DNA of 64,000 nucleotides from the NCBI RefSeq assembly GCF_018141545.1, contig NZ_CP064357.1, forward strand, positions 496,001 to 560,000, written 5' to 3'. Below, piece after piece: positions 1 to 64,000 of the stretch (positions are counted from its first letter, which is position 1; every line of letters starts with the position of its first letter). The notes under the pieces were generated by a model. It had not been told where the DNA came from. It was given only the letters and a program-made list of their open reading frames with translations, and searched no databases. The translations under genes and the position numbers were made by a program. The DNA is from Miltoncostaea oceani. Lineage in GTDB: Bacteria > Actinomycetota > Thermoleophilia > Miltoncostaeales > Miltoncostaeaceae.

Positions 1-318
1 GACGACGCCAGGATGCCGGGGGCCCCGGTCTGCCCCGGGCGGAGCCCCTACGCGGTGAGCATTCTCCTCACCGGAGGACCGTGGATCACCGACTACGCCG
101 AGCGCCTCGGAGAGCATGAGGACTGGGCCGATGCCGTGGCGCTGTATCGCTGGGAGCAGCGCCATGCGCGCCCGGTCACCGCGGGTGCCTCGTTCGGTGA
201 GCTCTGGCCCGCCCGCGCCGCCCTTCTGCGCTCCTGGCTGGGCGCCCCGGCCCTCCCGGCCCGCTTTCCTTCCAACGAGTGCCTCCGGCAGGATTCGAAC
301 CTGCGACCCACCGCTTAG
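1..318 (+). CDS. Possible 3' tail of an unidentified gene (partial)
   Basis: The frame is open from the first base to a TAG at 316-318 and reads like real protein between about residues 25 and 75 (ITDYAERLGEHEDWADAVAL), with G or C in most third positions. The last 13 codons run antisense through the tRNA-Arg gene at 280-352, which is odd for a working gene. It may be a tail truncated when the tRNA array expanded, or chance. The first internal ATG is at 13. No family is recognised. Confidence 0.25.
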   Translation, partial: DDARMPGAPVCPGRSPYAVSILLTGGPWITDYAERLGEHEDWADAVALYRWEQRHARPVTAGASFGELWPARAALLRSWLGAPALPARFPSNECLRQDSNLRPTA

Positions 319-352
319 AAGGCGGTCGCTCTATCCCCTGAGCTACGGAGGC
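280..352 (-). tRNA. tRNA-Arg(TCT)
   Basis: The minus strand folds as a full cloverleaf: acceptor GCCTCCG/CGGAGGC, D stem GCTC/GAGC, anticodon loop CTTCTAA, T arm with GGTTCGAATCC. The discriminator is A and CCA is not encoded. It reads AGA codons. Confidence 0.95.
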
Positions 353-483
353 GCGGGGCGCGCCGGCAGATCGCGGCGCCGGGCTGCAGCGCCTCAGCAC
401 CGTCATACGCTGTCTGTGAGACACCGCGCGTCTCTCGTGCCCAGATCCCAGGAAAGGAGAGGACCCGCGCGCGGACCGCTTCC

Positions 484-1755
484 CTACTTCCCCGCGAGCG
501 CCTTGGCGATCGTCGCGTGCACGGCTTGGTCAAGAGAAGAGACGACGCCCGGGTCGACCTCGCCGTTGAGTCTGGCGATCGGGCAGACGATGTAGCCCTG
601 GGCGAGGCTTCCGATGATCCGCGATCCCGCGGGGCCGTGGGTCCAGTGGTGCAGCGCGGTGTAGGCGCACACGTAGGCGTCGATCTCATCCTCGGCGCGG
701 TCGAGGTCGGCGCCGCTCGTTGCCGTCTCGATGGCGGCCCTCAGCTCATCCCAGCATGGTCCAGCCACCTGGAGCGGCGGCGAGGCGCCGGCGAGGCCTT
801 CGATCAGATCCATCAGCACCGCGAACGCCTGGCGGCGCGACTCGACCGTGCGGCCGGCCGAAGACTTGTACTTGAGTGTTTTCGGGAGGTCGAAGAGGAC
901 GACCTGGGCCGGGTGGGGATAGACCTCGATCGCCCGCCGCACGAGATCACCAGGGGCGATGTCAGGGTCCATGTCGAGGCCGAGAGCCGCGGCGAGGTGG
1001 GCGCCCCGCGGACCGTTCACGAACGAAGGGAGCCCGCTGTTGGCGCTGTGCGCTCCGGCCTCTCTGGACGACATCCACCTGCTGATGACCGACTCGCAGA
1101 ACCGGCGCTTGGATGCGTTCGGGACGATCAACGGCGCGTCGATCCCGACCAGGCAGGGCCCTTGGGTCAGGGGGCTGAGCCACTCGAGGATCTGATCGTC
1201 GGTCTTCAGTTGAGCCGAGTCCACCACCTGGCCGTTCACGACCGCGCAGACACCCGTCCCCGCGTTCTGCCCCCAGGCCAGGTCGACGCCGATGAAGGTC
1301 ATGGCCGACGATGCGGCTGAGTGCGCGACCGGGGTGGGAGCAACGGGTGCGAGGGTGGCCACGGGGAGATCGAGATCCCCGGCCCAGCCGGGCGCCTCGT
1401 CATCGGGGCCGTCCGGGCCCGCGAGTGGCGGCTCGGCGGCGAGATCTGTCCAATCGCCGCGGTGGCTCTCGGGGATCAGGCCGTCGTCGCCGACCGGGAT
1501 GCCGTCGGCGCGCAGCCGCTCGATCCAGTGCTGACGCCCTGAGCCGAGCGAGCTGATGAAGACCTCCCCGAGACGCCAGTCGTTGGGGACGAAGTGGCTC
1601 GCGCAGGCGAACGACGGGTTGCCGCGCGCCGCCTGCGCGATCGCCTGCCCGCCCCGCCGATGTCCGTAGACCGCCATGGAGAGGTCCCCATAGCGGTACA
1701 CGAGGCCGAACCGGCCCCGGGCCGCCGCGGCGACGATGTCATCGGGACCTGGCAC
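484..1755 (-). CDS. DUF429 (RNase H-fold nuclease-like) protein with an extra N-terminal region
   Basis: The protein has 423 residues. From about residue 152 it matches the DUF429 pattern, a predicted RNase H-fold nuclease family: TFIGVDLAWG with the first acidic residue, then VGIDAPL, then a stretch EVYPHPAQVV and a late DEIDAYVCAY carrying the last acidic residues. The family has no settled biochemical role; nuclease activity is predicted from the fold. The first 150 residues are unrelated to DUF429 and not recognised, so this is longer than usual members and may be a fusion. The gene sits alone between two tRNA-Arg genes on the same strand and could be read as part of the array transcript. 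Confidence 0.75.
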   Translation of the reverse strand: MPGPDDIVAAAARGRFGLVYRYGDLSMAVYGHRRGGQAIAQAARGNPSFACASHFVPNDWRLGEVFISSLGSGRQHWIERLRADGIPVGDDGLIPESHRGDWTDLAAEPPLAGPDGPDDEAPGWAGDLDLPVATLAPVAPTPVAHSAASSAMTFIGVDLAWGQNAGTGVCAVVNGQVVDSAQLKTDDQILEWLSPLTQGPCLVGIDAPLIVPNASKRRFCESVISRWMSSREAGAHSANSGLPSFVNGPRGAHLAAALGLDMDPDIAPGDLVRRAIEVYPHPAQVVLFDLPKTLKYKSSAGRTVESRRQAFAVLMDLIEGLAGASPPLQVAGPCWDELRAAIETATSGADLDRAEDEIDAYVCAYTALHHWTHGPAGSRIIGSLAQGYIVCPIARLNGEVDPGVVSSLDQAVHATIAKALAGK

Positions 1756-1781
1756 TGAGGGGCATCCTAGTGCCCCTCGAG

Positions 1782-1854
1782 CGTCCCCGGCAGGATTTGA
1801 ACCTGCGGCCTCCGGTTTCGTAGACCGGCGCTCTATCCACTGAGCTACGGAGAC
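1782..1854 (-). tRNA. tRNA-Arg(ACG)
   Basis: Full cloverleaf on the minus strand: acceptor GTCTCCG/CGGGGAC (one T-G pair), anticodon stem CCGGT/ACCGG, loop CTACGAA, T arm GCAGG/CCTGC, discriminator G, no CCA. After A-to-I editing at position 34 this is the usual bacterial reader of CGU, CGC and CGA. Confidence 0.95.
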
Positions 1855-2336
1855 AAGGATGGATCAGGGGGCTCCACCGTGCGAGCGCGCCAGCGGTGGA
1901 GCAGGAGAGATCTAGGAACATTTCTTGGAACTCACGGTGCGCAGCCGGCTGGCGGCGAACCCGCGTCCTTCCGCGTAGAAGCGCCGCAGAACCGCACATC
2001 CATCGTGTTCTTGGTGAGGCGATGCCGAGGGGGCCTATCCCGCGGCCTTCCTCTAGGTGAGTTCCAAGAACTCCGAGATCCCCTCCGCCACAGGCTTCTG
2101 GGGAGACTCGGCGAGGGGCCCACTAGAATTGCATGACGGGTGAACGCGGATCCACGGCATCCCGGTGAGAGGGCTCACGAGCTCTCGCGCGTCGGCCGCC
2201 GGCCCGACATTTGTCGCTCACCTGGTTGAGCGCGCACCCGCGAGACCCGGCTCCGTTGCGTCCCGGGCCTGCCACAGGCGATTGCACAGCTCGACCGGGG
2301 CGGAGTTCTTAGAAGTAGCGTCTGGAAACAAGCTGA
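1855..2336. other. Intergenic region inside the tRNA array
   Basis: No gene is supported over these 482 bases. The one structured item is a perfect 14-bp inverted repeat at 1922-1935 and 2057-2070, described separately. No terminator with a T run was seen. Confidence 0.5.
1922..2070. repeat. Perfect 14-bp inverted repeat, 121 bp apart
   Basis: TTCTTGGAACTCAC at 1922-1935 is repeated in reverse complement as GTGAGTTCCAAGAA at 2057-2070. The 121-bp interior has no clear gene. Related short words (AGTTCTTGGAA near 20092, GAGTTCTTAGAAG near 2305) occur elsewhere. A paired protein-binding site or the remains of an inserted element would both fit; function is unknown. Confidence 0.6.
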
Positions 2337-2409
2337 TGCGCCCGGCAGGATTCGAACCTGCGACTTCCGGCTCCGGAGGCCGGCGCTCTATCCACTGAGC
2401 TACGGACGC
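2337..2409 (-). tRNA. tRNA-Arg(CCG)
   Basis: Cloverleaf on the minus strand with acceptor GCGTCCG/CGGGCGC, anticodon stem CCGGC/GCCGG, loop CTCCGGA, T arm GCAGG/CCTGC, discriminator A, no CCA. It reads CGG. Confidence 0.95.
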
Positions 2410-2447
2410 GCGAACTCGCAGGCATCAGCCTACGAGGTGTGAGTGAG

Positions 2448-2520
2448 CGCCCCTGGCAGGAATCGGACCTGCGACCTCCGGCTCCGCAAGCCGGCGCTCT
2501 ATCCACTGAGCTACAGGGGC
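2448..2520 (-). tRNA. tRNA-Arg(GCG)
   Basis: Cloverleaf with acceptor GCCCCTG/CAGGGGC, anticodon stem CCGGC/GCCGG and loop TTGCGGA, so the anticodon is GCG with T33 in place. The discriminator is G and CCA is absent. Bacteria normally read CGC with ACG (inosine), so a separate GCG arginine tRNA is unusual. The T loop is TCCGATT instead of TTCGANN, which may lower its fitness. Confidence 0.85.
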
Positions 2521-2567
2521 ATGCATCGTGCAAGCGACCCCCTCCTTGTCGGAGGGCATCTGAGTGA

Positions 2568-2640
2568 TCGGAACGCCCGGGCTCGAACCGGGGGCCCCCG
2601 CCTCCCAAAGGCGGTGCGCTACCAACTGCGCCACGTTCCG
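2568..2640 (-). tRNA. tRNA-Pro(TGG)
   Basis: Cloverleaf with acceptor CGGAACG/CGTTCCG starting with C1 as is typical of proline tRNAs, anticodon stem CCGCC/GGCGG, loop TTTGGGA, T arm CCCGG/CCGGG, discriminator A, no CCA. Confidence 0.95.
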
Positions 2641-2660
2641 TCGTGAGTGAGTGAGACCGC

Positions 2661-3824
2661 CTAGCGGCGGGCCAGCCGGAGGGTGGCGCAGGAGGCCGCG
2701 GGGCCCGGGGCGCCGGCGACGACCCGGGTGCTGACGCAGAAGCGCAGGGTGCGCCCGGCGGCCAGGCGGCGGGGGACCTTCCAGGTGACGGTGTACTGCA
2801 GGTCGGCGCGCGCGGGGCCGGCGGCGGTGCGGAGCCGGGCGATCACGCGGCCGCCGGAGCGGATGACGATCTGCTCGCGGGTGGTCTCGCCGCGGCCGAG
2901 GAGGCGGTAGCGGAGGCGGGCGACGGTGCCGGGGCGGGCGCGGCCGGCCAGGGCGCGGACCCGCGGGGCGGCGCGGACGGCGGCGGGGGCCGCGACGGCG
3001 GCGACGGGTGCGGCGGTCGCCGTGTCGATCCAGTCGGCGACGGCGGCGACGCGGGTGTAGACGCCGGGCCGTCCGGCGCGGCCGCAGCCGACGCCCCAGC
3101 TCGTCACGCCGATCAGCAGGCCGGTGCCGTCGCGGAGCGGGCCGCCGCTGTCGCCGGAGCAGGTGTCGACGCCGCCCTCGGGGCGGCCGGCGCAGAGGGC
3201 GAGGCGGGCGCTGTAGGCGCTGCCGAGGTAGCGGGCGCAGCGGGAGGTGCCGAAGACCGTGACGGGGGCGGAGAGCAGCGACGTGGAGCCGATGGTGTCG
3301 GTCTCGGAGCGGGCGCCCCAGCCGGCGATCTCCCCGGCGCGGTCCACGTCGGCGGCGTCCTGGCCGGCGCGGGCGAAGGCGGCCACCGGGGCCGAGCTCG
3401 GCGTGGCGAGGATCAGCACCGCCGCGTCGGCCCCGTCGCCGGGGGCGCGGTAGGTGGGGTGCACGCGGATCGCGGCGACCGCGATGCGCTCCCCGGCGCC
3501 GGCGAGGTCGGTGGCGCCGGCGATCACGTCGATCTCGGCGGGTGCGAGGGCCAGTCCGTCGGTGACCACGCAGTGGGCGGCGGTGAGGACGGCGGTCGGG
3601 CCGATGAGGGTGCCGCCGCAGACGGCGCCGGCGGCGGACGGGGTGCCGGCGGGCACCAGCGCGACGATCGACGGCCAGACCCCCGCGGGGGCGATCGTGC
3701 CGCCGACGATCATGGAGTCCACGCGGTCCTCGCCGGCGGCCGGGGCGGCGACCGCGCCACCCGCGAAGAGGAGGGCGAGGCCGGCGGCGACAGCGGCGGC
3801 GCGGGGCATGTGGTTCCTCGGCAT
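2661..3824 (-). CDS. Secreted trypsin-like (S1) serine protease
   Basis: The 387-residue product starts with a Sec-type signal peptide (about residues 1-30, ending in an Ala-rich AVAAPAAG stretch). A chymotrypsin-fold S1 domain follows: IVGGT marks the mature N terminus after propeptide removal, TAAHC carries the catalytic His, GADAAVLIL the Asp, and CSGDSGGPL the Ser, followed by the SWG substrate-binding strand. Aspartate six residues before the Ser (DTCSGDSGG) predicts trypsin-like cleavage after Lys or Arg. The last 110 residues form an Arg-rich, beta-type tail with two cysteines, common in secreted proteins of Thermoleophilia. The gene lies between two tRNA-Pro genes. The protein is exported and acts outside the membrane. 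Confidence 0.93.
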
Positions 3825-3931
3825 GCCCCCAACATCCGACGCCTCAGGTCAGCCGACGCGGCCGGGGAGAGAAACCTTTAGAAACCTGCACCTGCGCGCC
3901 CCTCGCGGCGCACCGCGTTCCTTCCAACTGA

Positions 3932-4004
3932 TCGGGATGGCCGGACTCGAACCGGCGACCTCTCGTCCCCCAGACGAGCGCGCTACCAACTGCGCCACAC
4001 CCCG
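3932..4004 (-). tRNA. tRNA-Pro(GGG)
   Basis: Cloverleaf with acceptor CGGGGTG/CATCCCG (one G-T pair), anticodon stem CTCGT/ACGAG, loop CTGGGGG, T arm GCCGG/CCGGC, discriminator A, no CCA. Confidence 0.95.
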
Positions 4005-4092
4005 CTGTGGGGGGCCGGTGGAGGCGCCCCCCGAAGCGGCGGGAGCTCCAGGCTCCCGCCGGTCCTGCCACCGCTCATCGCAAGGCGGTGAG

Positions 4093-4166
4093 TCGGGATG
4101 GGCGGATTCGAACCGCCGGCCTCTCCCTCCCGAAGGGAGCGCGCTACCAGGCTGCGCTACATCCCG
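4093..4166 (-). tRNA. tRNA-Pro(CGG)
   Basis: Cloverleaf with acceptor CGGGATG/CATCCCG, anticodon stem CTCCC/GGGAG, loop TTCGGGA, T arm GGCGG/CCGCC, discriminator A, no CCA. With the GGG and TGG genes it completes the proline set. Confidence 0.95.
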
Positions 4167-4376
4167 CCGCGGGGACCCTGGGGTCCCCCACTGGCCGTCG
4201 CGGGCGCGCTCCCCACGGCCTCTAGCCCCGCCTGCCTGCCGCGAGCGGTGGATGACCAGATTCGATCGGCCCTGACCTCGTCGAGCTGCGTTCCGAGCAG
4301 GCGTTCGGGGCGCCGGCCCTTGGTGCCCGCCGTCTTGGACCCTCGGTGAGAGACACGGCGGGGTGACACGGGTGGA

Positions 4377-4449
4377 AGACTCCGGGAGGGATCGAACCTC
4401 CGACCTTTGAGTTATGAACCCAACGCTCTACCGACTGAGCTACGGAGCC
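4377..4449 (-). tRNA. tRNA-Met(CAT)
   Basis: Cloverleaf with acceptor GGCTCCG/CGGAGTC, anticodon loop TTCATAA on stem TTGGG/CTCAA, T arm GGAGG/CCTCC. The first pair is G-C and there is no run of three G-C pairs next to the anticodon, so it is an elongator type. The discriminator reads T, not the usual A. A CAT anticodon could also be a lysidine-modified tRNA-Ile; I cannot exclude this. Confidence 0.88.
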
Positions 4450-4499
4450 ACTGGGGGAGGACGCGATCGACGCCTTCTCCACATGTGTGAGTGTGTGAG

Positions 4500-4573
4500 C
4501 GGTCCTGGAGGGAGTCGAACCCCCGACGGTTCGCTTTAGGAAAGCGACGCTCTATCCACTGAGCTACAGGACC
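4500..4573 (-). tRNA. tRNA-Arg(CCT)
   Basis: Cloverleaf with acceptor GGTCCTG/CAGGACC, anticodon stem TCGCT/AGCGA, loop TTCCTAA, T arm GGGGG/CTCCC, discriminator G, no CCA. It reads AGG and completes an arginine set of five. Confidence 0.95.
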
Positions 4574-4744
4574 AACGATGCTGCGGGTGGGTGTCATATC
4601 CGGCCTTCACGAGACGGCGGGATCGTGTGAGTCGGAGGGCCGCGATTCGAGAGTCGCCCGCCGGCGACCGGTTGCGCCATACCATCGCCGGATGGCCTTC
4701 CCCGCTGACACGCTCCTGATCTGCTCCGCCCATCGGCGCTCGCG

Positions 4745-5530
4745 TTGATCTCCCGGATGCCCGGCGCAGTCCGTCGTGCCGGACGTGATGAACGACTGGC
4801 GATCGTCGATCACCTCGATGAGCTGCGCCGGCGCCTGATCATCAGCGCCCTCGTTCTCGTCGGAGCCTTCGCCGCGGCCTACGGATTCCGGGACCAGCTG
4901 CTCGAGCTCCTGGAGGCTCCCCTCCCGCAGGAGTTCCGGGACAGCGGCCTGATCACCCTGTCGCCTACCGAGCCGTTCTTCACGACGCTGAAGGTCTGCT
5001 TCTGGGCCGCGATCATCGCCTCGGCGCCGGTCTGGCTCTACCAGCTCTACGCCTTCGTGATCCCGGCGCTCCACGAGCAGTCGCGGCGCTCGATGCTGCT
5101 CGTCGTCGCCGGCGCCTCGTCGCTGTTCCTGGTGGGAGTCGCCTTCGGCTACTACCTCGTCCTGCCGGTCGCGCTCGAGTTCCTGCTGAACTTCGGTGGA
5201 GACAGCTTCCAGACCGAGGTCCGGGCCGGCGAGTACTTCGGCTTCGTGACCACGATGATGCTCGGCACCGGCCTGATGTTCGAGGTCCCGGTCGCGATGC
5301 TCGCGATGGCGCGGATCGGCGTGGTCTCCGCAGAGCTCTTCGTCCGCCACTGGAGGATCGCACTCGTGCTGATCGCGGCCTTCGCTGCGATCCTCCCGGG
5401 AGGCGACCCGTTCAGCATGGTGCTCCTGATGGCGCCCCAGATCCTGCTCTACGGCCTCGGCATCCTCCTCGCCAGGCGTTTCGGCCGCCCGCCGATCTGG
5501 CAGCGCGAGGACGAGGGCGACGAGGCTTGA
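4745..5530 (+). CDS. tatC: Twin-arginine translocase subunit TatC
   Basis: TatC binds twin-arginine signal peptides and forms the receptor core of the Tat pathway for folded proteins in the inner membrane. The 261-residue length is normal. The cytoplasmic N terminus has HLDELRRRL (about residues 21-29), the first periplasmic loop holds SPTEPFFTTLK, and about six hydrophobic segments follow, with FGYYLVLPVAL and MFEVPVAMLAM as typical TM3-TM4 stretches. The start is TTG at 4745; an ATG at 4757 is an alternative. No tatA or tatB gene is nearby. The gene runs against the flanking tRNA genes and converges on a tRNA-Thr half, ending 37 bp from it. A tatC inside a tRNA array is unusual. Confidence 0.92.
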   Translation: MISRMPGAVRRAGRDERLAIVDHLDELRRRLIISALVLVGAFAAAYGFRDQLLELLEAPLPQEFRDSGLITLSPTEPFFTTLKVCFWAAIIASAPVWLYQLYAFVIPALHEQSRRSMLLVVAGASSLFLVGVAFGYYLVLPVALEFLLNFGGDSFQTEVRAGEYFGFVTTMMLGTGLMFEVPVAMLAMARIGVVSAELFVRHWRIALVLIAAFAAILPGGDPFSMVLLMAPQILLYGLGILLARRFGRPPIWQREDEGDEA

Positions 5531-5566
5531 GCGTGGGTGCGACCGTGGCCTGGGTCATGCGACGAA

Positions 5567-5653
5567 AGTCGGCTGCTCTACCAAGCTGAGCTATACCCCC
5601 TCGAGACGGTGATGGGGGCACCAGGCCTCGAACCTGGGACCATCCGATTACAA
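5567..5653 (-). tRNA. tRNA-Thr(TGT) halves in 3'-5' order, unit B (candidate permuted gene)
   Basis: Read on the minus strand, a 3' half comes first (5653-5613: TTGTAATCGG of the anticodon arm, T arm CCAGG/CCTGG, acceptor TGCCCCC, discriminator A), then a 12-nt linker (5612-5601), then a 5' half (5600-5567: acceptor GGGGGTA, D arm, and GCCGACT ending at T33). Joined 5' to 3' the halves give a 74-nt tRNA-Thr with loop CTTGTAA. The acceptor strands pair across the linker. The 5' half continues into TTCGTCG, which pairs with CGAC of its own anticodon stem. It is unclear whether the product is joined and used; a decayed tandem tRNA is the alternative. Confidence 0.45.
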
Positions 5654-5787
5654 GCCTCGGCGGAGGACGACTCCGCGTCTTCGCCCGTCGGCACTGCTCT
5701 TCACTGAGCTACGAGGCTGGCCTGGGCACCGAGGTCGCGCGCCGCCGCCGCCGGGCGCCGCGCGTGATTTACTTCGGTGCCGACGAG
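5654..5787 (-). other. 134-nt structured segment between tRNA-Thr halves
   Basis: This segment lies between a 5' half (ending at 5788) and a 3' half (starting at 5653) of tRNA-Thr, so it may be an intervening sequence or a spacer. It contains two foldable pieces. Bases 5654-5717 close with GCCTCG/CGAGGC and hold a D-arm-like GCTC/GAGC and a T-arm-like GCGGAG/CTCCGC hairpin. Bases 5727-5779 close with CACCGA/TCGGTG on the minus strand. It is too short for a normal group I intron and has no recognised splice motifs. Confidence 0.4.
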
Positions 5788-5874
5788 AGTCGGCTGCTCT
5801 ACCAGCTGAGCTATACCCCCTCGAAGTAAGTGAGTGGGGGCAGCAGGGATCGAACCTGCGACCTTCCGATTACA
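5788..5874 (-). tRNA. tRNA-Thr(TGT) halves in 3'-5' order, unit A (candidate permuted gene)
   Basis: On the minus strand a 3' half (5874-5835: TGTAATCGG, T arm GCAGG/CCTGC, acceptor TGCCCCC, discriminator A) is followed after 14 nt (5834-5821) by a 5' half (5820-5788: acceptor GGGGGTA, D arm GCTC/GAGC, GCCGACT). Joined in normal order they make a complete 73-nt tRNA-Thr(TGT) with one mismatch (27-43). The break is between T33 and T34, the same as in unit B. The 5' half is followed by CTCGTCGGC, able to pair with GCCGA of the anticodon stem. The linker begins CTCAC, like the trailers of intact tRNAs in the array. Confidence 0.45.
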
Positions 5875-5912
5875 CGTGATCGCGCCCCTCTCACACGAGG
5901 GCCGGCCGATCA

Positions 5913-5986
5913 AGGGGGCACCAGGAGTCGAACCTGACTCTTCCGGGCCCGTTGCCCGGCAGCTCTGCCAACTGAGCTATACCCCT
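5913..5986 (-). tRNA. tRNA-like gene, anticodon undetermined
   Basis: Acceptor (A)GGGGTA/TGCCCC(C), D arm GCTC/GAGC and T arm TCAGG/CCTGG with loop TTCGACT are good, but the first acceptor pair is A-C. The anticodon arm is CCGGG/CCCGG around CAACGGG, shifted by one base, and the loop has no T at position 33. Its acceptor and D arm resemble the tRNA-Thr halves downstream. It may be a decayed tRNA-Thr or a non-translational tRNA-like element. Confidence 0.4.
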
Positions 5987-6035
5987 ACGAGCGGAGCGTG
6001 TTGCTCCGATGATGCGTTCCGCACTACAAACAAGG

Positions 6036-6108
6036 CTCCCCGGGCAGGATTCGAACCTGCGACCTTCGGAGTAACAATCCGCCGCTCTGCCGGCTGAGCT
6101 ACCGGGGA
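6036..6108 (-). tRNA. tRNA-Asn(GTT)
   Basis: Cloverleaf with acceptor TCCCCGG/CCGGGGA, anticodon stem GCGGA/TCCGA (one mismatch), loop TTGTTAC, T arm GCAGG/CCTGC, discriminator G as expected for tRNA-Asn, no CCA. Confidence 0.93.
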
Positions 6109-6149
6109 TCAGTGACGCTGGCAGGCAGCGTCGATGTCATTCACGAACA

Positions 6150-6221
6150 TGAACCGAGAGGGTTTCGAACCCCCGACCTCCCGCACGTCACGCGGGCGCT
6201 CTCCCACTGAGCTACCGGTCC
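6150..6221 (-). tRNA. tRNA-Val(GAC)
   Basis: Cloverleaf with acceptor GGACCGG/TCGGTTC, anticodon stem CCCGC/GCGGG, loop GTGACGT with T33, T arm GGGGG/CCCTC, discriminator A, no CCA. It is the promoter-proximal tRNA of the minus-strand array. Confidence 0.93.
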
Positions 6222-6446
6222 AGGAAAACGGGCCAGGCGCGGCCTCCTAGGTTCTGTCTGTGCCTCTCCCGTCCTCTCGGTTTGGAGCCCGCTGGCCGAT
6301 CCACTCCCCTGCTCGCCTCAGCAGGATCAATGTGGACGCGGCGGCTTTCTCCCTACGGGGGGCCTCTCTTCAGGTGCTTCGGGTCTGTCTCAGGAGGTCT
6401 GGCTCTCTTTCGGTGGGGGTTCGAGGTTGTTTCAGGGCAACAAAAA

Positions 6447-6466
6447 GGGCGGCCATTTGGCCGCCC
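6447..6466 (-). terminator. Rho-independent terminator, minus strand
   Basis: An 8-bp perfect stem (6447-6454 with 6459-6466; GGGCGGCC paired with GGCCGCCC) and 4-nt loop is followed on the minus strand by TTTTTGTTG. It lies 29 bp after the stop of the 23-codon ORF and 225 bp before tRNA-Val. Confidence 0.85.
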
Positions 6467-6495
6467 CGGTGGTTCCTCTGGAGATCGTCCTCGAG

Positions 6496-6567
6496 CTAGC
6501 TCGAGAGGAACTCCTGTCGGAATCCGGGGCAGGCGGGGGCGACCGGCCGCTTGGAGCGGACGGGCAT
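6496..6567 (-). CDS. Possible 23-residue leader peptide or small protein
   Basis: ATG at 6567 is preceded by AGAAGGA with 10 nt spacing, and the 23-codon frame (starting MPVRSKRPVAPA) ends at TAG just before the terminator. It is rich in Arg, Pro and Val, residues whose tRNAs are encoded in the array downstream, so an attenuation-like leader is imaginable. It could equally be chance. No homologue is recognised. Confidence 0.3.
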   Translation of the reverse strand: MPVRSKRPVAPACPGFRQEFLSS

Positions 6568-6851
6568 GGGTCGCGGATTCCTTCTGTCACCGGTGGAGGT
6601 CATCGCCAAGAACGTAGCACCTCCGTCAAGGCTTGCATGCGAACTCGTTGGAATAGGTCTCACACGAGCTCGAGACAGGGGCGGCGGACGTTGGCGCCGT
6701 CACCGACGTGATCGCTCTTCGTGTCTGGGTTTACACGGGCCACGACCGTCGCCGTTCACCTCGGTTGTCCGGCGACCGTGTCAGCGGAGAAACGGCTATG
6801 CCCGAGGCCTCGCTGCCTAGCGTCGCCCTGTCCAACAACCAAGGAGACACC

Positions 6852-7091
6852 GTGGCACCTCTTGGAATCATCCTGATCATCATCGGAGCCGTGCTGCGCT
6901 TCGGCCTGACGACCGCGGTGGAGGGCGCTCGCCTGGATGTGATCGGGCTGATCCTGATGATCGCCGGCGTCGTCGCCCTCATGGCGGGCGTGCTCACGAG
7001 CGAGCGGTTCTCGCGCACGAAGACCCGGGAGCGCACCGAGGAGGGTCCGAACGGCAGCGAGCGGGTCACCGAGACCAAGCGCGGCCTCTGA
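6852..7091 (+). CDS. Small membrane protein, DUF6458-like
   Basis: I chose GTG at 6852 because AAGGAG lies 5 nt upstream; longer in-frame starts have no such site. The 79-residue product has two hydrophobic segments (about residues 3-21, GIILIIIGAVLRFGL, and 28-46, DVIGLILMIAGVVALMAG) and a charged tail rich in Arg, Glu and Thr. The spacing and the DVIGLILMIAG stretch match DUF6458 proteins, short two-helix membrane proteins common in Actinobacteria with unknown function. It is monocistronic, ending at a strong hairpin shared with the convergent gene. Confidence 0.75.
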   Translation: MAPLGIILIIIGAVLRFGLTTAVEGARLDVIGLILMIAGVVALMAGVLTSERFSRTKTRERTEEGPNGSERVTETKRGL

Positions 7092-7127
7092 GGTCCGGGC
7101 GGGGCTGACTCAGTTCCCGTCGTCAGA

Positions 7128-7168
7128 CTGAGGGGCGACCGAGCATGATGCTCGGCCGCCCCTCAGTC
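7128..7168. terminator. Bidirectional hairpin between convergent genes
   Basis: ACTGAGGGGCG pairs with CGCCCCTCAGT through an inner stem CCGAGCAT/ATGCTCGG, giving a long hairpin between the gene ending at 7091 and the one ending at 7238. There is only a weak T run, as is common in high-GC genomes. Confidence 0.75.
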
Positions 7169-7237
7169 GTTCTCGTACCCGAACGGTCGGGGCAGGCGAG
7201 GCCAGCTCCGAGTCCGCCCGCCCGCCGCCCCTGAGCT

Positions 7238-8470
7238 CTACCGGAAGATGACCCTCGCCCGCGAGATCCCGAGCGGGCGCCCCTTCGCTGTGAAGCGCAT
7301 CTCGAGGATGTAGCGGCCGGTGGCGACCCGCGCCGGACGTCGGTAGGTGATCGAGACGGTCCGCGGCCCGGAGGCGCTCACTCGGCCGATCCCGATCGAC
7401 CGTCCCTTCCCGACAAGACGCAGCTGCAGGCGCCCGGCGGTGGGCAGGCGGACCCTGGTGGTCAAGAGCCGGGCCCGGGTCCTGACCCGGAGGGCCTTCG
7501 CCTTGATCGGCTTCTTCGCCACGACACGCTGGGTCGGTCCGGTGAACTGCGCCGAGAGAATCCGCAGGCGCCACCGCGTGACCGCCGGCAGAGTCCCTGA
7601 TGACGCCGCCAGGTGAACCAGGGCAGTACCCGAGGCCGGGACCTCGAAGTCCACGATCCCCGTCACATCGGCGTTGACGAAGTTGTTGTTGTTGATGCGC
7701 TGATCGCTGTCGTCTCGGACACTGACGTTCGTCGTCCCGACGATGGACGAGAGCTCGAACGACGCTTTCGTTCCGGGAGCGAGCTTGAAGTAGAGGATGT
7801 CGGTGTCGTTGCTGGTCTCGAAGCCGCCCTCATAGACGGTCGCGGCGGCCAGGGGTCCGAACGCCTGCGCGGGGATGTCGTTGGGCTCTGGAGTGGCCAC
7901 GCCAGGGAACGCCGGAAGCGGGGTCGGGTCCAGGGCGTCGGTCGGACCCCCGGTCGGGTCGGTGATCGTGACCCTGTAGGCGCAGCCCGGCGTTTCGTTA
8001 TCGCCCCCGTTCACCCTCAACTGGTAGAGCTGACTCGGACCGCCGAAAACGCCTGGCGTCGTAATGGTCTCCGAGTCCGAGGTCACTCCCGGGTAGGTCT
8101 CACCGGTGGAGATCAGATTACCCTCGATACGTTCTGAGAGGCGAAACCTGACCGAGCGGAACCCTCCGGTGGTGCAGCTAGGGCCCGGGTTGGTGACCTC
8201 GTAGTTGATCCTCACCTGGCGCTGGGGACGTAGCTGGAGGAGGAAGAGGTCGACGTCTTCCGAGACCTGGATCGCGCCCGTCAGGCCCTCGGGCCCGACC
8301 GGACCGACTGCCTGGAAGGCGTTGTCGTTCGGCTCTACCTCCGCGGTCGGCGCCCCGGTCGCGATCGCCGGCGCCAGCGCGATCATCCCGGCTCCGATCC
8401 CGAGTGCGGCGAGGTGTCGCCACCCCCGCCTCATCGCGGGTCGCCGAGGGCTCGAGAGCATCGTCATCAT
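7238..8470 (-). CDS. Secreted protein with two PPC-like domains
   Basis: The 410-residue product has an N-terminal signal peptide (about residues 15-42, LAALGIGAGMIALAPAIATG). Two copies of the bacterial pre-peptidase C-terminal (PPC) type domain follow: EPNDNAFQA...VSEDVDLFLLQL (about 46-80) and EPNDIPAQAF...TSNDTDILYFKL (about 195-235), each with the typical EPN start and acidic D-x-D strand that may bind calcium. The last 100 residues are Arg-rich beta strands (RLRTRARLLTTRVRL). PPC domains usually accompany secreted proteases but no catalytic domain is present here. It faces away from the neighbouring genes and shares a terminator with the small membrane protein. Confidence 0.75.
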   Translation of the reverse strand: MMTMLSSPRRPAMRRGWRHLAALGIGAGMIALAPAIATGAPTAEVEPNDNAFQAVGPVGPEGLTGAIQVSEDVDLFLLQLRPQRQVRINYEVTNPGPSCTTGGFRSVRFRLSERIEGNLISTGETYPGVTSDSETITTPGVFGGPSQLYQLRVNGGDNETPGCAYRVTITDPTGGPTDALDPTPLPAFPGVATPEPNDIPAQAFGPLAAATVYEGGFETSNDTDILYFKLAPGTKASFELSSIVGTTNVSVRDDSDQRINNNNFVNADVTGIVDFEVPASGTALVHLAASSGTLPAVTRWRLRILSAQFTGPTQRVVAKKPIKAKALRVRTRARLLTTRVRLPTAGRLQLRLVGKGRSIGIGRVSASGPRTVSITYRRPARVATGRYILEMRFTAKGRPLGISRARVIFR

Positions 8471-8817
8471 CTCACCGGTCTCATCGTCGTTGGCTGCAAC
8501 CCAGGCAGCTCGATCGGAAGGAGCGCGCAGATACTCCTATCTCGCGGGGACGGAATCTACTCGCCGGATGGGGAGTATCAGGTGGCCGGCCAAGACCGGA
8601 TTCACCTCTCCCCTGATCGACGTCGTCCACGGATCAGCCCACATGACAGGTCGAGGGGGATGCGCCGGCCCGCCGCGCCTGGTGGGAGCGCGACTCACCG
8701 CGGCGGGATCGCGCTCATCACGGGAGGAATCCCGCCAGAGCGGGGGCTCGGAACGACCTCGGCGAGATCGTATGGGACATCCGCTCGCACACGCGAGGTC
8801 GCATCTACCTTCACATG
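8471..8817. other. Divergent intergenic region
   Basis: No gene is supported. A -10 box TACCTT (8806-8811) lies 6 nt before the ATG at 8818, which predicts a leaderless mRNA. There is no obvious -35 box. Confidence 0.5.
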
Positions 8818-10533
8818 ATGGCGAGGGGAAGACGAGCCACTGACAGCGTCGCCTCGTTGAGAGCCGGGGCCGCCTTTCCAGCGCCTCGTCAAGAGATGTT
8901 CGAATCGGTGCTGTGCGTCCAGATCCAGAGCCTCGCCGACCTCTTGGTGGAGCAGCTGGGCCTGCCGGGCCGGATCGTCGTCAGCCATCCGGGCTGGCTC
9001 GATCAGCTCGTCGCCGACCGCCGGCTCCAGCGCGCGGAGGATCCCGCCCTGGCCCCGGTGACCATCACCTGGATGGCGGCCTACGCCCTTGAGGCCCTCC
9101 TGCCTGTCGACCGGCGCCCGGACCTGCTCCCGCTGCTCGCGATGATGGCCGATGAGCACCGCGCGGGCCTTGAGGGAGAGGAGCATGAGCACCATCGCCG
9201 GTGCCTCGCCCAGGTGCTCGAGATCCAGGCGGACCCGCGCCTGCTGGGTGCGCGCGCTCGGGAGGACTTCGAGATGGACGAGGGCTCGGGCCGTCTCGGT
9301 GCGCTCGTCGGGTCATGGCTCGATGAAGCCATTGCCTCCGGCGATGACCAGAGCGCCCGCCGGATCGGGGCGACCTTCTGGCGGATGTGGGGGCACCCGG
9401 AGCGCGCCGCGTCCATCAGCACGATGAGGGCAAGGGACCTCGACCGGCTGCGCCTCTACCTGCGCGCCAGCGACTATCTCGACGACGGTCTCGGGACCTC
9501 GGTGTCCTGCCTGCGCCGCATCGGAGATCTGCGGGAGGCAGAGCTGGACCGGCTCTGCCTGAATCGGCTCGCCGGCGACCGGCACGCGCGCGCCATGGCC
9601 GAGGCTCCTGGCCTTGCCATGTCGATGACGCAGCTGGGGGTGGCGAAGACCGAGGCCGACTGGGAGCAGCTGATCACCCACATGATCCGCTACCCGGAGC
9701 TCTTTCGCGCAAGCAGCCCCGGCGCGCCCGAGGGTGACTGCCTGAGCGTCAAGGTCAGCCCGGCCGCTCTCGACCGCGTCCGGCGACGTTTCGCCGGCCA
9801 CCGGCTCGACGGGAAGCTGCTCCTGATCACCGAGCCCGCGAGCGAGCAGGAGGCCGCGCCGCTCTCGCTCTGCCTCGCCTACCGGATGGAGGGACATCAC
9901 GGGGGTCGGGCGCACGCGCTGCAGGCGGTCTGTGAGATCGGAACCGCCGGCCGCGACGATGATCTCGAGGACGCCCTCGTCCCCCACCTGCCCGACGCGG
10001 ATGAGCGGGCGGCGGTGCTGGCGTCCCGGGTCGACCTGACCCGACGGCTGGAGTGCCGTGACCGCGGGCCTCTGCGCTGCGCGGATCCGGTCTCCTCCCT
10101 GCCGGACTTCCGGATCGAGGACACCTGCTCTCACCGGCACGCCACCATGGAGCCACTCGCGGACATGTCGGGTCTGCGGGTCCACTGCCCTTCCTGCCGG
10201 CGCCCGCAGATGGCCGTGGTTCCCGCTCACCGGCTCCCGAACGATCCCTCTCACCCCCACTACGACCTCCGCTCGAGGGCTCTCGACTCGCCGCGAGCTC
10301 TCGCGGCGTACATCAGGGGCGAGCGGGCGGCGGCTCTGATCCTCGGACTGACCCCTCCGGGAGAAGAGCTCGAGGACCAGGAGGCCCTGCGCTTCCTGAT
10401 CCGGCGCGACGGGATCAGCTCCCAGTCGAGCGCCGACCACCTGGCCAGCGCCGCGGCCCCGGCGCCCAAGCGCCGAGAGATCTCCGTGTCAGAGCTCATC
10501 CGCGCGGGCCGGCGCACACTTCGCACGGCGTGA
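8818..10533 (+). CDS. Unknown 571-residue protein with a C-terminal CxxC
   Basis: I place the start at the second of two ATGs, 6 nt after TACCTT, giving an N terminus MARGRR that matches the RGR motif of five other proteins in the window. No family is recognised. The N-terminal half is helical and rich in acidic residues. A small cysteine motif HCPSCRRPQ near residue 450, with a nearby C-S-H-R-H, could bind zinc. The last 40 residues are basic. It starts a run of co-directional genes: the next gene overlaps its stop by 4 bp, and RNase HI follows the same way, so a role in nucleic-acid processing is possible but unproven. Confidence 0.7.
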   Translation: MARGRRATDSVASLRAGAAFPAPRQEMFESVLCVQIQSLADLLVEQLGLPGRIVVSHPGWLDQLVADRRLQRAEDPALAPVTITWMAAYALEALLPVDRRPDLLPLLAMMADEHRAGLEGEEHEHHRRCLAQVLEIQADPRLLGARAREDFEMDEGSGRLGALVGSWLDEAIASGDDQSARRIGATFWRMWGHPERAASISTMRARDLDRLRLYLRASDYLDDGLGTSVSCLRRIGDLREAELDRLCLNRLAGDRHARAMAEAPGLAMSMTQLGVAKTEADWEQLITHMIRYPELFRASSPGAPEGDCLSVKVSPAALDRVRRRFAGHRLDGKLLLITEPASEQEAAPLSLCLAYRMEGHHGGRAHALQAVCEIGTAGRDDDLEDALVPHLPDADERAAVLASRVDLTRRLECRDRGPLRCADPVSSLPDFRIEDTCSHRHATMEPLADMSGLRVHCPSCRRPQMAVVPAHRLPNDPSHPHYDLRSRALDSPRALAAYIRGERAAALILGLTPPGEELEDQEALRFLIRRDGISSQSSADHLASAAAPAPKRREISVSELIRAGRRTLRTA

Positions 10534-10826
10534 GGGCTGATCCGCCCACTATGGGCGGCGTGATGGATGAGACCCCGCCCTCCCGCGAGCGCGACCCGAG
10601 GATCGACAGGTTCGTCGAGATCTGGATCTACGCGCTGTTGCTTGCCCTTCTGATGGCCTTCGGCCTGGCCGAATGGCTCGAAAACACGAGCGAGAACGGC
10701 GCGCTGATCATCCCGCGGGTCGGGCTCGGGATGCTGATCGCCCTCCCGGTGGTGCTGGTCCTCGGCCTGCGCCACATCGCCCGCAGGCCCCGAGAAGCCG
10801 AAGACGGCGACGAGGGCTCGGCGTGA
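10530..10826 (+). CDS. Small two-helix membrane protein
   Basis: A GTG start at 10530 overlaps the upstream stop (GTGA); ATG codons at 10551 and 10563 are alternatives. The product, up to 98 residues, has two hydrophobic segments (IWIYALLLALLMAFGLAEWL and GLGMLIALPVVLVLGL) with an acidic C terminus. No family is recognised. Overlapping reading with its neighbours implies one transcript with the unknown protein upstream and RNase HI downstream. Confidence 0.65.
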   Translation: MRADPPTMGGVMDETPPSRERDPRIDRFVEIWIYALLLALLMAFGLAEWLENTSENGALIIPRVGLGMLIALPVVLVLGLRHIARRPREAEDGDEGSA

Positions 10827-11284
10827 CGCGGCCCCGGATCACGATCGTCACCGACGGCGCCTGCTCGGGCAACGGCACCGCGCGCGCCCGCGGAGGCTGG
10901 GCGGCCATCCTCGTCGGGCCGGACGGACGCACCAAGGAGCTCTCGGGGGCCGAGGCTCCGACCACGAACAACCGCATGGAACTGCGCGGGGTGATCGAGG
11001 GACTGCGCGCCCTGAAGGCCGGCTGGCCCGGCGAGATCCAGACCGACTCCGCGTACGTCGCGGACGCCATCACCAAGGGCTGGATGGCCGGCTGGAAGCG
11101 CCGCGGCTGGAAGAAGTCCTCGGGTGAGCAGATCAAGAACGAAGATCTCTGGATGCTCCTGGACGAGCAACTCACCGCGCATCCGGATCTGGTCATCACC
11201 TGGGTCCGCGGCCACAACGGACATCCGATGAACGAGCGCGCGGATCGCCTCGCCGTCGAGGCCGCCGCGCACGGGCCCCGGTAG
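10823..11284 (+). CDS. rnhA: Ribonuclease HI
   Basis: RNase HI cuts the RNA strand of RNA-DNA hybrids, removing primers and R-loops. The GTG at 10823 overlaps the previous stop by 4 bp and gives 153 residues, a normal length. The catalytic set is complete: Asp in TIVTDGACSGNG, Glu in NNRMELRG, Asp in IQTDSAYV and His/Asp in GHNGHPMNERADRLA. The basic handle region has WKRRGWKKSSG. Together with SbcCD, RecJ and the RuvC-like protein it belongs to the nucleic-acid kit of this region. Confidence 0.95.
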   Translation: MTRPRITIVTDGACSGNGTARARGGWAAILVGPDGRTKELSGAEAPTTNNRMELRGVIEGLRALKAGWPGEIQTDSAYVADAITKGWMAGWKRRGWKKSSGEQIKNEDLWMLLDEQLTAHPDLVITWVRGHNGHPMNERADRLAVEAAAHGPR

Positions 11285-11325
11285 TTCTGACCATCGCCGG
11301 ATGCCAGTCCTAGACTCGGTCCACG

Positions 11326-12006
11326 ATGTCACGAGGACGCGCGACCAGGACCGGAAGAACGGGCAAGAGCCTAGCTGACGCACCGCTTCCCGTGGTCGAC
11401 GCCCGGCATCTCACGGCCCAGGAGCTCTCGGATCTCGACAGCGAGTCCTTCGCGGGTCAGACCCTCACTCTCCACCGCTCGGCGATCCGCTTCGTCGTCG
11501 GCGATCGCCTTCCCGCCTACTCACCTCTCGGCCTCGACGTGATGGAGGACTGGGATGAGGTGAGCACAGGAACCTCCGGGGGCGCCGGAGAGGACTCCCC
11601 TCCCGGCTCCTGGGCCCTTCGGACCGACTTCACCGCCGGGGTCGGCGCCGTCGCCCTCTTGAGCGAGGGCGACATCCACTCCTACTGCTCCTGCGGGCGC
11701 CTGCCATGCGGCCACGAAATCGTAACGAGCCAGCTCGCGCTCGCCCTGGCGACCACCGGCTGGACAGGTCAGCCCGCGCTTGCCGCCCTGGTCCAGGACT
11801 CGATGGACGACAAGCAGCGGCGCATGGACCTCCTAGCCGAGGTCTGCGATCACCTCGCTCGCCCGCTGGGGCGCAGCGACAGGTCAATCATGCTCGGCTC
11901 CCCCATCGCCCGACGTCGTGCCTCGCCGATCCTCGGTCGGCCGCTCGTCAGCCCGACAAGCACCCGCCTCACCATGGCCCAGGTGATCGCCCGCGGGCGC
12001 CGCTGA
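11326..12006 (+). CDS. SWIM-type zinc-finger protein of unknown function
   Basis: A -10 box TAGACT (11311-11316) lies 9 nt before the ATG, with CTGACC 18 nt further upstream as a possible -35, so the mRNA is nearly leaderless. The 226-residue product starts MSRGRATRTG, the shared RGR motif. Around residue 123 it has CSCGRLPCGH, the C-x-C-xn-C-x-H pattern of a SWIM domain, a small zinc fold that binds DNA or protein partners. Ahead of it there is a Ser/Thr/Gly-rich linker; the C terminus is basic. SWIM domains occur beside helicases in bacteria, but none is encoded here. Confidence 0.65.
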   Translation: MSRGRATRTGRTGKSLADAPLPVVDARHLTAQELSDLDSESFAGQTLTLHRSAIRFVVGDRLPAYSPLGLDVMEDWDEVSTGTSGGAGEDSPPGSWALRTDFTAGVGAVALLSEGDIHSYCSCGRLPCGHEIVTSQLALALATTGWTGQPALAALVQDSMDDKQRRMDLLAEVCDHLARPLGRSDRSIMLGSPIARRRASPILGRPLVSPTSTRLTMAQVIARGRR

Positions 12007-12109
12007 CACGTCTATCACCGGTAGCTGAGATCTCAGCGCCGCCGGCGAGGCGCCGCATACCTTCGTGTTCCGAGCGTTCTATTCCGCCGAGACCACGAGA
12101 GGCAACCGG

Positions 12110-12298
12110 ATGTCAACCAGCAAGAACTTCGACCTGAAGGCCGCAACGCGATCGCGGACGATCACCCGCCGCAGCGGCGTGCGCGACCAGCACGAGCAGA
12201 TGCTGGCGAACCACGACCAGCACTGCGGCCACCTGCGCGTCGCCGGCCGCCCGGTCAGCCGGGTCGAGCTCTACCGCAAGTCCGCCCCGGCCGTCTGA
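12110..12298 (+). CDS. Small basic protein, unknown
   Basis: TACCTT at 12058-12063 suggests transcription from about 12070, and GAGAGG lies 8 nt before the ATG at 12110, which I take as the start of a 62-residue basic protein with several histidines (HDQHCGHLR). It sits just ahead of the phage-like gene at 12307. No family is recognised. Confidence 0.5.
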   Translation: MSTSKNFDLKAATRSRTITRRSGVRDQHEQMLANHDQHCGHLRVAGRPVSRVELYRKSAPAV

Positions 12299-12306
12299 GC
12301 GACACG

Positions 12307-12915
12307 GTGGCTGACCCCGCCCCTGACCGCCTCGCCGAGGTGGAGGCCCACTTTGCTTCAGTGACGGCCGAGCACGTCATGGAGATCCTCCACGACGAGG
12401 GTCTCTACCGGCATGTGCGCTTCGCCCGTCCGCGAACGGCCATGTACCACTACGACCTCGTGACCTGGCCAGGCCACCTGGCGATCTCCGGCGACTGCGG
12501 GAACTTCGTCTTCAGCAGGCTGCGCGACATGTTCGAGTTCTTCTCCGAGGGTTGCATCAACCCGTACTACTGGTCGGAGAAGCTCGTCAGCCCATACGGC
12601 CGAAACGGCGTCCTCTCATTCAGCGAGGACGCCTTCGCAACCTCGGTCCGTGAGTGGGCAGAGCAGCAGGAGGACGGAGAGGTCAGATTGGCCGCGCTCC
12701 GGATGATCGACCAGGAGCCGGTGAGCGCAGACGAGGCCGGTAGCCTCCTGCGCGCGTTCGATGTCAAGGGCGTGCGGATCCAGGACTACTGGGAGTGGGA
12801 GATGCGCGACTACACCCACGAGTTCCTCCGGGCCTGCGTCGCAGTGCGGACAGGCGTCGCCGCCTACCGCGCCGGCGCGACCCCGCAGGCCGCCGGGGCC
12901 GCACCCTCAGGCTAG
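12307..12915 (+). CDS. Conserved phage-type protein of unknown function
   Basis: The product has 202 residues from a GTG start. The stretch YHYDLVTWPGHLAISGDCG followed by FVFSRLRDMFEFF (about residues 48-80) resembles a family of uncharacterised proteins that I know mainly from phages and prophages, where the same order of a WPG strand, a GD-x-G loop and a DM-x-x-FF helix is seen. Their activity is unknown. The C-terminal half is helical (YWEWEMRDYTHEFL). Its presence is one of the few phage-like signals in this region. Confidence 0.6.
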   Translation: MADPAPDRLAEVEAHFASVTAEHVMEILHDEGLYRHVRFARPRTAMYHYDLVTWPGHLAISGDCGNFVFSRLRDMFEFFSEGCINPYYWSEKLVSPYGRNGVLSFSEDAFATSVREWAEQQEDGEVRLAALRMIDQEPVSADEAGSLLRAFDVKGVRIQDYWEWEMRDYTHEFLRACVAVRTGVAAYRAGATPQAAGAAPSG

Positions 12916-12940
12916 GCCCTCCGGCCCCCCAACTTTGGGA

Positions 12941-13222
12941 TCAGTCGGCTGACCCGGCTGCCGTTGCCGGGGCGCGCGCCATCGACGCCAGACGACGCTC
13001 GGCGGCCTCTGTGAGTTGCAGGCCCCAGACCTTGACGCCGTCGAGCCTGGTCGGGCCCGTGAGACAGGAGGCCTCACCGAGCAGCTTGATCTTGTCGACC
13101 GTCTCCGGGTCAGCGCAGACGCGCTCGTCATCTTCGGAGCGACGGTGCGCATCGAAGGCGGAGAGACTCGCGAAGTGCGCGTCGCAGGCGCAGCAGTGGA
13201 AGCGGCAATTCATCGTCGGCAT
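12941..13222 (-). CDS. Small zinc-finger protein of actinobacterial mobile-element type
   Basis: The 93-residue product begins with a C2H2-like finger: FHCCACDAHFASLSAFDAHR, then a further Cys (RVC) and Pro about ten residues on. The F-D-x-H-R helix followed by a Cys/Pro pair resembles short proteins carried by actinobacterial plasmids, integrative elements and phages; they are thought to bind nucleic acid. The tail includes a helix (LTEAAERRLASMAR). It is encoded opposite to the genes on both sides. Confidence 0.55.
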   Translation of the reverse strand: MPTMNCRFHCCACDAHFASLSAFDAHRRSEDDERVCADPETVDKIKLLGEASCLTGPTRLDGVKVWGLQLTEAAERRLASMARAPATAAGSAD

Positions 13223-13329
13223 GCCCTAGAGGATACGACGCCTGCCTCACTGCAGACTCCGTTTCGTGCTTGCACCATATGTAAGCGAGACCCGCGCATC
13301 AGGACAGATGCCGCTCCTACCGTCGGTCG

Positions 13330-14871
13330 GTGTCAGCCTGGCAGCACACACTCTCCCAGTGGGAGGCTGGCACGGACCGGGCTACGCGACGGCGCCAGGG
13401 TTCGTTCTGGACTCCGCCGGCCGTCGCCGATGCGATGGCCAGCTGGGTGGCGGAGATCTCACCCGTCTCGGTGCTCGACCCGGCGGCCGGCGCCGGCGCC
13501 CTGCTCGCCCAGGTGGATGGGAACGTCGAGCGGCTGCAAGCGGCCGAACCCGACCCTGTGCTGCGTCGGGTGCTGCGGGAACGGTTCCCCCGCCTGGAGT
13601 TGCTCAGCGATGCCAGGGACTACCTGAACGGGGAACGATTCCCCGCGGTCACCATGAACCCGCCGTTCATCGCCCATTCGCGACTCGCTGACAAGGCTCT
13701 CTGGCACGAGCTCGTGGCAGAGAGAGGTCTGGATCTGCCACGCACGAGCAACCTCGCCGTGATCATGATGCTCCTGTTCGCCCGGAGCCTTGAGCCAGCC
13801 GGCAGGCTGGCCGCCCTGGTGCCGACTGAGGTGCTCCAGACGGCCGGCGCCGGCCCGGCCAGGCAGGCCTTACTCTCGAGTGGGCTGAGGAGCGTCGCCG
13901 ACCTTGAGGACCGGGGGCTCTTCGGCTCCACGGTCGCCTCCACCGCCTGTCTGCTCCTGTTCGAGGAGGGCTATGACGGGCCGGTCAGTTTCGGCGCCGG
14001 GACGCCCGAGAGCCTCCAGGACTGGCCGGCCTTCGAGGGCCGGGCTCGTCGCATCGATCGCCAGGGCCTCGACCCGTCGGCCAGATGGCGCCCCCCGGAC
14101 CCTGTGCGCCGCTCGACGCCGGGTTCCCTCGGTCTCATCCCGCTCTCAGATCTCGTCTCGGTCAGGCCGGGGACGATCACCGGCAGCAACGCCTTCTTCC
14201 TGGTCTCCCGGGAGGAGGCCGAGCGGGCCGGCCTCACGGAGTACCTGCGCCACTGCCTCGTTCGTCCCCATCAGCTACCGACCCCCTTCGTGCATCCGGT
14301 GCACGCGGCCGAGGCCGCCACTGATCGCTCGAGGCGACACTGGCTGCTTGTGATCCCTCCCGAACCGTCGGACTCGGCGATGCGCCACCTGGAGGAGCAC
14401 GGGGGCGAGGTTCGCCTGCGCGCCACGGCCCGCGCTCGCTCGCCCTGGTGGTCCCAGGAGAAGCCCTCGCAGATGCACCTGGCGGTCGGGAACTTCCGCC
14501 GAGGCGACTACCTGGTCTGCGGCTTCTGGGATCAGGGCCTGGTGCCCGTCACCTGGGCGGCTATCCCGAACCGCCTGGCATTGCCCGAGGGCGAGCAGCA
14601 CCTGCTCTCCCCCCTCCACGCGCTCCTTTGCAGCGCGCGCGGGCAGAGCTGCCTGCGCGCGAACGAGCGGCACGCCGGCTCGGGTCTCTACACCCTCCGC
14701 TCGGGGGCGCTCAAGCAGGTGATGGTCCCGGACCTCCGCCGATTGCCCGACTGGCGGCTCGCCCAGATCGCTGACCTGAACGATCAGCGCCTCGGGTACG
14801 CGCTCAGCGGCAACTCCGCCGAGGCGCAGGCGCGCCAGGACGAGCTGGATGCTCTCTTGTCCTCCTGCTGA
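13330..14871 (+). CDS. Orphan N6-adenine DNA methyltransferase (M.TaqI-like)
   Basis: The enzyme would transfer a methyl group from SAM to adenine N6 in a specific DNA site. From the GTG at 13330 it has 513 residues. The N terminus shows GSFWTPPAVADAM (the conserved G-x-F-x-T-P-x-x-V-A start of gamma-type enzymes), motif I VLDPAAGAGALL (about 48-59) for SAM, and the catalytic motif IV NPPF (about 113). The C-terminal half has no known motif and should be the target recognition domain. No restriction endonuclease gene is adjacent, so it is an orphan enzyme, perhaps protecting the element or marking its DNA. A convergent hairpin follows its stop. Confidence 0.88.
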   Translation: MSAWQHTLSQWEAGTDRATRRRQGSFWTPPAVADAMASWVAEISPVSVLDPAAGAGALLAQVDGNVERLQAAEPDPVLRRVLRERFPRLELLSDARDYLNGERFPAVTMNPPFIAHSRLADKALWHELVAERGLDLPRTSNLAVIMMLLFARSLEPAGRLAALVPTEVLQTAGAGPARQALLSSGLRSVADLEDRGLFGSTVASTACLLLFEEGYDGPVSFGAGTPESLQDWPAFEGRARRIDRQGLDPSARWRPPDPVRRSTPGSLGLIPLSDLVSVRPGTITGSNAFFLVSREEAERAGLTEYLRHCLVRPHQLPTPFVHPVHAAEAATDRSRRHWLLVIPPEPSDSAMRHLEEHGGEVRLRATARARSPWWSQEKPSQMHLAVGNFRRGDYLVCGFWDQGLVPVTWAAIPNRLALPEGEQHLLSPLHALLCSARGQSCLRANERHAGSGLYTLRSGALKQVMVPDLRRLPDWRLAQIADLNDQRLGYALSGNSAEAQARQDELDALLSSC

Positions 14872-14899
14872 TCGGGCCAGGGGGCGCTGGCCCGATCAG
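14868..14899. terminator. Hairpin between convergent genes
   Basis: CTGATCGGGCCAG (14868-14880) pairs perfectly with CTGGCCCGATCAG (14887-14899) around a 6-nt loop, between the methyltransferase and the convergent secreted-protein gene. There is no T run; it probably serves both strands. Confidence 0.7.
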
Positions 14900-14910
14900 A
14901 CCGGCATCGC

Positions 14911-15411
14911 TCAGCAGTAGACGCTCGGCAGGATCGGGAAGCTCCAACGCGGGCCCACCGACCCCTTCCAGCTCAGCCGCTGGTAGATCTTGACGCTCCG
15001 CCCGCTGCCCTCACAGCCATAGGTGCGTTGAGCGTCCAGACGGAGCTTCACCGCAGTCCGGGTGCAACCGGTGGTGCCGAATCCACCGCAGTTGGTCTGC
15101 ACGGCGGAGGCCTCGGCGCGGCGTGTCCCCCAGCCAGTCCACCGGAGCCCGGTGTGCCGCAGCACGATGCCGCCGCGTGACGCCTTGATCGTGATCGAGC
15201 GAGGCTTGACGACCAGGCGCTGGTCGTTGCGCAGGTCGATCGTCGAGCCCTGCAGACTGTCGACGATGTAGCCCCCTGCGGGGTAAGGAAGCCCTGTCTG
15301 TCCCGGGCGCGGCAGTGCGTCGGCGCGACTCATCATGCCCGCCGGGGCCGAGGCGATGGCCACCGCGGCGATCATCAGCCAGACGTACGTTGGTATCGCC
15401 TTCCAGCGCAT
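14911..15411 (-). CDS. Secreted protein, unknown
   Basis: I chose ATG at 15411 because AGGAAAGAGGAGAGG lies just upstream, although the frame is open further. The 166-residue product has a signal peptide (about residues 6-31, TYVWLMIAAVAIASAPAGMM). The mature part is beta-rich with five cysteines (NCGGFGTTGC, YGCEG, SVYC), which may form disulfides outside the cell. No family is recognised. Confidence 0.65.
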   Translation of the reverse strand: MRWKAIPTYVWLMIAAVAIASAPAGMMSRADALPRPGQTGLPYPAGGYIVDSLQGSTIDLRNDQRLVVKPRSITIKASRGGIVLRHTGLRWTGWGTRRAEASAVQTNCGGFGTTGCTRTAVKLRLDAQRTYGCEGSGRSVKIYQRLSWKGSVGPRWSFPILPSVYC

Positions 15412-15610
15412 GATCCTCTCCTCTTTCCTGGTCGACCGCGGTGTCTTGATGTTGGGTCGATCTCGGCGCTCCACACCGTACCGACCTGGAGTCCTTCGCG
15501 CGTCAGGCCGCAGACTGTTCGTCCGCCGCTGCCCCACTCACCCCCGCCTCCTCAGCTCCTCCGAGCGGGCCCGAGAGCGAAAAGCGGCGGGATGGCCCAC
15601 CGGTTCCCTC

Positions 15611-16282
15611 ATGATCGGGAACGTGAAGCGCATCGTCATCATCATCGTGTTCATCTTCGCGCTGCTTGGGATCGCCACCGCCGCGCTCGCACTGCTCGGA
15701 GGCTCCCCCGAGGCCGCTCCCGCTGACGGGCTCCTGACCGACGCGCCCGCCCAGGCCGCCCCGGTCGAGCCGGCGCCTCCCTGGGATGGCCGGGGCGTCC
15801 AGCAGTTCGACACCACCTTCCTGGTCTCAAGCCACCAGATCGTCCTCGACCGGATGATCTACGGGGGTCTCGAGCGCCCCCGCGCCAACGTCGCCGTCGA
15901 GCTGACCGTGATCGGCGGCTTCGGACGGGGGAAGTGGATCGAGTCCGCGTTCTTCATGAACTCGGCCTCCAAGCGATACCGGCCCGCCCGGGTCAAGGTC
16001 GTCACGACGGGGCGTAAGTCCCGGGTCCAGCTCAGCTTCTCGAAGATCCCGACCGCCCAGCTGCGCGGCGGCATCTCGTTCTCGATCACCTACCCGACCC
16101 GGGACGGGGGTCGCAAGAGCATCGCTGTCGCGCCGCTCGCCCCGACGGGCCCGGTCGCGCCCGCGGTCCCGGCCACACCCGCCCCGGCACCCGTCGTGCC
16201 CGGGACGACACCTGCCGCGCCCGTCGCACCTGAGACGGCTCCTGTCCCTGTGGCGCCCGGGGCGACGACACCCGCCGGCTGA
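15611..16282 (+). CDS. Membrane-anchored or secreted protein with Pro/Ala-rich tail
   Basis: The ATG at 15611 gives 223 residues; a GTG at 15623 is an alternative. One N-terminal hydrophobic segment (IVIIIVFIFALLGIATAAL) is a signal anchor. A beta-rich central region (about 60-170) follows, then a low-complexity tail of repeated Pro, Ala, Val and Thr, a typical wall-spanning or flexible linker. No family is recognised. Confidence 0.6.
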   Translation: MIGNVKRIVIIIVFIFALLGIATAALALLGGSPEAAPADGLLTDAPAQAAPVEPAPPWDGRGVQQFDTTFLVSSHQIVLDRMIYGGLERPRANVAVELTVIGGFGRGKWIESAFFMNSASKRYRPARVKVVTTGRKSRVQLSFSKIPTAQLRGGISFSITYPTRDGGRKSIAVAPLAPTGPVAPAVPATPAPAPVVPGTTPAAPVAPETAPVPVAPGATTPAG

Positions 16283-16321
16283 GGATCGACGCAGGCGGTA
16301 CTTGCAACCGCACGATATCGA

Positions 16322-16348
16322 CGTCGGCCGCGGCCGGCGACGTAGATT
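16322..16348 (+). promoter_or_regulatory. GC-rich dyad and -10 box upstream of sbcD
   Basis: A GC-rich sequence with CGTCG...CGACG arms (16322-16342) abuts TAGATT (16343-16348), which lies 9 nt before the GTG of sbcD. The dyad covers the spacer between -35 and -10, where a repressor could bind. Confidence 0.4.
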
Positions 16349-16357
16349 CAACTACCG

Positions 16358-17500
16358 GTGGAAGACAACGCTGACAGCGTCCTGATCGCTCATCTCGGCG
16401 ACCTCCATCTGGGGCGTCGCTGGCTCTCGGCTCAAGCCCCGGGTGGAGTGAACCTGCGCGAGTCCGATGTCTACCGAGCCCTCGATGCCGTACTCGAACG
16501 ACTTCTGGAGCAGGACCGTCCCGAGGTCGTGGTGATCGCCGGTGATGTCTTTGACTCGGTCACCCCGAGCACCCGCTCGCGCTCGGCGGCCTTCCGGTTC
16601 TGCCGCGAGCTGCACGACGAAGGTGTCGAGGTGCTGATCTGCGGCGGCAACCACGATCACGCCGCGACCTCGGCGCCGTCTCCCCTCCAGCACCTGAAGG
16701 AGTTCTTCGACTGCCACCTCGCGCTGGTCCAGGACCACGTCGACCTCGCGGGCGTCCGCTTCCACCTGCTCCCTTACCAGACCCTTGCCGGTCTCTCGGC
16801 CGGACGCGATCTCCAGGCGTTCGAGTTCGCGCCCGGCCCGAACGTGCTCGTCAGCCACGCCTACATCTCACACCCCGACCTCGGCGCCGCGCCGGAGAAG
16901 GTCCAGCTCCCGTTGTCGATCGCCGATGACCCGGCCTTCTGCGCGGTGATGCTCGGCCACATCCATCAGCACCGCCGGCTCGGGGAGACCATCTACTACT
17001 CAGGGGCGATCGAGCGCCTGAACATCGGTGAGATCGCCGCGACCCCCGGCTACTGGCTCCACCGGATCGACCGCTCGGGAGCCGTCAGCTCCGAGTCGGT
17101 CGAGATCGGGGACCTGGGCGAGGAGGACCTGCCACGCCAGATGACGTTGATCGAGATCGGCCAGGCCGGCGCAGGGCTCGATGAGCTGCAGCGACGGGTG
17201 CAGATGGCCCTTCGGGCGGAGCCGCGTGAGGGGGCGATCATCCAGATCAGGATCGCCGAGGCCGACGTGGACCTGCGCCAGAGCGCCCACCCGGCCCTCT
17301 GGCGCGGGCTCGCGGACGAGCTCGGGGCGATCCACTGCGACGTCCAGATCCGCACCGAACCGCTCGAGCAGACGCTCGGGGTGGAGATCACCTCCCTGCC
17401 GAGCCGGTTGGAGGAGGGCTTCCGCGACTACCTGGTGGAGAAGGAGCGCCCGGAGCTGGTCGACCTCGCGCTGGAGACGATGGCCGAGGTGTCGCGTTGA
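16358..17500 (+). CDS. sbcD: SbcD/Mre11-type nuclease subunit
   Basis: SbcD is the metallophosphatase nuclease of the SbcCD complex, which trims hairpins and blocked DNA ends. The 380-residue protein has the phosphoesterase motifs in order: HLGDLHLG (about 12-19), AGDVFDS (about 62-68), GGNHDH (about 94-99), SHAYISH (about 163) and GHIHQH (about 196-201), which bind two Mn ions. A capping domain follows. The GTG start sits 9 nt after TAGATT. The stop overlaps the sbcC start by 4 bp (TTGA), so the two are coupled. Phages such as T4 carry the same pair as gp47/gp46. Confidence 0.93.
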   Translation: MEDNADSVLIAHLGDLHLGRRWLSAQAPGGVNLRESDVYRALDAVLERLLEQDRPEVVVIAGDVFDSVTPSTRSRSAAFRFCRELHDEGVEVLICGGNHDHAATSAPSPLQHLKEFFDCHLALVQDHVDLAGVRFHLLPYQTLAGLSAGRDLQAFEFAPGPNVLVSHAYISHPDLGAAPEKVQLPLSIADDPAFCAVMLGHIHQHRRLGETIYYSGAIERLNIGEIAATPGYWLHRIDRSGAVSSESVEIGDLGEEDLPRQMTLIEIGQAGAGLDELQRRVQMALRAEPREGAIIQIRIAEADVDLRQSAHPALWRGLADELGAIHCDVQIRTEPLEQTLGVEITSLPSRLEEGFRDYLVEKERPELVDLALETMAEVSR

Positions 17501-19800
17501 TCATCCGCTACCTCGAGCTGCGCAACTTCCTCAGCCACGAGCACGAGCGCCTGACCATCCCCGAGCACGGGGTGATCCAGCTGGCGGGGAACTCGGGCGC
17601 CGGCAAGTCCTCGCTGATCAGCGATGCCGTCGGCTTCGCCCTCTTCGGCTTCCGGGCGACCCGGGCCCCGAAGGTGGACGAGCTGCGCCGGCTCGACGCC
17701 CCCAGCAAGGCCTTCGGCGTCACCGTCGCCTTCGTCGCCGCTGACGGCACGATTATCGAGATCGAGCGTGGGCTGGATGAGAAGGAGCGGCCCGTCGCCC
17801 GTCTCACGTCCTCAAGCGGCGACCACGCACAGGGGGTGAAGGCGGTCGAAGAGCGGATCCGTGAGCTCTTTGGGGCGATCAACCCCCGCGTCTACTACCG
17901 CGCCTTCGTCTCACGCCAGGACGACATCACCGCCCTGACCGAGATGGAAGGGTCGAAGCGGCGCGACTTCGTCCACCAGATGCTCGGGATCGACTCGCTG
18001 GATGCCGTCGGGGCACGCCTGCGGGCCCGGGAGCGCGAGCACGGCGCGGTCGTGAGGCTGCTGGAGACCCAGGTCGGCGAGGAGAGCTCCGAGCTGCTCG
18101 ATAGGTTGCACCGCGAGGCCGTGACGGGCGCCCAGGACGCCGCCGAGTCCCTGGAGAAGGCGAGCGGGGCTTCCGATTGCGCCCGCAGGGAAGTCGCCGA
18201 CGAGCAGGCCCTGCTCGTCCCGCTGCGCGCTGCCCGGGAGAGGATCGCCGAGGCCGAGCAGAAGGTCGCGGTGGCCGACGCGTCCCTGGCGGGACTGGAC
18301 GCCGAGATCGCCAGGGCCGATCGCCTGATCGCGCGTCGCGCCGAGGCGGAGGCGCTGGTCGAGGGCCTCGAGGATCTCGAGCGCCGGCACGCCCAGGCGA
18401 GCGCAGAGCTCGAGGAGCTGCGCCGCGTCGAGCTGGCCTGCGCAACCCGGTCCCGGATCGGGAGCGAGCTCGAGGGCCTGCTCGCAGCCCGCGCCGCCCT
18501 GGGGGCCCGGATGGGCGATGAGCGCCCCGCCCCCGCGGAGTCCTCCGTCTCCCTGCGCGAGCAGCGCGCTGATCTGGTGGCTCGCCACCGCTCACTGACC
18601 GAGCGACGCGAGGAGATCGCCCTCCAGCGGTCCCAGCTCGCCGATCAGGGGACCTGCTCGCAGTGCCTGCGCGCCCTCGAAGCCCACGATCACGCAACCC
18701 TTGAGAGCACCCTGACCCGGCAGATCCAGGAGGCGGACGACCAGATCGCGGCTTGCGAGCGCGAGGGCGCCGCGATCCGCGAGCGCATCGGCGAGGTCGA
18801 GCTGCTCGAGGCCTCCCGCAGCGACCGGGAGCGGCTCGCCCAGCAGGCAGCTGATCTCGATTCACGGATCTCCGCCCTGCGGCAGGAGGTCGAAGGACTC
18901 CCGGCCGGCGGTGGCAGGCTGGATGACCAGGAGCGGATGCGTTCAGAGGTGGCCGAACTCTCGACCGGGATCGAGAGGGCCCACAAGGCGGCGCGCTGGC
19001 TCATCGACGACCTTCCGGGCCTCGAAGCCGGCCGTGTCCGACTGGGCACCGACGCGGACGCCCTGCGCAGCTCACGTGCGGAGGCGGCAGGCTTTCTCGA
19101 CGGCGCCCCGGATGTCGGGGACCTGCCGCGCCGCGAGCAGGAGCTCGATGCACTCCGCGATCGCGCGACGCGCCTCGAGGTCGAGGCGGCCCATGCGCTG
19201 TCTCGCCGGGATCGGTCCGACGCCGCGGTGGTGGAGATCGAGCGCCGGCGCCTGGAGCGGGCTCGCAGGGAGTCGGAGCTCACCGGCGCCCGGGATGAGG
19301 CCGCGAGACACCGCGACCTCGCCGTCCTCACTGTCGGCTTCCGCAAGCAGGTAACGGCCGAGATCCGGCCGCAGCTCGAGGAGACCACATCAGAGGTCAT
19401 GAGCGCCCTCTCAGATGGCCGGCACCCCCTGCTGCGCATCTCCGAGGACTACGAGATCGAGCTGCGCTCATCCCAGCCGGCGGGCTGGCTGCCGGTGCGC
19501 ATGATGAGCGGCGGGGAGAAGACCCGCGCCAACTTCGCCCTCCGCCTCGCCCTCACGCGGCTGGTGTCCCAGCGGACTGCGTGTCCGATCCGCTACCTCG
19601 TCCTCGATGAGATCTTCGGCTCCCAGGATCCCGACCACCGCTCGCGCATGCTCGACGTCCTGCGACAGGTCCAGGTCTTCTACCCCCAGGTGTTCCTGAT
19701 CAGCCATGTCGGCGACCTGCGCAACAGCGCCGTCTGCGACTGGGTGATCGAGATCTCCGACGGAGCGAGCCCCCAGCGAGCGCGCCTCATCGGCACCTGA
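17497..19800 (+). CDS. sbcC: SbcC/Rad50-type ATPase subunit
   Basis: SbcC is the SMC-like ATPase that holds DNA ends for SbcD. At 767 residues it is shorter than the E. coli protein (about 1,050). The N-terminal Walker A is GNSGAGKSS (about 32-40). Two coiled-coil arms rich in Ala, Glu and Arg flank a zinc hook CSQC (about 387-390). The C-terminal lobe has the signature MSGGEKTR (about 669-676) and Walker B YLVLDEIFGSQDPD (about 698-711). The start is TTG at 17497, overlapping sbcD. Short arms are typical of phage-type versions. Confidence 0.93.
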   Translation: MIIRYLELRNFLSHEHERLTIPEHGVIQLAGNSGAGKSSLISDAVGFALFGFRATRAPKVDELRRLDAPSKAFGVTVAFVAADGTIIEIERGLDEKERPVARLTSSSGDHAQGVKAVEERIRELFGAINPRVYYRAFVSRQDDITALTEMEGSKRRDFVHQMLGIDSLDAVGARLRAREREHGAVVRLLETQVGEESSELLDRLHREAVTGAQDAAESLEKASGASDCARREVADEQALLVPLRAARERIAEAEQKVAVADASLAGLDAEIARADRLIARRAEAEALVEGLEDLERRHAQASAELEELRRVELACATRSRIGSELEGLLAARAALGARMGDERPAPAESSVSLREQRADLVARHRSLTERREEIALQRSQLADQGTCSQCLRALEAHDHATLESTLTRQIQEADDQIAACEREGAAIRERIGEVELLEASRSDRERLAQQAADLDSRISALRQEVEGLPAGGGRLDDQERMRSEVAELSTGIERAHKAARWLIDDLPGLEAGRVRLGTDADALRSSRAEAAGFLDGAPDVGDLPRREQELDALRDRATRLEVEAAHALSRRDRSDAAVVEIERRRLERARRESELTGARDEAARHRDLAVLTVGFRKQVTAEIRPQLEETTSEVMSALSDGRHPLLRISEDYEIELRSSQPAGWLPVRMMSGGEKTRANFALRLALTRLVSQRTACPIRYLVLDEIFGSQDPDHRSRMLDVLRQVQVFYPQVFLISHVGDLRNSAVCDWVIEISDGASPQRARLIGT

Positions 19801-20182
19801 GCGATTCCTCCTGCTCTCCCGGACCCATCCTCGCGGACAGTCCGAGTGCTGACAGGGCCGCGACGTTCGACCAGCTTTCATCCGCACGCCGGGCAGACGC
19901 CCTAGGCCAATTGGGCCCATGTGAGCCGGTGATGCCTGTGGAACAGGCCGATACCGGGATTCTCCTCTAGCCGAACGCCCTCGACGGCCGTTCCGAGGCA
20001 AGAGGGCCTAGCGCATCCTCCCTCTCGTCCGGCCCCGGTCACATCCCGAAGGAAACACCGCTGAAGGCAATCGCCCAGAGGCACCCGGAAGTTCTTGGAA
20101 GGGGTCAGCGCGAAAAGCTGGCGCGGGGTGGTGGTGGTCCTACGATCATGAGCAAGGAACCCTGGGGAGGGGAACGACTCAC
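19801..20182. other. Intergenic region upstream of the first sigma factor gene
   Basis: No gene is supported. TACGAT at 20140-20145 is a likely -10 box, followed by a leader with GGAGGGG 10 nt before the ATG, so this gene, unlike its neighbours, has a Shine-Dalgarno leader. A near-palindrome GGCCAATTGGGCC occurs at 19906-19918. Confidence 0.45.
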
Positions 20183-21235
20183 ATGGCACGAGGTAGAGGC
20201 AGAGCAGACACATCCGGGCAGCAGACTGCTGTTGCACCGCGTGCCACCGAAGTCGTCGAGACGGTCGTCGCCCCGACCCCTGAGGCCACCGCCCACGCCG
20301 AGAACCGCCGGATCATCCGCCAGGCCGAGATGATCATCTGGCGCTTCGAGAGCCGTCGCACGGAGCTGATGCGGGCCAAGGGAGACGCCCTCGCGGACTC
20401 CCACGACCTCCTCGACCTCGACATCAAGGCCGCTGGCATCCTCGAGGCCCGCGAGCAGAGGACCCTCGCCTCCGCCGCCCAGCTCGGAGACGACCGCGCG
20501 CGCCACCTCCTGACCGTGTGCAACCAGCGCGCGATCCACGCCTTCTCCCGAAAGTTCCAGGGCCGAGGCCTCTCACTCGAGGAGCTGCTCCAGGAGGGCA
20601 ACGTCGGCATGCAGACCGCCATCGACCGCTACGACCCCTCGAACCCGGCGAGCTTCCTGACCTACGCCGCCTGGTGGGTCCGTCAGGCGGTCATGCAGGC
20701 CATCGAGCAGAAGGGCTCACAGCAGCGCGTCCCGAGCTACCTCCACCAGGTCCTCCAGCGGACCCAGATCAGCCTGCGCTCCCTCGAGGGTAAGGGCGTC
20801 CACGCCCCCACGCGTCAGCAGATCGTCGACGAGGTCCAGTCGCGCAGCAGCAAGCCGGTCCCCGAGGACCACATCTACACCTCCCTGGACCTGATCGGCC
20901 GGCGCTACGTGTCGCTGGACGCTCACATCGGTGAGGACGACGGCTCGTCGATCGGCGATGTGATCCCGGACGAGCGGATCGACTTCCACGAGGAGATCGA
21001 CGAGGCCGCCCGCACCGGCGCCATCGCCGCCGCCCTCAAGGTCCTGACTCCGCTCCAGCGGACCGTGATCACCCGTCGCTACGGCCTCGAGGGGCACACC
21101 GCGACGCCGGGCATCGAGCTCCAGAAGGAGCTTGGGATGACCAAGGGCTCTCTCGGCAGCACGATCAAGACCGCCCAGACGCGCATGCGCGCGGTCCTCG
21201 AGGACCGCGACGCCCGCGACCTCATCCACTCCTGA
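20183..21235 (+). CDS. Sigma-70 family RNA polymerase sigma factor (short form)
   Basis: The 350-residue protein is a sigma-70 factor without a clear region 1.1. Region 2 is seen at about 135-180 (LLQEGNVGMQTAIDRY, then LTYAAWWVRQAVMQAIEQ), which binds core polymerase and melts the -10 element, and region 4 at about 285-345 (LTPLQRTVITRRYGL and KELGMTKGSLGSTIKTAQTRMR), which reads -35. Region 4 is unusual: the recognition helix lacks the common TRERVRQIE sequence, so it may read its own promoter set. The N terminus MARGRGRADTSG carries the shared RGR motif and is followed by a disordered stretch. It is transcribed on its own and may direct element-specific transcription. Confidence 0.9.
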   Translation: MARGRGRADTSGQQTAVAPRATEVVETVVAPTPEATAHAENRRIIRQAEMIIWRFESRRTELMRAKGDALADSHDLLDLDIKAAGILEAREQRTLASAAQLGDDRARHLLTVCNQRAIHAFSRKFQGRGLSLEELLQEGNVGMQTAIDRYDPSNPASFLTYAAWWVRQAVMQAIEQKGSQQRVPSYLHQVLQRTQISLRSLEGKGVHAPTRQQIVDEVQSRSSKPVPEDHIYTSLDLIGRRYVSLDAHIGEDDGSSIGDVIPDERIDFHEEIDEAARTGAIAAALKVLTPLQRTVITRRYGLEGHTATPGIELQKELGMTKGSLGSTIKTAQTRMRAVLEDRDARDLIHS

Positions 21236-21328
21236 TCAATCAGGTCTCACACCCATACGTCCGACCTCGCGGTCAGGATGTCTGGTCTCAAATCGCGCGC
21301 ACTGACATGACGGGGGTATAGTCGATTC

Positions 21329-23329
21329 ATGGGACGAGGACGGGGAAACACGACCACCGCGCAGATGCGCACACCGGGGGACTCCGGGACGACGGACCCC
21401 TTCCTCGCTGTGACCGGTGACGCTGCCGCGGCGGCGGCGCGCGAGCCCTACTGGCAGCTTCCGAACGACCTCGACATGATCGTCGGGAGTCAGTTCGAGC
21501 GCGAGCACGGTGTCGATCGGGCCGTTGCGACGATGCTCGTCCGTCGCGGTGGGACCTTCGACGACATCTACTCCTACCTGTTCCCGCGCAAGCGCATGGT
21601 CCGCAGCCCGGAGCGGACGGTTCCGGGGATGAATGCGGCGGGCCGCATGGTCGCCGACGCGATCGAGGCGGGAGAGAAGATCGCCGCCTTCGCCGACTAC
21701 GACCCCGACGGGACCACCGCTCTCGAGGCCTTCCGGCTCGGCATCGCCCCCTACATGTCCGACCCCTGCCCGGGCTGCGGCGGCCGCAAGGGCGCCGACT
21801 GCTTCCGCTGCGGGGGCCAGGGCAAGCTCTTCCGGTCCGATCGCTTCCACGTCGGCTACGCGGACGCCCAGCGCGGCTTCGGCCTGACCGACGACTTCGT
21901 GCGCGAGGCCCACGCCGTCGGCGCCAGCATCCTGATCACGCTCGACTGCGGTTCCACCCAGACCCGCCAGGTCGCCCTGGCCAAGAGCCTGGGGATGAAG
22001 GTCATCGTCGTGGACCACCACAACGTGGATCCCGACAACCCGGCCGACCACCACCTGAACCCCCACCTTCACGGGCCGGAGAACAAGGTCAGCCAGAACA
22101 CCGGTGCCCAGCTCGCCTGGAAGCTCGGGGCTGCGGTCCAGATCGCGATCTCGGGCAGGACGCGCGAGGAGCACTGGGGCCGCGCGATGTTCCTCGCGGG
22201 CTTCGGCTGCCGCGCCGACATGGGCTCGACCATCGACCCCGAGCACCGCGCGTTCTTCCGCATCCCGATCGACGGGGAGAAGGAGCGCGATGAGCTGATC
22301 CCGCCCGGTCTCGCACTCCTGTCCGAGCGGATGGGCGAGGACCCGCGCACCCCCGCGGGCGGTGTGCTGACCTCGGCCGCCATGAACCTCGCCAAGCGCA
22401 CGCCGCTGGTCTCGGCCGCGGATGTCGGCGCGCTGCTCGCCTGCGAGTCCAAGGCCCAGGCCGAGCCGCTGGTGGACAGGCTCTGCGCCGCGTACGACCG
22501 GGCCCGCCCCTGGCGGCGCCGCATGCTCGACGAGGCCATCAGCCAGGCCGAGACGTCACCCGACAAGGACCGCGTCGCCAAGGTCATCCTCGATGGTGAG
22601 GAGGGGTTCCGCGACTACGCCGGATACAGCGGCTCGGTCGCCAACGACACCGCCCGTCGCTGCGGCAAGCCGGTGATCTGCTTCGCGCCCAAGGGCGTGG
22701 ACGAGCAGGGCCGGGAGGTCTTCAAGTTCAGCATGCGCAGCGGCCGGGTGAAGCAGCAGATCGGCGAGCTGATCACCAGCCCGGAGATGCGCGCGGCCTG
22801 CCAGCTCGAGCAGCGCGACGAGTCGGGCGAGCTCGTCACCTCCGCCTCGCTCGGTGGCCACGCCGATGTCGTGTCCGGCTCCTGCTACGCCGACAAGATC
22901 GACGAGGTCTTCTCGACCGCCGAGGCCTGGGCGCAGAGCTTCAACCCCTACCGCTGGTTCCCGGAGAAGTGGTCAGGCGCCGACGCCTACCTTCTCGAGA
23001 GGAAGATCCCGGCGGCGCGGTTCCTGAAGCTCGAGGAGCAGGCGAAGCGCCTGGCCCCCTTCGCACCGAAGGACCGCAATCGCAAGCCGAGTGTCAGCGT
23101 CGTCGGCCGGGTCAGCGACCTGGCCCCCGACCCTGACTCCCCCCAGTACTCCAAGGGGGTCATCGAGATCGGCAACGGCATCCGCCGCCCCGTGATGATC
23201 CACACCGACCGAGTGGCCGAACTCCCCTCCGCGGGTGCCGAGTTCGTCCTCGAGCTCGGCGAGGACCGCCCGTTCTTCCTCCGCAACTGGCATGCGCCTG
23301 AGCCCACCGCCTCGGCGGCCGCGGCCTAG
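21329..23329 (+). CDS. RecJ-like DHH-family exonuclease with an inserted zinc ribbon
   Basis: RecJ enzymes degrade single-stranded DNA 5' to 3' in repair and recombination. The 666-residue protein has motif I DYDPDG (about 124-129), TLDCGS (about 208), the DHH motif VDHHN (about 227-231) and a DHHA1-type SLGGHADV (about 508). Between motif I and the next one lies CPGCGGRKGADCFRCGGQGK (about 149-168), four cysteines in a DnaJ-like CxxCxG pattern, which is not usual in RecJ. TATAGT (21317-21322) ends 6 nt before the ATG, so the mRNA should be leaderless. The N terminus MGRGRGNTT shows the shared RGR motif. The stop overlaps the convergent foldase gene by 4 bp. Confidence 0.88.
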   Translation: MGRGRGNTTTAQMRTPGDSGTTDPFLAVTGDAAAAAAREPYWQLPNDLDMIVGSQFEREHGVDRAVATMLVRRGGTFDDIYSYLFPRKRMVRSPERTVPGMNAAGRMVADAIEAGEKIAAFADYDPDGTTALEAFRLGIAPYMSDPCPGCGGRKGADCFRCGGQGKLFRSDRFHVGYADAQRGFGLTDDFVREAHAVGASILITLDCGSTQTRQVALAKSLGMKVIVVDHHNVDPDNPADHHLNPHLHGPENKVSQNTGAQLAWKLGAAVQIAISGRTREEHWGRAMFLAGFGCRADMGSTIDPEHRAFFRIPIDGEKERDELIPPGLALLSERMGEDPRTPAGGVLTSAAMNLAKRTPLVSAADVGALLACESKAQAEPLVDRLCAAYDRARPWRRRMLDEAISQAETSPDKDRVAKVILDGEEGFRDYAGYSGSVANDTARRCGKPVICFAPKGVDEQGREVFKFSMRSGRVKQQIGELITSPEMRAACQLEQRDESGELVTSASLGGHADVVSGSCYADKIDEVFSTAEAWAQSFNPYRWFPEKWSGADAYLLERKIPAARFLKLEEQAKRLAPFAPKDRNRKPSVSVVGRVSDLAPDPDSPQYSKGVIEIGNGIRRPVMIHTDRVAELPSAGAEFVLELGEDRPFFLRNWHAPEPTASAAAA

Positions 23330-24372
23330 CCGCGCTGCTGGAGCGCGGGGTTCGGGGGCGGGGGCGGAAGCTCGTTCGTACCACCGCTCATGCTGGGCGG
23401 CGTGTAGAGGTTCGCCGGCGGCAGCAGGCCCTCCGGGTCGTCGATGCTCGCCTCGGCACCGCTGCGCGCGCTGTCGAGGAACTCGCGCCAGAGCGACTGA
23501 CGCTTCTCCTCGCGCAGGCCGGCGCGGATCTCGACCGTCGACTGCTCGAAGCTCTTGCCGCGCTCGGGGACGAGGTCCTCGATCACCGAGACCGCCAGGA
23601 AGCGGCTCTCGGCCACCCTGAAGGGGCCGACGACGCTCCCGGTCCTCGCGCCATGGATCGCGCGCACGACCTCGGGGGTGTATGAGCCCGGCACGACGGC
23701 CTGGATGCCTCCGACACCAGTGGGGGAGCCGGCGCCCTCGCTGCTCGAGGCGTAGACCTTCTCGAAGTCCTCGCCCGCGCGCAGGCGTGCGATGAAGCGA
23801 TCCGCCTCCGCGGAGGTGGTGCCCGCGACGACACGGACGTTGCGGAACGTCGGGGTTGCGAGGCCGGCGCTGTTGCGCTCCCACCAGGCGCGCATCGCGC
23901 GCTCGGAGATGTCGGCCGGGTTCTCGGCCAGGAGCTCGTCCTGGATCGCGCTCTGGAGTTGCGCGATCTCGATGGTGCGCTTCTGCAGGTCCCCCAGCTC
24001 GGTGTAGGGCGTCTGGAAGATCGCCTGGGCGAGGCGCTCGCGGTCGTTGCCGGCGACGGAGATGCCTCGCTTCTCGGCCTCCTCGAGGATCAGAGCCTCG
24101 ATCAGCAGCTGGGTGGCCGCGGCGTCGCGGATCTGCCGCGCATCCACCGGCGCGGGGAGGTTCGACTGGTCCGAGGGCGTCAGCTCGGCCGCCCGGCCGG
24201 CGATCTCCTCCGCCGTGATCTGCCGGCCGGCGATCGCGAAACCACCCTCGGGGGCGCCGCCACTCCCAGTCCCACCGGTCGTCACGAAGACGACTCCGAT
24301 GGCGAAGGCGACGACGATGACGGTGATGGGCGCGAAGATGATCAAGCGCCGTGGGGAGAGTGATCTCAGCAT
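23326..24372 (-). CDS. Membrane-anchored PpiC/SurA-like foldase
   Basis: The start is placed at ATG 24372 (MLRSLSPRR), where TATCAC lies 6 nt upstream; the frame is open further. The 348-residue protein has one N-terminal membrane helix (about 10-32, FAPITVIVVAFAIGVVFV). Next is a SurA-type helical chaperone region (about 45-175, QLLIEALILEEAEKRGI) and a parvulin-like prolyl isomerase region (about 180-290) with the markers FEKVYASSSEGAGSPTGVGG and GSVVGPFRV. The tail is Pro-rich. It should help folding of exported proteins outside the membrane, which fits with tatC and yidC in the same window. Confidence 0.8.
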   Translation of the reverse strand: MLRSLSPRRLIIFAPITVIVVAFAIGVVFVTTGGTGSGGAPEGGFAIAGRQITAEEIAGRAAELTPSDQSNLPAPVDARQIRDAAATQLLIEALILEEAEKRGISVAGNDRERLAQAIFQTPYTELGDLQKRTIEIAQLQSAIQDELLAENPADISERAMRAWWERNSAGLATPTFRNVRVVAGTTSAEADRFIARLRAGEDFEKVYASSSEGAGSPTGVGGIQAVVPGSYTPEVVRAIHGARTGSVVGPFRVAESRFLAVSVIEDLVPERGKSFEQSTVEIRAGLREEKRQSLWREFLDSARSGAEASIDDPEGLLPPANLYTPPSMSGGTNELPPPPPNPALQQRG

Positions 24373-24525
24373 GCCCCGGTGATAGCGGACCACCCCTGTC
24401 CGGCGTGCTCTTTCCCTGACGGTCTCAGGTGCCGGTACTGACAATCCCGCTGATAGAGCAGGTGATCAGCCATCTAGGGACGGCTTCAGCGGCGCTTTGC
24501 TCCGCCCGTCCTATGTTCGCTCGCG

Positions 24526-25098
24526 ATGGCACCTCATCTCATCATCGGCATCGACCCCGGACTGACATCCGGCGGCGTCGTGCTGCTCGAAGGCCCGACA
24601 GAGCGCGTCATCGCCGCCAAGTCCCTGGTCGCCAGGATCCCGCGCCTGGAAGTGCCACTCGGCGACAAGGCCTTCACGGCCGCTGAGCGCCACGCCGCCC
24701 ATCAGGCGGACGCCGTCGGAGCCGCGGTCTCCCAGATGCGTGCCGAGCACGGCGAGATCGTGGCGATCGGGATGGAGTCCTTCATCGATCAGCCGCACCG
24801 GGCCCGGACCGCGCGCCACATAAAGGAGCGGTGGAAGACCCCCCTGGCGATCGGCCACATCTGCGCCCGCCTGCACTCCCTCGGCTTCAGTTCCGCCGAG
24901 GGCACCCTCGTCTTCCAGGACCCCTCGATCCTCGGCCAGTTCGCGCGAGAACTCGGCGCCCTCGAAGCACGCCCGCGCACCAGCTCCGCACAGGTCGTCT
25001 GCGCCGGCGACCACCTACTGACAAACGACCACCTCCGGAAGGCCTGGGCTCACGGCGCATGGCTGAACATCCGGATCTCAAAGGACGGTACACCGTGA
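24526..25098 (+). CDS. RuvC-like RNase H-fold nuclease
   Basis: The 190-residue protein starts with [18 protein letters not shown], the RuvC-type first strand with its catalytic Asp, and has IGMESF (about 84-89), matching the second acidic position; late acidic residues occur near [14 protein letters not shown]. This suggests a Holliday junction resolvase or related structure-specific nuclease acting on recombination or replication intermediates. It is not a close match to chromosomal RuvC. TATGTT ends 8 nt before the ATG. Its stop overlaps the next start by 4 bp (GTGA), coupling it to the sigma factor. Confidence 0.78.
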
Positions 25099-26180
25099 AG
25101 AAGGCTCCGACGGTTGCTGGTGAGTACGTCGAGCAGCTGCCTGACGAGCTGCGCGACCTCGTTCTGATCGGTCGGGCCGAGGGCAGCCTCGAGGCCGATG
25201 ACATCTCCAACCTGCTGACCAAGCACAAGGTCGCCGACGAGGAGGTGGATGCGTTCTACGCCTACCTCAAGCAGGAGGGCATCGAGGTCAGCGACGACAT
25301 CAAGCCGGCGAGCGACCGGGAGATGGAGCTGGTCGGCCCCGCGCTGCCCGACAGCACCCGGCTCTACCTGAACGGCATCCGTCGCACCCCGCTGCTCAGT
25401 GCCGCCGAGGAGCGCCGTCTCGCCCAGCTCAAGGACCAGGGCGACGAGCGCGCCAAGGCTCACCTGGTGGAGGCGAACCTGCGCCTGGTGGTCTCGATCG
25501 CCAAGCGGTACACGGGCCACGGCCTGGACCTGATGGATCTCGTCCAGGAGGGCAACATGGGCTTGATCCGCGCGATCGAGAAGTTCGACTGGAGCCGCGG
25601 CTTCAAGCTGTCCACCTATGCGACCTGGTGGATCCGCCAGTCGATCTCGCGCGCGATCGCCGACCAGGGCCGGACCATCCGGATCCCGGTGCACAAGGTG
25701 GAGGTCCTCAACCGCCTGCGGCGCACCACGCGTCAGCTGACGGCCGAGCTCGAGCGCGACCCGACGATCGAGGAGATCGCCGTCCGGATGGGCGTCGACG
25801 TCGAGGAGATCCAGCACCTGCGCCAGATCAACCAGGAGACCGTCTCGCTCGAGCAGCGGATCGGCGACGGCGAGACCGAGCTCGGCGACCTCCTGGCCGA
25901 CGACGGCGCCGACGAACCTGACTCGATCGCGGTCGACGGGGCCTTCGAGGACGCCGTCGCCCAGGTCCTCGACGGCCTGAACGAGCGCGCCGCCACGGTC
26001 ATCCGGCTGCGCTTCGGCATCGGCGGCGAGGAGCCGCGCACCCTCGAAGAGATCGCCGTCAAGTTCGGGATCACCCGTGAGCGGGTCCGCCAGATCGAGC
26101 AGCGCACCCTCGCGCACCTGAAGGGTTCGGACGACACCGCTCACCTGAGGGAGCTGCTCGAGGAGATCGGCGAGGTCTGA
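25095..26180 (+). CDS. RpoD/SigA-like sigma-70 factor with region 1.1
   Basis: I chose GTG at 25095 because it overlaps the upstream stop (GTGA) and follows AAAGGA; ATG at 25059 is an alternative. The 361-residue protein has a region 1.1-like N terminus ([19 protein letters not shown]), region 1.2 ([18 protein letters not shown]), region 2 ([17 protein letters not shown], then [20 protein letters not shown]), region 3 ([12 protein letters not shown]) and region 4 ([20 protein letters not shown]). This is group 1 or 2 architecture. It could be a second vegetative-type sigma or, if this is chromosome, the primary one; the context (RuvC-like upstream, YidC-like downstream) is not the common rpoD neighbourhood. 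Confidence 0.92.
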
Positions 26181-26187
26181 GGGCGAG

Positions 26188-26901
26188 ATGGAGGGGCCAC
26201 TGACATTCCTGGGATGGCCCCTTCGTTTCGTCGTCGACGGCGCGCAGGCGCTCGGGTTCGGGCCTGCGGGCCTGATCATCCTCGTCGTCCCCCTGATCCG
26301 GATCCTGCTCTACCCGATCGCCCATCGACAGGCGGCGGCCCTGGATCGGCTCTCGGCCCTGAAGCCGGAGATCACACGCATCCACACCGATCTCGCCGGT
26401 GACCGCGAGGCGCTCCAGCGCGAGCTCGTCGGCGCCTATTCCACGGCGCGGGTCTCCCCCTTCGGTCCGCTCCTGCTGATCGTCCCCCAGGCCCTGGCGC
26501 TCGTGAGCCTCTACTTCGCGGTCGCCCCGGAGTTCGGCGGGAGCTCATCCGATCTCGGACTCCCCCCGCTCGCCGAGCCGGCGCGGGTGTCCCTCATCGG
26601 CTTCGGCCTGGTCGCCCTCTACATGGCCGGCTTCTGCGGGACCCTCATCCTCTCCGCCCGGCGGTTGTCGGGGGAGATCGGACTCGCGACCCGGATCCTC
26701 GCGATCGCCGTCGCCGCCGGCGCCCTCGTGGCCCTCCCGATCACCTCGGTCGGCCTGGCGCTCTACCTCGCCGCGACAGCGGTGTGCTCGCTCGCCCAGG
26801 CGGCGCTCCTCTATCGCGAGTTCGGTCCCGGCGGCGGTGATCACCTCTCGGGAGATGTCGGGGCGCCACCCGCGTCACCCATCTCCTCAGAGGCCCGCTG
26901 A
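26188..26901 (+). CDS. YidC/Oxa1-family membrane insertase-like protein
   Basis: The protein (237 residues) matches the YidC core: GLIILVVPLIRILLYPIAHR as TM1, a cytoplasmic hairpin with LSALKPEITRIHTDLAGDRE, then AYSTARVSPFGPLLLIVPQA as TM2 and three more hydrophobic segments. YidC inserts membrane proteins and helps SecYEG. It begins 7 bp after the sigma gene and is probably cotranscribed. Chromosomal yidC normally lies beside rnpA and rpmH, so this looks like an extra copy. Confidence 0.82.
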   Translation: MEGPLTFLGWPLRFVVDGAQALGFGPAGLIILVVPLIRILLYPIAHRQAAALDRLSALKPEITRIHTDLAGDREALQRELVGAYSTARVSPFGPLLLIVPQALALVSLYFAVAPEFGGSSSDLGLPPLAEPARVSLIGFGLVALYMAGFCGTLILSARRLSGEIGLATRILAIAVAAGALVALPITSVGLALYLAATAVCSLAQAALLYREFGPGGGDHLSGDVGAPPASPISSEAR

Positions 26902-26970
26902 CACTGCGGTAACGGCGGCTCCGGAGCGAAGTCTGCCCTTGGCCGACGACGGGATTGCCATGCTCGCGAC

Positions 26971-28854
26971 GTGGCTTTCGCACATGGTTACGTCTCCCTG
27001 GACGAGCTGCTGGACTGGGTCCGCGCCCACCCTCTCGGCGACGGTCGCTTCGTGCCCGTCTGCATCTGGGGCAGCCGCGGTATCGGCAAGTGCGTCGCCC
27101 CGGACACACCGATCGTCTTGAACGGCGAGCGGATCACCATCTCCGCGGCCTGGGATCGCTGGGCGGGGGAGCCGAGGCCCGACGGAGACGGCTTCTGGGC
27201 CTCCTCGACGAAGCAACTTCGGACCGTCTCTGTCGACGGTGATCTGCGACTGGCCTCCGGCGAGGTGGTCCACTTCTACCGCCAGCAGGTCAGCGAACCC
27301 GGGCGGACGGTCGTGCTGGAGTCCGGCGAGAGACTCACGATGACCCGCGCGCATCGCCTGCGCACCCTCTCGGGTTGGAGAAACGACCTCCGGGTCGACG
27401 ACCTCGTGGCGGTGCCGGCACCCTCCGTCTCAGCGCGCCCGCGCAACGCCGGGCACATCGAGACACCCCCTCACATCGAGTGGCGTCGGATCGCCGCGGT
27501 GGAGGAGATCCGCCTGGAGGGCTGGGTCTACGACCTCGAGGTGGCGGAGCACCACAACTACCTGGCCGCCGGAATCGTGACCCACAACACCCAGGCGCTC
27601 AAGCAGTACACGGTCGAGAGGGGCATCGGCCTGCGCGTCATCCAGCCCGCCCACCTCTCCCAGGGCTCGGATCTGGTCGGCATCCCCTTCATCGACCAGG
27701 AGACCCGCAAGACCGTCTACGCCCTCCCGGACCGTCTCCCCAAGCCCGACGACGAGGATGTGCGCCGCGGCGGCATCCTCTTCCTCGACGAGATCAACCG
27801 CGCGAACCTCGCCGTCCTGCAGGGCCTGATGGAGGTGATCGGCGAGGGGACCATCGGCCAGTCCGGCTGGGAGCTCCCCGAGGGCTGGATGGTCGTCGCC
27901 GCCGCGAACCCGAACATCCCGGGCTACGACGTCAACACGATGGACGACGCCATGGTCGGCCGGATGCTCCACTACTCGCCGGGCTTCTCATCGGCGACCT
28001 GGACTCGCTGGGCGACCGAGAACAACGTCGCCCGGTCGGTCGTCAACTTCGTGCTCCAGAACCCGGACCTGGTGGACGGCGGTGAGTCCGAGCTGCCGCA
28101 GGAGGTCCGACCCACGCTGAACCCGCGCACCGCCTACTACCTGGCTTGCCTCTATGAGGCCGGTATGCCACTGAGGGTCCTCGACGTGATCGCGAACGGC
28201 CTCTGGGGAGATGAGGCCGCTCAGAACTTCCTCACCCATCACCTCGACACCGAAGCCCCGCTCTCGGGTGGACAGATCCTCCGCGGCGGCTGGCAGCCGA
28301 CCGTCGACCAGTGGGTCGCCGGCGACCGGTTCGACCTCCTGCGCGCCTCGAGTGAGCTCCTGATCTCGATGCTGTCCGGCAACCAGGCCGTACGCTCGCG
28401 CGCCGCCGAGGGCACCGCGATCTGGATGGCCTATCTCCCGCAGAGCCTCTTCGTCGAGATGGTCGTCTCGATCGGCGAGGCCTGCCCTGAGTGGCTGCCG
28501 GTCATCCTCACCTACGCCGAGACCGGAGTCGGCGCACGCATGCCGCGCAATCGCTCGATGCTCCGCCGGCCCGCTCAGCGCGAGATGGTCCAGCAGCGGC
28601 AGGGTCGCACCGAGCGTCGGCGCGTCGAGGAGAGCGCACGCGAGGAGCTCGTCGCCCTGCCGCCGGCGCGCTCGAACGGCGGCCCGGAGATCCCCGGACC
28701 CGACGATGCGGTCGAAGCTCCCCCTGCGCCTCCCGCGCCCGCCGGCGCCGGCTCGATCCGCCCGCTCGGGCGAGATGACAGCGCCGGCGCCGACGACGAC
28801 CTGCCGTTCACCCGACCCGACACCAGCCAGTTCCAGCTCCCTGACTTCGACTGA
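26971..28854 (+). CDS. MoxR-type AAA+ ATPase interrupted by a mini-intein
   Basis: The 627-residue precursor contains a MoxR-like AAA+ ATPase. Its Walker A is GSRGIGK at 34-40 and resumes with T207 after an intein of 166 residues (41-206). After splicing the P-loop reads GSRGIGKTQ and the protein has about 461 residues. Walker B is GILFLDEINRAN (about 262-273) and sensor 1 is VVAAANPN. The C terminus is a disordered Pro/Ala/Asp-rich tail. MoxR ATPases remodel metal-containing or structural protein complexes, often with a VWA-domain partner, which is not seen in the window. The start is GTG at 26971. Confidence 0.88.
   Translation: MAFAHGYVSLDELLDWVRAHPLGDGRFVPVCIWGSRGIGKCVAPDTPIVLNGERITISAAWDRWAGEPRPDGDGFWASSTKQLRTVSVDGDLRLASGEVVHFYRQQVSEPGRTVVLESGERLTMTRAHRLRTLSGWRNDLRVDDLVAVPAPSVSARPRNAGHIETPPHIEWRRIAAVEEIRLEGWVYDLEVAEHHNYLAAGIVTHNTQALKQYTVERGIGLRVIQPAHLSQGSDLVGIPFIDQETRKTVYALPDRLPKPDDEDVRRGGILFLDEINRANLAVLQGLMEVIGEGTIGQSGWELPEGWMVVAAANPNIPGYDVNTMDDAMVGRMLHYSPGFSSATWTRWATENNVARSVVNFVLQNPDLVDGGESELPQEVRPTLNPRTAYYLACLYEAGMPLRVLDVIANGLWGDEAAQNFLTHHLDTEAPLSGGQILRGGWQPTVDQWVAGDRFDLLRASSELLISMLSGNQAVRSRAAEGTAIWMAYLPQSLFVEMVVSIGEACPEWLPVILTYAETGVGARMPRNRSMLRRPAQREMVQQRQGRTERRRVEESAREELVALPPARSNGGPEIPGPDDAVEAPPAPPAPAGAGSIRPLGRDDSAGADDDLPFTRPDTSQFQLPDFD
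27091..27588 (+). other. Mini-intein in the ATPase P-loop
   Basis: The inserted 166 residues begin with CVAPDTPIVL (block A, Cys1), include GRTVVLESGERLTMTRAH (block B with T-x-x-H), and end with WVYDLEVAEHHNYLAAG (block F) and VTHN followed by extein Thr. All splicing residues (Cys1, TRAH, His-Asn, Thr+1) are present. There is no LAGLIDADG or HNH endonuclease, so it is a splicing-only mini-intein. Confidence 0.9.
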
Positions 28855-28980
28855 GGTCCTCGATGCGCGGGACCGGCGTCGAAAGCTCAGGCCGAGCCAA
28901 CCTCCGTCACTCCTGACCCGGGTCGGGCTCGCGCGCACAAGTCCGGACGGGGGCGATGTCGGGCCTACCATCCTCGTACG

Positions 28981-30120
28981 ATGAGCCGAGGCCGTGGGAA
29001 GACCGACAAAGCGCAGAGCACGCCGCGGACCCGGACCCCTGTGGTCGCACCGGCGATCACACCGAGAGTCCCGGCGACCGGGCTGACGCCGATCAGCGAC
29101 CTCTGCTCCGACGACCCGGTCCTCACCGAGATCCCGGAGATTCCGGGGCTCGAGATCGCAGAGGACGGCAGCATGTTCCTGCGCGACGGCACCCGGACGC
29201 TCGGGCTCTGGCGCGTGGCCAAAGGCATCGCGATCGTCGACCGCGGGTTCGGATACATCTTCAAGACTGTCCCCGCCAATCTCCATGACCGAAGCTCGTT
29301 CGTCTACTCGATCGCCCCCGACGGCACGCGTCAGTTCTCCCGTTGCGATGACAAGGGGCGCCGGATGCCCCATTGTGAGTTCGAGCCTGCGGTCGTCAGG
29401 CCTGACGGCACACGCGAGTGGTACATCAACGGGCGCCTGAGTCGCACCGACGGACCGGCGATCGAGAGGCCCGACGGCACGAGCGAGTGGTTTCGCGCCG
29501 GCCGCCGGCACCGCAAGGACGGACTGCCGGCAGTCGAATACAGAGACCAGGACAACAAGGAGTGGTGGGTCAAGGGAAAGCGCCACCGCGACGACGGACC
29601 GGCGGTCACCGGTGCCGACGGCTACCAGGAGTTCTGGCAGGAGGGCCGGATGCACCGCGACGACGGACCGGCCAAGATCCTCGCGAACGGCGCCGGAGTC
29701 CACTACTACCGCGACGGGCAGGTTCACCGCGATGACGGCCCGGCTGTCGAGTCGGTCGTAGCCGGTGGGGTCCGGCGCGAGTACTGGCAGCACGGCCGGC
29801 TGCACCGAACCGACGGCCCCGCGGCCGAGAGTCCCGGAACCTCCATCTGGTACCGGGATGGAGAACGCCACCGCGACGGAGGTCCGGCCGTCATCGAGGG
29901 CGATTACACCGCCTGGTTCCGCCGTGGTGAGCGCCACCGCGAGGACGGGCCGGCGGTTCAGCAGGACGGGAAGCCCGATGAGTTCTGGCTCGATGACGAG
30001 AAGATCGACGAGGAGGAGTGGCGACGACGTACACGGCACCTCCGGCCGACGCCAGCGGCGACGCCGGCGGCTGCCGGCGCCAGCGTTCGGTCGCTGCTCC
30101 AGAGAACCTCCCGAAGCTGA
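28981..30120 (+). CDS. Protein with eight tandem HRDDGPA-type repeats
   Basis: TACCAT (28966-28971) lies 9 nt before the ATG, and the N terminus MSRGRGKTD carries the RGR motif. After a 140-residue leader, the sequence from about residue 140 to 335 consists of eight repeats of roughly 21-25 residues built around G-x-x-H-R-x-D-G-P-A (GRLSRTDGPA, GRRHRKDGLPA, GKRHRDDGPA, GRMHRDDGPA and so on). Similar MORN-like repeats occur in giant viruses, large phages and some bacteria, where they form beta-hairpin stacks. The C-terminal EFWLDDEKIDEEEWRR resembles a cap. Binding partners are unknown; the repeat number probably varies by recombination. Confidence 0.8.
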   Translation: MSRGRGKTDKAQSTPRTRTPVVAPAITPRVPATGLTPISDLCSDDPVLTEIPEIPGLEIAEDGSMFLRDGTRTLGLWRVAKGIAIVDRGFGYIFKTVPANLHDRSSFVYSIAPDGTRQFSRCDDKGRRMPHCEFEPAVVRPDGTREWYINGRLSRTDGPAIERPDGTSEWFRAGRRHRKDGLPAVEYRDQDNKEWWVKGKRHRDDGPAVTGADGYQEFWQEGRMHRDDGPAKILANGAGVHYYRDGQVHRDDGPAVESVVAGGVRREYWQHGRLHRTDGPAAESPGTSIWYRDGERHRDGGPAVIEGDYTAWFRRGERHREDGPAVQQDGKPDEFWLDDEKIDEEEWRRRTRHLRPTPAATPAAAGASVRSLLQRTSRS

Positions 30121-30223
30121 CCCTCGCCTCAACGGTTCACGTTCTTGAGCCAGATGACAAAGATCTGCATCGCTGATGATGGGATCGCTGATCGAGGACG
30201 ACTCGCACGACTACGCTCGAGGA

Positions 30224-30886
30224 ATGTCCCGAGAGTCATCCATCTCCGGGGGCGGAGGAGGAGCGGCGGAGCCCGACCCGGCGGTCTCGTACGCGACTCC
30301 GCTCGGTCCCGTTCTCCTGCGGGCCGCCGGTGCCCGCCTCATCATCGCCCGACAGGCCGCGGGTGACCTCCTCTCGGTCAACGCTGGCGCGTTCCGGCTC
30401 CTGTCAGCGCGTATCCACCTGGTCGAGGGCGAGTGGCGGTGCGGCACGTATCAGCGCGGCGTCTTTCGAGCGTGGAGCGGCGCGGCGATCGAGCGCGCCG
30501 AATCCACCAGCGAGAAGATCTCCGCGAGCGTCGAGCGGCAGGTCTGTGGGTTGCTGGAGGAGCTCGCGGCGAACTTTGCAGCAGACCACCCGGAGGCCGT
30601 CAACGCGGCGGAGACGCGGCGGCTCGCCGATGTCCAGGACTGCGAGCGGGAGATGCTCGCCCGGATCGACGAGGAGGCCGGCTTCATCCGCCAGTGTGCG
30701 GCAGTCGCCTTGAGCGGCGACGCTGCGGAGCTCGAGGGCTACGACGCGGCGCGGTGGCTCGAGGGCGCCCTCGGACCAGCCCCCGCCCTCGGCGTCAACT
30801 CCTACCGCCGGCGGGGGAGCCTGCGTCTGCTGATCCTCCCTGTCGGATCCCTGCATCCCGGCCCGGACTGGGACTTCCACTCCTAG
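30224..30886 (+). CDS. Hypothetical protein
   Basis: I placed the start at ATG 30224, 6 nt after TACGCT, giving 220 residues; the frame is open from 30176. The N terminus is Gly/Ser-rich (SISGGGGGAAEPD). A central helical region (about 95-165, ISASVERQVCGLLEELAANF) follows, then a short beta-rich end. No family is recognised. Confidence 0.6.
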   Translation: MSRESSISGGGGGAAEPDPAVSYATPLGPVLLRAAGARLIIARQAAGDLLSVNAGAFRLLSARIHLVEGEWRCGTYQRGVFRAWSGAAIERAESTSEKISASVERQVCGLLEELAANFAADHPEAVNAAETRRLADVQDCEREMLARIDEEAGFIRQCAAVALSGDAAELEGYDAARWLEGALGPAPALGVNSYRRRGSLRLLILPVGSLHPGPDWDFHS

Positions 30887-30962
30887 GGCGCATGCGTGGG
30901 GTCAGGTGGCGCTCGGCGAAGATGAGGCGGCGTGGGGCGGCGTGGGGCCTACATTGAGTCGC

Positions 30963-31538
30963 ATGGACCTCGCCCTCGAGGGAGCGCCTGAGACGACGTC
31001 GGGTGGTCTCGCCCGCCCACGGGTCGCTGGGCTGATGCCGGCCTTCCTCGTCTGCGGTCTCGGGTGTGACCTCGAGGTCGCTGCGGCCAACCTGGGGCTC
31101 GCCCCCCAGATGCTGCGCCCGTTCGCCGACCAGAGCCTCCAGGCTGAACTCCCCGATCCGCAGGGGCGCTGGCGATACTGGCCGTCCACGGGGATGGCGA
31201 TGTGGTCGGGCGGCAACGCCGAGGCGGAGACTGCGCCGATCAGCCTGCGCCGGGCGCGGATCGAGGTCGTCCCGGCGATGGACCTCCTGCTGCGCGCCGG
31301 GTTCTTCTGCACTGAGATGAGCCTCCTCAGGTCCGCCGGCTGGAGCGCGCCGCTCGATGGTCGCGCCGGCCTCTGCGAGATGGCGCGCCGCGAGCCCCTC
31401 GGGGTGTCGGGCTGGTGGATCGACGATCGGGGCGACTCCGCCCGGGTCGAGATCTTCGCCGACGGCACCATCTGGGGCGAGAGCGCGCTGATCGCCGAGA
31501 GGTGGCTCCTGACCATCGCCGGTCGCGAGCTGGCTTGA
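30963..31538 (+). CDS. Hypothetical protein
   Basis: TACATT (30950-30955) lies 7 nt before the ATG. The 191-residue product has no recognised domain. It contains a Trp-rich middle (GRWRYWPSTGMAMWSGG) and a late strand pair (VSGWWIDDRGDSARVEIFADG). Its stop overlaps the next start (TGATG), so the two are read together. Confidence 0.6.
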   Translation: MDLALEGAPETTSGGLARPRVAGLMPAFLVCGLGCDLEVAAANLGLAPQMLRPFADQSLQAELPDPQGRWRYWPSTGMAMWSGGNAEAETAPISLRRARIEVVPAMDLLLRAGFFCTEMSLLRSAGWSAPLDGRAGLCEMARREPLGVSGWWIDDRGDSARVEIFADGTIWGESALIAERWLLTIAGRELA

Positions 31539-31912
31539 TGTCCCTCCCCGAGACCCGACATGCTCGAGGAGAGCCTGGGCTCCCGGCATGGTCGGTCAGG
31601 CGTTCCTCGATGCTCCACCGCCGGCTCGCCGCTCACCTGGACGAAGAGACGCTCGCCCGATGGGCCCCTCGGGTCCTGCGCAACATTGAAGAGATGTCCA
31701 GCTGCCTCAAGGGCGAGCCCCACACCGTCAACCTCGGGCGTTGGAGACGCGCTGTATCCGAACGCGATCTCGTCGAGCTCCGGCGGCTCCTCACCGGTTC
31801 TGATGAGGACTCGGTCCAGATGCGTGAGGTCTCCCCCTTCCGCGGGCTGCTGCCTCAGGCCGAGCGCCGCGAAGTCCTTCGGTCGAGGTGGGTCCCGGGG
31901 AGAGATGGCTAG
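31538..31912 (+). CDS. Small helical protein, unknown
   Basis: The ATG at 31538 overlaps the upstream stop by 1 bp. The 124-residue product has a helical middle (HLDEETLARWAPRVLRNIEE) and a characteristic end REVSPFRGLLPQAERREVLR. I know no family for it. Coupling with the gene at 30963 suggests joint function. Confidence 0.6.
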   Translation: MSLPETRHARGEPGLPAWSVRRSSMLHRRLAAHLDEETLARWAPRVLRNIEEMSSCLKGEPHTVNLGRWRRAVSERDLVELRRLLTGSDEDSVQMREVSPFRGLLPQAERREVLRSRWVPGRDG

Positions 31913-31988
31913 CGCACATCTTCGCGACTGATCCCCGGGGGCGCGTGCCCGGCCCCCGTGCGCCCGGCCCCGGGCGCTCGGCGATTCG

Positions 31989-34574
31989 TCAGTCCGTGGA
32001 CTCTGCGTCCATGTCGGCAAGCGCCAGCAGGACGGCACCGACACCATCGGGAGTCTGTCCGGGCATCCACTGCTCGACCTTCGGTGGGAGCGCCCCCAGC
32101 GGATCCCTGCCGGATATGAGGCTCCGCGGCTCAGAGCCTGCGGTGAGGCGGTATAGCTCCCCGCGTTGGCCGGTGCGGCGGGTGTGGCTGATCGCCAGCC
32201 AGGGCGCCCGCCATACCGCGAGGACGGGCCCGCGATCGGTCCGGCCACGCACGATCACCGGGTCGACGTCCCGTTCGGCCACCGCGACGGCCAGGATGAG
32301 GAAGTACTCGGGTTGCCTGGGCAACTCCTTGTAGAGCTCCAGGCCGCCGTTGCGCTCCTGGGCGATGATCCCGTAGTCGCGCTCGAGGATCTCGATGGCG
32401 CGTCCGTAGCCCTGCTGCTCCGGATTGGTCGCCTCGAGCGCGACCTCGAGGACAACGGCCGCGCTGACGGCGATCCCGAGGCGGGGTCTCATCTCATCGC
32501 ACAGACGCGTCAGGTCCTCAGTGGAGCAATGCTCGAGGAGCACCCGGGCGAGTCGCTCGCCACGCTCGAAACGGAGCATCTGCGCCGAGCCGAACGCGCG
32601 CCGCGGAGCTTCGGCGTGGAGCAGTGAGAGGAGGACCGCAGCGAGACTCGCGGCCGCCACCCGCTCCGCCGGCACCGGTTCGTCGCCGGGTGCGCTCAGC
32701 ACCTCGATGGCTTCGAGTACGACCGCGCCCTCTTCATGGGAGGGCCAGAGCTTCGCGGCAATCCCATGGAGGACGAGCCGCGCGGCGAGCACCCGAACGA
32801 TCGGGGGCGCGCCCGCCGCCCGCACGAGCAGGCGGTGGATCCATCGGCGCAAGCGATTCCGCTGGAGTTCGGTGAGCGTGTCGATGACCTCGGGCAGCGG
32901 GAGGTCCTCGACCACGACATTCTCCGGCGGATCTTCCATCTCGTCGCCGGTCTCGGCGGTCAGCTCCACCGAGCTGAGCTTCGTCTCACCCTCCTCCCCG
33001 GGCACCTGTGGAAGAGAGAGCGCCCATCGGGTGAGCGGGTCGCCGAGGACCGCGATGAGCCCGTCAAGGTGCTCCTCGAGGGTTCGCCGGCGCGCGCGGC
33101 GCATCACCGGCTGGTCGCCCGTCGTCGCCGCCTCAGACTCCGCTTGCGCCGCTGAGGACGCCGGGGCGGGCTCGATGAGCTGCATGCGGAGCAGGTAGGG
33201 TCGCAGGGCGTCGATGTCAGCGAGGAGCTGCTCGAAGGCATCACCGAGCACGAGTCGCGTCGCGGTCGTCATCGCCGTGCCGACCACGCGGACCGGCCGG
33301 CGTGTCGCGGCCCCCATGTCGGTCACGTAGACCCTGTTGCTGCGGGTCTGTGCCCCTTGGAGGACCAACTGGAGCGCCGCCCCCGGCGGCAGGGGCGGCC
33401 TGGTGGTGTGATTCAGGCACCCCGCCGGTACCTCGCGCGCGTCATCGATGATGAAGGCCCCCGCCTCCTCATCGAAGACCTCGATCAGTGCTGATTCCTC
33501 AAGCGGACCGGCCAGATGGAGAACGGTTCCCCCGGGCGCCGCCACCGCGGCCAGCAGCAGCGAGCGCACCTGGGATTCGCGGCTCGGCTCGGGCCCACGC
33601 AGACCCGCCACCCCGCGAATGGGCTGATCCGTCTCCTGCGGGGACAGCGGCCCCTCGATCTCACCGATAAGGCCTACTTCGCAGTTGCCGTCGGCGACCG
33701 TTGAGAGCAACGCAGGGGCCGACAGGTTCGGGCTCCCGGTGAGTGCCCACCACTGCTCTCCGATCCGCCACGAGATGATCTTGCCGTGGTGGTGCGGCCG
33801 CTCCAGCGTCCAGGCGAGCCGGCCTCCACGCGCCGCCAGGTAGCCCTCCAGTCGCGCCCCGTCGACCGTCGTGTCCGGGGCCACGAAGACGGTCAGGGCG
33901 GACGGCGCGAGCCGATCCACCAGAGCCTCGAGCGCCTGGATGCGCGAGTCGTGGAAGGGTGCGTAGGCGATCAGCTCATCGACGGGGCCGCGCGGCATCT
34001 GATCGATGATCGGCTGACCCAACGACGAGACCATCCGAGGCCCCTGGTAGGTGGCAGTTCCGCGCTCGAGCAACAGAGCGGCCCGCTCCATGGCATCGCC
34101 GGCGCCGGGCGACAGGATGACTTCCGAGTCGCTCAGCCCCCTCAGAAAGCCCGCCGCCTGGGCGAAGGTGCCGGGGACCGACTGCCCATCACCGCGGATC
34201 ACCGTCCAGAGCTCCGAGTTGCCGTGCCAGCCGGCGAGAGTCAGGTTCCCGGAGCCGACCGCGAGCGTCACCGCCTCGGGTCCGGCGACCACGATCACCT
34301 TCGGATGGAAGGCGCCCCGCGGGGACACCGCCCGGGCGTCGAGGTACTTGAGGCCGGCGTGGCGCACCGCGACGGGGTCGGAGCTGACCATGGCCGAGTC
34401 CGAGATCACCGTGGCTCTCGCCTGTAGGCCTCGGGTCCTCTGGAGGACCGCCCTCTCGAAGAAGTCCAGGTTCGCCGAGTAGGTCAGGAACAGGGCTTCC
34501 TCGGCCTCGTCCACATCGTCGAACAGCCCGATCGGCAGCCGGCTAGGCGTGGAGGCGGCCACGCATCTCCTCAC
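31989..34574 (-). CDS. Phospholipase D-like (HKD) nuclease-type protein
   Basis: The product is 861 residues from a GTG start that overlaps the upstream gene by 32 bp; a later start is possible. The N-terminal 280 residues hold two PLD-type half-sites: FHPKVIVVAG followed by LAVGSGNLTLAGWHGNSE (about 88-120) and HHHGKIISW followed by WALTGSPNLSAPAL (about 252-283). H-x-K and the downstream G-S-x-N are the catalytic pattern of PLD-superfamily nucleases. The remaining 550 residues are largely helical and unrecognised. PLD-type enzymes with large partner domains occur in restriction and phage-defence loci. The coupled partner encoded upstream supports a two-protein machine. Confidence 0.72.
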   Translation of the reverse strand: MRRCVAASTPSRLPIGLFDDVDEAEEALFLTYSANLDFFERAVLQRTRGLQARATVISDSAMVSSDPVAVRHAGLKYLDARAVSPRGAFHPKVIVVAGPEAVTLAVGSGNLTLAGWHGNSELWTVIRGDGQSVPGTFAQAAGFLRGLSDSEVILSPGAGDAMERAALLLERGTATYQGPRMVSSLGQPIIDQMPRGPVDELIAYAPFHDSRIQALEALVDRLAPSALTVFVAPDTTVDGARLEGYLAARGGRLAWTLERPHHHGKIISWRIGEQWWALTGSPNLSAPALLSTVADGNCEVGLIGEIEGPLSPQETDQPIRGVAGLRGPEPSRESQVRSLLLAAVAAPGGTVLHLAGPLEESALIEVFDEEAGAFIIDDAREVPAGCLNHTTRPPLPPGAALQLVLQGAQTRSNRVYVTDMGAATRRPVRVVGTAMTTATRLVLGDAFEQLLADIDALRPYLLRMQLIEPAPASSAAQAESEAATTGDQPVMRRARRRTLEEHLDGLIAVLGDPLTRWALSLPQVPGEEGETKLSSVELTAETGDEMEDPPENVVVEDLPLPEVIDTLTELQRNRLRRWIHRLLVRAAGAPPIVRVLAARLVLHGIAAKLWPSHEEGAVVLEAIEVLSAPGDEPVPAERVAAASLAAVLLSLLHAEAPRRAFGSAQMLRFERGERLARVLLEHCSTEDLTRLCDEMRPRLGIAVSAAVVLEVALEATNPEQQGYGRAIEILERDYGIIAQERNGGLELYKELPRQPEYFLILAVAVAERDVDPVIVRGRTDRGPVLAVWRAPWLAISHTRRTGQRGELYRLTAGSEPRSLISGRDPLGALPPKVEQWMPGQTPDGVGAVLLALADMDAESTD

Positions 34575-36030
34575 CGAGGTCGGTCACGTGGAGGACCCCG
34601 CCTCTGCGGTCGAGCATCCCGAGCCCGCAGAGGATCTCCGCGAGGGCCCATTGGCGCAGGGAGACGGGGGTCGCCCCCTCCTCCCCGTCCACCCAGAGCT
34701 TCTCGCCGACCTCGTGGAGCCGGCTCGGGATCCAGACGCGGCCGTTGGTGATCCGCATCTTCGAGTAGGCGACCCGCCGCGCCCTGTCCACGAGGGTGTG
34801 GCCGAGCTCGCGCGCGAGCTCTGACAGGGGAGCGTCGGCGTACCGGTCGAGCTCGTGACGGAACCAGACCGGACCGAGGTCGTGGCGCTCGGCCCCGATG
34901 AAGGCAGCGAGAGTGCGCCGCTCCAGGTCCTGGGTCCGGAACGCGCCGAGAGCGAGGTGGCGCAGATGCCGACGCGGCTCATCCTCCTCGGATCGCCGGA
35001 TATCCTCCTCGGCGGGCAGGAGCTCGCCGGCGGCGCCGAGCCGCGGAGGCAGCTCTGCGCGGAAGTCCCTGACGCCGCCGGGCCCGACTGCGCGCGCGAG
35101 TCGGTCCGCGAGGTCGTCCGCTGACATCGGCTCCTCCGCGAGGCGCGCAGCGAGCCACCGCCACAACTCACGCCACGCCGTCACCGAGTAGTTGCGGAGG
35201 ATCGCGCCCTGCCAGGCCGCTGCCACGACTCCCGCGGGTGTCGTGTCGTCGTCGATCGTGGGCCCGAAGCCATGGGCGCGCGTGAAGGCGCCCTCCGCAC
35301 TCGACTCACCGCCACCCGAGAGCGCGTCGAGGAGCATCCGTGTGGTGAGGTGGCGGTTGCGATCGTCAGCGGCCGTCGGTTCGTCGGCCGGCCGTGCACC
35401 GAACAGGGCCTGTCGCAGCCACACTCCGTCAGGCGCCTCGGCGGCCCGGCACAGGCAGAGGTGCGCGGCGGCCTTGATCTCCCCCACTCCCACGACGTCC
35501 TGATCTGCGAGGTCGAGCATGCCCTCGAGGCCGCTGCGCACGGCCGGCTCATCGGCGGCCTCACCCAAAGTCGGCGGTCGCCCCGGCGCGAGGAGGCCGA
35601 GTCTCAGCAGGACCCCTGTGTAGACGTTGCGGAAGCCGCCCATGCTCATCCCACTGCTGCCCAGGCGCGCGGCCCGGGCGACGTGGAGGGAGTCGGCGAC
35701 GATGAACCCGCCGACCCGCTCCTCACCGTGAGCGACCGTCAGCTCGCGCCGATGCGGCTGATGGAGGAAGTGGATCGCCGCGGCGACGACTTCAAGGCGC
35801 CGCAACAGGGCGAACGCCCCGTCAGCATCCAATCCACGGTCAGCCGCGGCGGCGGCGCCCAGCAGGTTGATCGAGTAGTAGCGGGCCTGGCGGGTGGTGG
35901 TGATGACGCCCGGGACCAGGTGATCGACCAGGCCGGACACCGGAGTCTCGACTCGCAGCGGGAACCGCCCGCGCGCGTCGGCCATCCCCTTCGAGGTCCA
36001 GACCGGGCCTTCGACACCGACGAGCGCCAC
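34543..36030 (-). CDS. Partner of the PLD-like protein, unknown
   Basis: The 495-residue protein starts at a GTG 7 nt after TAGCGT on the minus strand, so the two-gene operon is probably read from a leaderless mRNA. The N terminus has GLVDHLVPGVITTTRQARYYS (about 33-53), which resembles the start of DUF6361-like proteins (LFPG...T-x-x-RARYF). The rest is helical with Arg/Asp clusters. I am not sure of the family. The long overlap with the PLD gene suggests co-translation; defence against foreign DNA is an inference from this context. Confidence 0.55.
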   Translation of the reverse strand: MALVGVEGPVWTSKGMADARGRFPLRVETPVSGLVDHLVPGVITTTRQARYYSINLLGAAAAADRGLDADGAFALLRRLEVVAAAIHFLHQPHRRELTVAHGEERVGGFIVADSLHVARAARLGSSGMSMGGFRNVYTGVLLRLGLLAPGRPPTLGEAADEPAVRSGLEGMLDLADQDVVGVGEIKAAAHLCLCRAAEAPDGVWLRQALFGARPADEPTAADDRNRHLTTRMLLDALSGGGESSAEGAFTRAHGFGPTIDDDTTPAGVVAAAWQGAILRNYSVTAWRELWRWLAARLAEEPMSADDLADRLARAVGPGGVRDFRAELPPRLGAAGELLPAEEDIRRSEEDEPRRHLRHLALGAFRTQDLERRTLAAFIGAERHDLGPVWFRHELDRYADAPLSELARELGHTLVDRARRVAYSKMRITNGRVWIPSRLHEVGEKLWVDGEEGATPVSLRQWALAEILCGLGMLDRRGGVLHVTDLGEEMRGRLHA

Positions 36031-36284
36031 GCTCCGGACGCTACCAGCGGGGTCTCCGGCTGAGACAACCAGGGGGTCTCATCGGCCTGCCTGGGCCTCA
36101 ACGCACCTCGTGGCATCCACCACGGGAGAACTGCCCGTGCACCTGCCACAAGCCGTTGCCGGGAGTCAGCCCATGACGGCGCGGACAGGACCCGAACCCC
36201 GCCGTCCCGAGGCGACGCCCCTCCGCCAGGGCGCGCGGCCTCGATGCGCCCCCGGGTCCGCAATGGCCCGTAGAGTCCGGCCCC

Positions 36285-37292
36285 ATGACATCGCCTCGCA
36301 CGCGGAGTGGGCGCCGAGCCTCTCTCATGGTGCTCTGCCTCCTGCTCTCGTTGGGGCTTCTGGGATGCGGGGGAGATGACCCCGACTCCGCCGCCCCCGA
36401 GGAGATCTATTCAGCCCCTGTCTCGTCGCCGGCGACCGCCCCTGCCCCCGCCGCGCCGAGGGAGCTCTCGCGTACCGAGGTGGTCGAGGCGTTGATCTCG
36501 GTCGGCATCCCCGAGGACCGAATCAGCGACGTCGGGAGCCAGATCCAGATCGTGCCCGCCCAGGATGGTTCGGTTCTGGTCACAGGCTTCCAGTCGATCT
36601 TCTTCGATCCCCTCGTGATCAGCACCCTCGCCGGACCCGCAGGCGTCACGATCGGCCAGGAGGCGATCTCGACCTCCGGAGGCGAATGCTCGTACATCTC
36701 GCTACCGGCTCCCGAGCTCCTGGTGCTCGGTCTTCCGGGATCAGGGGGCTGCCCGAGCCTCTCCGACCCCGCCTGGGACCAGGCGCGCATGATCGCCAAC
36801 GCGCTCGCCACTGCAGCAACAGGAGGCGGTGCGCCTGCTCCCGGCGCCGGGGGTGGTGGGACGCCTTCCTCACCCGGAAGCGGAGCCCCGGCAGCCGGGG
36901 CCAGGACGGGAGGGACAACAGAGGATGCCATCGCGGCGACACGGGCTTTCATCAGCGACCCTCCCGATGACCTCACCGACGTCTGGGCCAGTCCAGGTCT
37001 CAGCTTCTCGGACGGCGCCTACGAGATCAGCGGGGCCGGCGTGTCGACGACCGACCCCTCGCACGCTTTCGTGTGCGCGCTCAGCACGGTGAAGGGTCCG
37101 GCCTTCGAGCCCAATGCCCCCGATGGCTTCTACACCCTCTTGCGCTTCAAGCTGAGGGCGGAGGCGAACGGCTGGGAGGTCGGGGCGATCGACGGCCCGA
37201 ACTACGTCTGGCCTGACGACGGTTCGATCTATGACGCTCCCGAGGATGTGGCGAACCCTGACCCGGCGCTCTGCCCGGGACGAGACCCCTAG
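36285..37292 (+). CDS. Lipoprotein, unknown
   Basis: TAGAGT lies 8 nt before the ATG. The 335-residue product has an RR-containing start (RTRSGRRASLMVLCLLLSLG) and a lipobox LLGC at about residue 26, then GGDD. A Pro/Ala linker and another Gly/Pro-rich linker (about 180-215) separate two beta-rich regions. No family is recognised. It is anchored on the outer face of the membrane. Confidence 0.7.
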   Translation: MTSPRTRSGRRASLMVLCLLLSLGLLGCGGDDPDSAAPEEIYSAPVSSPATAPAPAAPRELSRTEVVEALISVGIPEDRISDVGSQIQIVPAQDGSVLVTGFQSIFFDPLVISTLAGPAGVTIGQEAISTSGGECSYISLPAPELLVLGLPGSGGCPSLSDPAWDQARMIANALATAATGGGAPAPGAGGGGTPSSPGSGAPAAGARTGGTTEDAIAATRAFISDPPDDLTDVWASPGLSFSDGAYEISGAGVSTTDPSHAFVCALSTVKGPAFEPNAPDGFYTLLRFKLRAEANGWEVGAIDGPNYVWPDDGSIYDAPEDVANPDPALCPGRDP

Positions 37293-37354
37293 AGAGCAGG
37301 CGGGGCGAACGCAGGGCCACAACGCCGGCCGGGCGGGGGGGCGAGGAACCCCCG

Positions 37355-37395
37355 CCCGAGCGGGCGCCGGGGTCGATCCCCGGCGCCCGCTCGGG
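37355..37395. terminator. Perfect 18-bp hairpin between convergent genes
   Basis: Bases 37355-37372 pair perfectly with 37378-37395 around a TCGAT loop (arms begin CCCGAGCGGGC and end GCCCGCTCGGG). It lies between two convergent lipoprotein genes and should stop both. Confidence 0.85.
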
Positions 37396-37397
37396 AC

Positions 37398-38135
37398 TTA
37401 CGAGTCCAGGCCGGCGCGCGCGCGGTCGATCAGGTCGCTCGCCCGGTTCCACTCGCGCTGGAGGGCGGGGTCGATCGAGTCGATGTCGCACTCGAAGTCC
37501 TCGATGCAGTTGCCCCAACGTGTGGCGGCGCGGATGTAGCGGTTGAGCCCCTGCTCGACGAAGACCCCGACGTCCTGGGTGCAGCCGGGCTCGACGTCGT
37601 CGAAGTCGATCCGGTCGTAGACGACCCTCGCGTCGGCGACACGGTCACGGTAGTCGGCATAGGGGAGCCCGATGGAGAGGCGGCTCTGGACCTCCTCCAG
37701 GGAGGTGATGAGCTCTCCGAGCTCCTGCTCGCAGGCGGCTGTGTCGAATGAGGTACCGCCGCCGGTGAGGCCCGCAAGGAGGTCCCGGTTGACGTCGAGG
37801 ACCTCGCGCAGGGTCATGCCGGTCGCGTCGTTCTCGGCGTAGGAGTCCACTCCGACAGCGATCGTCGCCGCCTGGTCCGGATCCCCGCTGGTGTCTCCCA
37901 CGACCTCGAGGTACCGCTCGACGACAGCGACCTTATCGTCCTCACTCAGCGCCTCCCAGTCCGCGAGCTCACCCGTCGCGACGAGGTCGTTGATCGCGCC
38001 CGCGTCCAGACCAGGACTCTCAGCTGCGGCGGCCGGCGCCGCAGGAGAACCATCGGAGGTCTCATCCGAGCCCCCGCAGGCGGCGACGCCGAGTGTCGCG
38101 ATCAGGAGCGCCGCGATGACCAACCACTTCCTCAT
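37398..38135 (-). CDS. Lipoprotein, unknown
   Basis: ATG at 38135 has AGAGGAGAGGC directly upstream. The 245-residue product has a lipobox GVAAC (about 16-20) followed by GGSDETSDG. Two Cys residues near the end (DVEPGCTQD, NCIEDFECD) may pair. The mature part is helical and acidic. No family is recognised. Confidence 0.7.
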   Translation of the reverse strand: MRKWLVIAALLIATLGVAACGGSDETSDGSPAAPAAAAESPGLDAGAINDLVATGELADWEALSEDDKVAVVERYLEVVGDTSGDPDQAATIAVGVDSYAENDATGMTLREVLDVNRDLLAGLTGGGTSFDTAACEQELGELITSLEEVQSRLSIGLPYADYRDRVADARVVYDRIDFDDVEPGCTQDVGVFVEQGLNRYIRAATRWGNCIEDFECDIDSIDPALQREWNRASDLIDRARAGLDS

Positions 38136-38397
38136 GTGCCTCTCCTCTGATGCTCGGGCCTCGGGAGCCCAGGACTGTGGCAACACTCGCACATGGAGGT
38201 GCTCTCACTGCCCGGCGCGGGCGTCAGCCAACGCCCCGGGTTCAGCCGGCCTCGGACTCCTGGTCGCCCCGCCGCCGGGTCACGATGCAACGCCGTCGGC
38301 ACGGACGCGAGCCGCCGCGAATCTGCCTCCTCCAGTCGATGTCACCGGCCCGGTGTAGCGTGCTCCGGGCCGAACCCATCTCGTCCCTGGAGCAACT

Positions 38398-38847
38398 GTG
38401 CCCCGTCTGCGCGTTCACTCGATGGCCGTCCTCATCGCCTTGGTGGTCGTGGTCCTCGGCGCGCCGGCCGCAGCCTCAGCGGCCGCGCCGGTGGTGGACA
38501 GCTCCACCTATATCCGCGACGTGCAGGCCGGCGCGGCATCCCTGCAACGATTCGGGGCGATCCTTGAGAGCACCCAGGACCTCCCCGACCTTGTGGCGAA
38601 GTCGAACCGCGCGCGGGTGCTGCTCACCCAGTTCGACCGTCGCTTCTACGTGATGAGCCGCTACCGCGTCGTGTCTCCCATCCTGAACCGCCAGCGAGCG
38701 CGCCTCGCCCGCACCAGTCCGCCGGTGACCGCCATCCTCTCTCGCTTCCTGGACGCCGCGCTGATGGAGGATCTCGACGAGGTGACCCGGTTGGCGCCGA
38801 TCGCCATCGGGCGCATCAACGCCTTCCAGCGGGCCGCGGGCGGCTGA
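38398..38847 (+). CDS. Secreted helical protein, unknown
   Basis: GTG at 38398 gives 149 residues with a signal peptide (SMAVLIALVVVVLGAPAAASA). The mature region is a helical bundle (YIRDVQAGAASLQRFGAIL and further). TAGCGT at 38356 could be its -10 box. A hairpin follows the stop. Confidence 0.6.
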   Translation: MPRLRVHSMAVLIALVVVVLGAPAAASAAAPVVDSSTYIRDVQAGAASLQRFGAILESTQDLPDLVAKSNRARVLLTQFDRRFYVMSRYRVVSPILNRQRARLARTSPPVTAILSRFLDAALMEDLDEVTRLAPIAIGRINAFQRAAGG

Positions 38848-38869
38848 AGACGCGGTAGTGACCTCCTTA

Positions 38870-38896
38870 CGTCGCCTCGGCTAAGCCGGGGCGACG
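38870..38896. terminator. Hairpin between convergent genes
   Basis: CGTCGCCTCGGC pairs with GCCGGGGCGACG around TAA with one mismatch, between the secreted protein and the convergent zinc-ribbon membrane protein. Confidence 0.7.
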
Positions 38897-38900
38897 CCCG

Positions 38901-39677
38901 CTACCCGGTTGCCCCGCTCTGGCGACGGTCCTGCTCGTCGACGAGCGCGCCGAGACGAACGAGGTCAGCCTCTCTCCTCGCGATGCTCGCCTTGATCACC
39001 GGCACTCGTTCCTCCCGGTGGCGTCGAAAGTCCCTGAGCGCAGCCTCATACTTGGATGAATCCTCGGAGAACCTCTCGCTCTCCCGCCGGCGGGCTTCGC
39101 TGGCGGTCCCCACCGAGTTCCGGATCGCCCACGCGCCGGCAAGGAGGGTGAGCAGGCCTATCCAGGTCAACACGTGGGTGAGCAGCCACGCGACGACGCC
39201 GAGGAGGATCAGGCTCTGAAAGGCGGCGATTCGGATCGAACGTCGGTACGCGGTTGCGGCTTGGATGCTGAGCTGCTCGGAGGGAGAGACGAGCCCGCTG
39301 GGCGACTGACGTGAGAGTTCGACGAGTTCCCCCTCGAGCCGATCGAGGGCCGTCCTCGCCGCTTCCAGCTGGACGACGACCCCTCGGCAGTCCGTGCATC
39401 CATGGTCGGTGCCAACCCGGCCTGGCGCCCACGGGACCGCCCGACGGGGCTCGGTCCAGTAGCCCGACCGGGCCCAAGACCCGCCGGTCATCCCGATCGG
39501 CGTGGGATGGCAAGGCGCCGGACCGCCATGGAGGTACACCGGGATGGGCGGCTGGTAGACCGGGCCGGTGTCGATCCACCGCGAAGGCTCGGCGGGCCGG
39601 CCGCGGGTGTACTCGACGGCCGGGACGAAGCGGTCACAGCGAGCGCAGTGGATGAGCTGCGCTTCATGCCCGGCCAT
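38901..39677 (-). CDS. Membrane protein with CxxC motifs and coiled coil
   Basis: I chose ATG 39677 (MAGHEAQ), preceded by GGGAG; the open frame extends to 40067. The 258-residue product has a zinc-ribbon pair (HCARCDRF near residue 9 and CTDC near 88), a Pro-rich stretch between, a coiled coil (VVVQLEAARTALDRLEGEL), two membrane helices (FQSLILLGVVAWLLTHVL and WIGLLTLLAGAWAI) and a second coiled coil. No family is recognised. Confidence 0.6.
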   Translation of the reverse strand: MAGHEAQLIHCARCDRFVPAVEYTRGRPAEPSRWIDTGPVYQPPIPVYLHGGPAPCHPTPIGMTGGSWARSGYWTEPRRAVPWAPGRVGTDHGCTDCRGVVVQLEAARTALDRLEGELVELSRQSPSGLVSPSEQLSIQAATAYRRSIRIAAFQSLILLGVVAWLLTHVLTWIGLLTLLAGAWAIRNSVGTASEARRRESERFSEDSSKYEAALRDFRRHREERVPVIKASIARREADLVRLGALVDEQDRRQSGATG

Positions 39678-39909
39678 CAGACCGTCACTCCCTGGTTGAC
39701 CATCCCCCTGACGGCGTCCCGTGCTGGAAGGATCTGGAAGCTCGTCGAGCGGCCCGTTGTCGTCTCGAGAGGGATGCGGTCGCTCCAGGTGGAGTGCTTG
39801 ACCTGATGCAAAGGACGGTGGCCCGTCCCTGCCCTTTACACGCAACAGGCGTCCAGAATACGCTCCTCGCCCGAGGCGCGAAACGCGGCGGTTGGCATTG
39901 CAACCCGAG

Positions 39910-40752
39910 ATGGCACGGATCGATTCCGCAGGGCCTACCTTCGCCCTCGATGACGCTGAGGTACTCCTCGGACTGATCGAGAGAGAGCTCTTGGTCGAGC
40001 AGCACCTCGTCCGGGAGCACGCCCAGAAGCGCGACCAACTACGACGGCTACACAGGCTCGCCTCCAAAGAGGCGGCCCGGGCTTCGCGCGCCCTGCAGGA
40101 GGGGACCGAGCCTGCGCCAGCGGTCCGTGGCCCTCAACCCTTGGACGTCAAAAAGCCTCGGCGCCCGCATGGTTCGGTGCAGCGCGGCGTGCTGCTCGGC
40201 CTTCTGGAGAAGAAGACCTCAGCGACGGTTGAGGAGGTCGAGGCCCTCGCCGTCGCCCGCGGGATCATCAGTCCAGAAGCATCGGCACCTCGGGAGAACA
40301 CCCGCAACACTCTGAGGCGATTGGTGGCGAAGGGTTTGGTAGCCCACTCTGGGCGAGAGTACTCACTAACTTCGACGGGTCATGCGACCGCAACAGAAGC
40401 CGCTCATAAAGCGGCGGCGGGGCCTCTCACGTCTCAGCGACTTCACCTCGTACACGGCGGCAGAAAGACGAGCCTCGCACTCCCCGCTCGCCGTCCAGCA
40501 GTTCCAAGAGCCTGGTCGAGGTCCGATCCCGCCAGCACCCGAGCTCTTGCTCTCCCCGTCTCGTTCCGAAGTGTTGGCGCCGCTTACGTCGATCCTCATC
40601 GGTCCCAGGTGTTGCCTACGACCGCCGCCTTTACGCCTGTGACTGACAAGAGTGCGGGAGCACGCGCGCAAGACCTCCACGCCCGGACTGCAGGTGGCTT
40701 GACTCGCTGGCTCGCCGAGACACAGCAACTCGGGTCAGGACCCATGCGCTAG
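39910..40752 (+). CDS. Winged-helix DNA-binding protein, unknown
   Basis: The frame opens with TTG 39892 or ATG 39910; I use the ATG. The product has about 280 residues. A helical first part (DDAEVLLGLIERELLVEQ) is followed by a winged-helix segment at about 90-155 (GSVQRGVLLGLLEKKTSATV, then NTLRRLVAKGLVAHSGREYSL), which reads like a MarR/PadR-type HTH with wing. The last 110 residues are low-complexity and may not be folded. A possible -10 box TACCTT (39936-39941) lies inside the proposed coding start, so the true start may be later. Confidence 0.5.
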   Translation: MARIDSAGPTFALDDAEVLLGLIERELLVEQHLVREHAQKRDQLRRLHRLASKEAARASRALQEGTEPAPAVRGPQPLDVKKPRRPHGSVQRGVLLGLLEKKTSATVEEVEALAVARGIISPEASAPRENTRNTLRRLVAKGLVAHSGREYSLTSTGHATATEAAHKAAAGPLTSQRLHLVHGGRKTSLALPARRPAVPRAWSRSDPASTRALALPVSFRSVGAAYVDPHRSQVLPTTAAFTPVTDKSAGARAQDLHARTAGGLTRWLAETQQLGSGPMR

Positions 40753-41130
40753 CAGGAGTTGGACTTGCATGGCGACGTGCACGCAAGGGTCGCCGACTCG
40801 CCGGCGGCGGGCCGGCGTAGCCATCGGGTGGTGCCCGCGGTGCGTAGGCCCCGGCCACATTCTTGGGCCCCAGGTGCATGAACACCCAGGGCCCGGACGC
40901 CACAGGTCCCTTTGGGAGGTCCACGTGGCTGGCGTTACCCGAGCCACCTATGGCGCACTCCGACCGTGCCATCGGCCATTGGGGTCGGTCCAGAGGGAAC
41001 TGTGGCAAGTCGCCCTTCCAGCCGAACGCCGCGAACGAACCGGCGGGGCGGGCAGCTGGAGCTCACCGAATGGCGGGAGAATCCGCAACGGTCCGAAGGA
41101 AAATCACATATTCGTGCTATTCTCTCGACC
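40753..41130. other. Intergenic region
   Basis: No gene is supported. TATTCT (41118-41123) lies 7 nt before the ATG of the XRE gene and is a likely -10 box. Confidence 0.5.
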
Positions 41131-41454
41131 ATGAACGGTTCAGATCTCGTATTCGTCGCGCGCACGCGGGCGGGCCTCAGTCAGGCGGAGCTCGGACGTC
41201 GGGCGGGTATGGCACAGAACGCCGTGGCGAGGATCGAGAGTGCCCGGACGCATCCGAGCTTCGAGACCATCCGGGACCTGGTCCGCGCAGCCGGCTTCGA
41301 GCCGGAGATCGAGTTGCGCACCAGAGATGAGTCCTTGCGCTCAGACGCAGGCGAGCGCCTGCGGATGTCCACTCCGGAGCGGGTCAGCCGGGGGATCCGC
41401 GCCGCTCAGGTCGCCCGCCGACTCGTGGGGGTAGCAGCGAGGCAGGAGAGGTAA
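41131..41454 (+). CDS. XRE-family HTH regulator
   Basis: The 107-residue protein has an HTH of the XRE/Cro type at about 8-60 (ARTRAGLSQAELGRRAGMAQ, then VARIESARTHPSFETIRDLV). The C terminus (SDAGERLRMSTPERVSRGIR) probably contacts a partner. It is leaderless from TATTCT and its stop abuts the next ATG (TAAATG), so it is the first gene of a three-gene operon with two nucleotidyltransferase-like proteins, resembling a toxin-antitoxin layout. Confidence 0.88.
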   Translation: MNGSDLVFVARTRAGLSQAELGRRAGMAQNAVARIESARTHPSFETIRDLVRAAGFEPEIELRTRDESLRSDAGERLRMSTPERVSRGIRAAQVARRLVGVAARQER

Positions 41455-42003
41455 ATGGCTCGCGGCCGGAGGTCCGGATCGGAGCCGGCTTCTCCGGGTG
41501 CCCCGCTCGAACCGGAGCGGCTCCTGCAGGCTCTGCACAGAGGAGGGGTGAAGTTCGTCGTGATCGGCGGCTTCGCCGCACTCCTTCACGGCTTCGACCA
41601 ACCGACAGAGGACATCGACATCACTCCTCTGCGCGATCCTGAGAACCTCGTGCGCCTGGCAACAGTCCTGAAAGGCTTGGACGCAGTTGCCCAGGACGCC
41701 GCCGGCCGCGACAACCCGGACTGGCCCATCGACGACCAGCACCTGCGGCTCGCAGAGACGACCTTCCTTCGCACTCGCTTCGGACGACTCGACGTCGTCA
41801 TCAACCCGGCGGGGGCATCCGGGTATCACGATCTCGTCCAGGATGCGATCGCGCTTCAGCTGCCTGACGGACCGGTGATCCTCGTTGCGACGCTCGAGAG
41901 GATCATCTCTTCGAAGAAGGCAGCCGACCGCCCCAAGGATCATGCGGCGCTTCCCTCCCTCTTGGAGCTGCTCGCCCGCAAAGACCACGAAGGCACGAGA
42001 TGA
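41455..42003 (+). CDS. MNT-like nucleotidyltransferase
   Basis: The 182-residue protein has FVVIGGFAALLHG followed by PTEDIDITP (about 40-66), the G-G...D-x-D core of small nucleotidyltransferases (AbiEii/MNT type) that transfer AMP or a nucleotide to a target such as tRNA or a partner protein. A third Asp may be in RLDVVIN (about 116-122). It starts MARGRRSG, the RGR motif. It is translated right after the XRE protein and overlaps the next gene by 4 bp (ATGA). Confidence 0.8.
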   Translation: MARGRRSGSEPASPGAPLEPERLLQALHRGGVKFVVIGGFAALLHGFDQPTEDIDITPLRDPENLVRLATVLKGLDAVAQDAAGRDNPDWPIDDQHLRLAETTFLRTRFGRLDVVINPAGASGYHDLVQDAIALQLPDGPVILVATLERIISSKKAADRPKDHAALPSLLELLARKDHEGTR

Positions 42004-42461
42004 CCTCACCCGCAGGCGCGCCCTTCGACCCCCTCGGCCTCATCGCGCAGCTCAAGGACGCCGGCATCGAGTTCGTGGTCGTCGGCTCTTTCGCGGCGCT
42101 CATCCACGGGTCCCCCCTACCTCCAGTCGAGCTCGAGATCGCTGTCATGGACTCGCCCCGGAACCGCCGCCGGTTCGAGGCGCTGATGAGCGGCCTACCC
42201 GCGACGACCTCAGATGGCGTGCTCTGGTCCACGCCGATGGGTCCACTTCGCGCACTACCAGCCGAGCCAGGTTCGCCCTTGCATGGCGCGCGGCACTCCA
42301 CACCCCTGAAGATCGCCCCAGACCTCACAGTCAACGTGGCGAGCCTCCGCGCCCTCATGGTCTCAGCCACAGAGTCCCCGCGCCCCCAGGACCGCCTGCT
42401 CCGACCGGTGCTCAGTGATCTGCTCGAGCTAACACCCATGGATACAACCACGAAGACCTAG
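42000..42461 (+). CDS. Degenerate nucleotidyltransferase-like protein
   Basis: The 153-residue product repeats the fold start of its neighbour (FVVVGSFAALIHG), but the catalytic D-x-D is replaced by E-x-E (PPVELEIAV) and the second Gly of the GG motif is Ser. It is probably inactive and may bind or regulate the active copy. The two genes look like an old tandem duplication. Confidence 0.7.
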   Translation: MTSPAGAPFDPLGLIAQLKDAGIEFVVVGSFAALIHGSPLPPVELEIAVMDSPRNRRRFEALMSGLPATTSDGVLWSTPMGPLRALPAEPGSPLHGARHSTPLKIAPDLTVNVASLRALMVSATESPRPQDRLLRPVLSDLLELTPMDTTTKT

Positions 42462-42572
42462 CGACACACGGCCCCAGCTTCGAGGCTGTTAGAGCGGTCC
42501 CACACTTGTTGCGATGGAGAGACGGGATGCCTCGGTCGGAGACGATGGCAGTCCGCCGGAACGGGATGCGCC

Positions 42573-43630
42573 CTAGTTTGGCCAGCGCACGGACCCGGTG
42601 GTGTCGAAGCCCTGTGAGGGGGCGCGCTGCCGCGGCCGGAAGATGCCCCCGTCGGCAGGGCGACCCATCCGGAACTCCGTCGAAGGACCCGCCCAGTAGC
42701 GGCGTTCGTCCACGTTGACGTCATTCGCGACGTACTGCCGGATCGAGCCTGGGAACGCCTTGGTCGAGTAGCCGCGCCCGTATACGTCGGTGTAGAAGAC
42801 AGGCGGGCCGTCGTTGCGGACCACCCACCGCGGGTGCTGGATCCAGCGTCTGTCCCCCTTACAGCGAGACTCCGTCCCCGCCGGATCGCTAGGCCCGCAT
42901 ACGCTGGCATCGTTGAAGACCAGCCGTGAGGGATCGGCCGGGTCGATGACCGTCGTCGGTTGTCGACGCCGAACGAGATCCCGGCGGCCTGGAATCGACC
43001 ATCGCCCACTGACGCTTGGGTCGTCCACACCTCGTAGTCACTCGCGCACCCCGGGGCAAGCGTCGGCAGCACCCGGGCACTACTTTGCGGCACCTGTCCC
43101 TGACAGTCGAGAATCGCCTCGCCGAAGTCGGCCATCAGCTGAACACGGGCGAGCACCTTGCGGTCCCGAAGCCGAACCATCACGACCTCGAGACTGTGGT
43201 GACGCTGACTCGCACGCCTCGGGCCGGAGGTGCCTTGATGGACCGTCACCATCCAGGCCTTGCCGCGGCCGTCGTTGTTCACCACGAACACTTTGAAGCC
43301 TTCGTGGGGTTCCACGCGTCCCAGACGGTGCGCGACTCGGCTGAATCCCTGCCTGCGGACTTCTTGGCGACCCGCAAAGGAAGACCTGTCGCTCCCGTGC
43401 TCGTGTCCAACATGTTGGTTCGCGATCGATGCACTATGGCTGCGCCAGTCTCCTGGCCCAGTTCGGCCACTGGCTGCGATGGGACCGGCCGCTAGGGCGC
43501 CGGCGCTAGCAGCGGCGATAAGCATCGCAACGAGGACGGCTCGTGGCGGCCGCCGGACACGCCTCAGGTCTAGTCGGCTCGTACCCAGACGGTCTTGCCG
43601 AGCCAAGTTTGGACGTCGCAAGAACCTCAA
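42573..43630 (-). pseudogene. Frameshifted secreted protein gene
   Basis: The minus strand encodes a signal peptide (VLVAMLIAAASAGALAAGP) and a coherent protein up to about 42965 (QAAGISFGVDN), then continues in another frame from PTTVIDPADPSRLVFND to a stop at 42573 (GSVRWPN). A single indel near 42955-42970 would restore about 350 residues. Either the gene is inactive or the sequence has an error. No family is recognised. Confidence 0.6.
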
Positions 43631-43826
43631 GGTACACCCATCCGTTCTAGGCGGTGCATGCAGATGGTCCGGTACGAAATAATTAGCTAGATCGCGGGCT
43701 GGTTACGTAACCTATGCAGCTGACCTGAGTGGGCCGCCCGCTGCTCCGCGGGGGCCCAGCGCCTACCTCTCGACCCACGAGAGGGCTTCAAGGGGTGCAG
43801 TAAAGGCACCGCGCAAAGCGCATCAC

Positions 43827-44135
43827 CTAAGTCAGTTCACTGAGGAGGATGTCCATGACGTCGTCGGCCTCGGCCAACGCCTGAGGCACGGGTTGCCAAG
43901 GCGTCAAGGCATCGCCGTACTCCCAAGCGGCTGTGCCTTCTGCGTCCTCAATCGACGGATGCCAGGTGTCGCCGGCGAATACCCCTTCCGCTGTCCACCG
44001 GGTGATCGCGAAACCCGCGTCATTGTGCTGTAGAAGCAGAAGGCGAGGTCGACTCATCGCTCCTCGCGGCGTTTCGTGTCGTGTTCGTCCGGGCGGGCCG
44101 ATGGCGTTTACCCACGCATACCTCAGGGCGTTCAT
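43827..44135 (-). CDS. Candidate immunity protein for the RHS toxin
   Basis: The ATG at 44135 overlaps the RHS stop (TGATGA), so it is translated with the toxin. The product is 102 residues, or 76 from an internal ATG at 44057 (MSRPRLLLLQHNDAGF). It is acidic (EDAEGTAAWEYGD, EADDVMDILLSELT), as immunity proteins often are. Its identity rests on position only. Confidence 0.6.
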   Translation of the reverse strand: MNALRYAWVNAIGPPGRTRHETPRGAMSRPRLLLLQHNDAGFAITRWTAEGVFAGDTWHPSIEDAEGTAAWEYGDALTPWQPVPQALAEADDVMDILLSELT

Positions 44136-47100
44136 CAGCGGAAAGGCACATGGCGATTTCGCGTGACCGCACCGGTCACTGGGTCGAGGTCCTCAAAGTT
44201 TGCATGCGCTGAGCCTCTCTTCGGGTTGATATCGCCGCGTGCGATTCTAAAGCGCCTCAGGCCATCCTTCGACACGAACACGCCCGATGCTATCTCGTCA
44301 TATCCCCCCAACCAGTGGTGTCCCCCATTCAGAACCTGCCCAGCATCCTGGGCAGGAGCCGACTCGTTCACAGGTCGGCGGTGCGGTTTCGAGAACCCCT
44401 GCTGTATAGCTTTCGGGCCCTTGAGGAGTCGGGTCCATGGCAAAGCCCCGGCGGCCTGACTCGCGACTTCGTCAGCGTCTTTCCGTCGACCAAGTGAGTA
44501 GCCAAGGCCGTAGCCCGGCACCACTTGGTAGGCAATGGGATGCACCCGGTCCACGAGGAAGCCCATCGTGGCTGTGGACCCGGTGTTCACCCACCAGCTT
44601 CCGGCGTCCTGGAGGCATCCGACCGGGTTCCCGCAGAGCCCGCTGGGGTCCGTGAACTGACCCGGGGCGTTCCAGACGTAGGCGTAGAGGTTTACGTCGC
44701 CGCCGGCGAACCCGATCGGGTCCTCGGAGATGAACCTTCCCAGGCCCGGGCTGTAGTAGCGGGCTCGGCTGAACTGGAGGCCAGTGCCGTCCGACTCACG
44801 CCCCGTGAACTGGGTCGGGTTGTCCGAAGGGGCCCCGGTTACCGAGGGCGCCCCGAACGGTTCGTAGCCGTATTCGGTGAGGACACCTCCCGATGCGTCG
44901 GCGAGAGCAACGGTGCTACCGAGAGCGTCGGTGAGGAGCGCCTCGACCCCGGAAGCATCGGTTCGGGTCAGGGCCGAATCGACGCCGAGGCCGCCGAGAA
45001 TCTGGACGGCGTCGGAGCCCTCAGTCTCGACGATGGCGTTCTCGCCGTCGTATCGGTAGCCGGTGGATGTCGCGCCGATGGTGGCCTCGCGGCGGCGGCC
45101 AAAGGCGTCGTAGCCGAAGGTCGCCCCAGGCGTGCCGCCCGTCAGGCCGGTCAGCTCGCCGCGGGCGTTCCAGGCGTAGGCCTGGGTGCCGTCGCCGGTG
45201 AGGTTGCCGATGTCGTCGTAGGAGTAGGTCGCGGTCCCACGGGTGGTGAGGCGGTTGGCCGCGTCGAAGGTGCCGGCCCCCATCGCCTGCGGGAGCCCCA
45301 TGCGGGCCCAGAAGCCAGACACCTCGTGGCGCCGGCCGGCGGGGTCGTTGCCGTAGTCGATCCGCCCGAGTTCACCACCGCCGTTGGCGTAGGTGATCCG
45401 CGTGAGCCGGTCAGCGGCGTCGTGGGTGTAGGTCATCGAGGCCCCGCCGGGGAGGGTGACGCCGGTGGGTCGGTTGGCGTCGTCGTAGGTGAAGACGGGG
45501 GCCTGGGTGCCGCGGGTGATGCCGGTGAGGCGGTCGGCGGCGTCGTAGGCGTAGGTCGTCTGGTCCTGGCCGGCGGTGTCCATGGTGGTGCGCCGGTCGG
45601 CGGCGTCGTAGCCGTAGCTGACCGTGCCGGTCGGCGTCGCCTCGGAGGTGAGGCGGTCGAGGCCGTCGTAGGCGAGGGTGATCGTGCCGTTGGCCGAGTC
45701 GTCGGCTTCGGTCAGTCGGCCGCCGTCGTCGTAGCTGTAGTCGATGGTGCTCTCGTAGCCCGGAGGCGTGCCCACGGTCTCGTCGAACCCGACGAAGGTC
45801 TGGCGGTCGAGTAGGTCGTAGCCGAGGCGGGTGACCTGCCCCTCCCGGTCAGTAGTGGTCGTGAGGTTGCCGTTGGCGTCGTAGGTGAAGGTGTCGGAGT
45901 CGTCGAGTGGGTCGATGCGGGCGGTGACCCGGTCCATGACGTCGTAGATGTACTCGGTCGTGTTGGACCGGGCGTCGGTGAGGGCAGTCAGGTTCCCGTT
46001 GTTGTCGTGGGTGAAGGTCGTCCGCTCCCCGGCGGCGTTCTCGGTTGCGGTGACGCGGTTGAGCGCGTCGAACGTGGTCGTCCCGGTGCGGCCGGTCGCG
46101 TCGGTTCCCGCGGCGGGGCGGCCCCCCGCGTCGGTGAACGACTGTGCGGCGTTGCCGAGCTCATCGATCACCGACACCGCCGCGCCGCGCGAGTAGTCGA
46201 TCGCGGTCTCGTGGCCGAGGGGGTCGGTGACGAGGGTCGTCTGGCCGTCCTCGTCGGAGGTCACGGTGGTGGTCTTGCCGCGTGGGTCGGTGACTGCGCT
46301 GAGCGCACCGGCGGACGTGTAGGCGTAGCCGGTCGTGTGATCGAGGGGGTCGGTGACCGACGCGACGAGGCCGTAGTTGGGCTCGTAGGTCATCTCAGTC
46401 GTGACGGCGCCCGGGGTGCCGGCGAGGCGGGTGATCGACGTGACGTCGCCGCGGTCGGAGTAGGTGAAGTCGGTGTGGCGGCTGAGGGGGTCAGTGATCC
46501 GGGTGACGAGGTCGCCCTCTGCCTGCCGGGTGTAGGTGGTGGTGAGGGCCTCGGCGCTTCCGTGGGCGTCGGTGACCGACGTCGGGTAGCCGGCGGTTGA
46601 GAATTCGGTGCGTGCCACGATCCCGCGGGGATCCGTGACCTCGGTGGCGGTCACCTTGCCGGCGCCGTCGACGGTGTAGTCGAAGCCGTAGGTGGTGTCG
46701 TCGGCTTGGGTCTGCTCCACGACGCGGCCGGCGCCGTCGTAGGTGTTCTCGATGAAGGTGATGCCGCGGGCGTCGGTGATGCTCGACACCCGGGTGTAGT
46801 CGCTTGTCGCGTATTGGGTGACTCCCCCGCCGGGGTTGGTGACGCTCGAGAGCCAGCTGTTGACGGGCGCGTAGGTGTAGGTGACGGTCCGCCCGAGGTT
46901 GTCGCGGGCTGAGGTGATCCGGTCGCCGTTGTCGTAGGTGGGCTTGATCCACCGGCCGTTCGGGGACCGAATGATGGAGATCCGGCCGATGGAGCTACTG
47001 ATCTTCGGCGTCTCACGGACGATGGTCACCTCGTTGCCGAAGCGGTCCCGGATCGCGGTGAGGACCCCCCGTAGGGCGGTGTTCGAGAACGAGAGCTCGG

Positions 47101-47359
47101 TGCCGTCGCGCAGTCGGATCTGCCAGCCGTCGGCGGTCTGCTCGGAGTTCACCGCACGGAAGCTGAGGCGGGCCCCAAAGAACGGGCCGGGGGTTGCGGT
47201 GTGTTCATAGACCGCGGACTCCTGGCTGGTCCCAGGTGAGATCCGCTCGAAGGGGATCCGGCCGCCCGCGGGGAGGATCAGCGACGCCGACTGGTAGGGG
47301 ACGTCGTTGACGAGGTGCAGGTCATAGCCGTCCTTGGTGGACGACCCGAAGGTGCGGTA
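44135..47359 (-). pseudogene. 5'-truncated RHS-repeat polymorphic toxin gene
   Basis: The longest start-to-stop ORF is 1,005 residues from GTG 47152, but the same frame stays open and RHS-like upstream to a TAG at 47362-47360 without a start codon, so the true N terminus (secretion and plug domains) is missing. The body has many YD repeats (YDAADRLTGITRG type), then the RHS core end ARYYSPGLGRFISEDPIGFAGG and NLYAYVWNAPGQFTDPSGL. The last 125 residues are the variable toxin, with HHWLGGYDEIASGVFVSKDG and ANFEDLDPVTG; this resembles a polymorphic toxin tip of unproven activity. It may be a silent cassette. Confidence 0.8.
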
Positions 47360-47480
47360 CTACCGGGCTATCGTCCGCCGCGGCATCCGCCGATCCGCCG
47401 GGCCGCGTGCCTCAGTCGCTCAGTCGCCGGTGGCCCCGCGCAGGATGGGCCACTGCCCAGCGCATCGATACAGTCGCTGG

Positions 47481-47705
47481 ATGGCGAAGAGGATCTCGGT
47501 GTCCGTCTCCGATGGGACCGCGGGGCGTGCTCGGCAGTTGGCCGAGCGGGATTTCGGCGGGGACCTGTCCGCGTTGGTCGCCTTCCTGGTTGATCGAGAG
47601 GCGCGGCGGGTCGAGTCCCTGGATGCCGTCGCCGAGTGGGAAGCAGCGCACGGCGCGATCTCGCCGGCCGAGATCACCGCAGCGCGGATGCGTTGGATGC
47701 GGTAG
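47481..47705 (+). CDS. Small RHH/antitoxin-like protein, copy 1
   Basis: TACAGT lies 6 nt before the ATG, giving 74 residues. The beta strand RISVSVSDG, a helix, and DLSALVAFLVDREARRVESL look like a ribbon-helix-helix antitoxin DNA-binding core with an extra C-terminal helix. It is paralogous to the minus-strand gene at 48922-49146 and shares the end SPAEITAAR. No toxin gene follows, only a short decayed stretch. Confidence 0.65.
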   Translation: MAKRISVSVSDGTAGRARQLAERDFGGDLSALVAFLVDREARRVESLDAVAEWEAAHGAISPAEITAARMRWMR

Positions 47706-47821
47706 CTCACGGCGCGACGGCGAGCTAGCCGTCGCGTTGCGCCGGGCGAGCGCCGCCTCCCGGCGCGGCGCGGCCGTTCAGGAGCCGCGGCCGCTACTCG
47801 GTGTCCCGGCGCCAGTGCCGC

Positions 47822-48100
47822 TTACTGGGGCGCCGTCAGGGGGATAGGCGTGGCGGCGTAGGTCACAGAGACGCTCACGGCAATCGTCGACGGCTTGTAG
47901 CAGCGGGTGACTCTGCGACGAGAGATTACCGGGCCGCGGCGTCCCTCGACACGCGGACCGCGGCGGACCGTGGTGACCTTCCCGCAGTACTGGTTCGGGC
48001 CGAATCGGCCGGTGGTGTAGAGGCCTCCGCCGAAGTAGCCAAATGGGCTCCCGGCGGGCTCCTCGATCGACTGGATCAAGCCGAGCTGCAGGCCCCCCAC
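47822..48100 (-). CDS. Hypothetical protein, possibly a fragment
   Basis: The 92-residue frame from GTG 48100 has a plausible composition (SPFGYFGGGLYTTGRFGPNQ, then two Cys in NQYCGK and TRCYKP) and is open further upstream without a start, so it may be the C-terminal remnant of a secreted protein. No family is recognised. Confidence 0.3.
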   Translation of the reverse strand: MGGLQLGLIQSIEEPAGSPFGYFGGGLYTTGRFGPNQYCGKVTTVRRGPRVEGRRGPVISRRRVTRCYKPSTIAVSVSVTYAATPIPLTAPQ

Positions 48101-48460
48101 CTCGGCGAACCGCGTTAAGCGCCGAATTGTTGCCGCCTCGACCGCGAGTCGCGGCTGTATCCGAGGTTTGTGCGCACCAAGGGCTCCTTACCGGAGGAAA
48201 TCTCCCCCCCCCAGTCTCGGAGAACGAGACAGGTGAGGCACGCCGTCCGAGGCTCGGGGATGCCCCCCGTACCCCCCAATCCGGTTGGAGTCGCCCCGGT
48301 TCGTGGATTCCCCGACCCCTGCGGGGAAAGGCCCCGTGGACCCCGTCCCGCTCTAAAGGGCCACCGAAGGAGTGGGCATCAACAAAGCCCCCCACCTCTC
48401 GGCAGTCTTGGTCTTCGCTATGCGGACTGGCCGAGCCCGGCAAGCCAGACGAAGCCGGCC

Positions 48461-48790
48461 TCAGAAGTCGAGATCGACGTCCGGCTCGGCCGGTCGCCGC
48501 ACGCGGCGGCCGATGACAGCAGCCCTCGCGGCCCGGGCGTCGGCGGCGAGCCTCCGCTCGTCCCGGCCGAACAACGGGACGCCGACGAGAGCCGCCAGCT
48601 GGAACGCCGTCCCGATCGAGACGCCCGGATGGCCCCCCTCGACCTTCAGCACCGTGCCCTTGCTAACGCCTGCCCGTCGGGCGAGCTCAGCGGCGGTCCA
48701 CCGACGCTCGGCGCGCGCTGCCCTCACCTGGGCGCCGAACAACTCGACGGCGTCCTGGACAACCTCCAACAAGACTCGATCGCCACTCAT
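48461..48790 (-). CDS. XRE-family HTH protein, orphan HipB-like
   Basis: ATG 48790 lies 7 nt after TATTCT. The 109-residue protein has an XRE HTH (AAELARRAGVSKGTVLKVEG) and ends DVDLDF, a layout like HipB-type antitoxins. The HipA kinase expected downstream is absent; the following DNA holds only a fragment. It may be a solitary regulator left after loss of its toxin. Confidence 0.75.
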   Translation of the reverse strand: MSGDRVLLEVVQDAVELFGAQVRAARAERRWTAAELARRAGVSKGTVLKVEGGHPGVSIGTAFQLAALVGVPLFGRDERRLAADARAARAAVIGRRVRRPAEPDVDLDF

Positions 48791-48921
48791 TCGGTTCAGA
48801 ATAGCCACCCTTAGGCGACTTAGGGATCACTATCCTGAACCTCCGTGCCCTCGTGGCGCCCCTTCGCGGAGGCGAGGCAGCGGAATGGCGCCAAGCGACG
48901 GCTAGCCCGTTGCGACGGTCC

Positions 48922-49146
48922 TCAGCGCAGCCAACGCCTCCGGGCGGCGGTGATCTCGGCGGGCGAGATCTCACCGTGTACGGCTTCCCACTCAGCGACG
49001 GTGTCAAGGGACTCGACCCGCCGCGCCTCTCGATCGACCAGCCAGGCGACCAGTGCGGACACATTCCCGGAGAACTCGCGGTCCGCCAGGCGTCGAACCC
49101 GCTCGGCAGTCAGGTCGGGAACGGAGATGTAGAGCCTCCTCGCCAC
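48922..49146 (-). CDS. Small RHH/antitoxin-like protein, copy 2
   Basis: GTG at 49146 lies 6 nt after TACGGT. The 74-residue product (starting ARRLYISVPD) is close to the protein at 47481: both have SALVAxLVDREARRVESLD and AEWEA...ISPAEITAAR. DNA similarity continues past the stop (GCTAGCCGTCGC), so the duplication is recent and inverted. Confidence 0.65.
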   Translation of the reverse strand: MARRLYISVPDLTAERVRRLADREFSGNVSALVAWLVDREARRVESLDTVAEWEAVHGEISPAEITAARRRWLR

Positions 49147-49622
49147 TCGATGACCGTAGCGCGGCCCGTCGCCAGGCGCCGCCATCCGCCAGCTCGAGAC
49201 AGAGCTTGCCGTCTCGCGCGACGTCGACACTCCTTCCTCGGGCGGTCGAGACGGGGGGCAGCCTCGGGACCTAGCGGCCGCGGCCGCCGAACACTCGACC
49301 CAGCAGTCCCCGGCGCCGCTGCGGTGGATCGTCTGCGGCTGGTGATGGCGGCGGTCGCCTGATCTCCTCTGCGATGGGAGCGGGTGTCCCGGCCCCGGGC
49401 TGCGCCGCCACTCGATTCGATTTCGGCCCGCGGCCGCGGCGGCACGGCGTCGCGGAGCGCCTGCTCGATAGCGGACATTCACCACTCCACCTCCTGACGT
49501 CGTTGGTCTCACACGCTGACGCCGAAACCCGCGCCGGTCACGAGGCCGGTACGCGAAGTCGCAGACGGGGATTCACTGCCCAAGGGGACATCGAGAGTGA
49601 AACCATGGTTACACTCCGAGCA
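49147..49622. other. Intergenic region with a broken small ORF
   Basis: Only the frameshifted ORF at 49270-49478 (listed) and the -10 box TACACT at 49610-49615 of the chromate operon are seen. Confidence 0.4.
49270..49478 (-). pseudogene. Frameshifted small ORF
   Basis: ATG 49478 has GGAGGTGG upstream and begins MSAIEQALRDAVPPRPRAE. Near 49395 a frame change leads to a natural-looking end (PPQRRRGLLGRVFGGRGR, stop at 49270). A one-base indel explains it. Function is unknown. Confidence 0.35.
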
Positions 49623-50081
49623 ATGCGATGGGTGCTCATGACCTATCGGCTCCCCCGCGAGCCGTCCACGCCCCGGATCGCCCTCTGGCGGCGGCTGCGA
49701 AGGCTCGGGGCGCTCCAGATCCTCGACGGTCTCGTGGCTCTGCCCCTCGACGCCCAGACCCGCGAGCAACTCGAGTGGCTTGCGGATGGGGTGATCGAGG
49801 CAGGAGGGGAAGCGTCGGTTCTGCTCGCCGAGCCTACCTCGATCGCCGACGAGCGCCGGCTGGCCGAGCGGATGGCCGCATCGGTCGCGAAGGAGTACGT
49901 GCAGGTGGAGGCGGCCGCCGAGCGGGCGGCGGAGACCAAGGCCGGGCGCGTGCAGGCTGTGAGGCTGCTCCGGCGGCGCCTTCGCGACATACGCCGACGC
50001 GACCACTTCCCGCCCCCCGAGAGGGCGCGGGCCGAGCAGGCTGTCGAGCGCCTGGCGGTCGCGGCGGGGAGCGTCGTGTGA
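49623..50081 (+). CDS. Chromate resistance regulator ChrB, N-terminal part
   Basis: I use ATG 49623, 7 nt after TACACT; ATG 49605 is an alternative. The 152-residue product has WVLMTYRLPREPSTPRIALW (about 3-22), the conserved start of ChrB N-terminal domains, which act as chromate-responsive regulators of chrA. Here it is a separate protein; the C-terminal domain follows as its own gene with a 4-bp overlap (GTGTGA). Confidence 0.82.
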   Translation: MRWVLMTYRLPREPSTPRIALWRRLRRLGALQILDGLVALPLDAQTREQLEWLADGVIEAGGEASVLLAEPTSIADERRLAERMAASVAKEYVQVEAAAERAAETKAGRVQAVRLLRRRLRDIRRRDHFPPPERARAEQAVERLAVAAGSVV

Positions 50082-50509
50082 GGTGGGCTACGCGGGCGGC
50101 GTGTCACGTCGATCGTGTCGCCTGCGCGTGGCTGATCCGACGCTTCATCGACCCCGGTGCGACGTTCGTCTTCGTCGCCGGGCCGGACGAGGTGCCGCCC
50201 GATGCGACGCCGTTCGACATGCGCGGGGTCGATCTGTCGCACCACCGCGGCGACTGCAGCTTCGAGACGTTCCTGCGGCGCTACGACCTCGACGAGCCCG
50301 CGCTGTGGGACATCGCGCGCATCGTCCACGAGGCGGATCTCGCCGACGAGCGGTACGACGCCCCCGAGGCGCCGGGCCTCGACGCGCTGCTGCGCGGCCT
50401 CTCGCTCGTGGTCGCCGACGACGACCGGATGCTCGAGCTGTCGGGTCCGCTCTTCGACGGCCTCCTCGAGCTGCGCCGGCGCGCGCGCCTGCTGGACCCG
50501 CTCGCGTGA
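50078..50509 (+). CDS. ChrB C-terminal-type chromate resistance protein
   Basis: The 143-residue product has CHVDRVACAWLIRRFIDPGA (about 9-28) and GVDLSHHRGDCSFETFL, typical of the ChrB C-terminal domain, whose conserved Cys and His may bind metal or chromate. It overlaps both neighbours and belongs to a three-gene operon with chrA. Confidence 0.82.
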   Translation: MRWATRAACHVDRVACAWLIRRFIDPGATFVFVAGPDEVPPDATPFDMRGVDLSHHRGDCSFETFLRRYDLDEPALWDIARIVHEADLADERYDAPEAPGLDALLRGLSLVVADDDRMLELSGPLFDGLLELRRRARLLDPLA

Positions 50510-51831
50510 GCGACGAGATGGCGACCACGGGCCCCGGCTTCACCGATGCGCCGGCCACCCCAGGGGCGACCGCGAGCCCATCCCCGCCAGGCGAGCTGGA
50601 GGCTCTGCGCTTCTGGCTGAAGCTCGGCTGCGTCTCCTTCGGCGGCCCGGCGGGGCAGATCGCGATCATGCACGCCGAGCTCGTCGAACGGCGCGCATGG
50701 ATCTCCGAGCGCCGTTTCCTGCATGCGCTCAACTTCTGCATGGCCCTGCCGGGCCCCGAGGCGCAGCAGCTCGCCTCCTACATCGGCCACTCGCTCCACG
50801 GCCTCCGGGGCGCCCTCGCGGCCGGCGGACTGTTCGTGCTCCCGTCCTTCGTCCTGCTGGTGGCGATGAGCGCCGTCTACGCCGCGTTCGGCGAGGTGGC
50901 GGCCGTCGCGGGGGTGGTGAGGGGCCTCGGTGCCGCGGTGGTCGCACTGATCCTGGCGGCCATCATCCGCATCGGCGGGCGGGTGATCCGCACCCCGGCG
51001 GCCGTCGGTCTGGCCGTCGCGGCCTTCCTCGCGTTCGTCGGGGGCATGCCGTTCGTCGCGCTCCTCGCGGTGGCCGCCGTCATCGGATGGCTCGCGGGAC
51101 GCTGGTCGCCCGCCATCCTCGGGCAGGCCGTGCCCCATGGAGAGCCGGGTGGCCCCGCCGCGGTGTCCGTCGAGCCGGCGACCCCGCCGGTGCGCGCCCG
51201 ATGGCGCCTCGCCCTCACGCTGGCCGCGTGGCTCGTCCCGGTCGCCGTCCTGCTGGCCATCGGGGGACTCGCCGCGGACCTCGCGGGGCTCTTCACGGTC
51301 GCGGCCCTCGTGACCTTCGGCGGCGCCTACGCGGTACTGCCGTTCGTCGCCGACCAGGCGGTCGAACGCTTCGGCTGGCTGTCACCCGAGGAGATGGTGG
51401 CGGGCCTCGCGCTCGGCGAGAGCACCCCCGGCCCGCTGATCATGGTGAACACCTTCGTGGGCTACATGGCCGGCTACAACGTCGGCGGCGGCCACTGGTG
51501 GGGCCTCGCCGGGGCGACGATCGCCACCTTCTGCACCTTCGCCCCATCCTTCGTGATCATCATGAACGGAGCGCCGCTGATCGACCGCGTCCACGGCGCG
51601 GGGGCCCTGACACACGCACTCACGGGGATCACGATCGCCGTGGTCGGGGTCATCGGCGGTCTGGCGGTCTTCGTCGGCGAGAACGTCCTGATCGTGGACG
51701 GCCGGCCCGACTGGCTCGTCGTCGGGCTCGCCGCCGCCGCGTTCCTGGCGGTCTGGCGGTTCCGGGTCGGCGTCCTACCGGTTGTCGGCGTCTGCGCCGT
51801 CGTCGGCCTGCTCTCCGGGGTACTCGGCTAG
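50506..51831 (+). CDS. chrA: Chromate transporter ChrA
   Basis: ChrA exports chromate and lowers toxicity. The 441-residue, long-chain form has two homologous halves: FWLKLGCVSFGGPAGQIAIM and CMALPGPEAQQLASYIGHSL in the first, and FTVAALVTFGGAYAVLPF and GLALGESTPGPLIMVNTFVG in the second, with about ten membrane helices. The G-G-P/A and P-G-P motifs are those of the CHR family. The start GTG overlaps the ChrB C-terminal gene (GTGA). Confidence 0.95.
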   Translation: MSDEMATTGPGFTDAPATPGATASPSPPGELEALRFWLKLGCVSFGGPAGQIAIMHAELVERRAWISERRFLHALNFCMALPGPEAQQLASYIGHSLHGLRGALAAGGLFVLPSFVLLVAMSAVYAAFGEVAAVAGVVRGLGAAVVALILAAIIRIGGRVIRTPAAVGLAVAAFLAFVGGMPFVALLAVAAVIGWLAGRWSPAILGQAVPHGEPGGPAAVSVEPATPPVRARWRLALTLAAWLVPVAVLLAIGGLAADLAGLFTVAALVTFGGAYAVLPFVADQAVERFGWLSPEEMVAGLALGESTPGPLIMVNTFVGYMAGYNVGGGHWWGLAGATIATFCTFAPSFVIIMNGAPLIDRVHGAGALTHALTGITIAVVGVIGGLAVFVGENVLIVDGRPDWLVVGLAAAAFLAVWRFRVGVLPVVGVCAVVGLLSGVLG

Positions 51832-52832
51832 GGCGACGCCCGCTCGGCGGGAGCGGTGCGGACGATCGCCTCCCCGAAGAACTCCACCTCGTCGCGGAGG
51901 CGCTCGGCGACACGCTCGCTGATCCGATGCCCCTCGGCGACGTCGATCCCGCCATCGATCTCGGCGTCGATCTCCGCCCTGATCACGTGCCCCTGCCAAC
52001 GAGCGCGGACACCCCGGAGGCCGTCGACACCCTCGGTCCCAGCGGCGATCCGGCGGATCTGCTCGCCCACGGCCGGGTCGACGCCGTCGAGCAGGCGTTC
52101 GCCGATGCTCTTCGACGCGTCCCAGACGATCTTCATGATGACCGCGCTGATCAGCAGGCCGACGACCGGGTCGGCGGCCGGCCAGCCGAGCGCCACCCCG
52201 ATCGCCCCGGCGACGACCGCCAGCGACGTGAGCCCATCGGTCCGCGCGTGGTACCCGTCAGCGATCAGGGCCGCCGAGCCGATCTGACGGCCGACGCGGA
52301 TGCGGAAGATCGCGACGGCCTCATTGCCCAGGAAGCCGATCACGCCCGCCAGCGCGACGGCCCAGAGCAACTGGACGTCCTGGGGATCGAACAGCCGGCG
52401 GATGGACTCGTAGGCGGCGAAGACGGCCGAGAAGAGGATCAGGCCGATGATCACCAGGCCTGCCAGGTCTTCGGAGCGGTGCAGGCCGAAGGGGAAGCGC
52501 GCGCTCGGGGGTCGCCGTGAGAGAACGAAGGCGATCGCGAGCGGCACGGCCGAGAGGGCGTCGCCGATGTTGTGGACGGTGTCCGCCAGGAGGGCGACCG
52601 AGCCCGTGACGACGACGATCACCACCTGGAGCGCGGCCGTCACGCCGAGCCCGACAACCGACCACTTCAGGGCCCAGAGGCCACGCTCCGACGAGGCGAT
52701 CGCGGGGTCCACCGTCCCGTGGCGGTGCCCGTGATCGTGGTCGTGCCCGTGTCCATGCGGGTGGTCATCCGTGTGGTGACCGTGCCCCGCATGGCCGGAC
52801 GCGGCTCTCTTGCGACGCCTGCGGCCGATCAC
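51828..52832 (-). CDS. Cation diffusion facilitator (CDF) metal exporter
   Basis: The 334-residue protein exports Zn, Co or similar ions with a proton antiport. A His/Asp-rich N terminus (HGHGHDHDHGHRHG, about 26-39) is a metal-binding region. Six membrane helices follow, with the H-x-x-x-D metal sites HNIGD (TM2, about 87-91) and HARTD (TM5, about 195-199), the pattern of the Zn-CDF group. A C-terminal cytoplasmic domain ends the protein. Its start overlaps the ArsR gene stop by 4 bp, and it overlaps the convergent chrA end. Confidence 0.93.
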   Translation of the reverse strand: MIGRRRRKRAASGHAGHGHHTDDHPHGHGHDHDHGHRHGTVDPAIASSERGLWALKWSVVGLGVTAALQVVIVVVTGSVALLADTVHNIGDALSAVPLAIAFVLSRRPPSARFPFGLHRSEDLAGLVIIGLILFSAVFAAYESIRRLFDPQDVQLLWAVALAGVIGFLGNEAVAIFRIRVGRQIGSAALIADGYHARTDGLTSLAVVAGAIGVALGWPAADPVVGLLISAVIMKIVWDASKSIGERLLDGVDPAVGEQIRRIAAGTEGVDGLRGVRARWQGHVIRAEIDAEIDGGIDVAEGHRISERVAERLRDEVEFFGEAIVRTAPAERASP

Positions 52833-53191
52833 GCGGAGGTCCGGCGGTGGGCGGGAGTCGCCGAGAGACCGAGCCGGGTGTGCTCGGTGTGGGAGACGGC
52901 CTGGTCGAGCAGCTCGGCGACGTGGTCGTCGTGGAGGGCGTAGACGACCGTCCGCCCTTCCCGGGCCCCGACGACGAGCCCGAGCAGGCGCAGCACCCTC
53001 AGCTGGTGCGACACGGCGGACTGCTCCATGCCGAGGTGGGCGGCGAGCTCGGTGACGGTGCAGTCCGACTCGCGGAGCCGGCCGAGGATCATCACGCGGC
53101 TTGGCGTGGCGAGCGCCTGCATGACCCGCGCGACATCCTCCGCGACGCCGTGGTCGATCGGCTGGCGCGCATGATCATCACGGTGCCCCAT
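52829..53191 (-). CDS. ArsR/SmtB-family metal-sensing repressor
   Basis: The 120-residue protein has an ArsR winged helix (ATPSRVMILGRLRESDCTVT, then LGMEQSAVSHQLRVLRLLGL) and an alpha-5 zinc site, DDHVAELLDQAVSHTEH (D-x-H...H-x-x-H), as in SmtB/CzrA. The ATG at 53191 is 6 nt after TAGTCT. It precedes and overlaps the CDF gene and should repress it until metal binds. Confidence 0.92.
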   Translation of the reverse strand: MGHRDDHARQPIDHGVAEDVARVMQALATPSRVMILGRLRESDCTVTELAAHLGMEQSAVSHQLRVLRLLGLVVGAREGRTVVYALHDDHVAELLDQAVSHTEHTRLGLSATPAHRRTSA

Positions 53192-53204
53192 GAACCAAGA
53201 CTAC

Positions 53205-53220
53205 ATGAACAGTCCTTCAT
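53205..53220 (-). promoter_or_regulatory. Likely ArsR operator overlapping the promoter
   Basis: ATGAA-6-TTCAT dyad sits just upstream of the -10 box TAGTCT (53198-53203, minus strand). ArsR/SmtB proteins bind such imperfect dyads, so autoregulation of the arsR-CDF operon is likely. Confidence 0.55.
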
Positions 53221-53386
53221 ACATGGTTTGTGGCGGTGGGTTCCCTTCTTCCAAGCGGCGGGCCGGCTCGACGAGGTCGCTCACGAGCACGACTGCGGCA
53301 CGTCCGGCCGGGCATCCACAACCCTGAGCGCGGTCGCGACGATCAGATGAAGCGAACTCCAGATGAGGCGCTACGGTCCCGGCGGC

Positions 53387-53803
53387 TCAGGCCCGCAGCG
53401 AGTGGGCGGCGCGCGATCCGGGACCCGCCTGAACGGCTGGGGCGGCGGTCACCGTCACATCGGGCACGCCGGCCTGGCCGGTTCGCACATGCTCGAGATG
53501 GAAGACCGCCTGCGCCAGCAGGTCGGCGACGTGATCGTCGTGGAGCGCATAGATCATCTGCCGCCCTTGACGCTGCCGGGTCACCCAGCCCATGTGGCGC
53601 AGCATCCGCAGCTGGTGCGAGGTGGCCGACGGCGTGAGGCCCGCCGCCTCGGCGAGATCACCGACCGCGCAAGGCTCCTGGCAGAGGCGCCCGAGGATCA
53701 GGACACGGGCAGGGCTGGCGAGGATGATGAAGGAATCCGCGATCTCGGCCGCGTCGTCGGCGTTGATCGCGATCCGGGCCGTGCGGGAGATCTGATGACT
53801 CAT
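53387..53803 (-). CDS. Second ArsR/SmtB-family repressor
   Basis: The 138-residue protein is paralogous to its neighbour: winged helix SPARVLILGRLCQEPCAVGD and LTPSATSHQLRMLRHMGWV, with the alpha-5 zinc site DDHVADLLAQAVFHLEH. Its tail is an unstructured Ala/Gly extension. It lies upstream of the first arsR gene on the same strand but with a 195-bp gap. Confidence 0.88.
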   Translation of the reverse strand: MSHQISRTARIAINADDAAEIADSFIILASPARVLILGRLCQEPCAVGDLAEAAGLTPSATSHQLRMLRHMGWVTRQRQGRQMIYALHDDHVADLLAQAVFHLEHVRTGQAGVPDVTVTAAPAVQAGPGSRAAHSLRA

Positions 53804-53809
53804 GTCACG

Positions 53810-53866
53810 GCCGGGTGACAGTTGCGTCGGCGAGGCAACGCCGATCCGGGTACTGCCACCGCACGA
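53810..53866 (+). repeat. Dispersed repeat block 1, copy A
   Basis: This stretch (starting CCGGGTGACAGTTGCGTCGG) recurs at 58122-58177 with about ten differences, also in intergenic DNA. Confidence 0.7.
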
Positions 53867-53927
53867 CTAGCTCGAAGCGCGCAGGACGCCCGGCTGGCTC
53901 TCAGCCACCAACCACGAGCAGTAGTCA

Positions 53928-53983
53928 ACGCCCGTCATGGCTGGCCCGACACCCCCGCTCAGTCACGAAACGACCGGGTGTCT
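53928..53983 (+). repeat. Dispersed repeat block 2, copy A
   Basis: It recurs at 55662-55720; both contain the identical core CGCTCAGTCACGAAAC. Similarity continues weakly for another 60 bp. Confidence 0.7.
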
Positions 53984-54344
53984 CAGGACGGCCGACCGGA
54001 AGAGGGCGCGCGCGCCGAACTGAGTGGGCTTCCGGCACCCCAGCCGAATCAGGGACCTGGCGCACCGCCAACCGATGCTCGAGACGCCGAGCGGATCCCC
54101 ACGCCCTACTTATGGGGAGAGTTGCGCGCACTGTCCAGGAGGGGCAGTGCCCGAAAGCAGCGCGAAGCCGATCCGAGGACGTATCGCGCGGGCTTTCCCG
54201 GCCGTTCACCGGTCAGCGTCACCACCCCCCCCCCCGCCTCCCGGCTCTCGCTTCTCTATAGGCCCGACCGGATCCGTCAAAGGGTGTCGATCTGGGGTCA
54301 CCATGTCGACCGCTTCAAGACGCGCACTCGGATTCACTCGCTGG

Positions 54345-54378
54345 ACTCAAGCCGCCTGGTGGCGCGCCGGGGAAGGCG
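54345..54378 (+). repeat. Dispersed repeat block 4, copy A
   Basis: It recurs at 58365-58399; both have ACTCAAGC and CGCCTGGTGGCG. Confidence 0.65.
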
Positions 54379-54528
54379 AGCGAGCTTGAGCCCCGAGGCC
54401 TCCCGTCCATCGCACGCGTACGCACTCACACGCCGCCAGCTTCCCGGCGGTCGCCGTCCACGTGTCACGTATCACCCTGCGGCTGTGACCGCTTGACATA
54501 GCGAACGCGCGCCAAGCACCCTTCCGTC

Positions 54529-54918
54529 ATGCGCCTGCCCCGTCTGCGGACACTTCTCGCCGCCGCGCTCGCCAGCCTGGCTTTGGCGGCGCCCTCGGCC
54601 GTCGCCGGCTGGTACTACGCCGACGGGGCGGGGGCCTTCGGCACCCTGGCCAACGGCAACTACACCAGCGGCGGCGCGGCCGGCTACTGGACCTTTGGGC
54701 TCTTCGACAACGAGAACACGGGGGCCTCGAAGCAGTTCTTCCGAGTCCGTTACAGCGCGGGATGTGGCGGCACTTTGACCACCGTCCAGTGGAACTCCAC
54801 CAACTACGGAAATCCCAAGAACTGGACGATACCTTTCAGCACCGGCGGTTGCAGCTACACCTACGGACGCAACGTGTCAGGCGGCAACGCTCGTCTTGCC
54901 GCAGGTCAGTTCCAATAG
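54529..54918 (+). CDS. Secreted lactococcin-972-like-size protein, unknown
   Basis: The 129-residue product has a signal peptide (LLAAALASLALAAPSAVAG) and a mature part rich in Gly, Asn, Tyr and Ser with two Cys (AGCGG, GGCSYTYG). The Tyr/Asn/Gly-rich beta composition is like small secreted bacteriocin-type or lectin-type proteins, but no family is certain. TTGACA and a CACCCT box 6 nt before ATG form a possible promoter. Confidence 0.6.
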   Translation: MRLPRLRTLLAAALASLALAAPSAVAGWYYADGAGAFGTLANGNYTSGGAAGYWTFGLFDNENTGASKQFFRVRYSAGCGGTLTTVQWNSTNYGNPKNWTIPFSTGGCSYTYGRNVSGGNARLAAGQFQ

Positions 54919-54928
54919 GGGAACTCGG

Positions 54929-55603
54929 ATGAACTCCAATAGACGAGTAGGGATCATCGGCGTGGCCCTGGCGGCCGTCTTGGCCTCGGCTGGCCTTGCG
55001 GTGGCGCTGCAGGCTCATGACAGCTCCGGCCCGACGGGCGTCGCACCCGCCGCCTCGAGCCCGCCGCAGACTGTCGAGAGCCCGATCCCCGCCGGCGGAT
55101 TCGCACATCCGCCTGCCGGTCCCGCAGTGGGTCCCCCGCCCTCGCCGTCGCCGCCGCAGCCAGCTGTCGCGATCGTTCTCGATGGGCGGGCTTTCACGGT
55201 TCCCGCCGTCGTGGAGAGGCTTCTGGACCTGGGCGGCGCCGAGCTGCTTGCAGCCGACGTCAACGGCCGGTCATATGTGGCCGCCGAGAGCGCCGACGCT
55301 CGTGGGACCTGCTTCATGGAGGTCCCGGCGGCACCCGATGCGGACCCGGTGATCGGGTGCGATGAGGAGGGTGCGCTCGCGGCCAAAGGCGGCTGGCTGG
55401 TCCATCACCAAGGACCGGTGTCCGGGACGCGCTCCGGGGTCTTCATCCTGCCCCCGGGAGAGGTCACGTTGCGGGCCACCGCCGGCGCGCGCACGCTGAG
55501 TCCCGGTGGGCGAGCGGTTGTGTTCAACGACCTGCCGATGGACGTCGAGGCCCTTCAGGTGACGACGGCCCGAGGAAGGACACTGAGCCCGACCTTCCCG
55601 TAG
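54929..55603 (+). CDS. Secreted or membrane-anchored protein, unknown
   Basis: It starts 11 bp after the previous stop and is probably cotranscribed. The 224-residue product has one N-terminal helix (GIIGVALAAVLASAGLAVAL), a Pro-rich linker (about 35-75), and a beta domain with two Cys (GTCFMEV, VIGCDEE). No family is recognised. Confidence 0.65.
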   Translation: MNSNRRVGIIGVALAAVLASAGLAVALQAHDSSGPTGVAPAASSPPQTVESPIPAGGFAHPPAGPAVGPPPSPSPPQPAVAIVLDGRAFTVPAVVERLLDLGGAELLAADVNGRSYVAAESADARGTCFMEVPAAPDADPVIGCDEEGALAAKGGWLVHHQGPVSGTRSGVFILPPGEVTLRATAGARTLSPGGRAVVFNDLPMDVEALQVTTARGRTLSPTFP

Positions 55604-55661
55604 CGGATATTGCGCCTCCCGGGCTCCACGCAACGCCCAGCCGGCACTCGGCCAGTGGACG

Positions 55662-55720
55662 ACGTCCGTCCTGGCTGGTCCGACACCAACCCGCGCTCAG
55701 TCACGAAACCACTGGGTGCC
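55662..55720 (+). repeat. Dispersed repeat block 2, copy B
   Basis: Partner of 53928-53983, sharing the core CGCTCAGTCACGAAAC and the flank CTGGCTGG-CCGACACC. Confidence 0.7.
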
Positions 55721-56411
55721 CTGGAACGCTGTCTCCAGAGAGGCCACGTGGGCGCCCAACCGAGGGGGCTTTCGGCGCCGGACGCACTTGACGACCTCAA
55801 GGGTGCCGTGACCGGCGAGTAGCGTTCTACCGGCTTCCTGCGGCTCGTGAGAGGCCGCAGGAAGCACGCTCCGGTCGGGAAGTGCGACACCTGGACGGTC
55901 AGTCGTCAGGTGAGTGATCGGCGCGGCCATAGACCCCCATGGTCGTCACGAGCCCGCCGAAGCAGCAGAGCTGCAGGCTCTACTCGTACCCAGAGACCAT
56001 CATCGAACCCACGTCACGTACCAGCGCCCGTCGACAGTTCCAACATGAGGCGCTGATACTCCCACGAGAAGGTCACGGCCATCGTCCGGAGCGGGGGGGG
56101 GACCTCGCGGATGGCTGTGCGCCACACACGCTCGGGCAGAGGAACGACGGAGCCTTCTGATGCGCTCGACGGTGGCAACCCATTGCAGCACCTCGAAGGA
56201 CTGATCCGGCGCGATCCTCACCATTCGCCGACGGGGGCGGGCCGGCGCTCGAGTCCGGCCTTCCACTCGCCTCGCGTGGATCCAGTGGGGCTCGCTCGAG
56301 ACAGCCCGGTCCTCGGCACCGCGCGAGGCACGCTCAGCGGATACGTCCTCCGCGAGGTCGCGCTGACGGTCGCTGCGGGCACGCCGATCGGCGCTTTAGC
56401 GATGCAGGTTT

Positions 56412-56440
56412 TTGCCATATAGATCAAAACTTTGTATCGT
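56412..56440 (+). promoter_or_regulatory. Promoter of the AbiE-type operon
   Basis: TTGCCA (56412-56417), a 17-nt AT-rich spacer, and TATCGT (56435-56440) lie 6 nt before a GTG, so the mRNA should be leaderless. The AT-rich stretch contrasts with the GC-rich surroundings. Confidence 0.7.
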
Positions 56441-56446
56441 CAACGC

Positions 56447-57196
56447 GTGGCCTTGGGACATGCCGAGACGATCGAGTGCTTCCACCTGGGATTCCTCGCG
56501 GTCCTGCGCACCCGTCTGGATGAGGGCCGCTACGTCCTCAAGGGCGGCGCGAACCTGCGCTACTTCTTCTCCAGCGTCCGCTACTCCGAGGACATCGATC
56601 TCGACATCAGCGGGGTCGAGGGCTGGAGGATCGAGGAGCAGGTCGACAAGGTGCTCGCCTCGGACGCCCTCGGGATCGTGCTCCGCGCCGCGGGTGTGAG
56701 CGTCGTGCTGGAGGACGTGAGCAAGCCCAAGCAGACCAAGACCACCCGGCGTTGGAAGATCCCCGTCGCCGGTGCGGGCGTGCGGGAGCCGGTGCGCACG
56801 AAGGTCGAGTTCAGCAACCGCAACGGGGAGACCCGGTTCAGGCTGGAGGCCGTCCCCGGCGAGATCGTGCGGCGATACGCGATGCGCCCGCCCTCTGTGC
56901 AGCACTATCTGCTGCAGCCGGCGACCGAGCAGAAGGTCTACGCCCTCGCCGGGCGCCCCGAGACCCAGGCGCGAGATGTCTTCGACCTCGACCTGCTGTT
57001 CGGCCGAGCGCCGCTGGCGGATGACGCCGTCGAACCGCATGTCCGGACGGCCGCCGCGGAAGCCGCCCTCGCCCTGCCCTACGAGGCATTCGAGGACCAG
57101 GTTCTGCCGTTCCTCGACCCTGCGGTGGCCGACCTCTACGACAGGAACGCCTGGAACCAGATGCTCGAGCACGTCGTCGAGGAGCTACTCCGATGA
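56447..57196 (+). CDS. AbiEii-family nucleotidyltransferase toxin
   Basis: GTG 56447 is chosen from the promoter position; TTG 56432 is the longer alternative. The 249-residue protein has LKGGANLRYFFSSVRYSEDI followed by DLDI (about 32-55), the GG...D-x-D core of AbiEii/AbiGii toxins. Known members add nucleotides to tRNA 3' ends or otherwise stop growth when phage infects. It overlaps the antitoxin gene by 4 bp (ATGA). Confidence 0.88.
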   Translation: MALGHAETIECFHLGFLAVLRTRLDEGRYVLKGGANLRYFFSSVRYSEDIDLDISGVEGWRIEEQVDKVLASDALGIVLRAAGVSVVLEDVSKPKQTKTTRRWKIPVAGAGVREPVRTKVEFSNRNGETRFRLEAVPGEIVRRYAMRPPSVQHYLLQPATEQKVYALAGRPETQARDVFDLDLLFGRAPLADDAVEPHVRTAAAEAALALPYEAFEDQVLPFLDPAVADLYDRNAWNQMLEHVVEELLR

Positions 57197-57807
57197 ACGC
57201 GACCCAAGCTCACGGGCAGCTGCGCGCCTTCAGGCGTCCGATCATCGAGACGCGTGAGGCAGCTGCGCTCCTACGAACCTCCCTGAGCAACGCCTCACGC
57301 CTGTTGCGGGCGATGTCGCAGGCAGGTCTGGTCCGCCGGGTCCGGCAGGGCCTCTGGGCGCTCGATCCCGAGATCTCCCCCGTCGTCGCGGCCCCCTACA
57401 TCACCTCCCCATACCCGGCCTACGTCTCGCTGTGGTCCGCCCTCGCCCACCACGACATGATCGAGCAGATCCCCGCCAGGGTCTATGTGGCCTCGCTGCA
57501 CCGGACCCAGCAGATCCCCAGCGGCCTCGGGCACTACTCCATCCACCACCTCGCGTCCGAGGTCTTCGGGGGATTTGAAGGTGATCCCGAGGGCGGCTAC
57601 ATGGCAACCGCCGAGAAAGCCGTGTTCGACACGCTCTACGTCCGAGCTCCCCGCGGCGGACGCGTCCACTTCCCAGAGCTGTCCCTACCCGAAGACTTCC
57701 GCCACGACGACCTTCGCGGGTGGGCCGCACGCATCCCGACCCCTCGGCTTCGCACGATCGTGCAGCGAAGTATCGAGCAGACACTGGGGCTCGCCGCAGT
57801 CCCCTGA
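57193..57807 (+). CDS. AbiEi-family antitoxin
   Basis: The 204-residue protein has an N-terminal winged helix (EAAALLRTSLSNASRLLRAM, then AGLVRRVRQGLWAL) and a C-terminal domain with SIHHL and TAEKAVFDTLYV, as in type IV AbiEi antitoxins that repress their own promoter. Here the antitoxin follows the toxin, the reverse of the classic abiEi-abiEii order. Confidence 0.85.
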   Translation: MNATQAHGQLRAFRRPIIETREAAALLRTSLSNASRLLRAMSQAGLVRRVRQGLWALDPEISPVVAAPYITSPYPAYVSLWSALAHHDMIEQIPARVYVASLHRTQQIPSGLGHYSIHHLASEVFGGFEGDPEGGYMATAEKAVFDTLYVRAPRGGRVHFPELSLPEDFRHDDLRGWAARIPTPRLRTIVQRSIEQTLGLAAVP

Positions 57808-58121
57808 CCGTGGCACGCCCCGCGCCACAGAGCCGGCAGCGGCGAGGGACCACGGCCAAGGCGCCCCGTGCGCGGGAGAAGAACCCATCCCGCGAACGCA
57901 CGAGCAAGCGTCGCCCCACGCTCACATCCACTCCAAGCGAGCAGGAGTCCCGCCCCCGCCGTCTCCGCGACGCCGAGAGCCCCTCAAGCAGCCGCGCGTA
58001 ACGGCTCGTCACTCCCAACAGGCCCTCAGGCGGCGAGCCCCCGAACACCCCCCCCTCTATCGACACCAGACCCGAAATGCCTGGGGAACGGACACGGCTC
58101 CTCCGTGCCAGGGTGCTTGGA

Positions 58122-58177
58122 CCGGGTGTCAGTTGCGTCGGCGAGGCACCGACGATCCGGGTCCAAAACCGCACGAC
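58122..58177 (+). repeat. Dispersed repeat block 1, copy B
   Basis: Partner of 53810-53866; shares GTTGCGTCGGCGAGGCA and CCGCACGAC. Confidence 0.7.
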
Positions 58178-58181
58178 GACG

Positions 58182-58357
58182 CTAGGACGGATCCCCGCTG
58201 ACGCGAGCGACGTCATCGAGGCTCTTGTCCATCAGATGGGCGGCTGCTGCCAGATCGCCGCCGCGAAGGGCGGCTCGGGCACGATCGATCCCTTGCTCGA
58301 GTCGGTCAGCGTGCCGCGCCACGAACTCTTCAACTGCGACATCCACGACCTGGGCCC
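58182..58357 (-). pseudogene. Remnant of a small helical protein
   Basis: The minus-strand frame VVDVAVEEFVARHADRLEQG continues to DVARVSGDPS and stops at 58182. Upstream it enters a repeat block, so the natural N terminus is lost. The helix and composition resemble a toxin-antitoxin component, but this is only an impression. Confidence 0.3.
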
Positions 58358-58364
58358 CCAGAGA

Positions 58365-58399
58365 ACTCAAGCTCGCCTGGTGGCGAGGCGGGGGAGGCG
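58365..58399 (+). repeat. Dispersed repeat block 4, copy B
   Basis: Partner of 54345-54378. Confidence 0.65.
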
Positions 58400-58560
58400 C
58401 TGGCGTCCGGGCCGGACCGAGGAAGCGAGGGGGCACGCCCGTGCCGGCACTGCTCAGGGTCGGTGCGGGTGCGGTGCCCAGAACGGGCGTCCAATGGGCC
58501 TGGGGGCGGCCCCGGGCCGTATCCCGCGCGGGCTCTCTCCATCACCCCGCTGACCGTGGC

Positions 58561-58878
58561 CTATCGGCGCGCCTGCTTGAAGGCTGCCACCTGCTCGGCG
58601 GCCTCCGTCAGTACTTCCGTCGTGGGTGGCCACGCACCCGTCTCCGGCCCGCCAACGGGTGGCCTGCTGGTTTCAGCACCTGCCAGGTAGGTGGTCTCCG
58701 CTAAACCGACCCGTATGAAGGCGCGGTCTGCTCTGATGAGGGCCCACTCGACGGCGTCTTCCACGCGCTCGAATCCGGACTGCTCAGCTACAAGCTGGTC
58801 GTCATCCTCGACATGTGCAAAGAAGCTCCGTTCTCGTTCAAAGTCGTGAACATCCTCTGCTACCCAACCAGTCCTCAT
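58561..58878 (-). CDS. Small acidic protein, unknown
   Basis: ATG 58878 has GGGAGGA 4 nt upstream. The 105-residue product starts with a beta-rich segment (DFERERSFFAHVEDDDQLVA) then a helix (VEDAVEWALIRADRAFIRVG) and ends basic. Order and size resemble small antitoxin-like or DUF proteins, not further identified. Confidence 0.55.
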   Translation of the reverse strand: MRTGWVAEDVHDFERERSFFAHVEDDDQLVAEQSGFERVEDAVEWALIRADRAFIRVGLAETTYLAGAETSRPPVGGPETGAWPPTTEVLTEAAEQVAAFKQARR

Positions 58879-58963
58879 TGATCCTCCCGCCCTACGTGGT
58901 GCGGTACCCTGCGCCTCCAGGCCATCCTCGCCGAGATCGAGGAGGAACGCCGCCATCTGGGCC

Positions 58964-59539
58964 GTGGTCTCCTGCCCGAAGGTCTTCCTCAGCCTGCGCC
59001 CTGTCGGCATCCGGGCGGCCCGGTGCGGGCTTCTGCCGGTCCTGGTTTTCTTGCTGGTGGCCGGCTGCTCAGGCGGATCCAAGTCAGCGGAAACAACGAC
59101 GGCGGGCGTGGCGCGCGAGGGGCCGGCGCTCACGGACTGGACGGTGGTCCTCGACGACGTCCGTCTGATGCCAGCGGGCATCGGCATGGCGCTTCACCCG
59201 ACGCGTGAGCCGATCATCGTCGCGGCGACCTCCCGGGTGCCCCTGGAGGTCTGCCCGGCCGACTCGATGGGCCGGCCCTCTGCCCCTCAGCGGTCATCGT
59301 TCGGGCGTCGCTGGACAGCGTGTCTGCCTCTCGACTCCCAGCCCGTGGAACTCCCGGTGACCGACGGCCTCTCCCATGTCGGGCTTCGCGTCCGCCCGAT
59401 CGAGCGCGGCAGCGTAGGCCTCAGCCAGATCAGGGTGAGATGGACATGCCAGGACACCTACTTCGTCCTGGACGAACCCACGGGGGCGCTCCAGCCGCCG
59501 TCGCCTCGCTGCGGCTCCGCGCCGAAGGAGGGGAGGTAG
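58964..59539 (+). CDS. Lipoprotein, unknown
   Basis: The frame starts with GTG 58964; a later start is possible. A hydrophobic stretch GLLPVLVFLLVAGC ends in a lipobox Cys, then SGGSKSAETTT. The mature part has four Cys (LEVCPAD, TACLPL, RWTCQD, PRCGS) and is beta-rich. No family is recognised. Confidence 0.6.
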   Translation: MVSCPKVFLSLRPVGIRAARCGLLPVLVFLLVAGCSGGSKSAETTTAGVAREGPALTDWTVVLDDVRLMPAGIGMALHPTREPIIVAATSRVPLEVCPADSMGRPSAPQRSSFGRRWTACLPLDSQPVELPVTDGLSHVGLRVRPIERGSVGLSQIRVRWTCQDTYFVLDEPTGALQPPSPRCGSAPKEGR

Positions 59540-60483
59540 TCGAGTAGCCGCGATCGGGATGCGGCCTCGATGCAGACCATGAAGCGACACGCCCGTCGCG
59601 GCAGACCCTCGCCACCGGCGAGCGTGACGTCAGCCGACGGGGTCCGGCCCGCAGAGCCGGCAGTCCATCGGAGGCACACCGCTCACGCCGGCCCCCGCGC
59701 GCCGCGCGTGCGCCGGACCACGAGTCCAGCAGCTGAGGAACGAGTGCATGTCCCGAGCTTGGCCCTCTGGCCTCGGTGGCGGTCACCTTGCCCCACCTCC
59801 AACGGTGCTCAAGACCGTCAGCGACGACGCTCTGGGTTTCTCCCGACGCCCGAGGCGGCCTCGAGCCCCTCGCGCTATCGATGCCATGCGACCCGGAGAC
59901 GGACCCGGCGGATCCGCCAACGGAGTCCCTCGGGGCCGTGCACACGGCCGTCCTGATGGTCGACGGCTTCGAATTGAGCCAGCGAAGCAGCGTTGCGCGC
60001 GGCCATAAAGAATGAAACGAGCGCATGCTCCAGTTTGCTTTTTTATTGGGTTCGCGGGCCATACGAAGTCCGACATGCGACGCTCGGACCGGCTCCGCGC
60101 GGCGGCCAGACGCGCCCCTGGCGTGCCCCACAGCACCACGACCGGGCATGCCCGCAGTGCGGCTCAACGGGCACCCGAGTCCACGGCGGGCCCGGAGTCG
60201 CAGGGACTCCGGCTTCCTGCTGACGCGACTTCCGGGAGACGAACGGACCGTCGGCGACACGACTCGTGGGAACTGCTGTGGAAGCTCTGGCGTTTCATCG
60301 TCCGCGGCAGGCTGGTGGAGGAAGCGAACCGAAGCTGACTGTCAGGGAGAATCGACGAAACTGGAGGGGGGTCGCTTCGCTCGCACTGCACCGCAAGCTC
60401 GCCGCGCCTCGGCTACGGCAGATCTGTCGTCGGCGGACCAATAGAGTCAGAAGACGTCATCGCACCCGCTGAGGGGGTCGAGG
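59540..60483. other. Intergenic region, no supported gene
   Basis: Across 944 bases no frame combines good codon use with a plausible start. A short AT-rich patch (TTGCTTTTTTATTGG at 60037-60051) stands out. It may hold decayed genes. Confidence 0.4.
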
Positions 60484-61110
60484 TTGGCCGACGGCTTAGG
60501 CTCGAATGAGGTTAGGCCGCGACGCGGGCGCCCTCTCGACCCTCGGGTAAAGGGCCGCGTCATGAGTGCGGCACGCCAAGTTGTCGGGCAGCACGGACTC
60601 GCGGGCTCGTCGATCCAGATGATCGCCGACCGAGCCGGGATCAGCAGACCGACCGTCTACCGTCGATGGCGAAACCTTGAGGCCGTCGTTGTCGCCGCGA
60701 TCGCGGATCTCGAAGAGGAGTTGCAGCCGACCCTGAAGGACCCCCCGAACGGGGACCTGCCGATGGCTGCCGCCACGGCATACCAGTTCCTCGTCACCGG
60801 GCCCCGAGCCGGCTTCCTTCGGGCGGTCCTCGAGACATCGACACGAGAACCACCAACTGAAGCTGCGCTCCAACAGTCGGTGCTGTCCCCAATGACGCTG
60901 TACCTCGAGGCCGCAGCGGCGGGTGTGCCGCAAGACGACGGCGGCGCGACGGCTGCCGAGATGGCTCGGGCGGTCATGGATCGTCTGCTGCTTCGAATGG
61001 CCCAAGGCCAATCCGACCGAGACGCCGGCTCGATCGCGTCCACAGTGACCCTCATCCAAACGACCTACACCGGTCGGTCCACGTCCGAGCGGGCAGTAGA
61101 GCCGACATAG
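60484..61110 (+). CDS. TetR-family transcriptional regulator
   Basis: From a TTG start the product has 208 residues. The N-terminal HTH is clear (VKGRVMSAARQVVGQHGLAG, then IQMIADRAGISRPTVYRRW, about 22-65). The C-terminal ligand domain has TGPRAGFLRAVLE and the family-typical late helices. No obvious target gene is adjacent on either side, so its regulon is unknown. Confidence 0.9.
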   Translation: MADGLGSNEVRPRRGRPLDPRVKGRVMSAARQVVGQHGLAGSSIQMIADRAGISRPTVYRRWRNLEAVVVAAIADLEEELQPTLKDPPNGDLPMAAATAYQFLVTGPRAGFLRAVLETSTREPPTEAALQQSVLSPMTLYLEAAAAGVPQDDGGATAAEMARAVMDRLLLRMAQGQSDRDAGSIASTVTLIQTTYTGRSTSERAVEPT

Positions 61111-61453
61111 AGCGGCAACGACTGGGCTGTCGCCAACGGGTCCAGCGCGCTTGTTGCAGATCTGGAACAGGACTCACAGGATTGGGTCGGCTATCGCGAA
61201 CCGACGAAGAGCGCAGCGACCTGGAACTAGTGGCGCAGCTACTCGATGCGTCCTCAGGCGACCTCCAACGCGCACTCGATCGGGCAGCCTTAAGACCAAG
61301 CGAGACCAGAACGAGCGCGAGCGAAGGCTCGCCAGCCGGATCGCGCGGCACCCGTCGGGCATCGGCGCCCTTGGCGTCCAACCAGGTTCAGCGGACACTG
61401 CGCCGATCGACCGCCAGAACACCCGCTTCGGCCATGATCCTCCTGCCGAGCAG
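61111..61453. other. Intergenic region
   Basis: A fragment in the plus strand near 61185-61310 (RTDEERSDLELVAQLLDASS) reads like the start of a small protein but loses its quality afterwards. Nothing else is seen. Confidence 0.35.
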
Positions 61454-62575
61454 TCAGTCGTCGAGGAACCACCCGGACGGAGCGATCTCCGCCCCGAGGC
61501 GGGGCGCGTACTGGCCGAGGAAGACCCGGCTCACGAGCTCTCGCCGGCTGCTCACGCCGGACTTCTCGAACACCGACTTCAGGTGGTCCTGGACGGTGTA
61601 GGCCGAGAGGTGCAGCGTGGCGGCGATCTGTGTGGTGCCGATGCCCTGAAGCACCAGGCCGATGACGTCGCGTTCCCTGCCGGTGAGGGCGAACGCGGCG
61701 GCGACGAGGGGCAGGATCTCCGGCGGGCGGGCGTCCTCGATGGTGACGACGACGTCCCCGGTCGCGCCGCCCGGGCTCGAGAGCGGTGACGCGTGGAGCA
61801 CCAGCCACCGGCCGCTGGGCAGATGGACCCGGCCCCGGGGCAGGGCGTCGGTGAGGCCCGCGCCGTAGCGACGCGCGCCGGCGACGAGCGCCCCGAGCAC
61901 GGCCTGTGGCGTGACGGTGTGGCCGCGCAGGCCGAGCTCGTCGAGCCGGGCCTGGGCGCCGGCGCTGAGTTGGCTGATCTCGTCGTCGGCGCCGACGACG
62001 ATCACCGCCGGGCCGGTCACCGCGGAGGACGGGGCGAGCGTCAGCCGGGCGAGGATCCCCGCCCGCAGCCCCGTCGCCAGCGCCTCGGACAGAGACGCGA
62101 CGAACGCGACGTCCTCGGCGTCGAACGGCTGCTCGCCGAACAGGGCGATCCCTCCCCACGCGCGACCGGACACGCGGGCGACGAGCCGCAGCTCGTCGGC
62201 GCAGTCGAGGTTCGGGAGGATCAGGTCGCGCATGCGCGCCGATCGCCGGACGTCGCCGCCGGTCGCGTGGTGCACACCCGCGGCGGGCACGTCGGCATGG
62301 GCCAACTCGGTGAAGCTCGTAGGCTCGACCTGGCCGTACTCGACGAGCCCCCACTGCTCGTCGAACTCGTCGCGTCCCTCGATGTCACCGTACTTGAAGC
62401 CCCCGGTGAGCAGGTTCGTCGCCGGGTCGAGGGTCGCCACACAGCTCGCGCAGGAGGGCATCGCCCGCTGCAGGGACGCGGTGAACTCGGCGCAGAAGGT
62501 AACGATGTCCATCCCGCCGCGGGCGAGGACCTCGACATCGCGACGTACGCGTTCGGCGGTCAGCTCGCGTCCCAC
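61454..62575 (-). CDS. LuxR-type HTH regulator with GAF/PAS-like sensor
   Basis: I place the start at GTG 62575, 6 nt after CATACT; the frame is open further. The 373-residue protein has a GAF-like sensor region (about 15-190), a PAS-like region (VIVVGADDEISQLSAGAQAR), and a C-terminal LuxR/NarL HTH (FALTGRERDVIGLVLQG, then TQIAATLHLSAYTVQDHLKS). It lacks a receiver domain. The divergent membrane protein gene is the likely target. Confidence 0.88.
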   Translation of the reverse strand: MGRELTAERVRRDVEVLARGGMDIVTFCAEFTASLQRAMPSCASCVATLDPATNLLTGGFKYGDIEGRDEFDEQWGLVEYGQVEPTSFTELAHADVPAAGVHHATGGDVRRSARMRDLILPNLDCADELRLVARVSGRAWGGIALFGEQPFDAEDVAFVASLSEALATGLRAGILARLTLAPSSAVTGPAVIVVGADDEISQLSAGAQARLDELGLRGHTVTPQAVLGALVAGARRYGAGLTDALPRGRVHLPSGRWLVLHASPLSSPGGATGDVVVTIEDARPPEILPLVAAAFALTGRERDVIGLVLQGIGTTQIAATLHLSAYTVQDHLKSVFEKSGVSSRRELVSRVFLGQYAPRLGAEIAPSGWFLDD

Positions 62576-62688
62576 GTGCGCAGTATGGGGGCGCCCGGCG
62601 GCGCGGGACACCCCCAGATGTCTGGGGGGTGGCGGCAGCGGGGGATCTGGGATTGCCCGGACCCCGCGCGCCGGGGAGGCTCGCAGCC

Positions 62689-63354
62689 ATGCCGACCGCT
62701 GCCCGAACGCTCCCACACCCCGCGCCCACCGGCGCCTCCGCCGACGACCGTGTCCGACCCCTGGGCGCCGCGTGCGCCGCGGGCGGACTGCTCGGAGTCC
62801 TCATCACCACCGTCCAGGTCATCCACGCGACGTCGTCGTCGACGCCGGACGATCTCTGGCGATCCCCGTGGTCGTCCGGTGCCTTTATCGTCGTCGGCCT
62901 GCTGTGGTGCGTCTCCCACGCGCTCGTCCTCGCGGGGCTCGTCGGCCTGCGGCGCAGCGGACACGGCGGCCCGGGCCGAGCGGCCGCCGCCGGGGCGGCC
63001 CTCGCGATCGCCGGGACGTCACTGATCCTCGTCGGTGAGATCGCCGGCATGACGATCGGCGACCGTTCCGAGGACTCGGGTGCCGCCGGGGCCGTCGCGG
63101 CCGTCTACGGGGTGGGGACGCTCCTGGCCGTGATCGGCCTCGCCCTCCTCGGGCGCGAGGTCCTGCGCACCGGATCGTGGACCGGCTGGCGCCGCGGGAT
63201 CCCGCTCGCGTTGGCCGGGTGGGGGATCATGCTCCTCTGGCTCCCCCTCACCCCGCTAGCGCCGGTCGGCAGCCTCGTGATCGACGCGTTGTTCGTCGCC
63301 CTCGGCGTCGCGCTCTACACGCAGCCCTCACCCGTTCGCTCCGAGCAGGGGTGA
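62689..63354 (+). CDS. Six-helix membrane protein, unknown
   Basis: GGGGAGG precedes ATG 62689. The 221-residue protein has six hydrophobic segments (among them GGLLGVLITTVQVIHA, GAFIVVGLLWCVSHALVLAG, ALAIAGTSLILVGEIAGMTI). The layout is like small DUF4386-type membrane proteins. It is divergent from the LuxR gene. Confidence 0.75.
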   Translation: MPTAARTLPHPAPTGASADDRVRPLGAACAAGGLLGVLITTVQVIHATSSSTPDDLWRSPWSSGAFIVVGLLWCVSHALVLAGLVGLRRSGHGGPGRAAAAGAALAIAGTSLILVGEIAGMTIGDRSEDSGAAGAVAAVYGVGTLLAVIGLALLGREVLRTGSWTGWRRGIPLALAGWGIMLLWLPLTPLAPVGSLVIDALFVALGVALYTQPSPVRSEQG

Positions 63355-63583
63355 ACCGGCAGCCCTGACGGATCGATCCGATCAACGTACGAGGTCGCGC
63401 TCCCGGGGCCGCGGGCGACCTCCTCCGTAGACAATCAACTCAAACACGTGGGCGTTGTGCTCCTCGCCGAACCCGCGCCGTGAACGTGGCTCCGCTCCTC
63501 CAGAAGCGTCCGCGGAACGCGCCCCACTCTGGGTCACCGCCCTGTCGCTATAGGCTCGGCGCCCGAGTGACGATCCCGACCGC

Positions 63584-64000
63584 ATGCCCCTCCTCCCACT
63601 GATCCCCAACGCCCGCGCGGCCACCCGGCCCGCGACCGTGGCGGGTGCGGCCACCGGGCCCCCGGGGACGGTGCTGGTGTTGTGGTGCGGACACCGGCCC
63701 GGCCCCTGGGCCGTGCGCAGCCTGCGCGCCGCCGGCCACCGGGTGATCGCGGCGCACCCGCGCGACGACCCGGGCGGGCGCTCCACCACCGTCCTGTCGC
63801 CCCGCTGGTACCCGCCGGCCGTCGCCGACCCGCCCGCGTTCCTGGCCTGGGTGCGGGAGACCTGCCTCCTCGAGGGCGTCGACGTGATCCTGCCGCTCGA
63901 CGAGGACGTCGTGCGCCTGCTCGCCGAGAACCCCCTCGGCCTGACGCGCACGGTGGTGGCCGGCCCCGACGCCCGCCAGTTCCGCATGCTCTGCGACAAG
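63584..64000 (+). CDS. ATP-grasp-type protein, N-terminal part (cut by window end)
   Basis: From ATG 63584 the frame is open for 139 codons to the last base. It starts with a Rossmann-like pre-ATP-grasp domain (GTVLVLWCGHRPGPWAVRSL, GHRVIAAHPRDD) and continues with LEGVDVILPLDEDVVRLLAE and FRMLCDK, as in carboxylate-amine ligases related to CarB. The ATP-binding part lies outside the window. Confidence 0.65.
   Translation, partial: MPLLPLIPNARAATRPATVAGAATGPPGTVLVLWCGHRPGPWAVRSLRAAGHRVIAAHPRDDPGGRSTTVLSPRWYPPAVADPPAFLAWVRETCLLEGVDVILPLDEDVVRLLAENPLGLTRTVVAGPDARQFRMLCDK

Follow-up and report, generated by a model that had tools for sequence, protein, structure and literature searches.

On the minus strand of the window (the whole 64,000-nt stretch of DNA analysed here), we found two units in which the halves of a tRNA gene stand in permuted order as 3' half, linker and 5' half, at positions 5874-5786 and 5652-5565. 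This permuted layout at 5565-5874 is real, and in the searches made it was found nowhere beyond these two units. We read the units with moderate confidence as relics of interrupted tRNA genes, with insertion as the favoured route; a function as permuted tRNAs is unproven and not favoured. Since intact genes elsewhere in the genome can serve the same purposes, and no known joining machinery was found in it, insertion scars are likelier than working permuted tRNAs.

Layout of the halves and their surroundings

Read along the minus strand, the first unit begins with 3' half A (5835-5874; tRNA positions 34/36-73, TGTAATCGG...TGCCCCCA), which carries the complete T arm and the 3' acceptor strand and was detected as an orphan T arm. 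A 14-nt linker (CTCACTTACTTCGA, 5821-5834), homologous to the 12-nt linker of the second unit, leads into 5' half B (5786-5820, GGGGGTA...GCCGACTCT), which ends at 5788 if read as Thr and at 5786 if read as Lys, with CGTCGG following. A segment of about 134 nt (5654-5785), which includes a GCACCGA...TCGGTGC hairpin as well as a degenerate tRNA-like sequence, separates B from 3' half C (5613-5652, starting at 5653 or 5652), which again reads TGTAATCGG...TGCCCCCA and is preceded by GGCT. The second unit is completed by its 12-nt linker (TCACCGTCTCGA, 5601-5612) and by 5' half D (5565-5600, GGGGGTA...GCCGACTTT, then CGTCGCATGACC), which ends at 5567 in the Thr reading and at 5565 in the Lys reading.

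Every half is complete, with no tRNA-required base missing in any of them. Neither ARAGORN nor Rfam at gathering thresholds reported an intact tRNA at the halves as they stand, and all four combinations of rejoined halves tried (in the Lys reading) were called by ARAGORN as tRNA-Lys(CTT/TTT). The units thus combine a 3' half upstream of a 5' half, a short linker and completeness once rejoined, as in permuted tRNA genes, and two claims made from the sequence alone, the unusual permuted order and the complete tRNA on rejoining, were borne out. The 15-nt 5' end GGGGGTATAGCTCAG would not be expected by chance (0 in 100 shuffles). When about 100 kb of C2, the contig that holds the window, was scanned for T arms and D arms, clear orphan tRNA arms were found at these halves only, together with one chance-looking T arm.

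The units lie in a tRNA cluster whose upstream part includes intact tRNA-Asn(GTT) and tRNA-Val(GAC) genes (6034-6222, minus strand), and on which a TatC gene (4745-5530, plus strand) converges. Two degenerate tRNA sequences, both on the minus strand, accompany the halves. One (5913-5986; 35.4 bits), of the same family as the halves and called Arg(ACG) by ARAGORN, lies 38 nt from 3' half A and has an abnormal anticodon loop without U33 and an A1/C72 mismatch. The other (5652-5718; 31.7 bits with RF00005) lies within the 134-nt segment and has neither a proper anticodon arm nor a proper T loop. The acceptor, D and T stems of both are mostly good, and their anticodon arms are abnormal. Pairing of the locus-2 leader CGAGGCTTG with the downstream CAAGCCTCG, which falls in the coding end of tatC, was considered a chance match. 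Further along, the window encodes in a row (16358-28851) SbcD/SbcC-like proteins, two sigma-70 factors, a RecJ-like exonuclease and an AAA protein with an intein-splicing domain.

tRNA identity and divergence of the two units

The position of the join cannot be fixed from the sequence alone. A join at 33/34 makes both units Thr(TGT), and one at 35/36 makes A+B Lys(CTT) and C+D Lys(TTT). The sequence-only reading had all four halves ending at the same anticodon-loop position; this holds to within positions 33-36, because the break is not placeable more finely. Its assignment to Thr(TGT) corresponds to one of the possible joins and was rejected as a secure identity, the join not being unique and the acceptor stem and discriminator base being unlike those of tRNA-Thr in this clade. 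The clade's tRNA-Thr genes have C2-G71, C3-G70 and T73 in 8/8. Among the tRNA-Lys genes collected here, G2-C71 and A73 were present in 19/19, A31-U39 in 18/19 and a G27.A43 mismatch in 17/19. With G2-C71, G3-C70, A73, G27.A43 and A31-U39, the halves are Lys-like and not Thr-like within the clade.

When the anticodon was masked, phage tRNA-Lys (Mycobacterium phage Anthony, Virus Rctr197k) and phage tRNA-Ile gave the best phage matches over the full length; the Thr-joined sequence was a good match to the tRNA-Thr of phage PaBG. In a simple profile comparison, the tRNA body gave its highest score with the clade's Met-annotated tRNA(CAT) genes, some of which are probably Ile2, followed by Lys, with Thr far behind. 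The isotype is therefore ambiguous, and Lys appears more likely than Thr, short of proof.

Over 95 columns that span the 3' half, linker and 5' half, the units share 87% identity. This homology begins at TG/TAATCGG and ends at CGTCG, which are the anticodon-loop break points. Ending there, it fits tandem copies of a tRNA plus spacer that received different inserts better than duplication of a permuted gene, because in the latter case the flanks should have been copied too.

Six substitutions and one insertion in the D loop separate the tRNA parts of the two units. Among the substitutions, a pair forms a compensatory change at 49-65, one alters the wobble base (C34/T34) and the rest are at free positions. 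Of random sets of six substitutions, only 0.15% keep all pairs and conserved bases (p 0.0015), and the linker has diverged more than the tRNA parts (5/14 versus 7/74, Fisher p 0.02). The spared pairs with the altered wobble base, and likewise the faster linker, speak for working permuted genes, except that the constraint may be older than the break. The pattern shows that constraint acted while the copies diverged, and it does not discriminate whether they were already permuted by then. Given that all pairs and conserved bases are intact in both rejoined copies, either the breaks are recent or the halves are still constrained.

Probable insertion scars and the possibility of working permuted genes

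Under the favoured reading, the locus would have started as a short run of tandem tRNA genes from a single family, Lys-like and resembling phage tRNAs, that was interrupted several times within the anticodon loop and then lost its outer halves and most of the inserted DNA. What remains would be 3'a-linker-5'b-insert remnant-3'b-linker-5'c, with B and C as the halves of one original tRNA parted by the 134-nt remnant, A as an orphan 3' half and D as an orphan 5' half. The agent would most likely have been site-specific integration. Among the alternatives that the sequence-only reading had itself offered, the best fit is an insertion with orphan halves on either side, or else recombination debris.

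For tyrosine integrases of actinobacteriophages, the tRNA-Lys anticodon loop serves as an attachment site; some of these phages leave the tRNA unreconstructed and supply a substitute (PMC10865867). The present locus resembles these sites of tRNA-dependent lysogeny in that a Lys-type tRNA is cut in the anticodon loop and not rebuilt and in that the insert carries tRNA-like sequence, and differs from them in the small insert of about 134 nt, the lack of a tyrosine integrase on the contig, the lack of a core common to all junctions and the tandem repetition (PMC10865867). The scar reading is also supported by the degeneracy of the neighbouring sequences at 5986-5913 and 5718-5652, the latter within the insert, and by orphan tRNA 3' halves at C1:2913938 and in a genome of the same genus (G003).

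Several observations count against insertion scars, however. Read by eye, the junctions (B GACTCTCG, D GACTTTCG, C GGCTTGTAATC and A CACGTGTAATC) show no core common to all four, CT/CTT being shared by B, C and D only. No tyrosine integrase gene was detected with PF00589 in or near the insert or anywhere on C2, all ten PF00589 genes of the genome being on contig C1. The intactness of all tRNA pairs and conserved bases in both copies would be rare under random drift, and Lys is the sole amino acid for which C2 has no intact tRNA.

The last of these points also favours the strongest rival, in which the units are two working circularly permuted tRNA-Lys genes (CTT and TTT), a reading that we consider unlikely. 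Their transcripts would fold so that acceptor, T and D arms form, the 12-14-nt linker would be removed by RNase P and 3' processing, and some nuclease and ligase would join the anticodon loop between 35 and 36. Both units do rejoin to a complete tRNA-Lys, as two isoacceptors, and the linker length is inside the 1-74 nt range of known permuted tRNAs (PMC3978253). The permuted tRNA genes of red and green algae and of archaea likewise have the 3' half first, halves that rejoin to a full tRNA and a short linker between discriminator and G1 (PMC3978253, PMC3218864). They also have a bulge-helix-bulge (BHB) motif and a splicing endonuclease, neither of which was found here (PMC3978253, PMC3218864). 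The present break, unlike theirs, falls inside the anticodon (33-36), and intact substitutes are present.

Searches of the genome detected neither a tRNA splicing endonuclease (PF01974, with control matches in four archaea) nor RtcB (PF01139, with control matches in nine genomes), and folds showed no BHB or BHB-like leader-trailer helix at the junction. Flank hairpins, proposed from the sequence alone for all four halves, did not outdo random flanks in A, C or D (p 0.14-0.25); only the 6-bp hairpin of B was unusual (p 0.007).

The genome comprises three contigs (4.54 Mb, 100% complete), and the window is part of C2 (816 kb). By TatC, its named relatives are Thermoleophilia, including Miltoncostaeaceae. 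C1 has a complete tRNA set, including intact Lys(CTT) and Lys(TTT) genes, which tells against a need for permuted ones. A second and almost full set, of about 37 intact tRNAs, lies on C2; it covers all amino acids but Lys and is also without Leu(CAA, TAA, TAG), Val(TAC) and Ser(CGA, GGA). No orphan halves for the missing Leu, Ser and Val tRNAs were present in the roughly 100 kb of C2 searched. An intact tRNA-Thr(TGT) gene, which the sequence-only reading had suggested looking for, was found on both C1 and C2. To judge from the assembly, C2 is presumably a replicon of the same cell and not a co-binned contig (contamination estimate 3.87%). If, as the binning implies, C1 and C2 belong to one cell, the split copies are not needed there. 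The C2 set includes an Arg(GCG) tRNA, which the chromosome does not have.

Further permuted tRNAs were sought with R1, a covariance model built from artificially permuted tRNAs, in 399 genomes from the class and 396 from the phylum. The units themselves scored 83.4 bits (A+B) and 75.0 bits (C+D), values inflated because both were among the 24 training sequences. Nothing comparable was found in these approximately 790 actinobacterial genomes among the higher-scoring matches inspected; these were pairs of intact tRNAs in tandem, single tRNAs preceded by a weak half, or loci lying outside any intact tRNA, and several of the last bore a Y RNA signature. The search of related genomes, another suggestion of the sequence-only reading, thus gave no second case of the layout. 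Exact-pattern scans of GTDB species contigs and viral contigs, which may omit the window's own genome and nearest kin, likewise gave nothing, and tblastn with the window proteins yielded no informative related plasmid.

The idea of a working permuted tRNA therefore fared poorly: intact Lys and Thr(TGT) genes exist, no endonuclease, RtcB or BHB-like helix was found, and no relative with the layout came to light. That a bacterial replicon carries both tRNA-Lys isoacceptors as permuted genes, matured by a novel nuclease-ligase pathway, seems improbable to us. If it were true, these would be, as far as could be found, the first permuted tRNA genes in bacteria, and their function would imply a new way of joining RNA that needs neither RtcB nor a splicing endonuclease, serving genes on a second replicon with an otherwise nearly full tRNA set. 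If the units are relics, as we prefer, they show bacterial tandem tRNA genes losing their outer halves through hits in the anticodon loop, and such loss is a plausible route to permuted tRNAs.

The permuted, two-piece tmRNA offers a precedent in bacteria for a permuted tRNA-like gene, its transcript being processed to two pieces (cited in PMC10085705). The present units differ from it in having no tag reading frame and no G3-U70, and in having a normal D arm and anticodon stem.

Remaining readings and tRNA-like loci elsewhere

Unequal crossing-over, duplication and deletion in the tRNA cluster, acting without a site-specific integrase, could also have left such debris. Within 430 nt there are three tRNA-like paralogues from a single family, and two further neighbours are degenerate, as this reading would have it. 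It leaves unexplained why all the breaks are confined to the anticodon loop, and we regard it as doubtful.

It is very unlikely that the units are not tRNAs but a Y RNA-like (YrlA) RNA, or some other structured non-coding RNA, whose tRNA-like domain is permuted. The tRNA-like domain of YrlA (RF02553) has the same order of T arm, closed acceptor stem and D arm, and the model scored 38.0 and 30.9 bits on the two units. These scores are far under its gathering score of 69, and any permuted tRNA would score alike. The genome had no TROVE/Ro60 match (control matches in Deinobacterium) and no RtcB match, and the Ro60-linked flank motifs (GGGCCGAAGCG, GGTTAYC, CAYGACC) were absent from the units as a set. 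Unlike YrlA, moreover, the units keep an anticodon stem and loop.

An assembly error is highly improbable in a complete three-contig genome in which two diverged copies share the layout and the contig's tRNAs are otherwise intact. A group I intron with B and C as exons was rejected, Rfam giving no intron match and the insert being only about 134 nt.

Permuted tRNA-like domains with the conserved flanks GGGCCGAAGCG..GGTTAYC..CAYGACCGC were observed at five loci in other Thermoleophilia (L141:5045-5195, L130:1775-1925, L128:897-1047, L138:1022-1180 and L123:947-1105), which we take as Y RNAs below the cut-off of the Rfam YrlA model. Where scores were reported, the Y RNA-like loci of the class, some of which adjoin a Ro60 gene, reached 34.6-38.7 bits against the cut-off of 69. 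The L141 element lies directly 5' of a TROVE/Ro60 gene, which is followed by RtcB; by eye, TROVE-like reading frames follow the L130 and L138 elements. Some of the five loci sit within tRNA arrays.

A match at C1:1192905 was dismissed as a chance match in coding sequence. Elsewhere on C1, a tyrosine integrase gene (G000:C1:667507-668724) lies close to the chromosomal tRNA-Lys(TTT), consistent with an element integrated there. The orphan 3' half on C1 (G000:C1:2913938-2913996) derives from an initiator tRNA-Met whose intact gene is about 5.2 kb away, and resembles an attachment-site remnant; the orphan 3' half in G003 is that of a tRNA(CAT). In another genome (G031, L048:1300-1800), an intact tRNA(CAT) gene has duplicates of its 5' and 3' parts around it, the extra copies being broken off in the anticodon arm or the variable-loop region.

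Follow-up and report, generated by a model that had tools for sequence, protein, structure and literature searches.

The two overlapping genes at positions 31989-36030 of the window, the whole 64,000-nucleotide stretch of Miltoncostaea oceani DNA analysed here, were proposed in the initial annotation to form a phage-defence module that matched no system it could name. This raises the question of whether the pair is indeed a defence module and, if so, to which known system it is closest.

Structure and coupling of the gene pair

Both open reading frames described in the initial annotation are present on the minus strand, each with a GTG start: the partner gene (34543-36030), which comes first, encodes 495 aa and has full-length relatives, and the PLD-superfamily gene (31989-34574), which comes second, encodes 861 aa. 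The frames share positions 34543-34574, which gives the 32 bp overlap originally described when the PLD frame is read from its first GTG; with an alternative GTG four codons in, at 34562, the overlap shrinks to 20 bp. Since the overlap differs among relatives, being mostly 4 or 8 bp and absent from the M. avium pair, the exact figure of 32 bp carries no meaning; the two genes are tightly coupled, whatever the exact length of their overlap. The single promoter proposed in the initial annotation found no confirmation in a scan for the sigma-70 consensus, which gave no site, a result that says little in a high-GC genome.

Relatives of both genes align over most of their length, the distance matrices of partner and PLD proteins are concordant (Spearman 0.82, a value reached by 0 of 2000 permutations), and dN/dS lies between 0.12 and 0.27 across eight gene comparisons between close relatives. 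On these grounds, chance open reading frames were rejected.

Active site and fold of the PLD protein

The two-site PLD catalytic region recognized in the initial annotation is conserved without exception, the catalytic-type residues of both half-sites being identical in 20/20 aligned relatives. The first (34212-34316, minus strand; residues 87-121) comprises H90-x-K92, S108-x-N110 and N119-x-E121, within the sequences GAFHPK (90-92) and GSGN (107-110), and the second (33678-33788, minus strand; residues 263-299) comprises H263-x-K265, G280-S281-x-N283 and N297-x-E299, within HGK (263-265) and GSPN (280-283). Some PLD nucleases use HxK-N-E as their catalytic residues. In the same 20 rows, no aspartate of the HKD subclass was found in the invariant or near-invariant columns right after either HxK; this aspartate is also missing from Tdp1, a eukaryotic repair enzyme.

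Direct family matches included Pfam PLDc_2 (E 1e-4, below the family cut-off) and ZacB of PADLOC, whose profile covered 52 of the 861 residues at E 7e-8. When the PLD profile was compared with PDB sequences, Tdp1 matched at E 0.0096 over 32 residues and was outranked by a designed protein (E 0.0032), so we preferred a fold search. Using a structure model with a mean pLDDT of 53, Foldseek against the PDB placed Tdp1 at ranks 1-31 (E 1e-6 to 4e-5), SauUSI at rank 49 and NgoAVII at rank 50, and structural comparison gave a VIA Z of up to 19.4 (295 aligned, rmsd 3.6), a measure in which lipases and synthases of the PLD fold score level with Tdp1. Two HxK...N half-sites in all 20 rows, together with a two-lobed fold, place the protein in the PLD superfamily. 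A lipid enzyme was also considered and rejected.

The remainder of the protein, a C-terminal extension of residues about 331-861 (31989-33584, minus strand), consists of strands followed mainly by helices in a low-confidence model, and searches of Pfam, PADLOC and NCBIfam gave it no family match; it is possibly a regulatory or interaction region.

The partner protein

No match to the partner at E <= 0.1 was obtained in Pfam, PADLOC or NCBIfam, and the window partner gave nothing against PADLOC up to E 10; a direct family assignment was rejected, as none of the three libraries offered anything convincing. The initial annotation reported large domains of no known family; the partner is uncovered by every library tested, and the PLD extension is unmatched. 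PDB sequences yielded no credible match (best E 0.5), and the structure model, with a mean pLDDT of 43, was for that reason kept out of the fold search.

At the C-terminus of the partner, a winged helix is possible, based on a weak sequence match in which 1 of 20 members reaches E 9e-6. A potentially DNA-binding C-terminus encoded upstream of a nuclease, in two overlapping genes that are often plasmid-borne, would suit a toxin-antitoxin pair in which the PLD nuclease is the toxin and the partner both antitoxin and repressor. We consider this improbable: besides the weakness of the winged-helix match, both proteins are far larger than the usual toxin-antitoxin proteins, and the detectable similarity leads to Azaca and to no toxin-antitoxin family.

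Remote homology to Azaca

Four proteins of the DUF6361 family match the ZacA profile (E 4e-117 to 4e-130). Their PLD neighbours, two of which were scanned, match that of ZacB (E 8e-148 and 8e-152). Comparison of 20 partner relatives with these four DUF6361/ZacA proteins using hhalign gave an alignment of 65 columns at E 8.2e-6, corresponding to residues about 19-83 of the partner (35782-35976, minus strand), against E 0.17 for the best of 40 column shuffles and E 0.47 for the reversed control. The DUF6361-like start attributed to the partner in the initial annotation, which has no Pfam match, is therefore recovered at the profile-profile level. In parallel, 20 PLD relatives aligned with four ZacB proteins over 288 columns at E 4e-13, and shuffles, reversals and wrong pairings were all far worse than the true ZacA and ZacB comparisons. 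The partner (A3) and PLD (A4) alignments cover 20 of the 26 loci, with L017, L024, L034, L042, L043 and L045 unaligned. For the window trio alone, the similarity is marginal, at E 0.013 to ZacA, where the best shuffle reached 0.12, and at E 6e-4 to ZacB, where it reached 0.075, so the Azaca link rests on the wider family. Distant partner relatives match the ZacA profile at E 0.0007-0.012 through their N-terminus only, and a full-length ZacA profile match is absent from the window partner.

Azaca is the nearest named system to the pair, with which it shares the order of a ZacA-like gene followed by a PLD gene, the N-terminal motif of ZacA and the alignable PLD region. It differs in three respects: the partner cannot be aligned to ZacA past the first ~65 columns; S-x-N is kept in both half-sites of the aligned PLD proteins, but the first site of the four ZacB proteins reads RNLT; and no ZacC adjoins the pair. 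A ZacC helicase model built from four loci found none beside any pair locus examined, the contigs of L010 and L045 ending soon after the pair, and gave weak helicase matches farther from the pair in L040, L015 and L016. Neither the window flanks nor the rest of the genome encode ZacC, the genome containing only a 56-residue generic helicase match.

The remote homology and shared gene order could also mean that the pair is genuine Azaca, divergent or decayed, with ZacC lost or the helicase encoded elsewhere. In favor of this, the pair in one relative (G289) is followed directly by a gene for an SF1 helicase that includes an RNase H-like domain and shares 49% identity with a gene lying upstream of ZacA-ZacB-ZacC in a true Azaca locus. 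However, the ZacC scan of the pair loci and of the genome itself tells against it, and the occurrence of a ZacC-less pair in three phyla, along with the purifying selection measured for those pairs that were compared, indicates that this is not decay. We regard genuine Azaca as unlikely, and the best reading of the pair is a two-gene, helicase-free, Azaca-like nuclease module.

Pairing, distribution and genomic context

The pairing of the two genes is nearly constant, the partner adjoining the PLD gene in 25/26 PLD-family loci, a rate biased by the many loci that were reached through the partner. A less biased search with the PLD protein only returned 17 plasmid records, and in the 12 that were examined the partner was adjacent in 12/12. 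The pair occurs in Actinomycetota, Pseudomonadota and Bacteroidota and is mostly plasmid-borne, the partner being found in 20 plasmid records. The partner is sporadic, with 3/299 genomes of the class and 4/396 of the phylum positive and none of three sampled congeners carrying it. A pattern scan of genome contigs recovered only two Solirubrobacterales loci, the scan being insensitive and no measure of rarity. Among 50,697 phage records, no relative of the window partner or of the Polaromonas PLD protein was found; viral contigs contained none detectable with profiles A1 or A2 and one detectable with profile A7 (L045).

This distribution bears on a further explanation, namely that the pair is a housekeeping Tdp1-type repair enzyme with an adaptor, clearing proteins stuck on DNA ends, which would agree with Tdp1 being the closest solved structure and with the sites lacking the HKD aspartate. 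A housekeeping function is highly improbable given the sporadic occurrence of the partner, its frequent plasmid carriage and the location of relatives in R-M and BREX operons.

As to context, one relative lies inside a BREX type 2 operon (G561), between PglX and PglY/BrxC, and another is flanked by hsdS and hsdR within a type I R-M operon. Others adjoin a type III MTase and REase, have an HsdR locus and a recombinase upstream, or adjoin a cluster that we take to be Zorya-like from its gene layout, and yet others are near CATRA/CHAT or Abi genes; these defence-linked loci lie on mobile elements. The initial annotation had suggested examining co-occurrence in defence islands, with homologues in housekeeping operons devoid of defence genes as the contrary expectation, and the opposite of the latter was found. 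At the Undibacterium and Polaromonas pPNAP03 loci, no annotated defence gene lies near the pair.

A defence gene was present within 8 kb at 7/10 plasmid loci, compared with 0/10 control stretches from the same plasmids (Fisher p 0.003), the defence keywords (R-M, Abi/toxin, Zorya set, CATRA/CHAT, NACHT, BREX) having been set post hoc, with the pair loci already seen. The positive loci were L016, L018, L019, L032, L035, L038 and L041, and the negative ones L033, L036 (DEAD helicase, Sir2) and L040 (SNF2 helicase). Excluded beforehand were two kin of L016, namely L015 and the NACHT-bearing L017, along with L039 as kin of L038, L037, which lacked a control and would be a miss, and the distant L034, L042 and L043. 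A loose count gave 9/10 versus 2/10 controls (p 0.005), the defence-like controls being L057 (Fic, multiubiquitin/ThiF, UvrD) and L061 (DUF262).

The surroundings of the pair in the window differ from a classic defence island, and PADLOC flags no defence gene among its neighbours. The one suggestive feature is an HTH/nucleotidyltransferase set located 5 kb from the pair.

Comparison with other known systems

The PLD catalytic motif and weak DrmC matches recall DISARM DrmC and other small defence PLD nucleases. Membership in DISARM was rejected, as the NCBIfam DrmC score is 14.5 bits, the cut-off being 133, and neither DrmA nor DrmB occurs among the ten window proteins scanned. The length of DrmC profiles, 61-381 positions, is a further difference. 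The PADLOC candidate PDC-M27 resembles the pair in the PLD stretch of PDC-M27B (E 4e-6 for the window protein and up to 8e-12 for a distant relative); it was rejected on account of a match covering about 40-160 of 635 profile positions and a partner without a PADLOC match. Tdp1, SauUSI and NgoAVII share the two-lobed PLD fold, but Tdp1 belongs to eukaryotic repair, and SauUSI bears the title of an ATP-dependent restriction endonuclease, whereas the window pair shows no ATPase. BREX membership was likewise rejected for the window pair, since none of the core genes (BrxC/PglY, PglX, PglZ) is present among the ten window proteins scanned; such genes surround the G561 relative instead. The passages on HKD nucleases in a BREX study (PMC12839542) name BrxL fusions and helicase fusions, and not a partner-PLD pair. 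Among the papers listed by our literature searches, no title or abstract opening mentions the pair, and the searches found nothing on DUF6361 or BPTD_3080.

Proposed role of the pair

The pair is probably a mobile module of two genes directed against phages (or plasmids), with the defence role deduced from context, and the two-gene defence reading of the initial annotation is supported. In the mechanism we envisage, the partner would be translated just ahead of the PLD protein, with stop and start overlapping, and would bind this effector, sense an infection signal on DNA and restrain the nuclease until then. The PLD protein, predicted to be a phosphodiesterase of the two-lobed Tdp1/PLD fold in which both HxK-N-E half-sites would form one active site, would then cut nucleic acid, most likely DNA, and so provide phage resistance. 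The pair may act like the ZacA-ZacB core of Azaca minus the ZacC helicase and, in the several relatives where it lies within or beside BREX or type I/III R-M, may serve as an extra effector.

A broader proposal, which we put forward tentatively and with considerable doubt, is that the pair is a widespread, uncatalogued and self-contained plug-in effector cassette (nuclease plus sensor, helicase-free) that moves among BREX type 2 and type I/III R-M, unrelated systems based on modification, and that may rely on their methylation for sparing the host when its Tdp1-type site destroys phage DNA or protein-capped DNA ends.

If the pair does serve defence, a family spanning at least three phyla escapes current finders, a ZacA-ZacB core would function without the helicase of Azaca, and BREX and R-M operons would gain and lose such cores, which would allow the separation of sensing from cutting to be tested directly. 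Nearly all members seen are annotated as hypothetical proteins, and one PLD gene, from Myroides, is annotated as phospholipase D-like.

Identification of the gene pair and its relation to Azaca

The two overlapping reading frames described in the initial annotation were found on the minus strand of the window (G000:C2:496001-560000), at 34543-36030 (the partner, 495 aa) and 31989-34574 (the PLD protein, 861 aa), and both half-sites of the PLD region it had reported are present in the 861-aa protein. The PLD gene occurs in one copy in its own genome, and the codon-position base composition of the pair resembles that of the adjoining genes. The partner returned zero matches at E <= 0.1 in Pfam, PADLOC and NCBIfam. 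The PLD protein matched PLDc_2 in Pfam (E 1e-4, under the cut-off) and, in PADLOC, the profiles of ZacB (E 7e-8, residues 79-130 only), PDC-M27B (E 4e-6) and DrmC (E 0.001); against the NCBIfam model of DISARM DrmC it scored 14.5 bits, failing to reach the cut-off of 133.

This mobile two-gene module, which lacks the helicase, is related to the ZacA-ZacB core of the defence system Azaca. PMC12278908 lists ZacC as an SF1/SF2 helicase. The search of 299 genomes of the class found DUF6361 (PF19888) in five and not in the genome under study (G000). A PLD gene directly follows each of four intact DUF6361 genes, and in all four loci ZacB is followed by a large gene whose product has a helicase-type P-loop. 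In PADLOC, all four DUF6361 proteins were assigned to ZacA (E 4e-117 to 4e-130), and both of the PLD neighbours that were scanned were assigned to ZacB (E 8e-148, 8e-152).

In profile comparisons, 20 PLD relatives aligned with four ZacB proteins over 288 columns with an E of 4e-13 (best of 40 column shuffles, 0.073; reversal, 0.59). The DUF6361-like start proposed for the partner was supported in that the N-termini of 20 partners aligned with four ZacA proteins over the first 65 columns at E 8e-6 (best of 40 shuffles, 0.17; reversal, 0.47). Wrong profile pairings gave E 0.22 or worse, and the three closest sequences alone reached only 6e-4 against ZacB and 0.013 against ZacA. The pair may work like Azaca, but it lacks two defining features of the catalogued system, a full ZacA match and ZacC, the ZacC model having detected none adjoining any pair; it is therefore not filed as Azaca. 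Two genes for an SF1 helicase with an RNase H-like part (L010 4236-7652 and L046 11123-14392) are 49% identical; the first lies beside the pair in G289, and the second, in G142, adjoins a true Azaca locus.

Active site and predicted fold

The H-x-K, S-x-N and N-x-E residues of both half-sites, together with aspartates 59 and 209, are kept in 20/20 aligned relatives, among which no aspartate is conserved shortly after the H-x-K lysine at either site. Overall confidence in the predicted model is low (pLDDT 53), with better values over much of residues 90-310. This model matched Tdp1 with a VIA Z of 19.4 (295 residues, rmsd 3.6) and bacterial PLD with a Z of 18.4 (296 residues, rmsd 3.9), which are tied since their Z values lie within about one unit; the PLD-type restriction enzymes SauUSI and NgoAVII ranked 49 and 50 in the Foldseek list. 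The kept sites and the fold match support a predicted phosphodiesterase, and gene context suggests that DNA would be what it cuts. Gene position and a weak winged-helix signal allow a guess that the partner acts as a sensor or restraint.

Distribution and pairing

Among the 299 class genomes, the PLD protein was matched in five (two partial) and the partner in three, giving three full pairs in the same genomes; neither was found in the three congeners sampled. The partner was matched in 4/396 genomes of the phylum. In plasmid records, the window proteins retrieved 5 partner and 17 PLD matches, and the Polaromonas proteins 15 and 27, with hosts including Streptomyces, Mycobacterium avium, Polaromonas, Undibacterium, Roseovarius, Sphingopyxis, Sphingobium, Prevotella and Myroides. 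Phage records held no relative of the window partner or the Polaromonas PLD protein, and one IMG/VR contig carries the pair (L045 1-10445); by eye, its neighbours there are phage head-like genes, an IS element/transposase-like gene and a Fic-like protein.

Using the profiles of 20 PLD proteins and 20 partners (E <= 1e-5), a PLD-family frame was located in 26 distinct loci, leaving out Azaca loci L027 and L029, and a partner adjoins it in 25 (exception, L024), a rate to be read with most loci having been found via the partner. All 12 examined of the 17 plasmid records found by PLD alone have an adjoining partner (H14, H15, H18, H21 and H22 were left out). Locus L044 holds a partner fragment without PLD, the L042 partner is split over two frames, and gene order is reversed, PLD first, in two more distant versions (L034 and L043). 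Between loci, distances in one gene track those in the other (correlation 0.82, a value reached in 0/2000 permutations), and dN/dS is 0.12-0.27 among close relatives (eight comparisons, four locus pairs).

Genomic neighbourhoods

The pair is probably defensive. A listed defence gene lies within 8 kb in 7/10 pair loci versus 0/10 control stretches (20 kb each, from plasmids carrying the pair), with a gene list made after viewing the loci. Restriction-modification genes lie near several pairs: in Myroides, methylases, hsdS, the pair and hsdR run in one direction; Roseovarius has type I R-M genes; and in G291 the upstream genes include a type I HsdR gene and, about 60 bp from the pair, a tyrosine recombinase. 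In M. avium, AbiEii toxin genes precede the pair and a type III methyltransferase and BPTD_3080 restriction endonuclease follow, and Sphingopyxis has an upstream AbiEii gene. CHAT/CATRA or NACHT genes occur in 3/4 Streptomyces records, and a gene at the G397 locus matches mad8 (E 3e-40). Upstream of the pair on Polaromonas pPNAP01 are OmpA, EH-signature and SNF2 genes, a Zorya-like layout; the Undibacterium and pPNAP03 loci have no annotated defence genes around the pair.

The order in G561 is a PglW part, PglX, extra frames, the pair and BrxC/PglY. In a BREX type 2 operon (L021 5400-7760), PglX is separated from the pair by extra frames, one of them uracil-DNA glycosylase-like by eye, which suggests a cassette site within BREX. 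On a Sphingobium plasmid (L040 3979-12967), the pair is co-directional with an SNF2 gene and with a 587-aa gene that has no match in Pfam, a possible four-gene variant.

The window's own neighbourhood adds little to the defence reading. At 40912-42461 (+), 5 kb from the pair, an HTH gene, a DUF6036-like nucleotidyltransferase (E 0.005, under the cut-off) and another small frame form a toxin-antitoxin-like set. A Rhs/YD-repeat protein with the Rhs core is encoded at 44135-47152 (-), and a repeat protein around a DGPAV motif, weakly matching DUF6745, at 28981-30120 (+). The MoxR-like AAA ATPase gene at 26971-28854 (+) contains an intein (Intein_splicing, E 4e-13) that appears to sit inside the P-loop, between GK and the next T.
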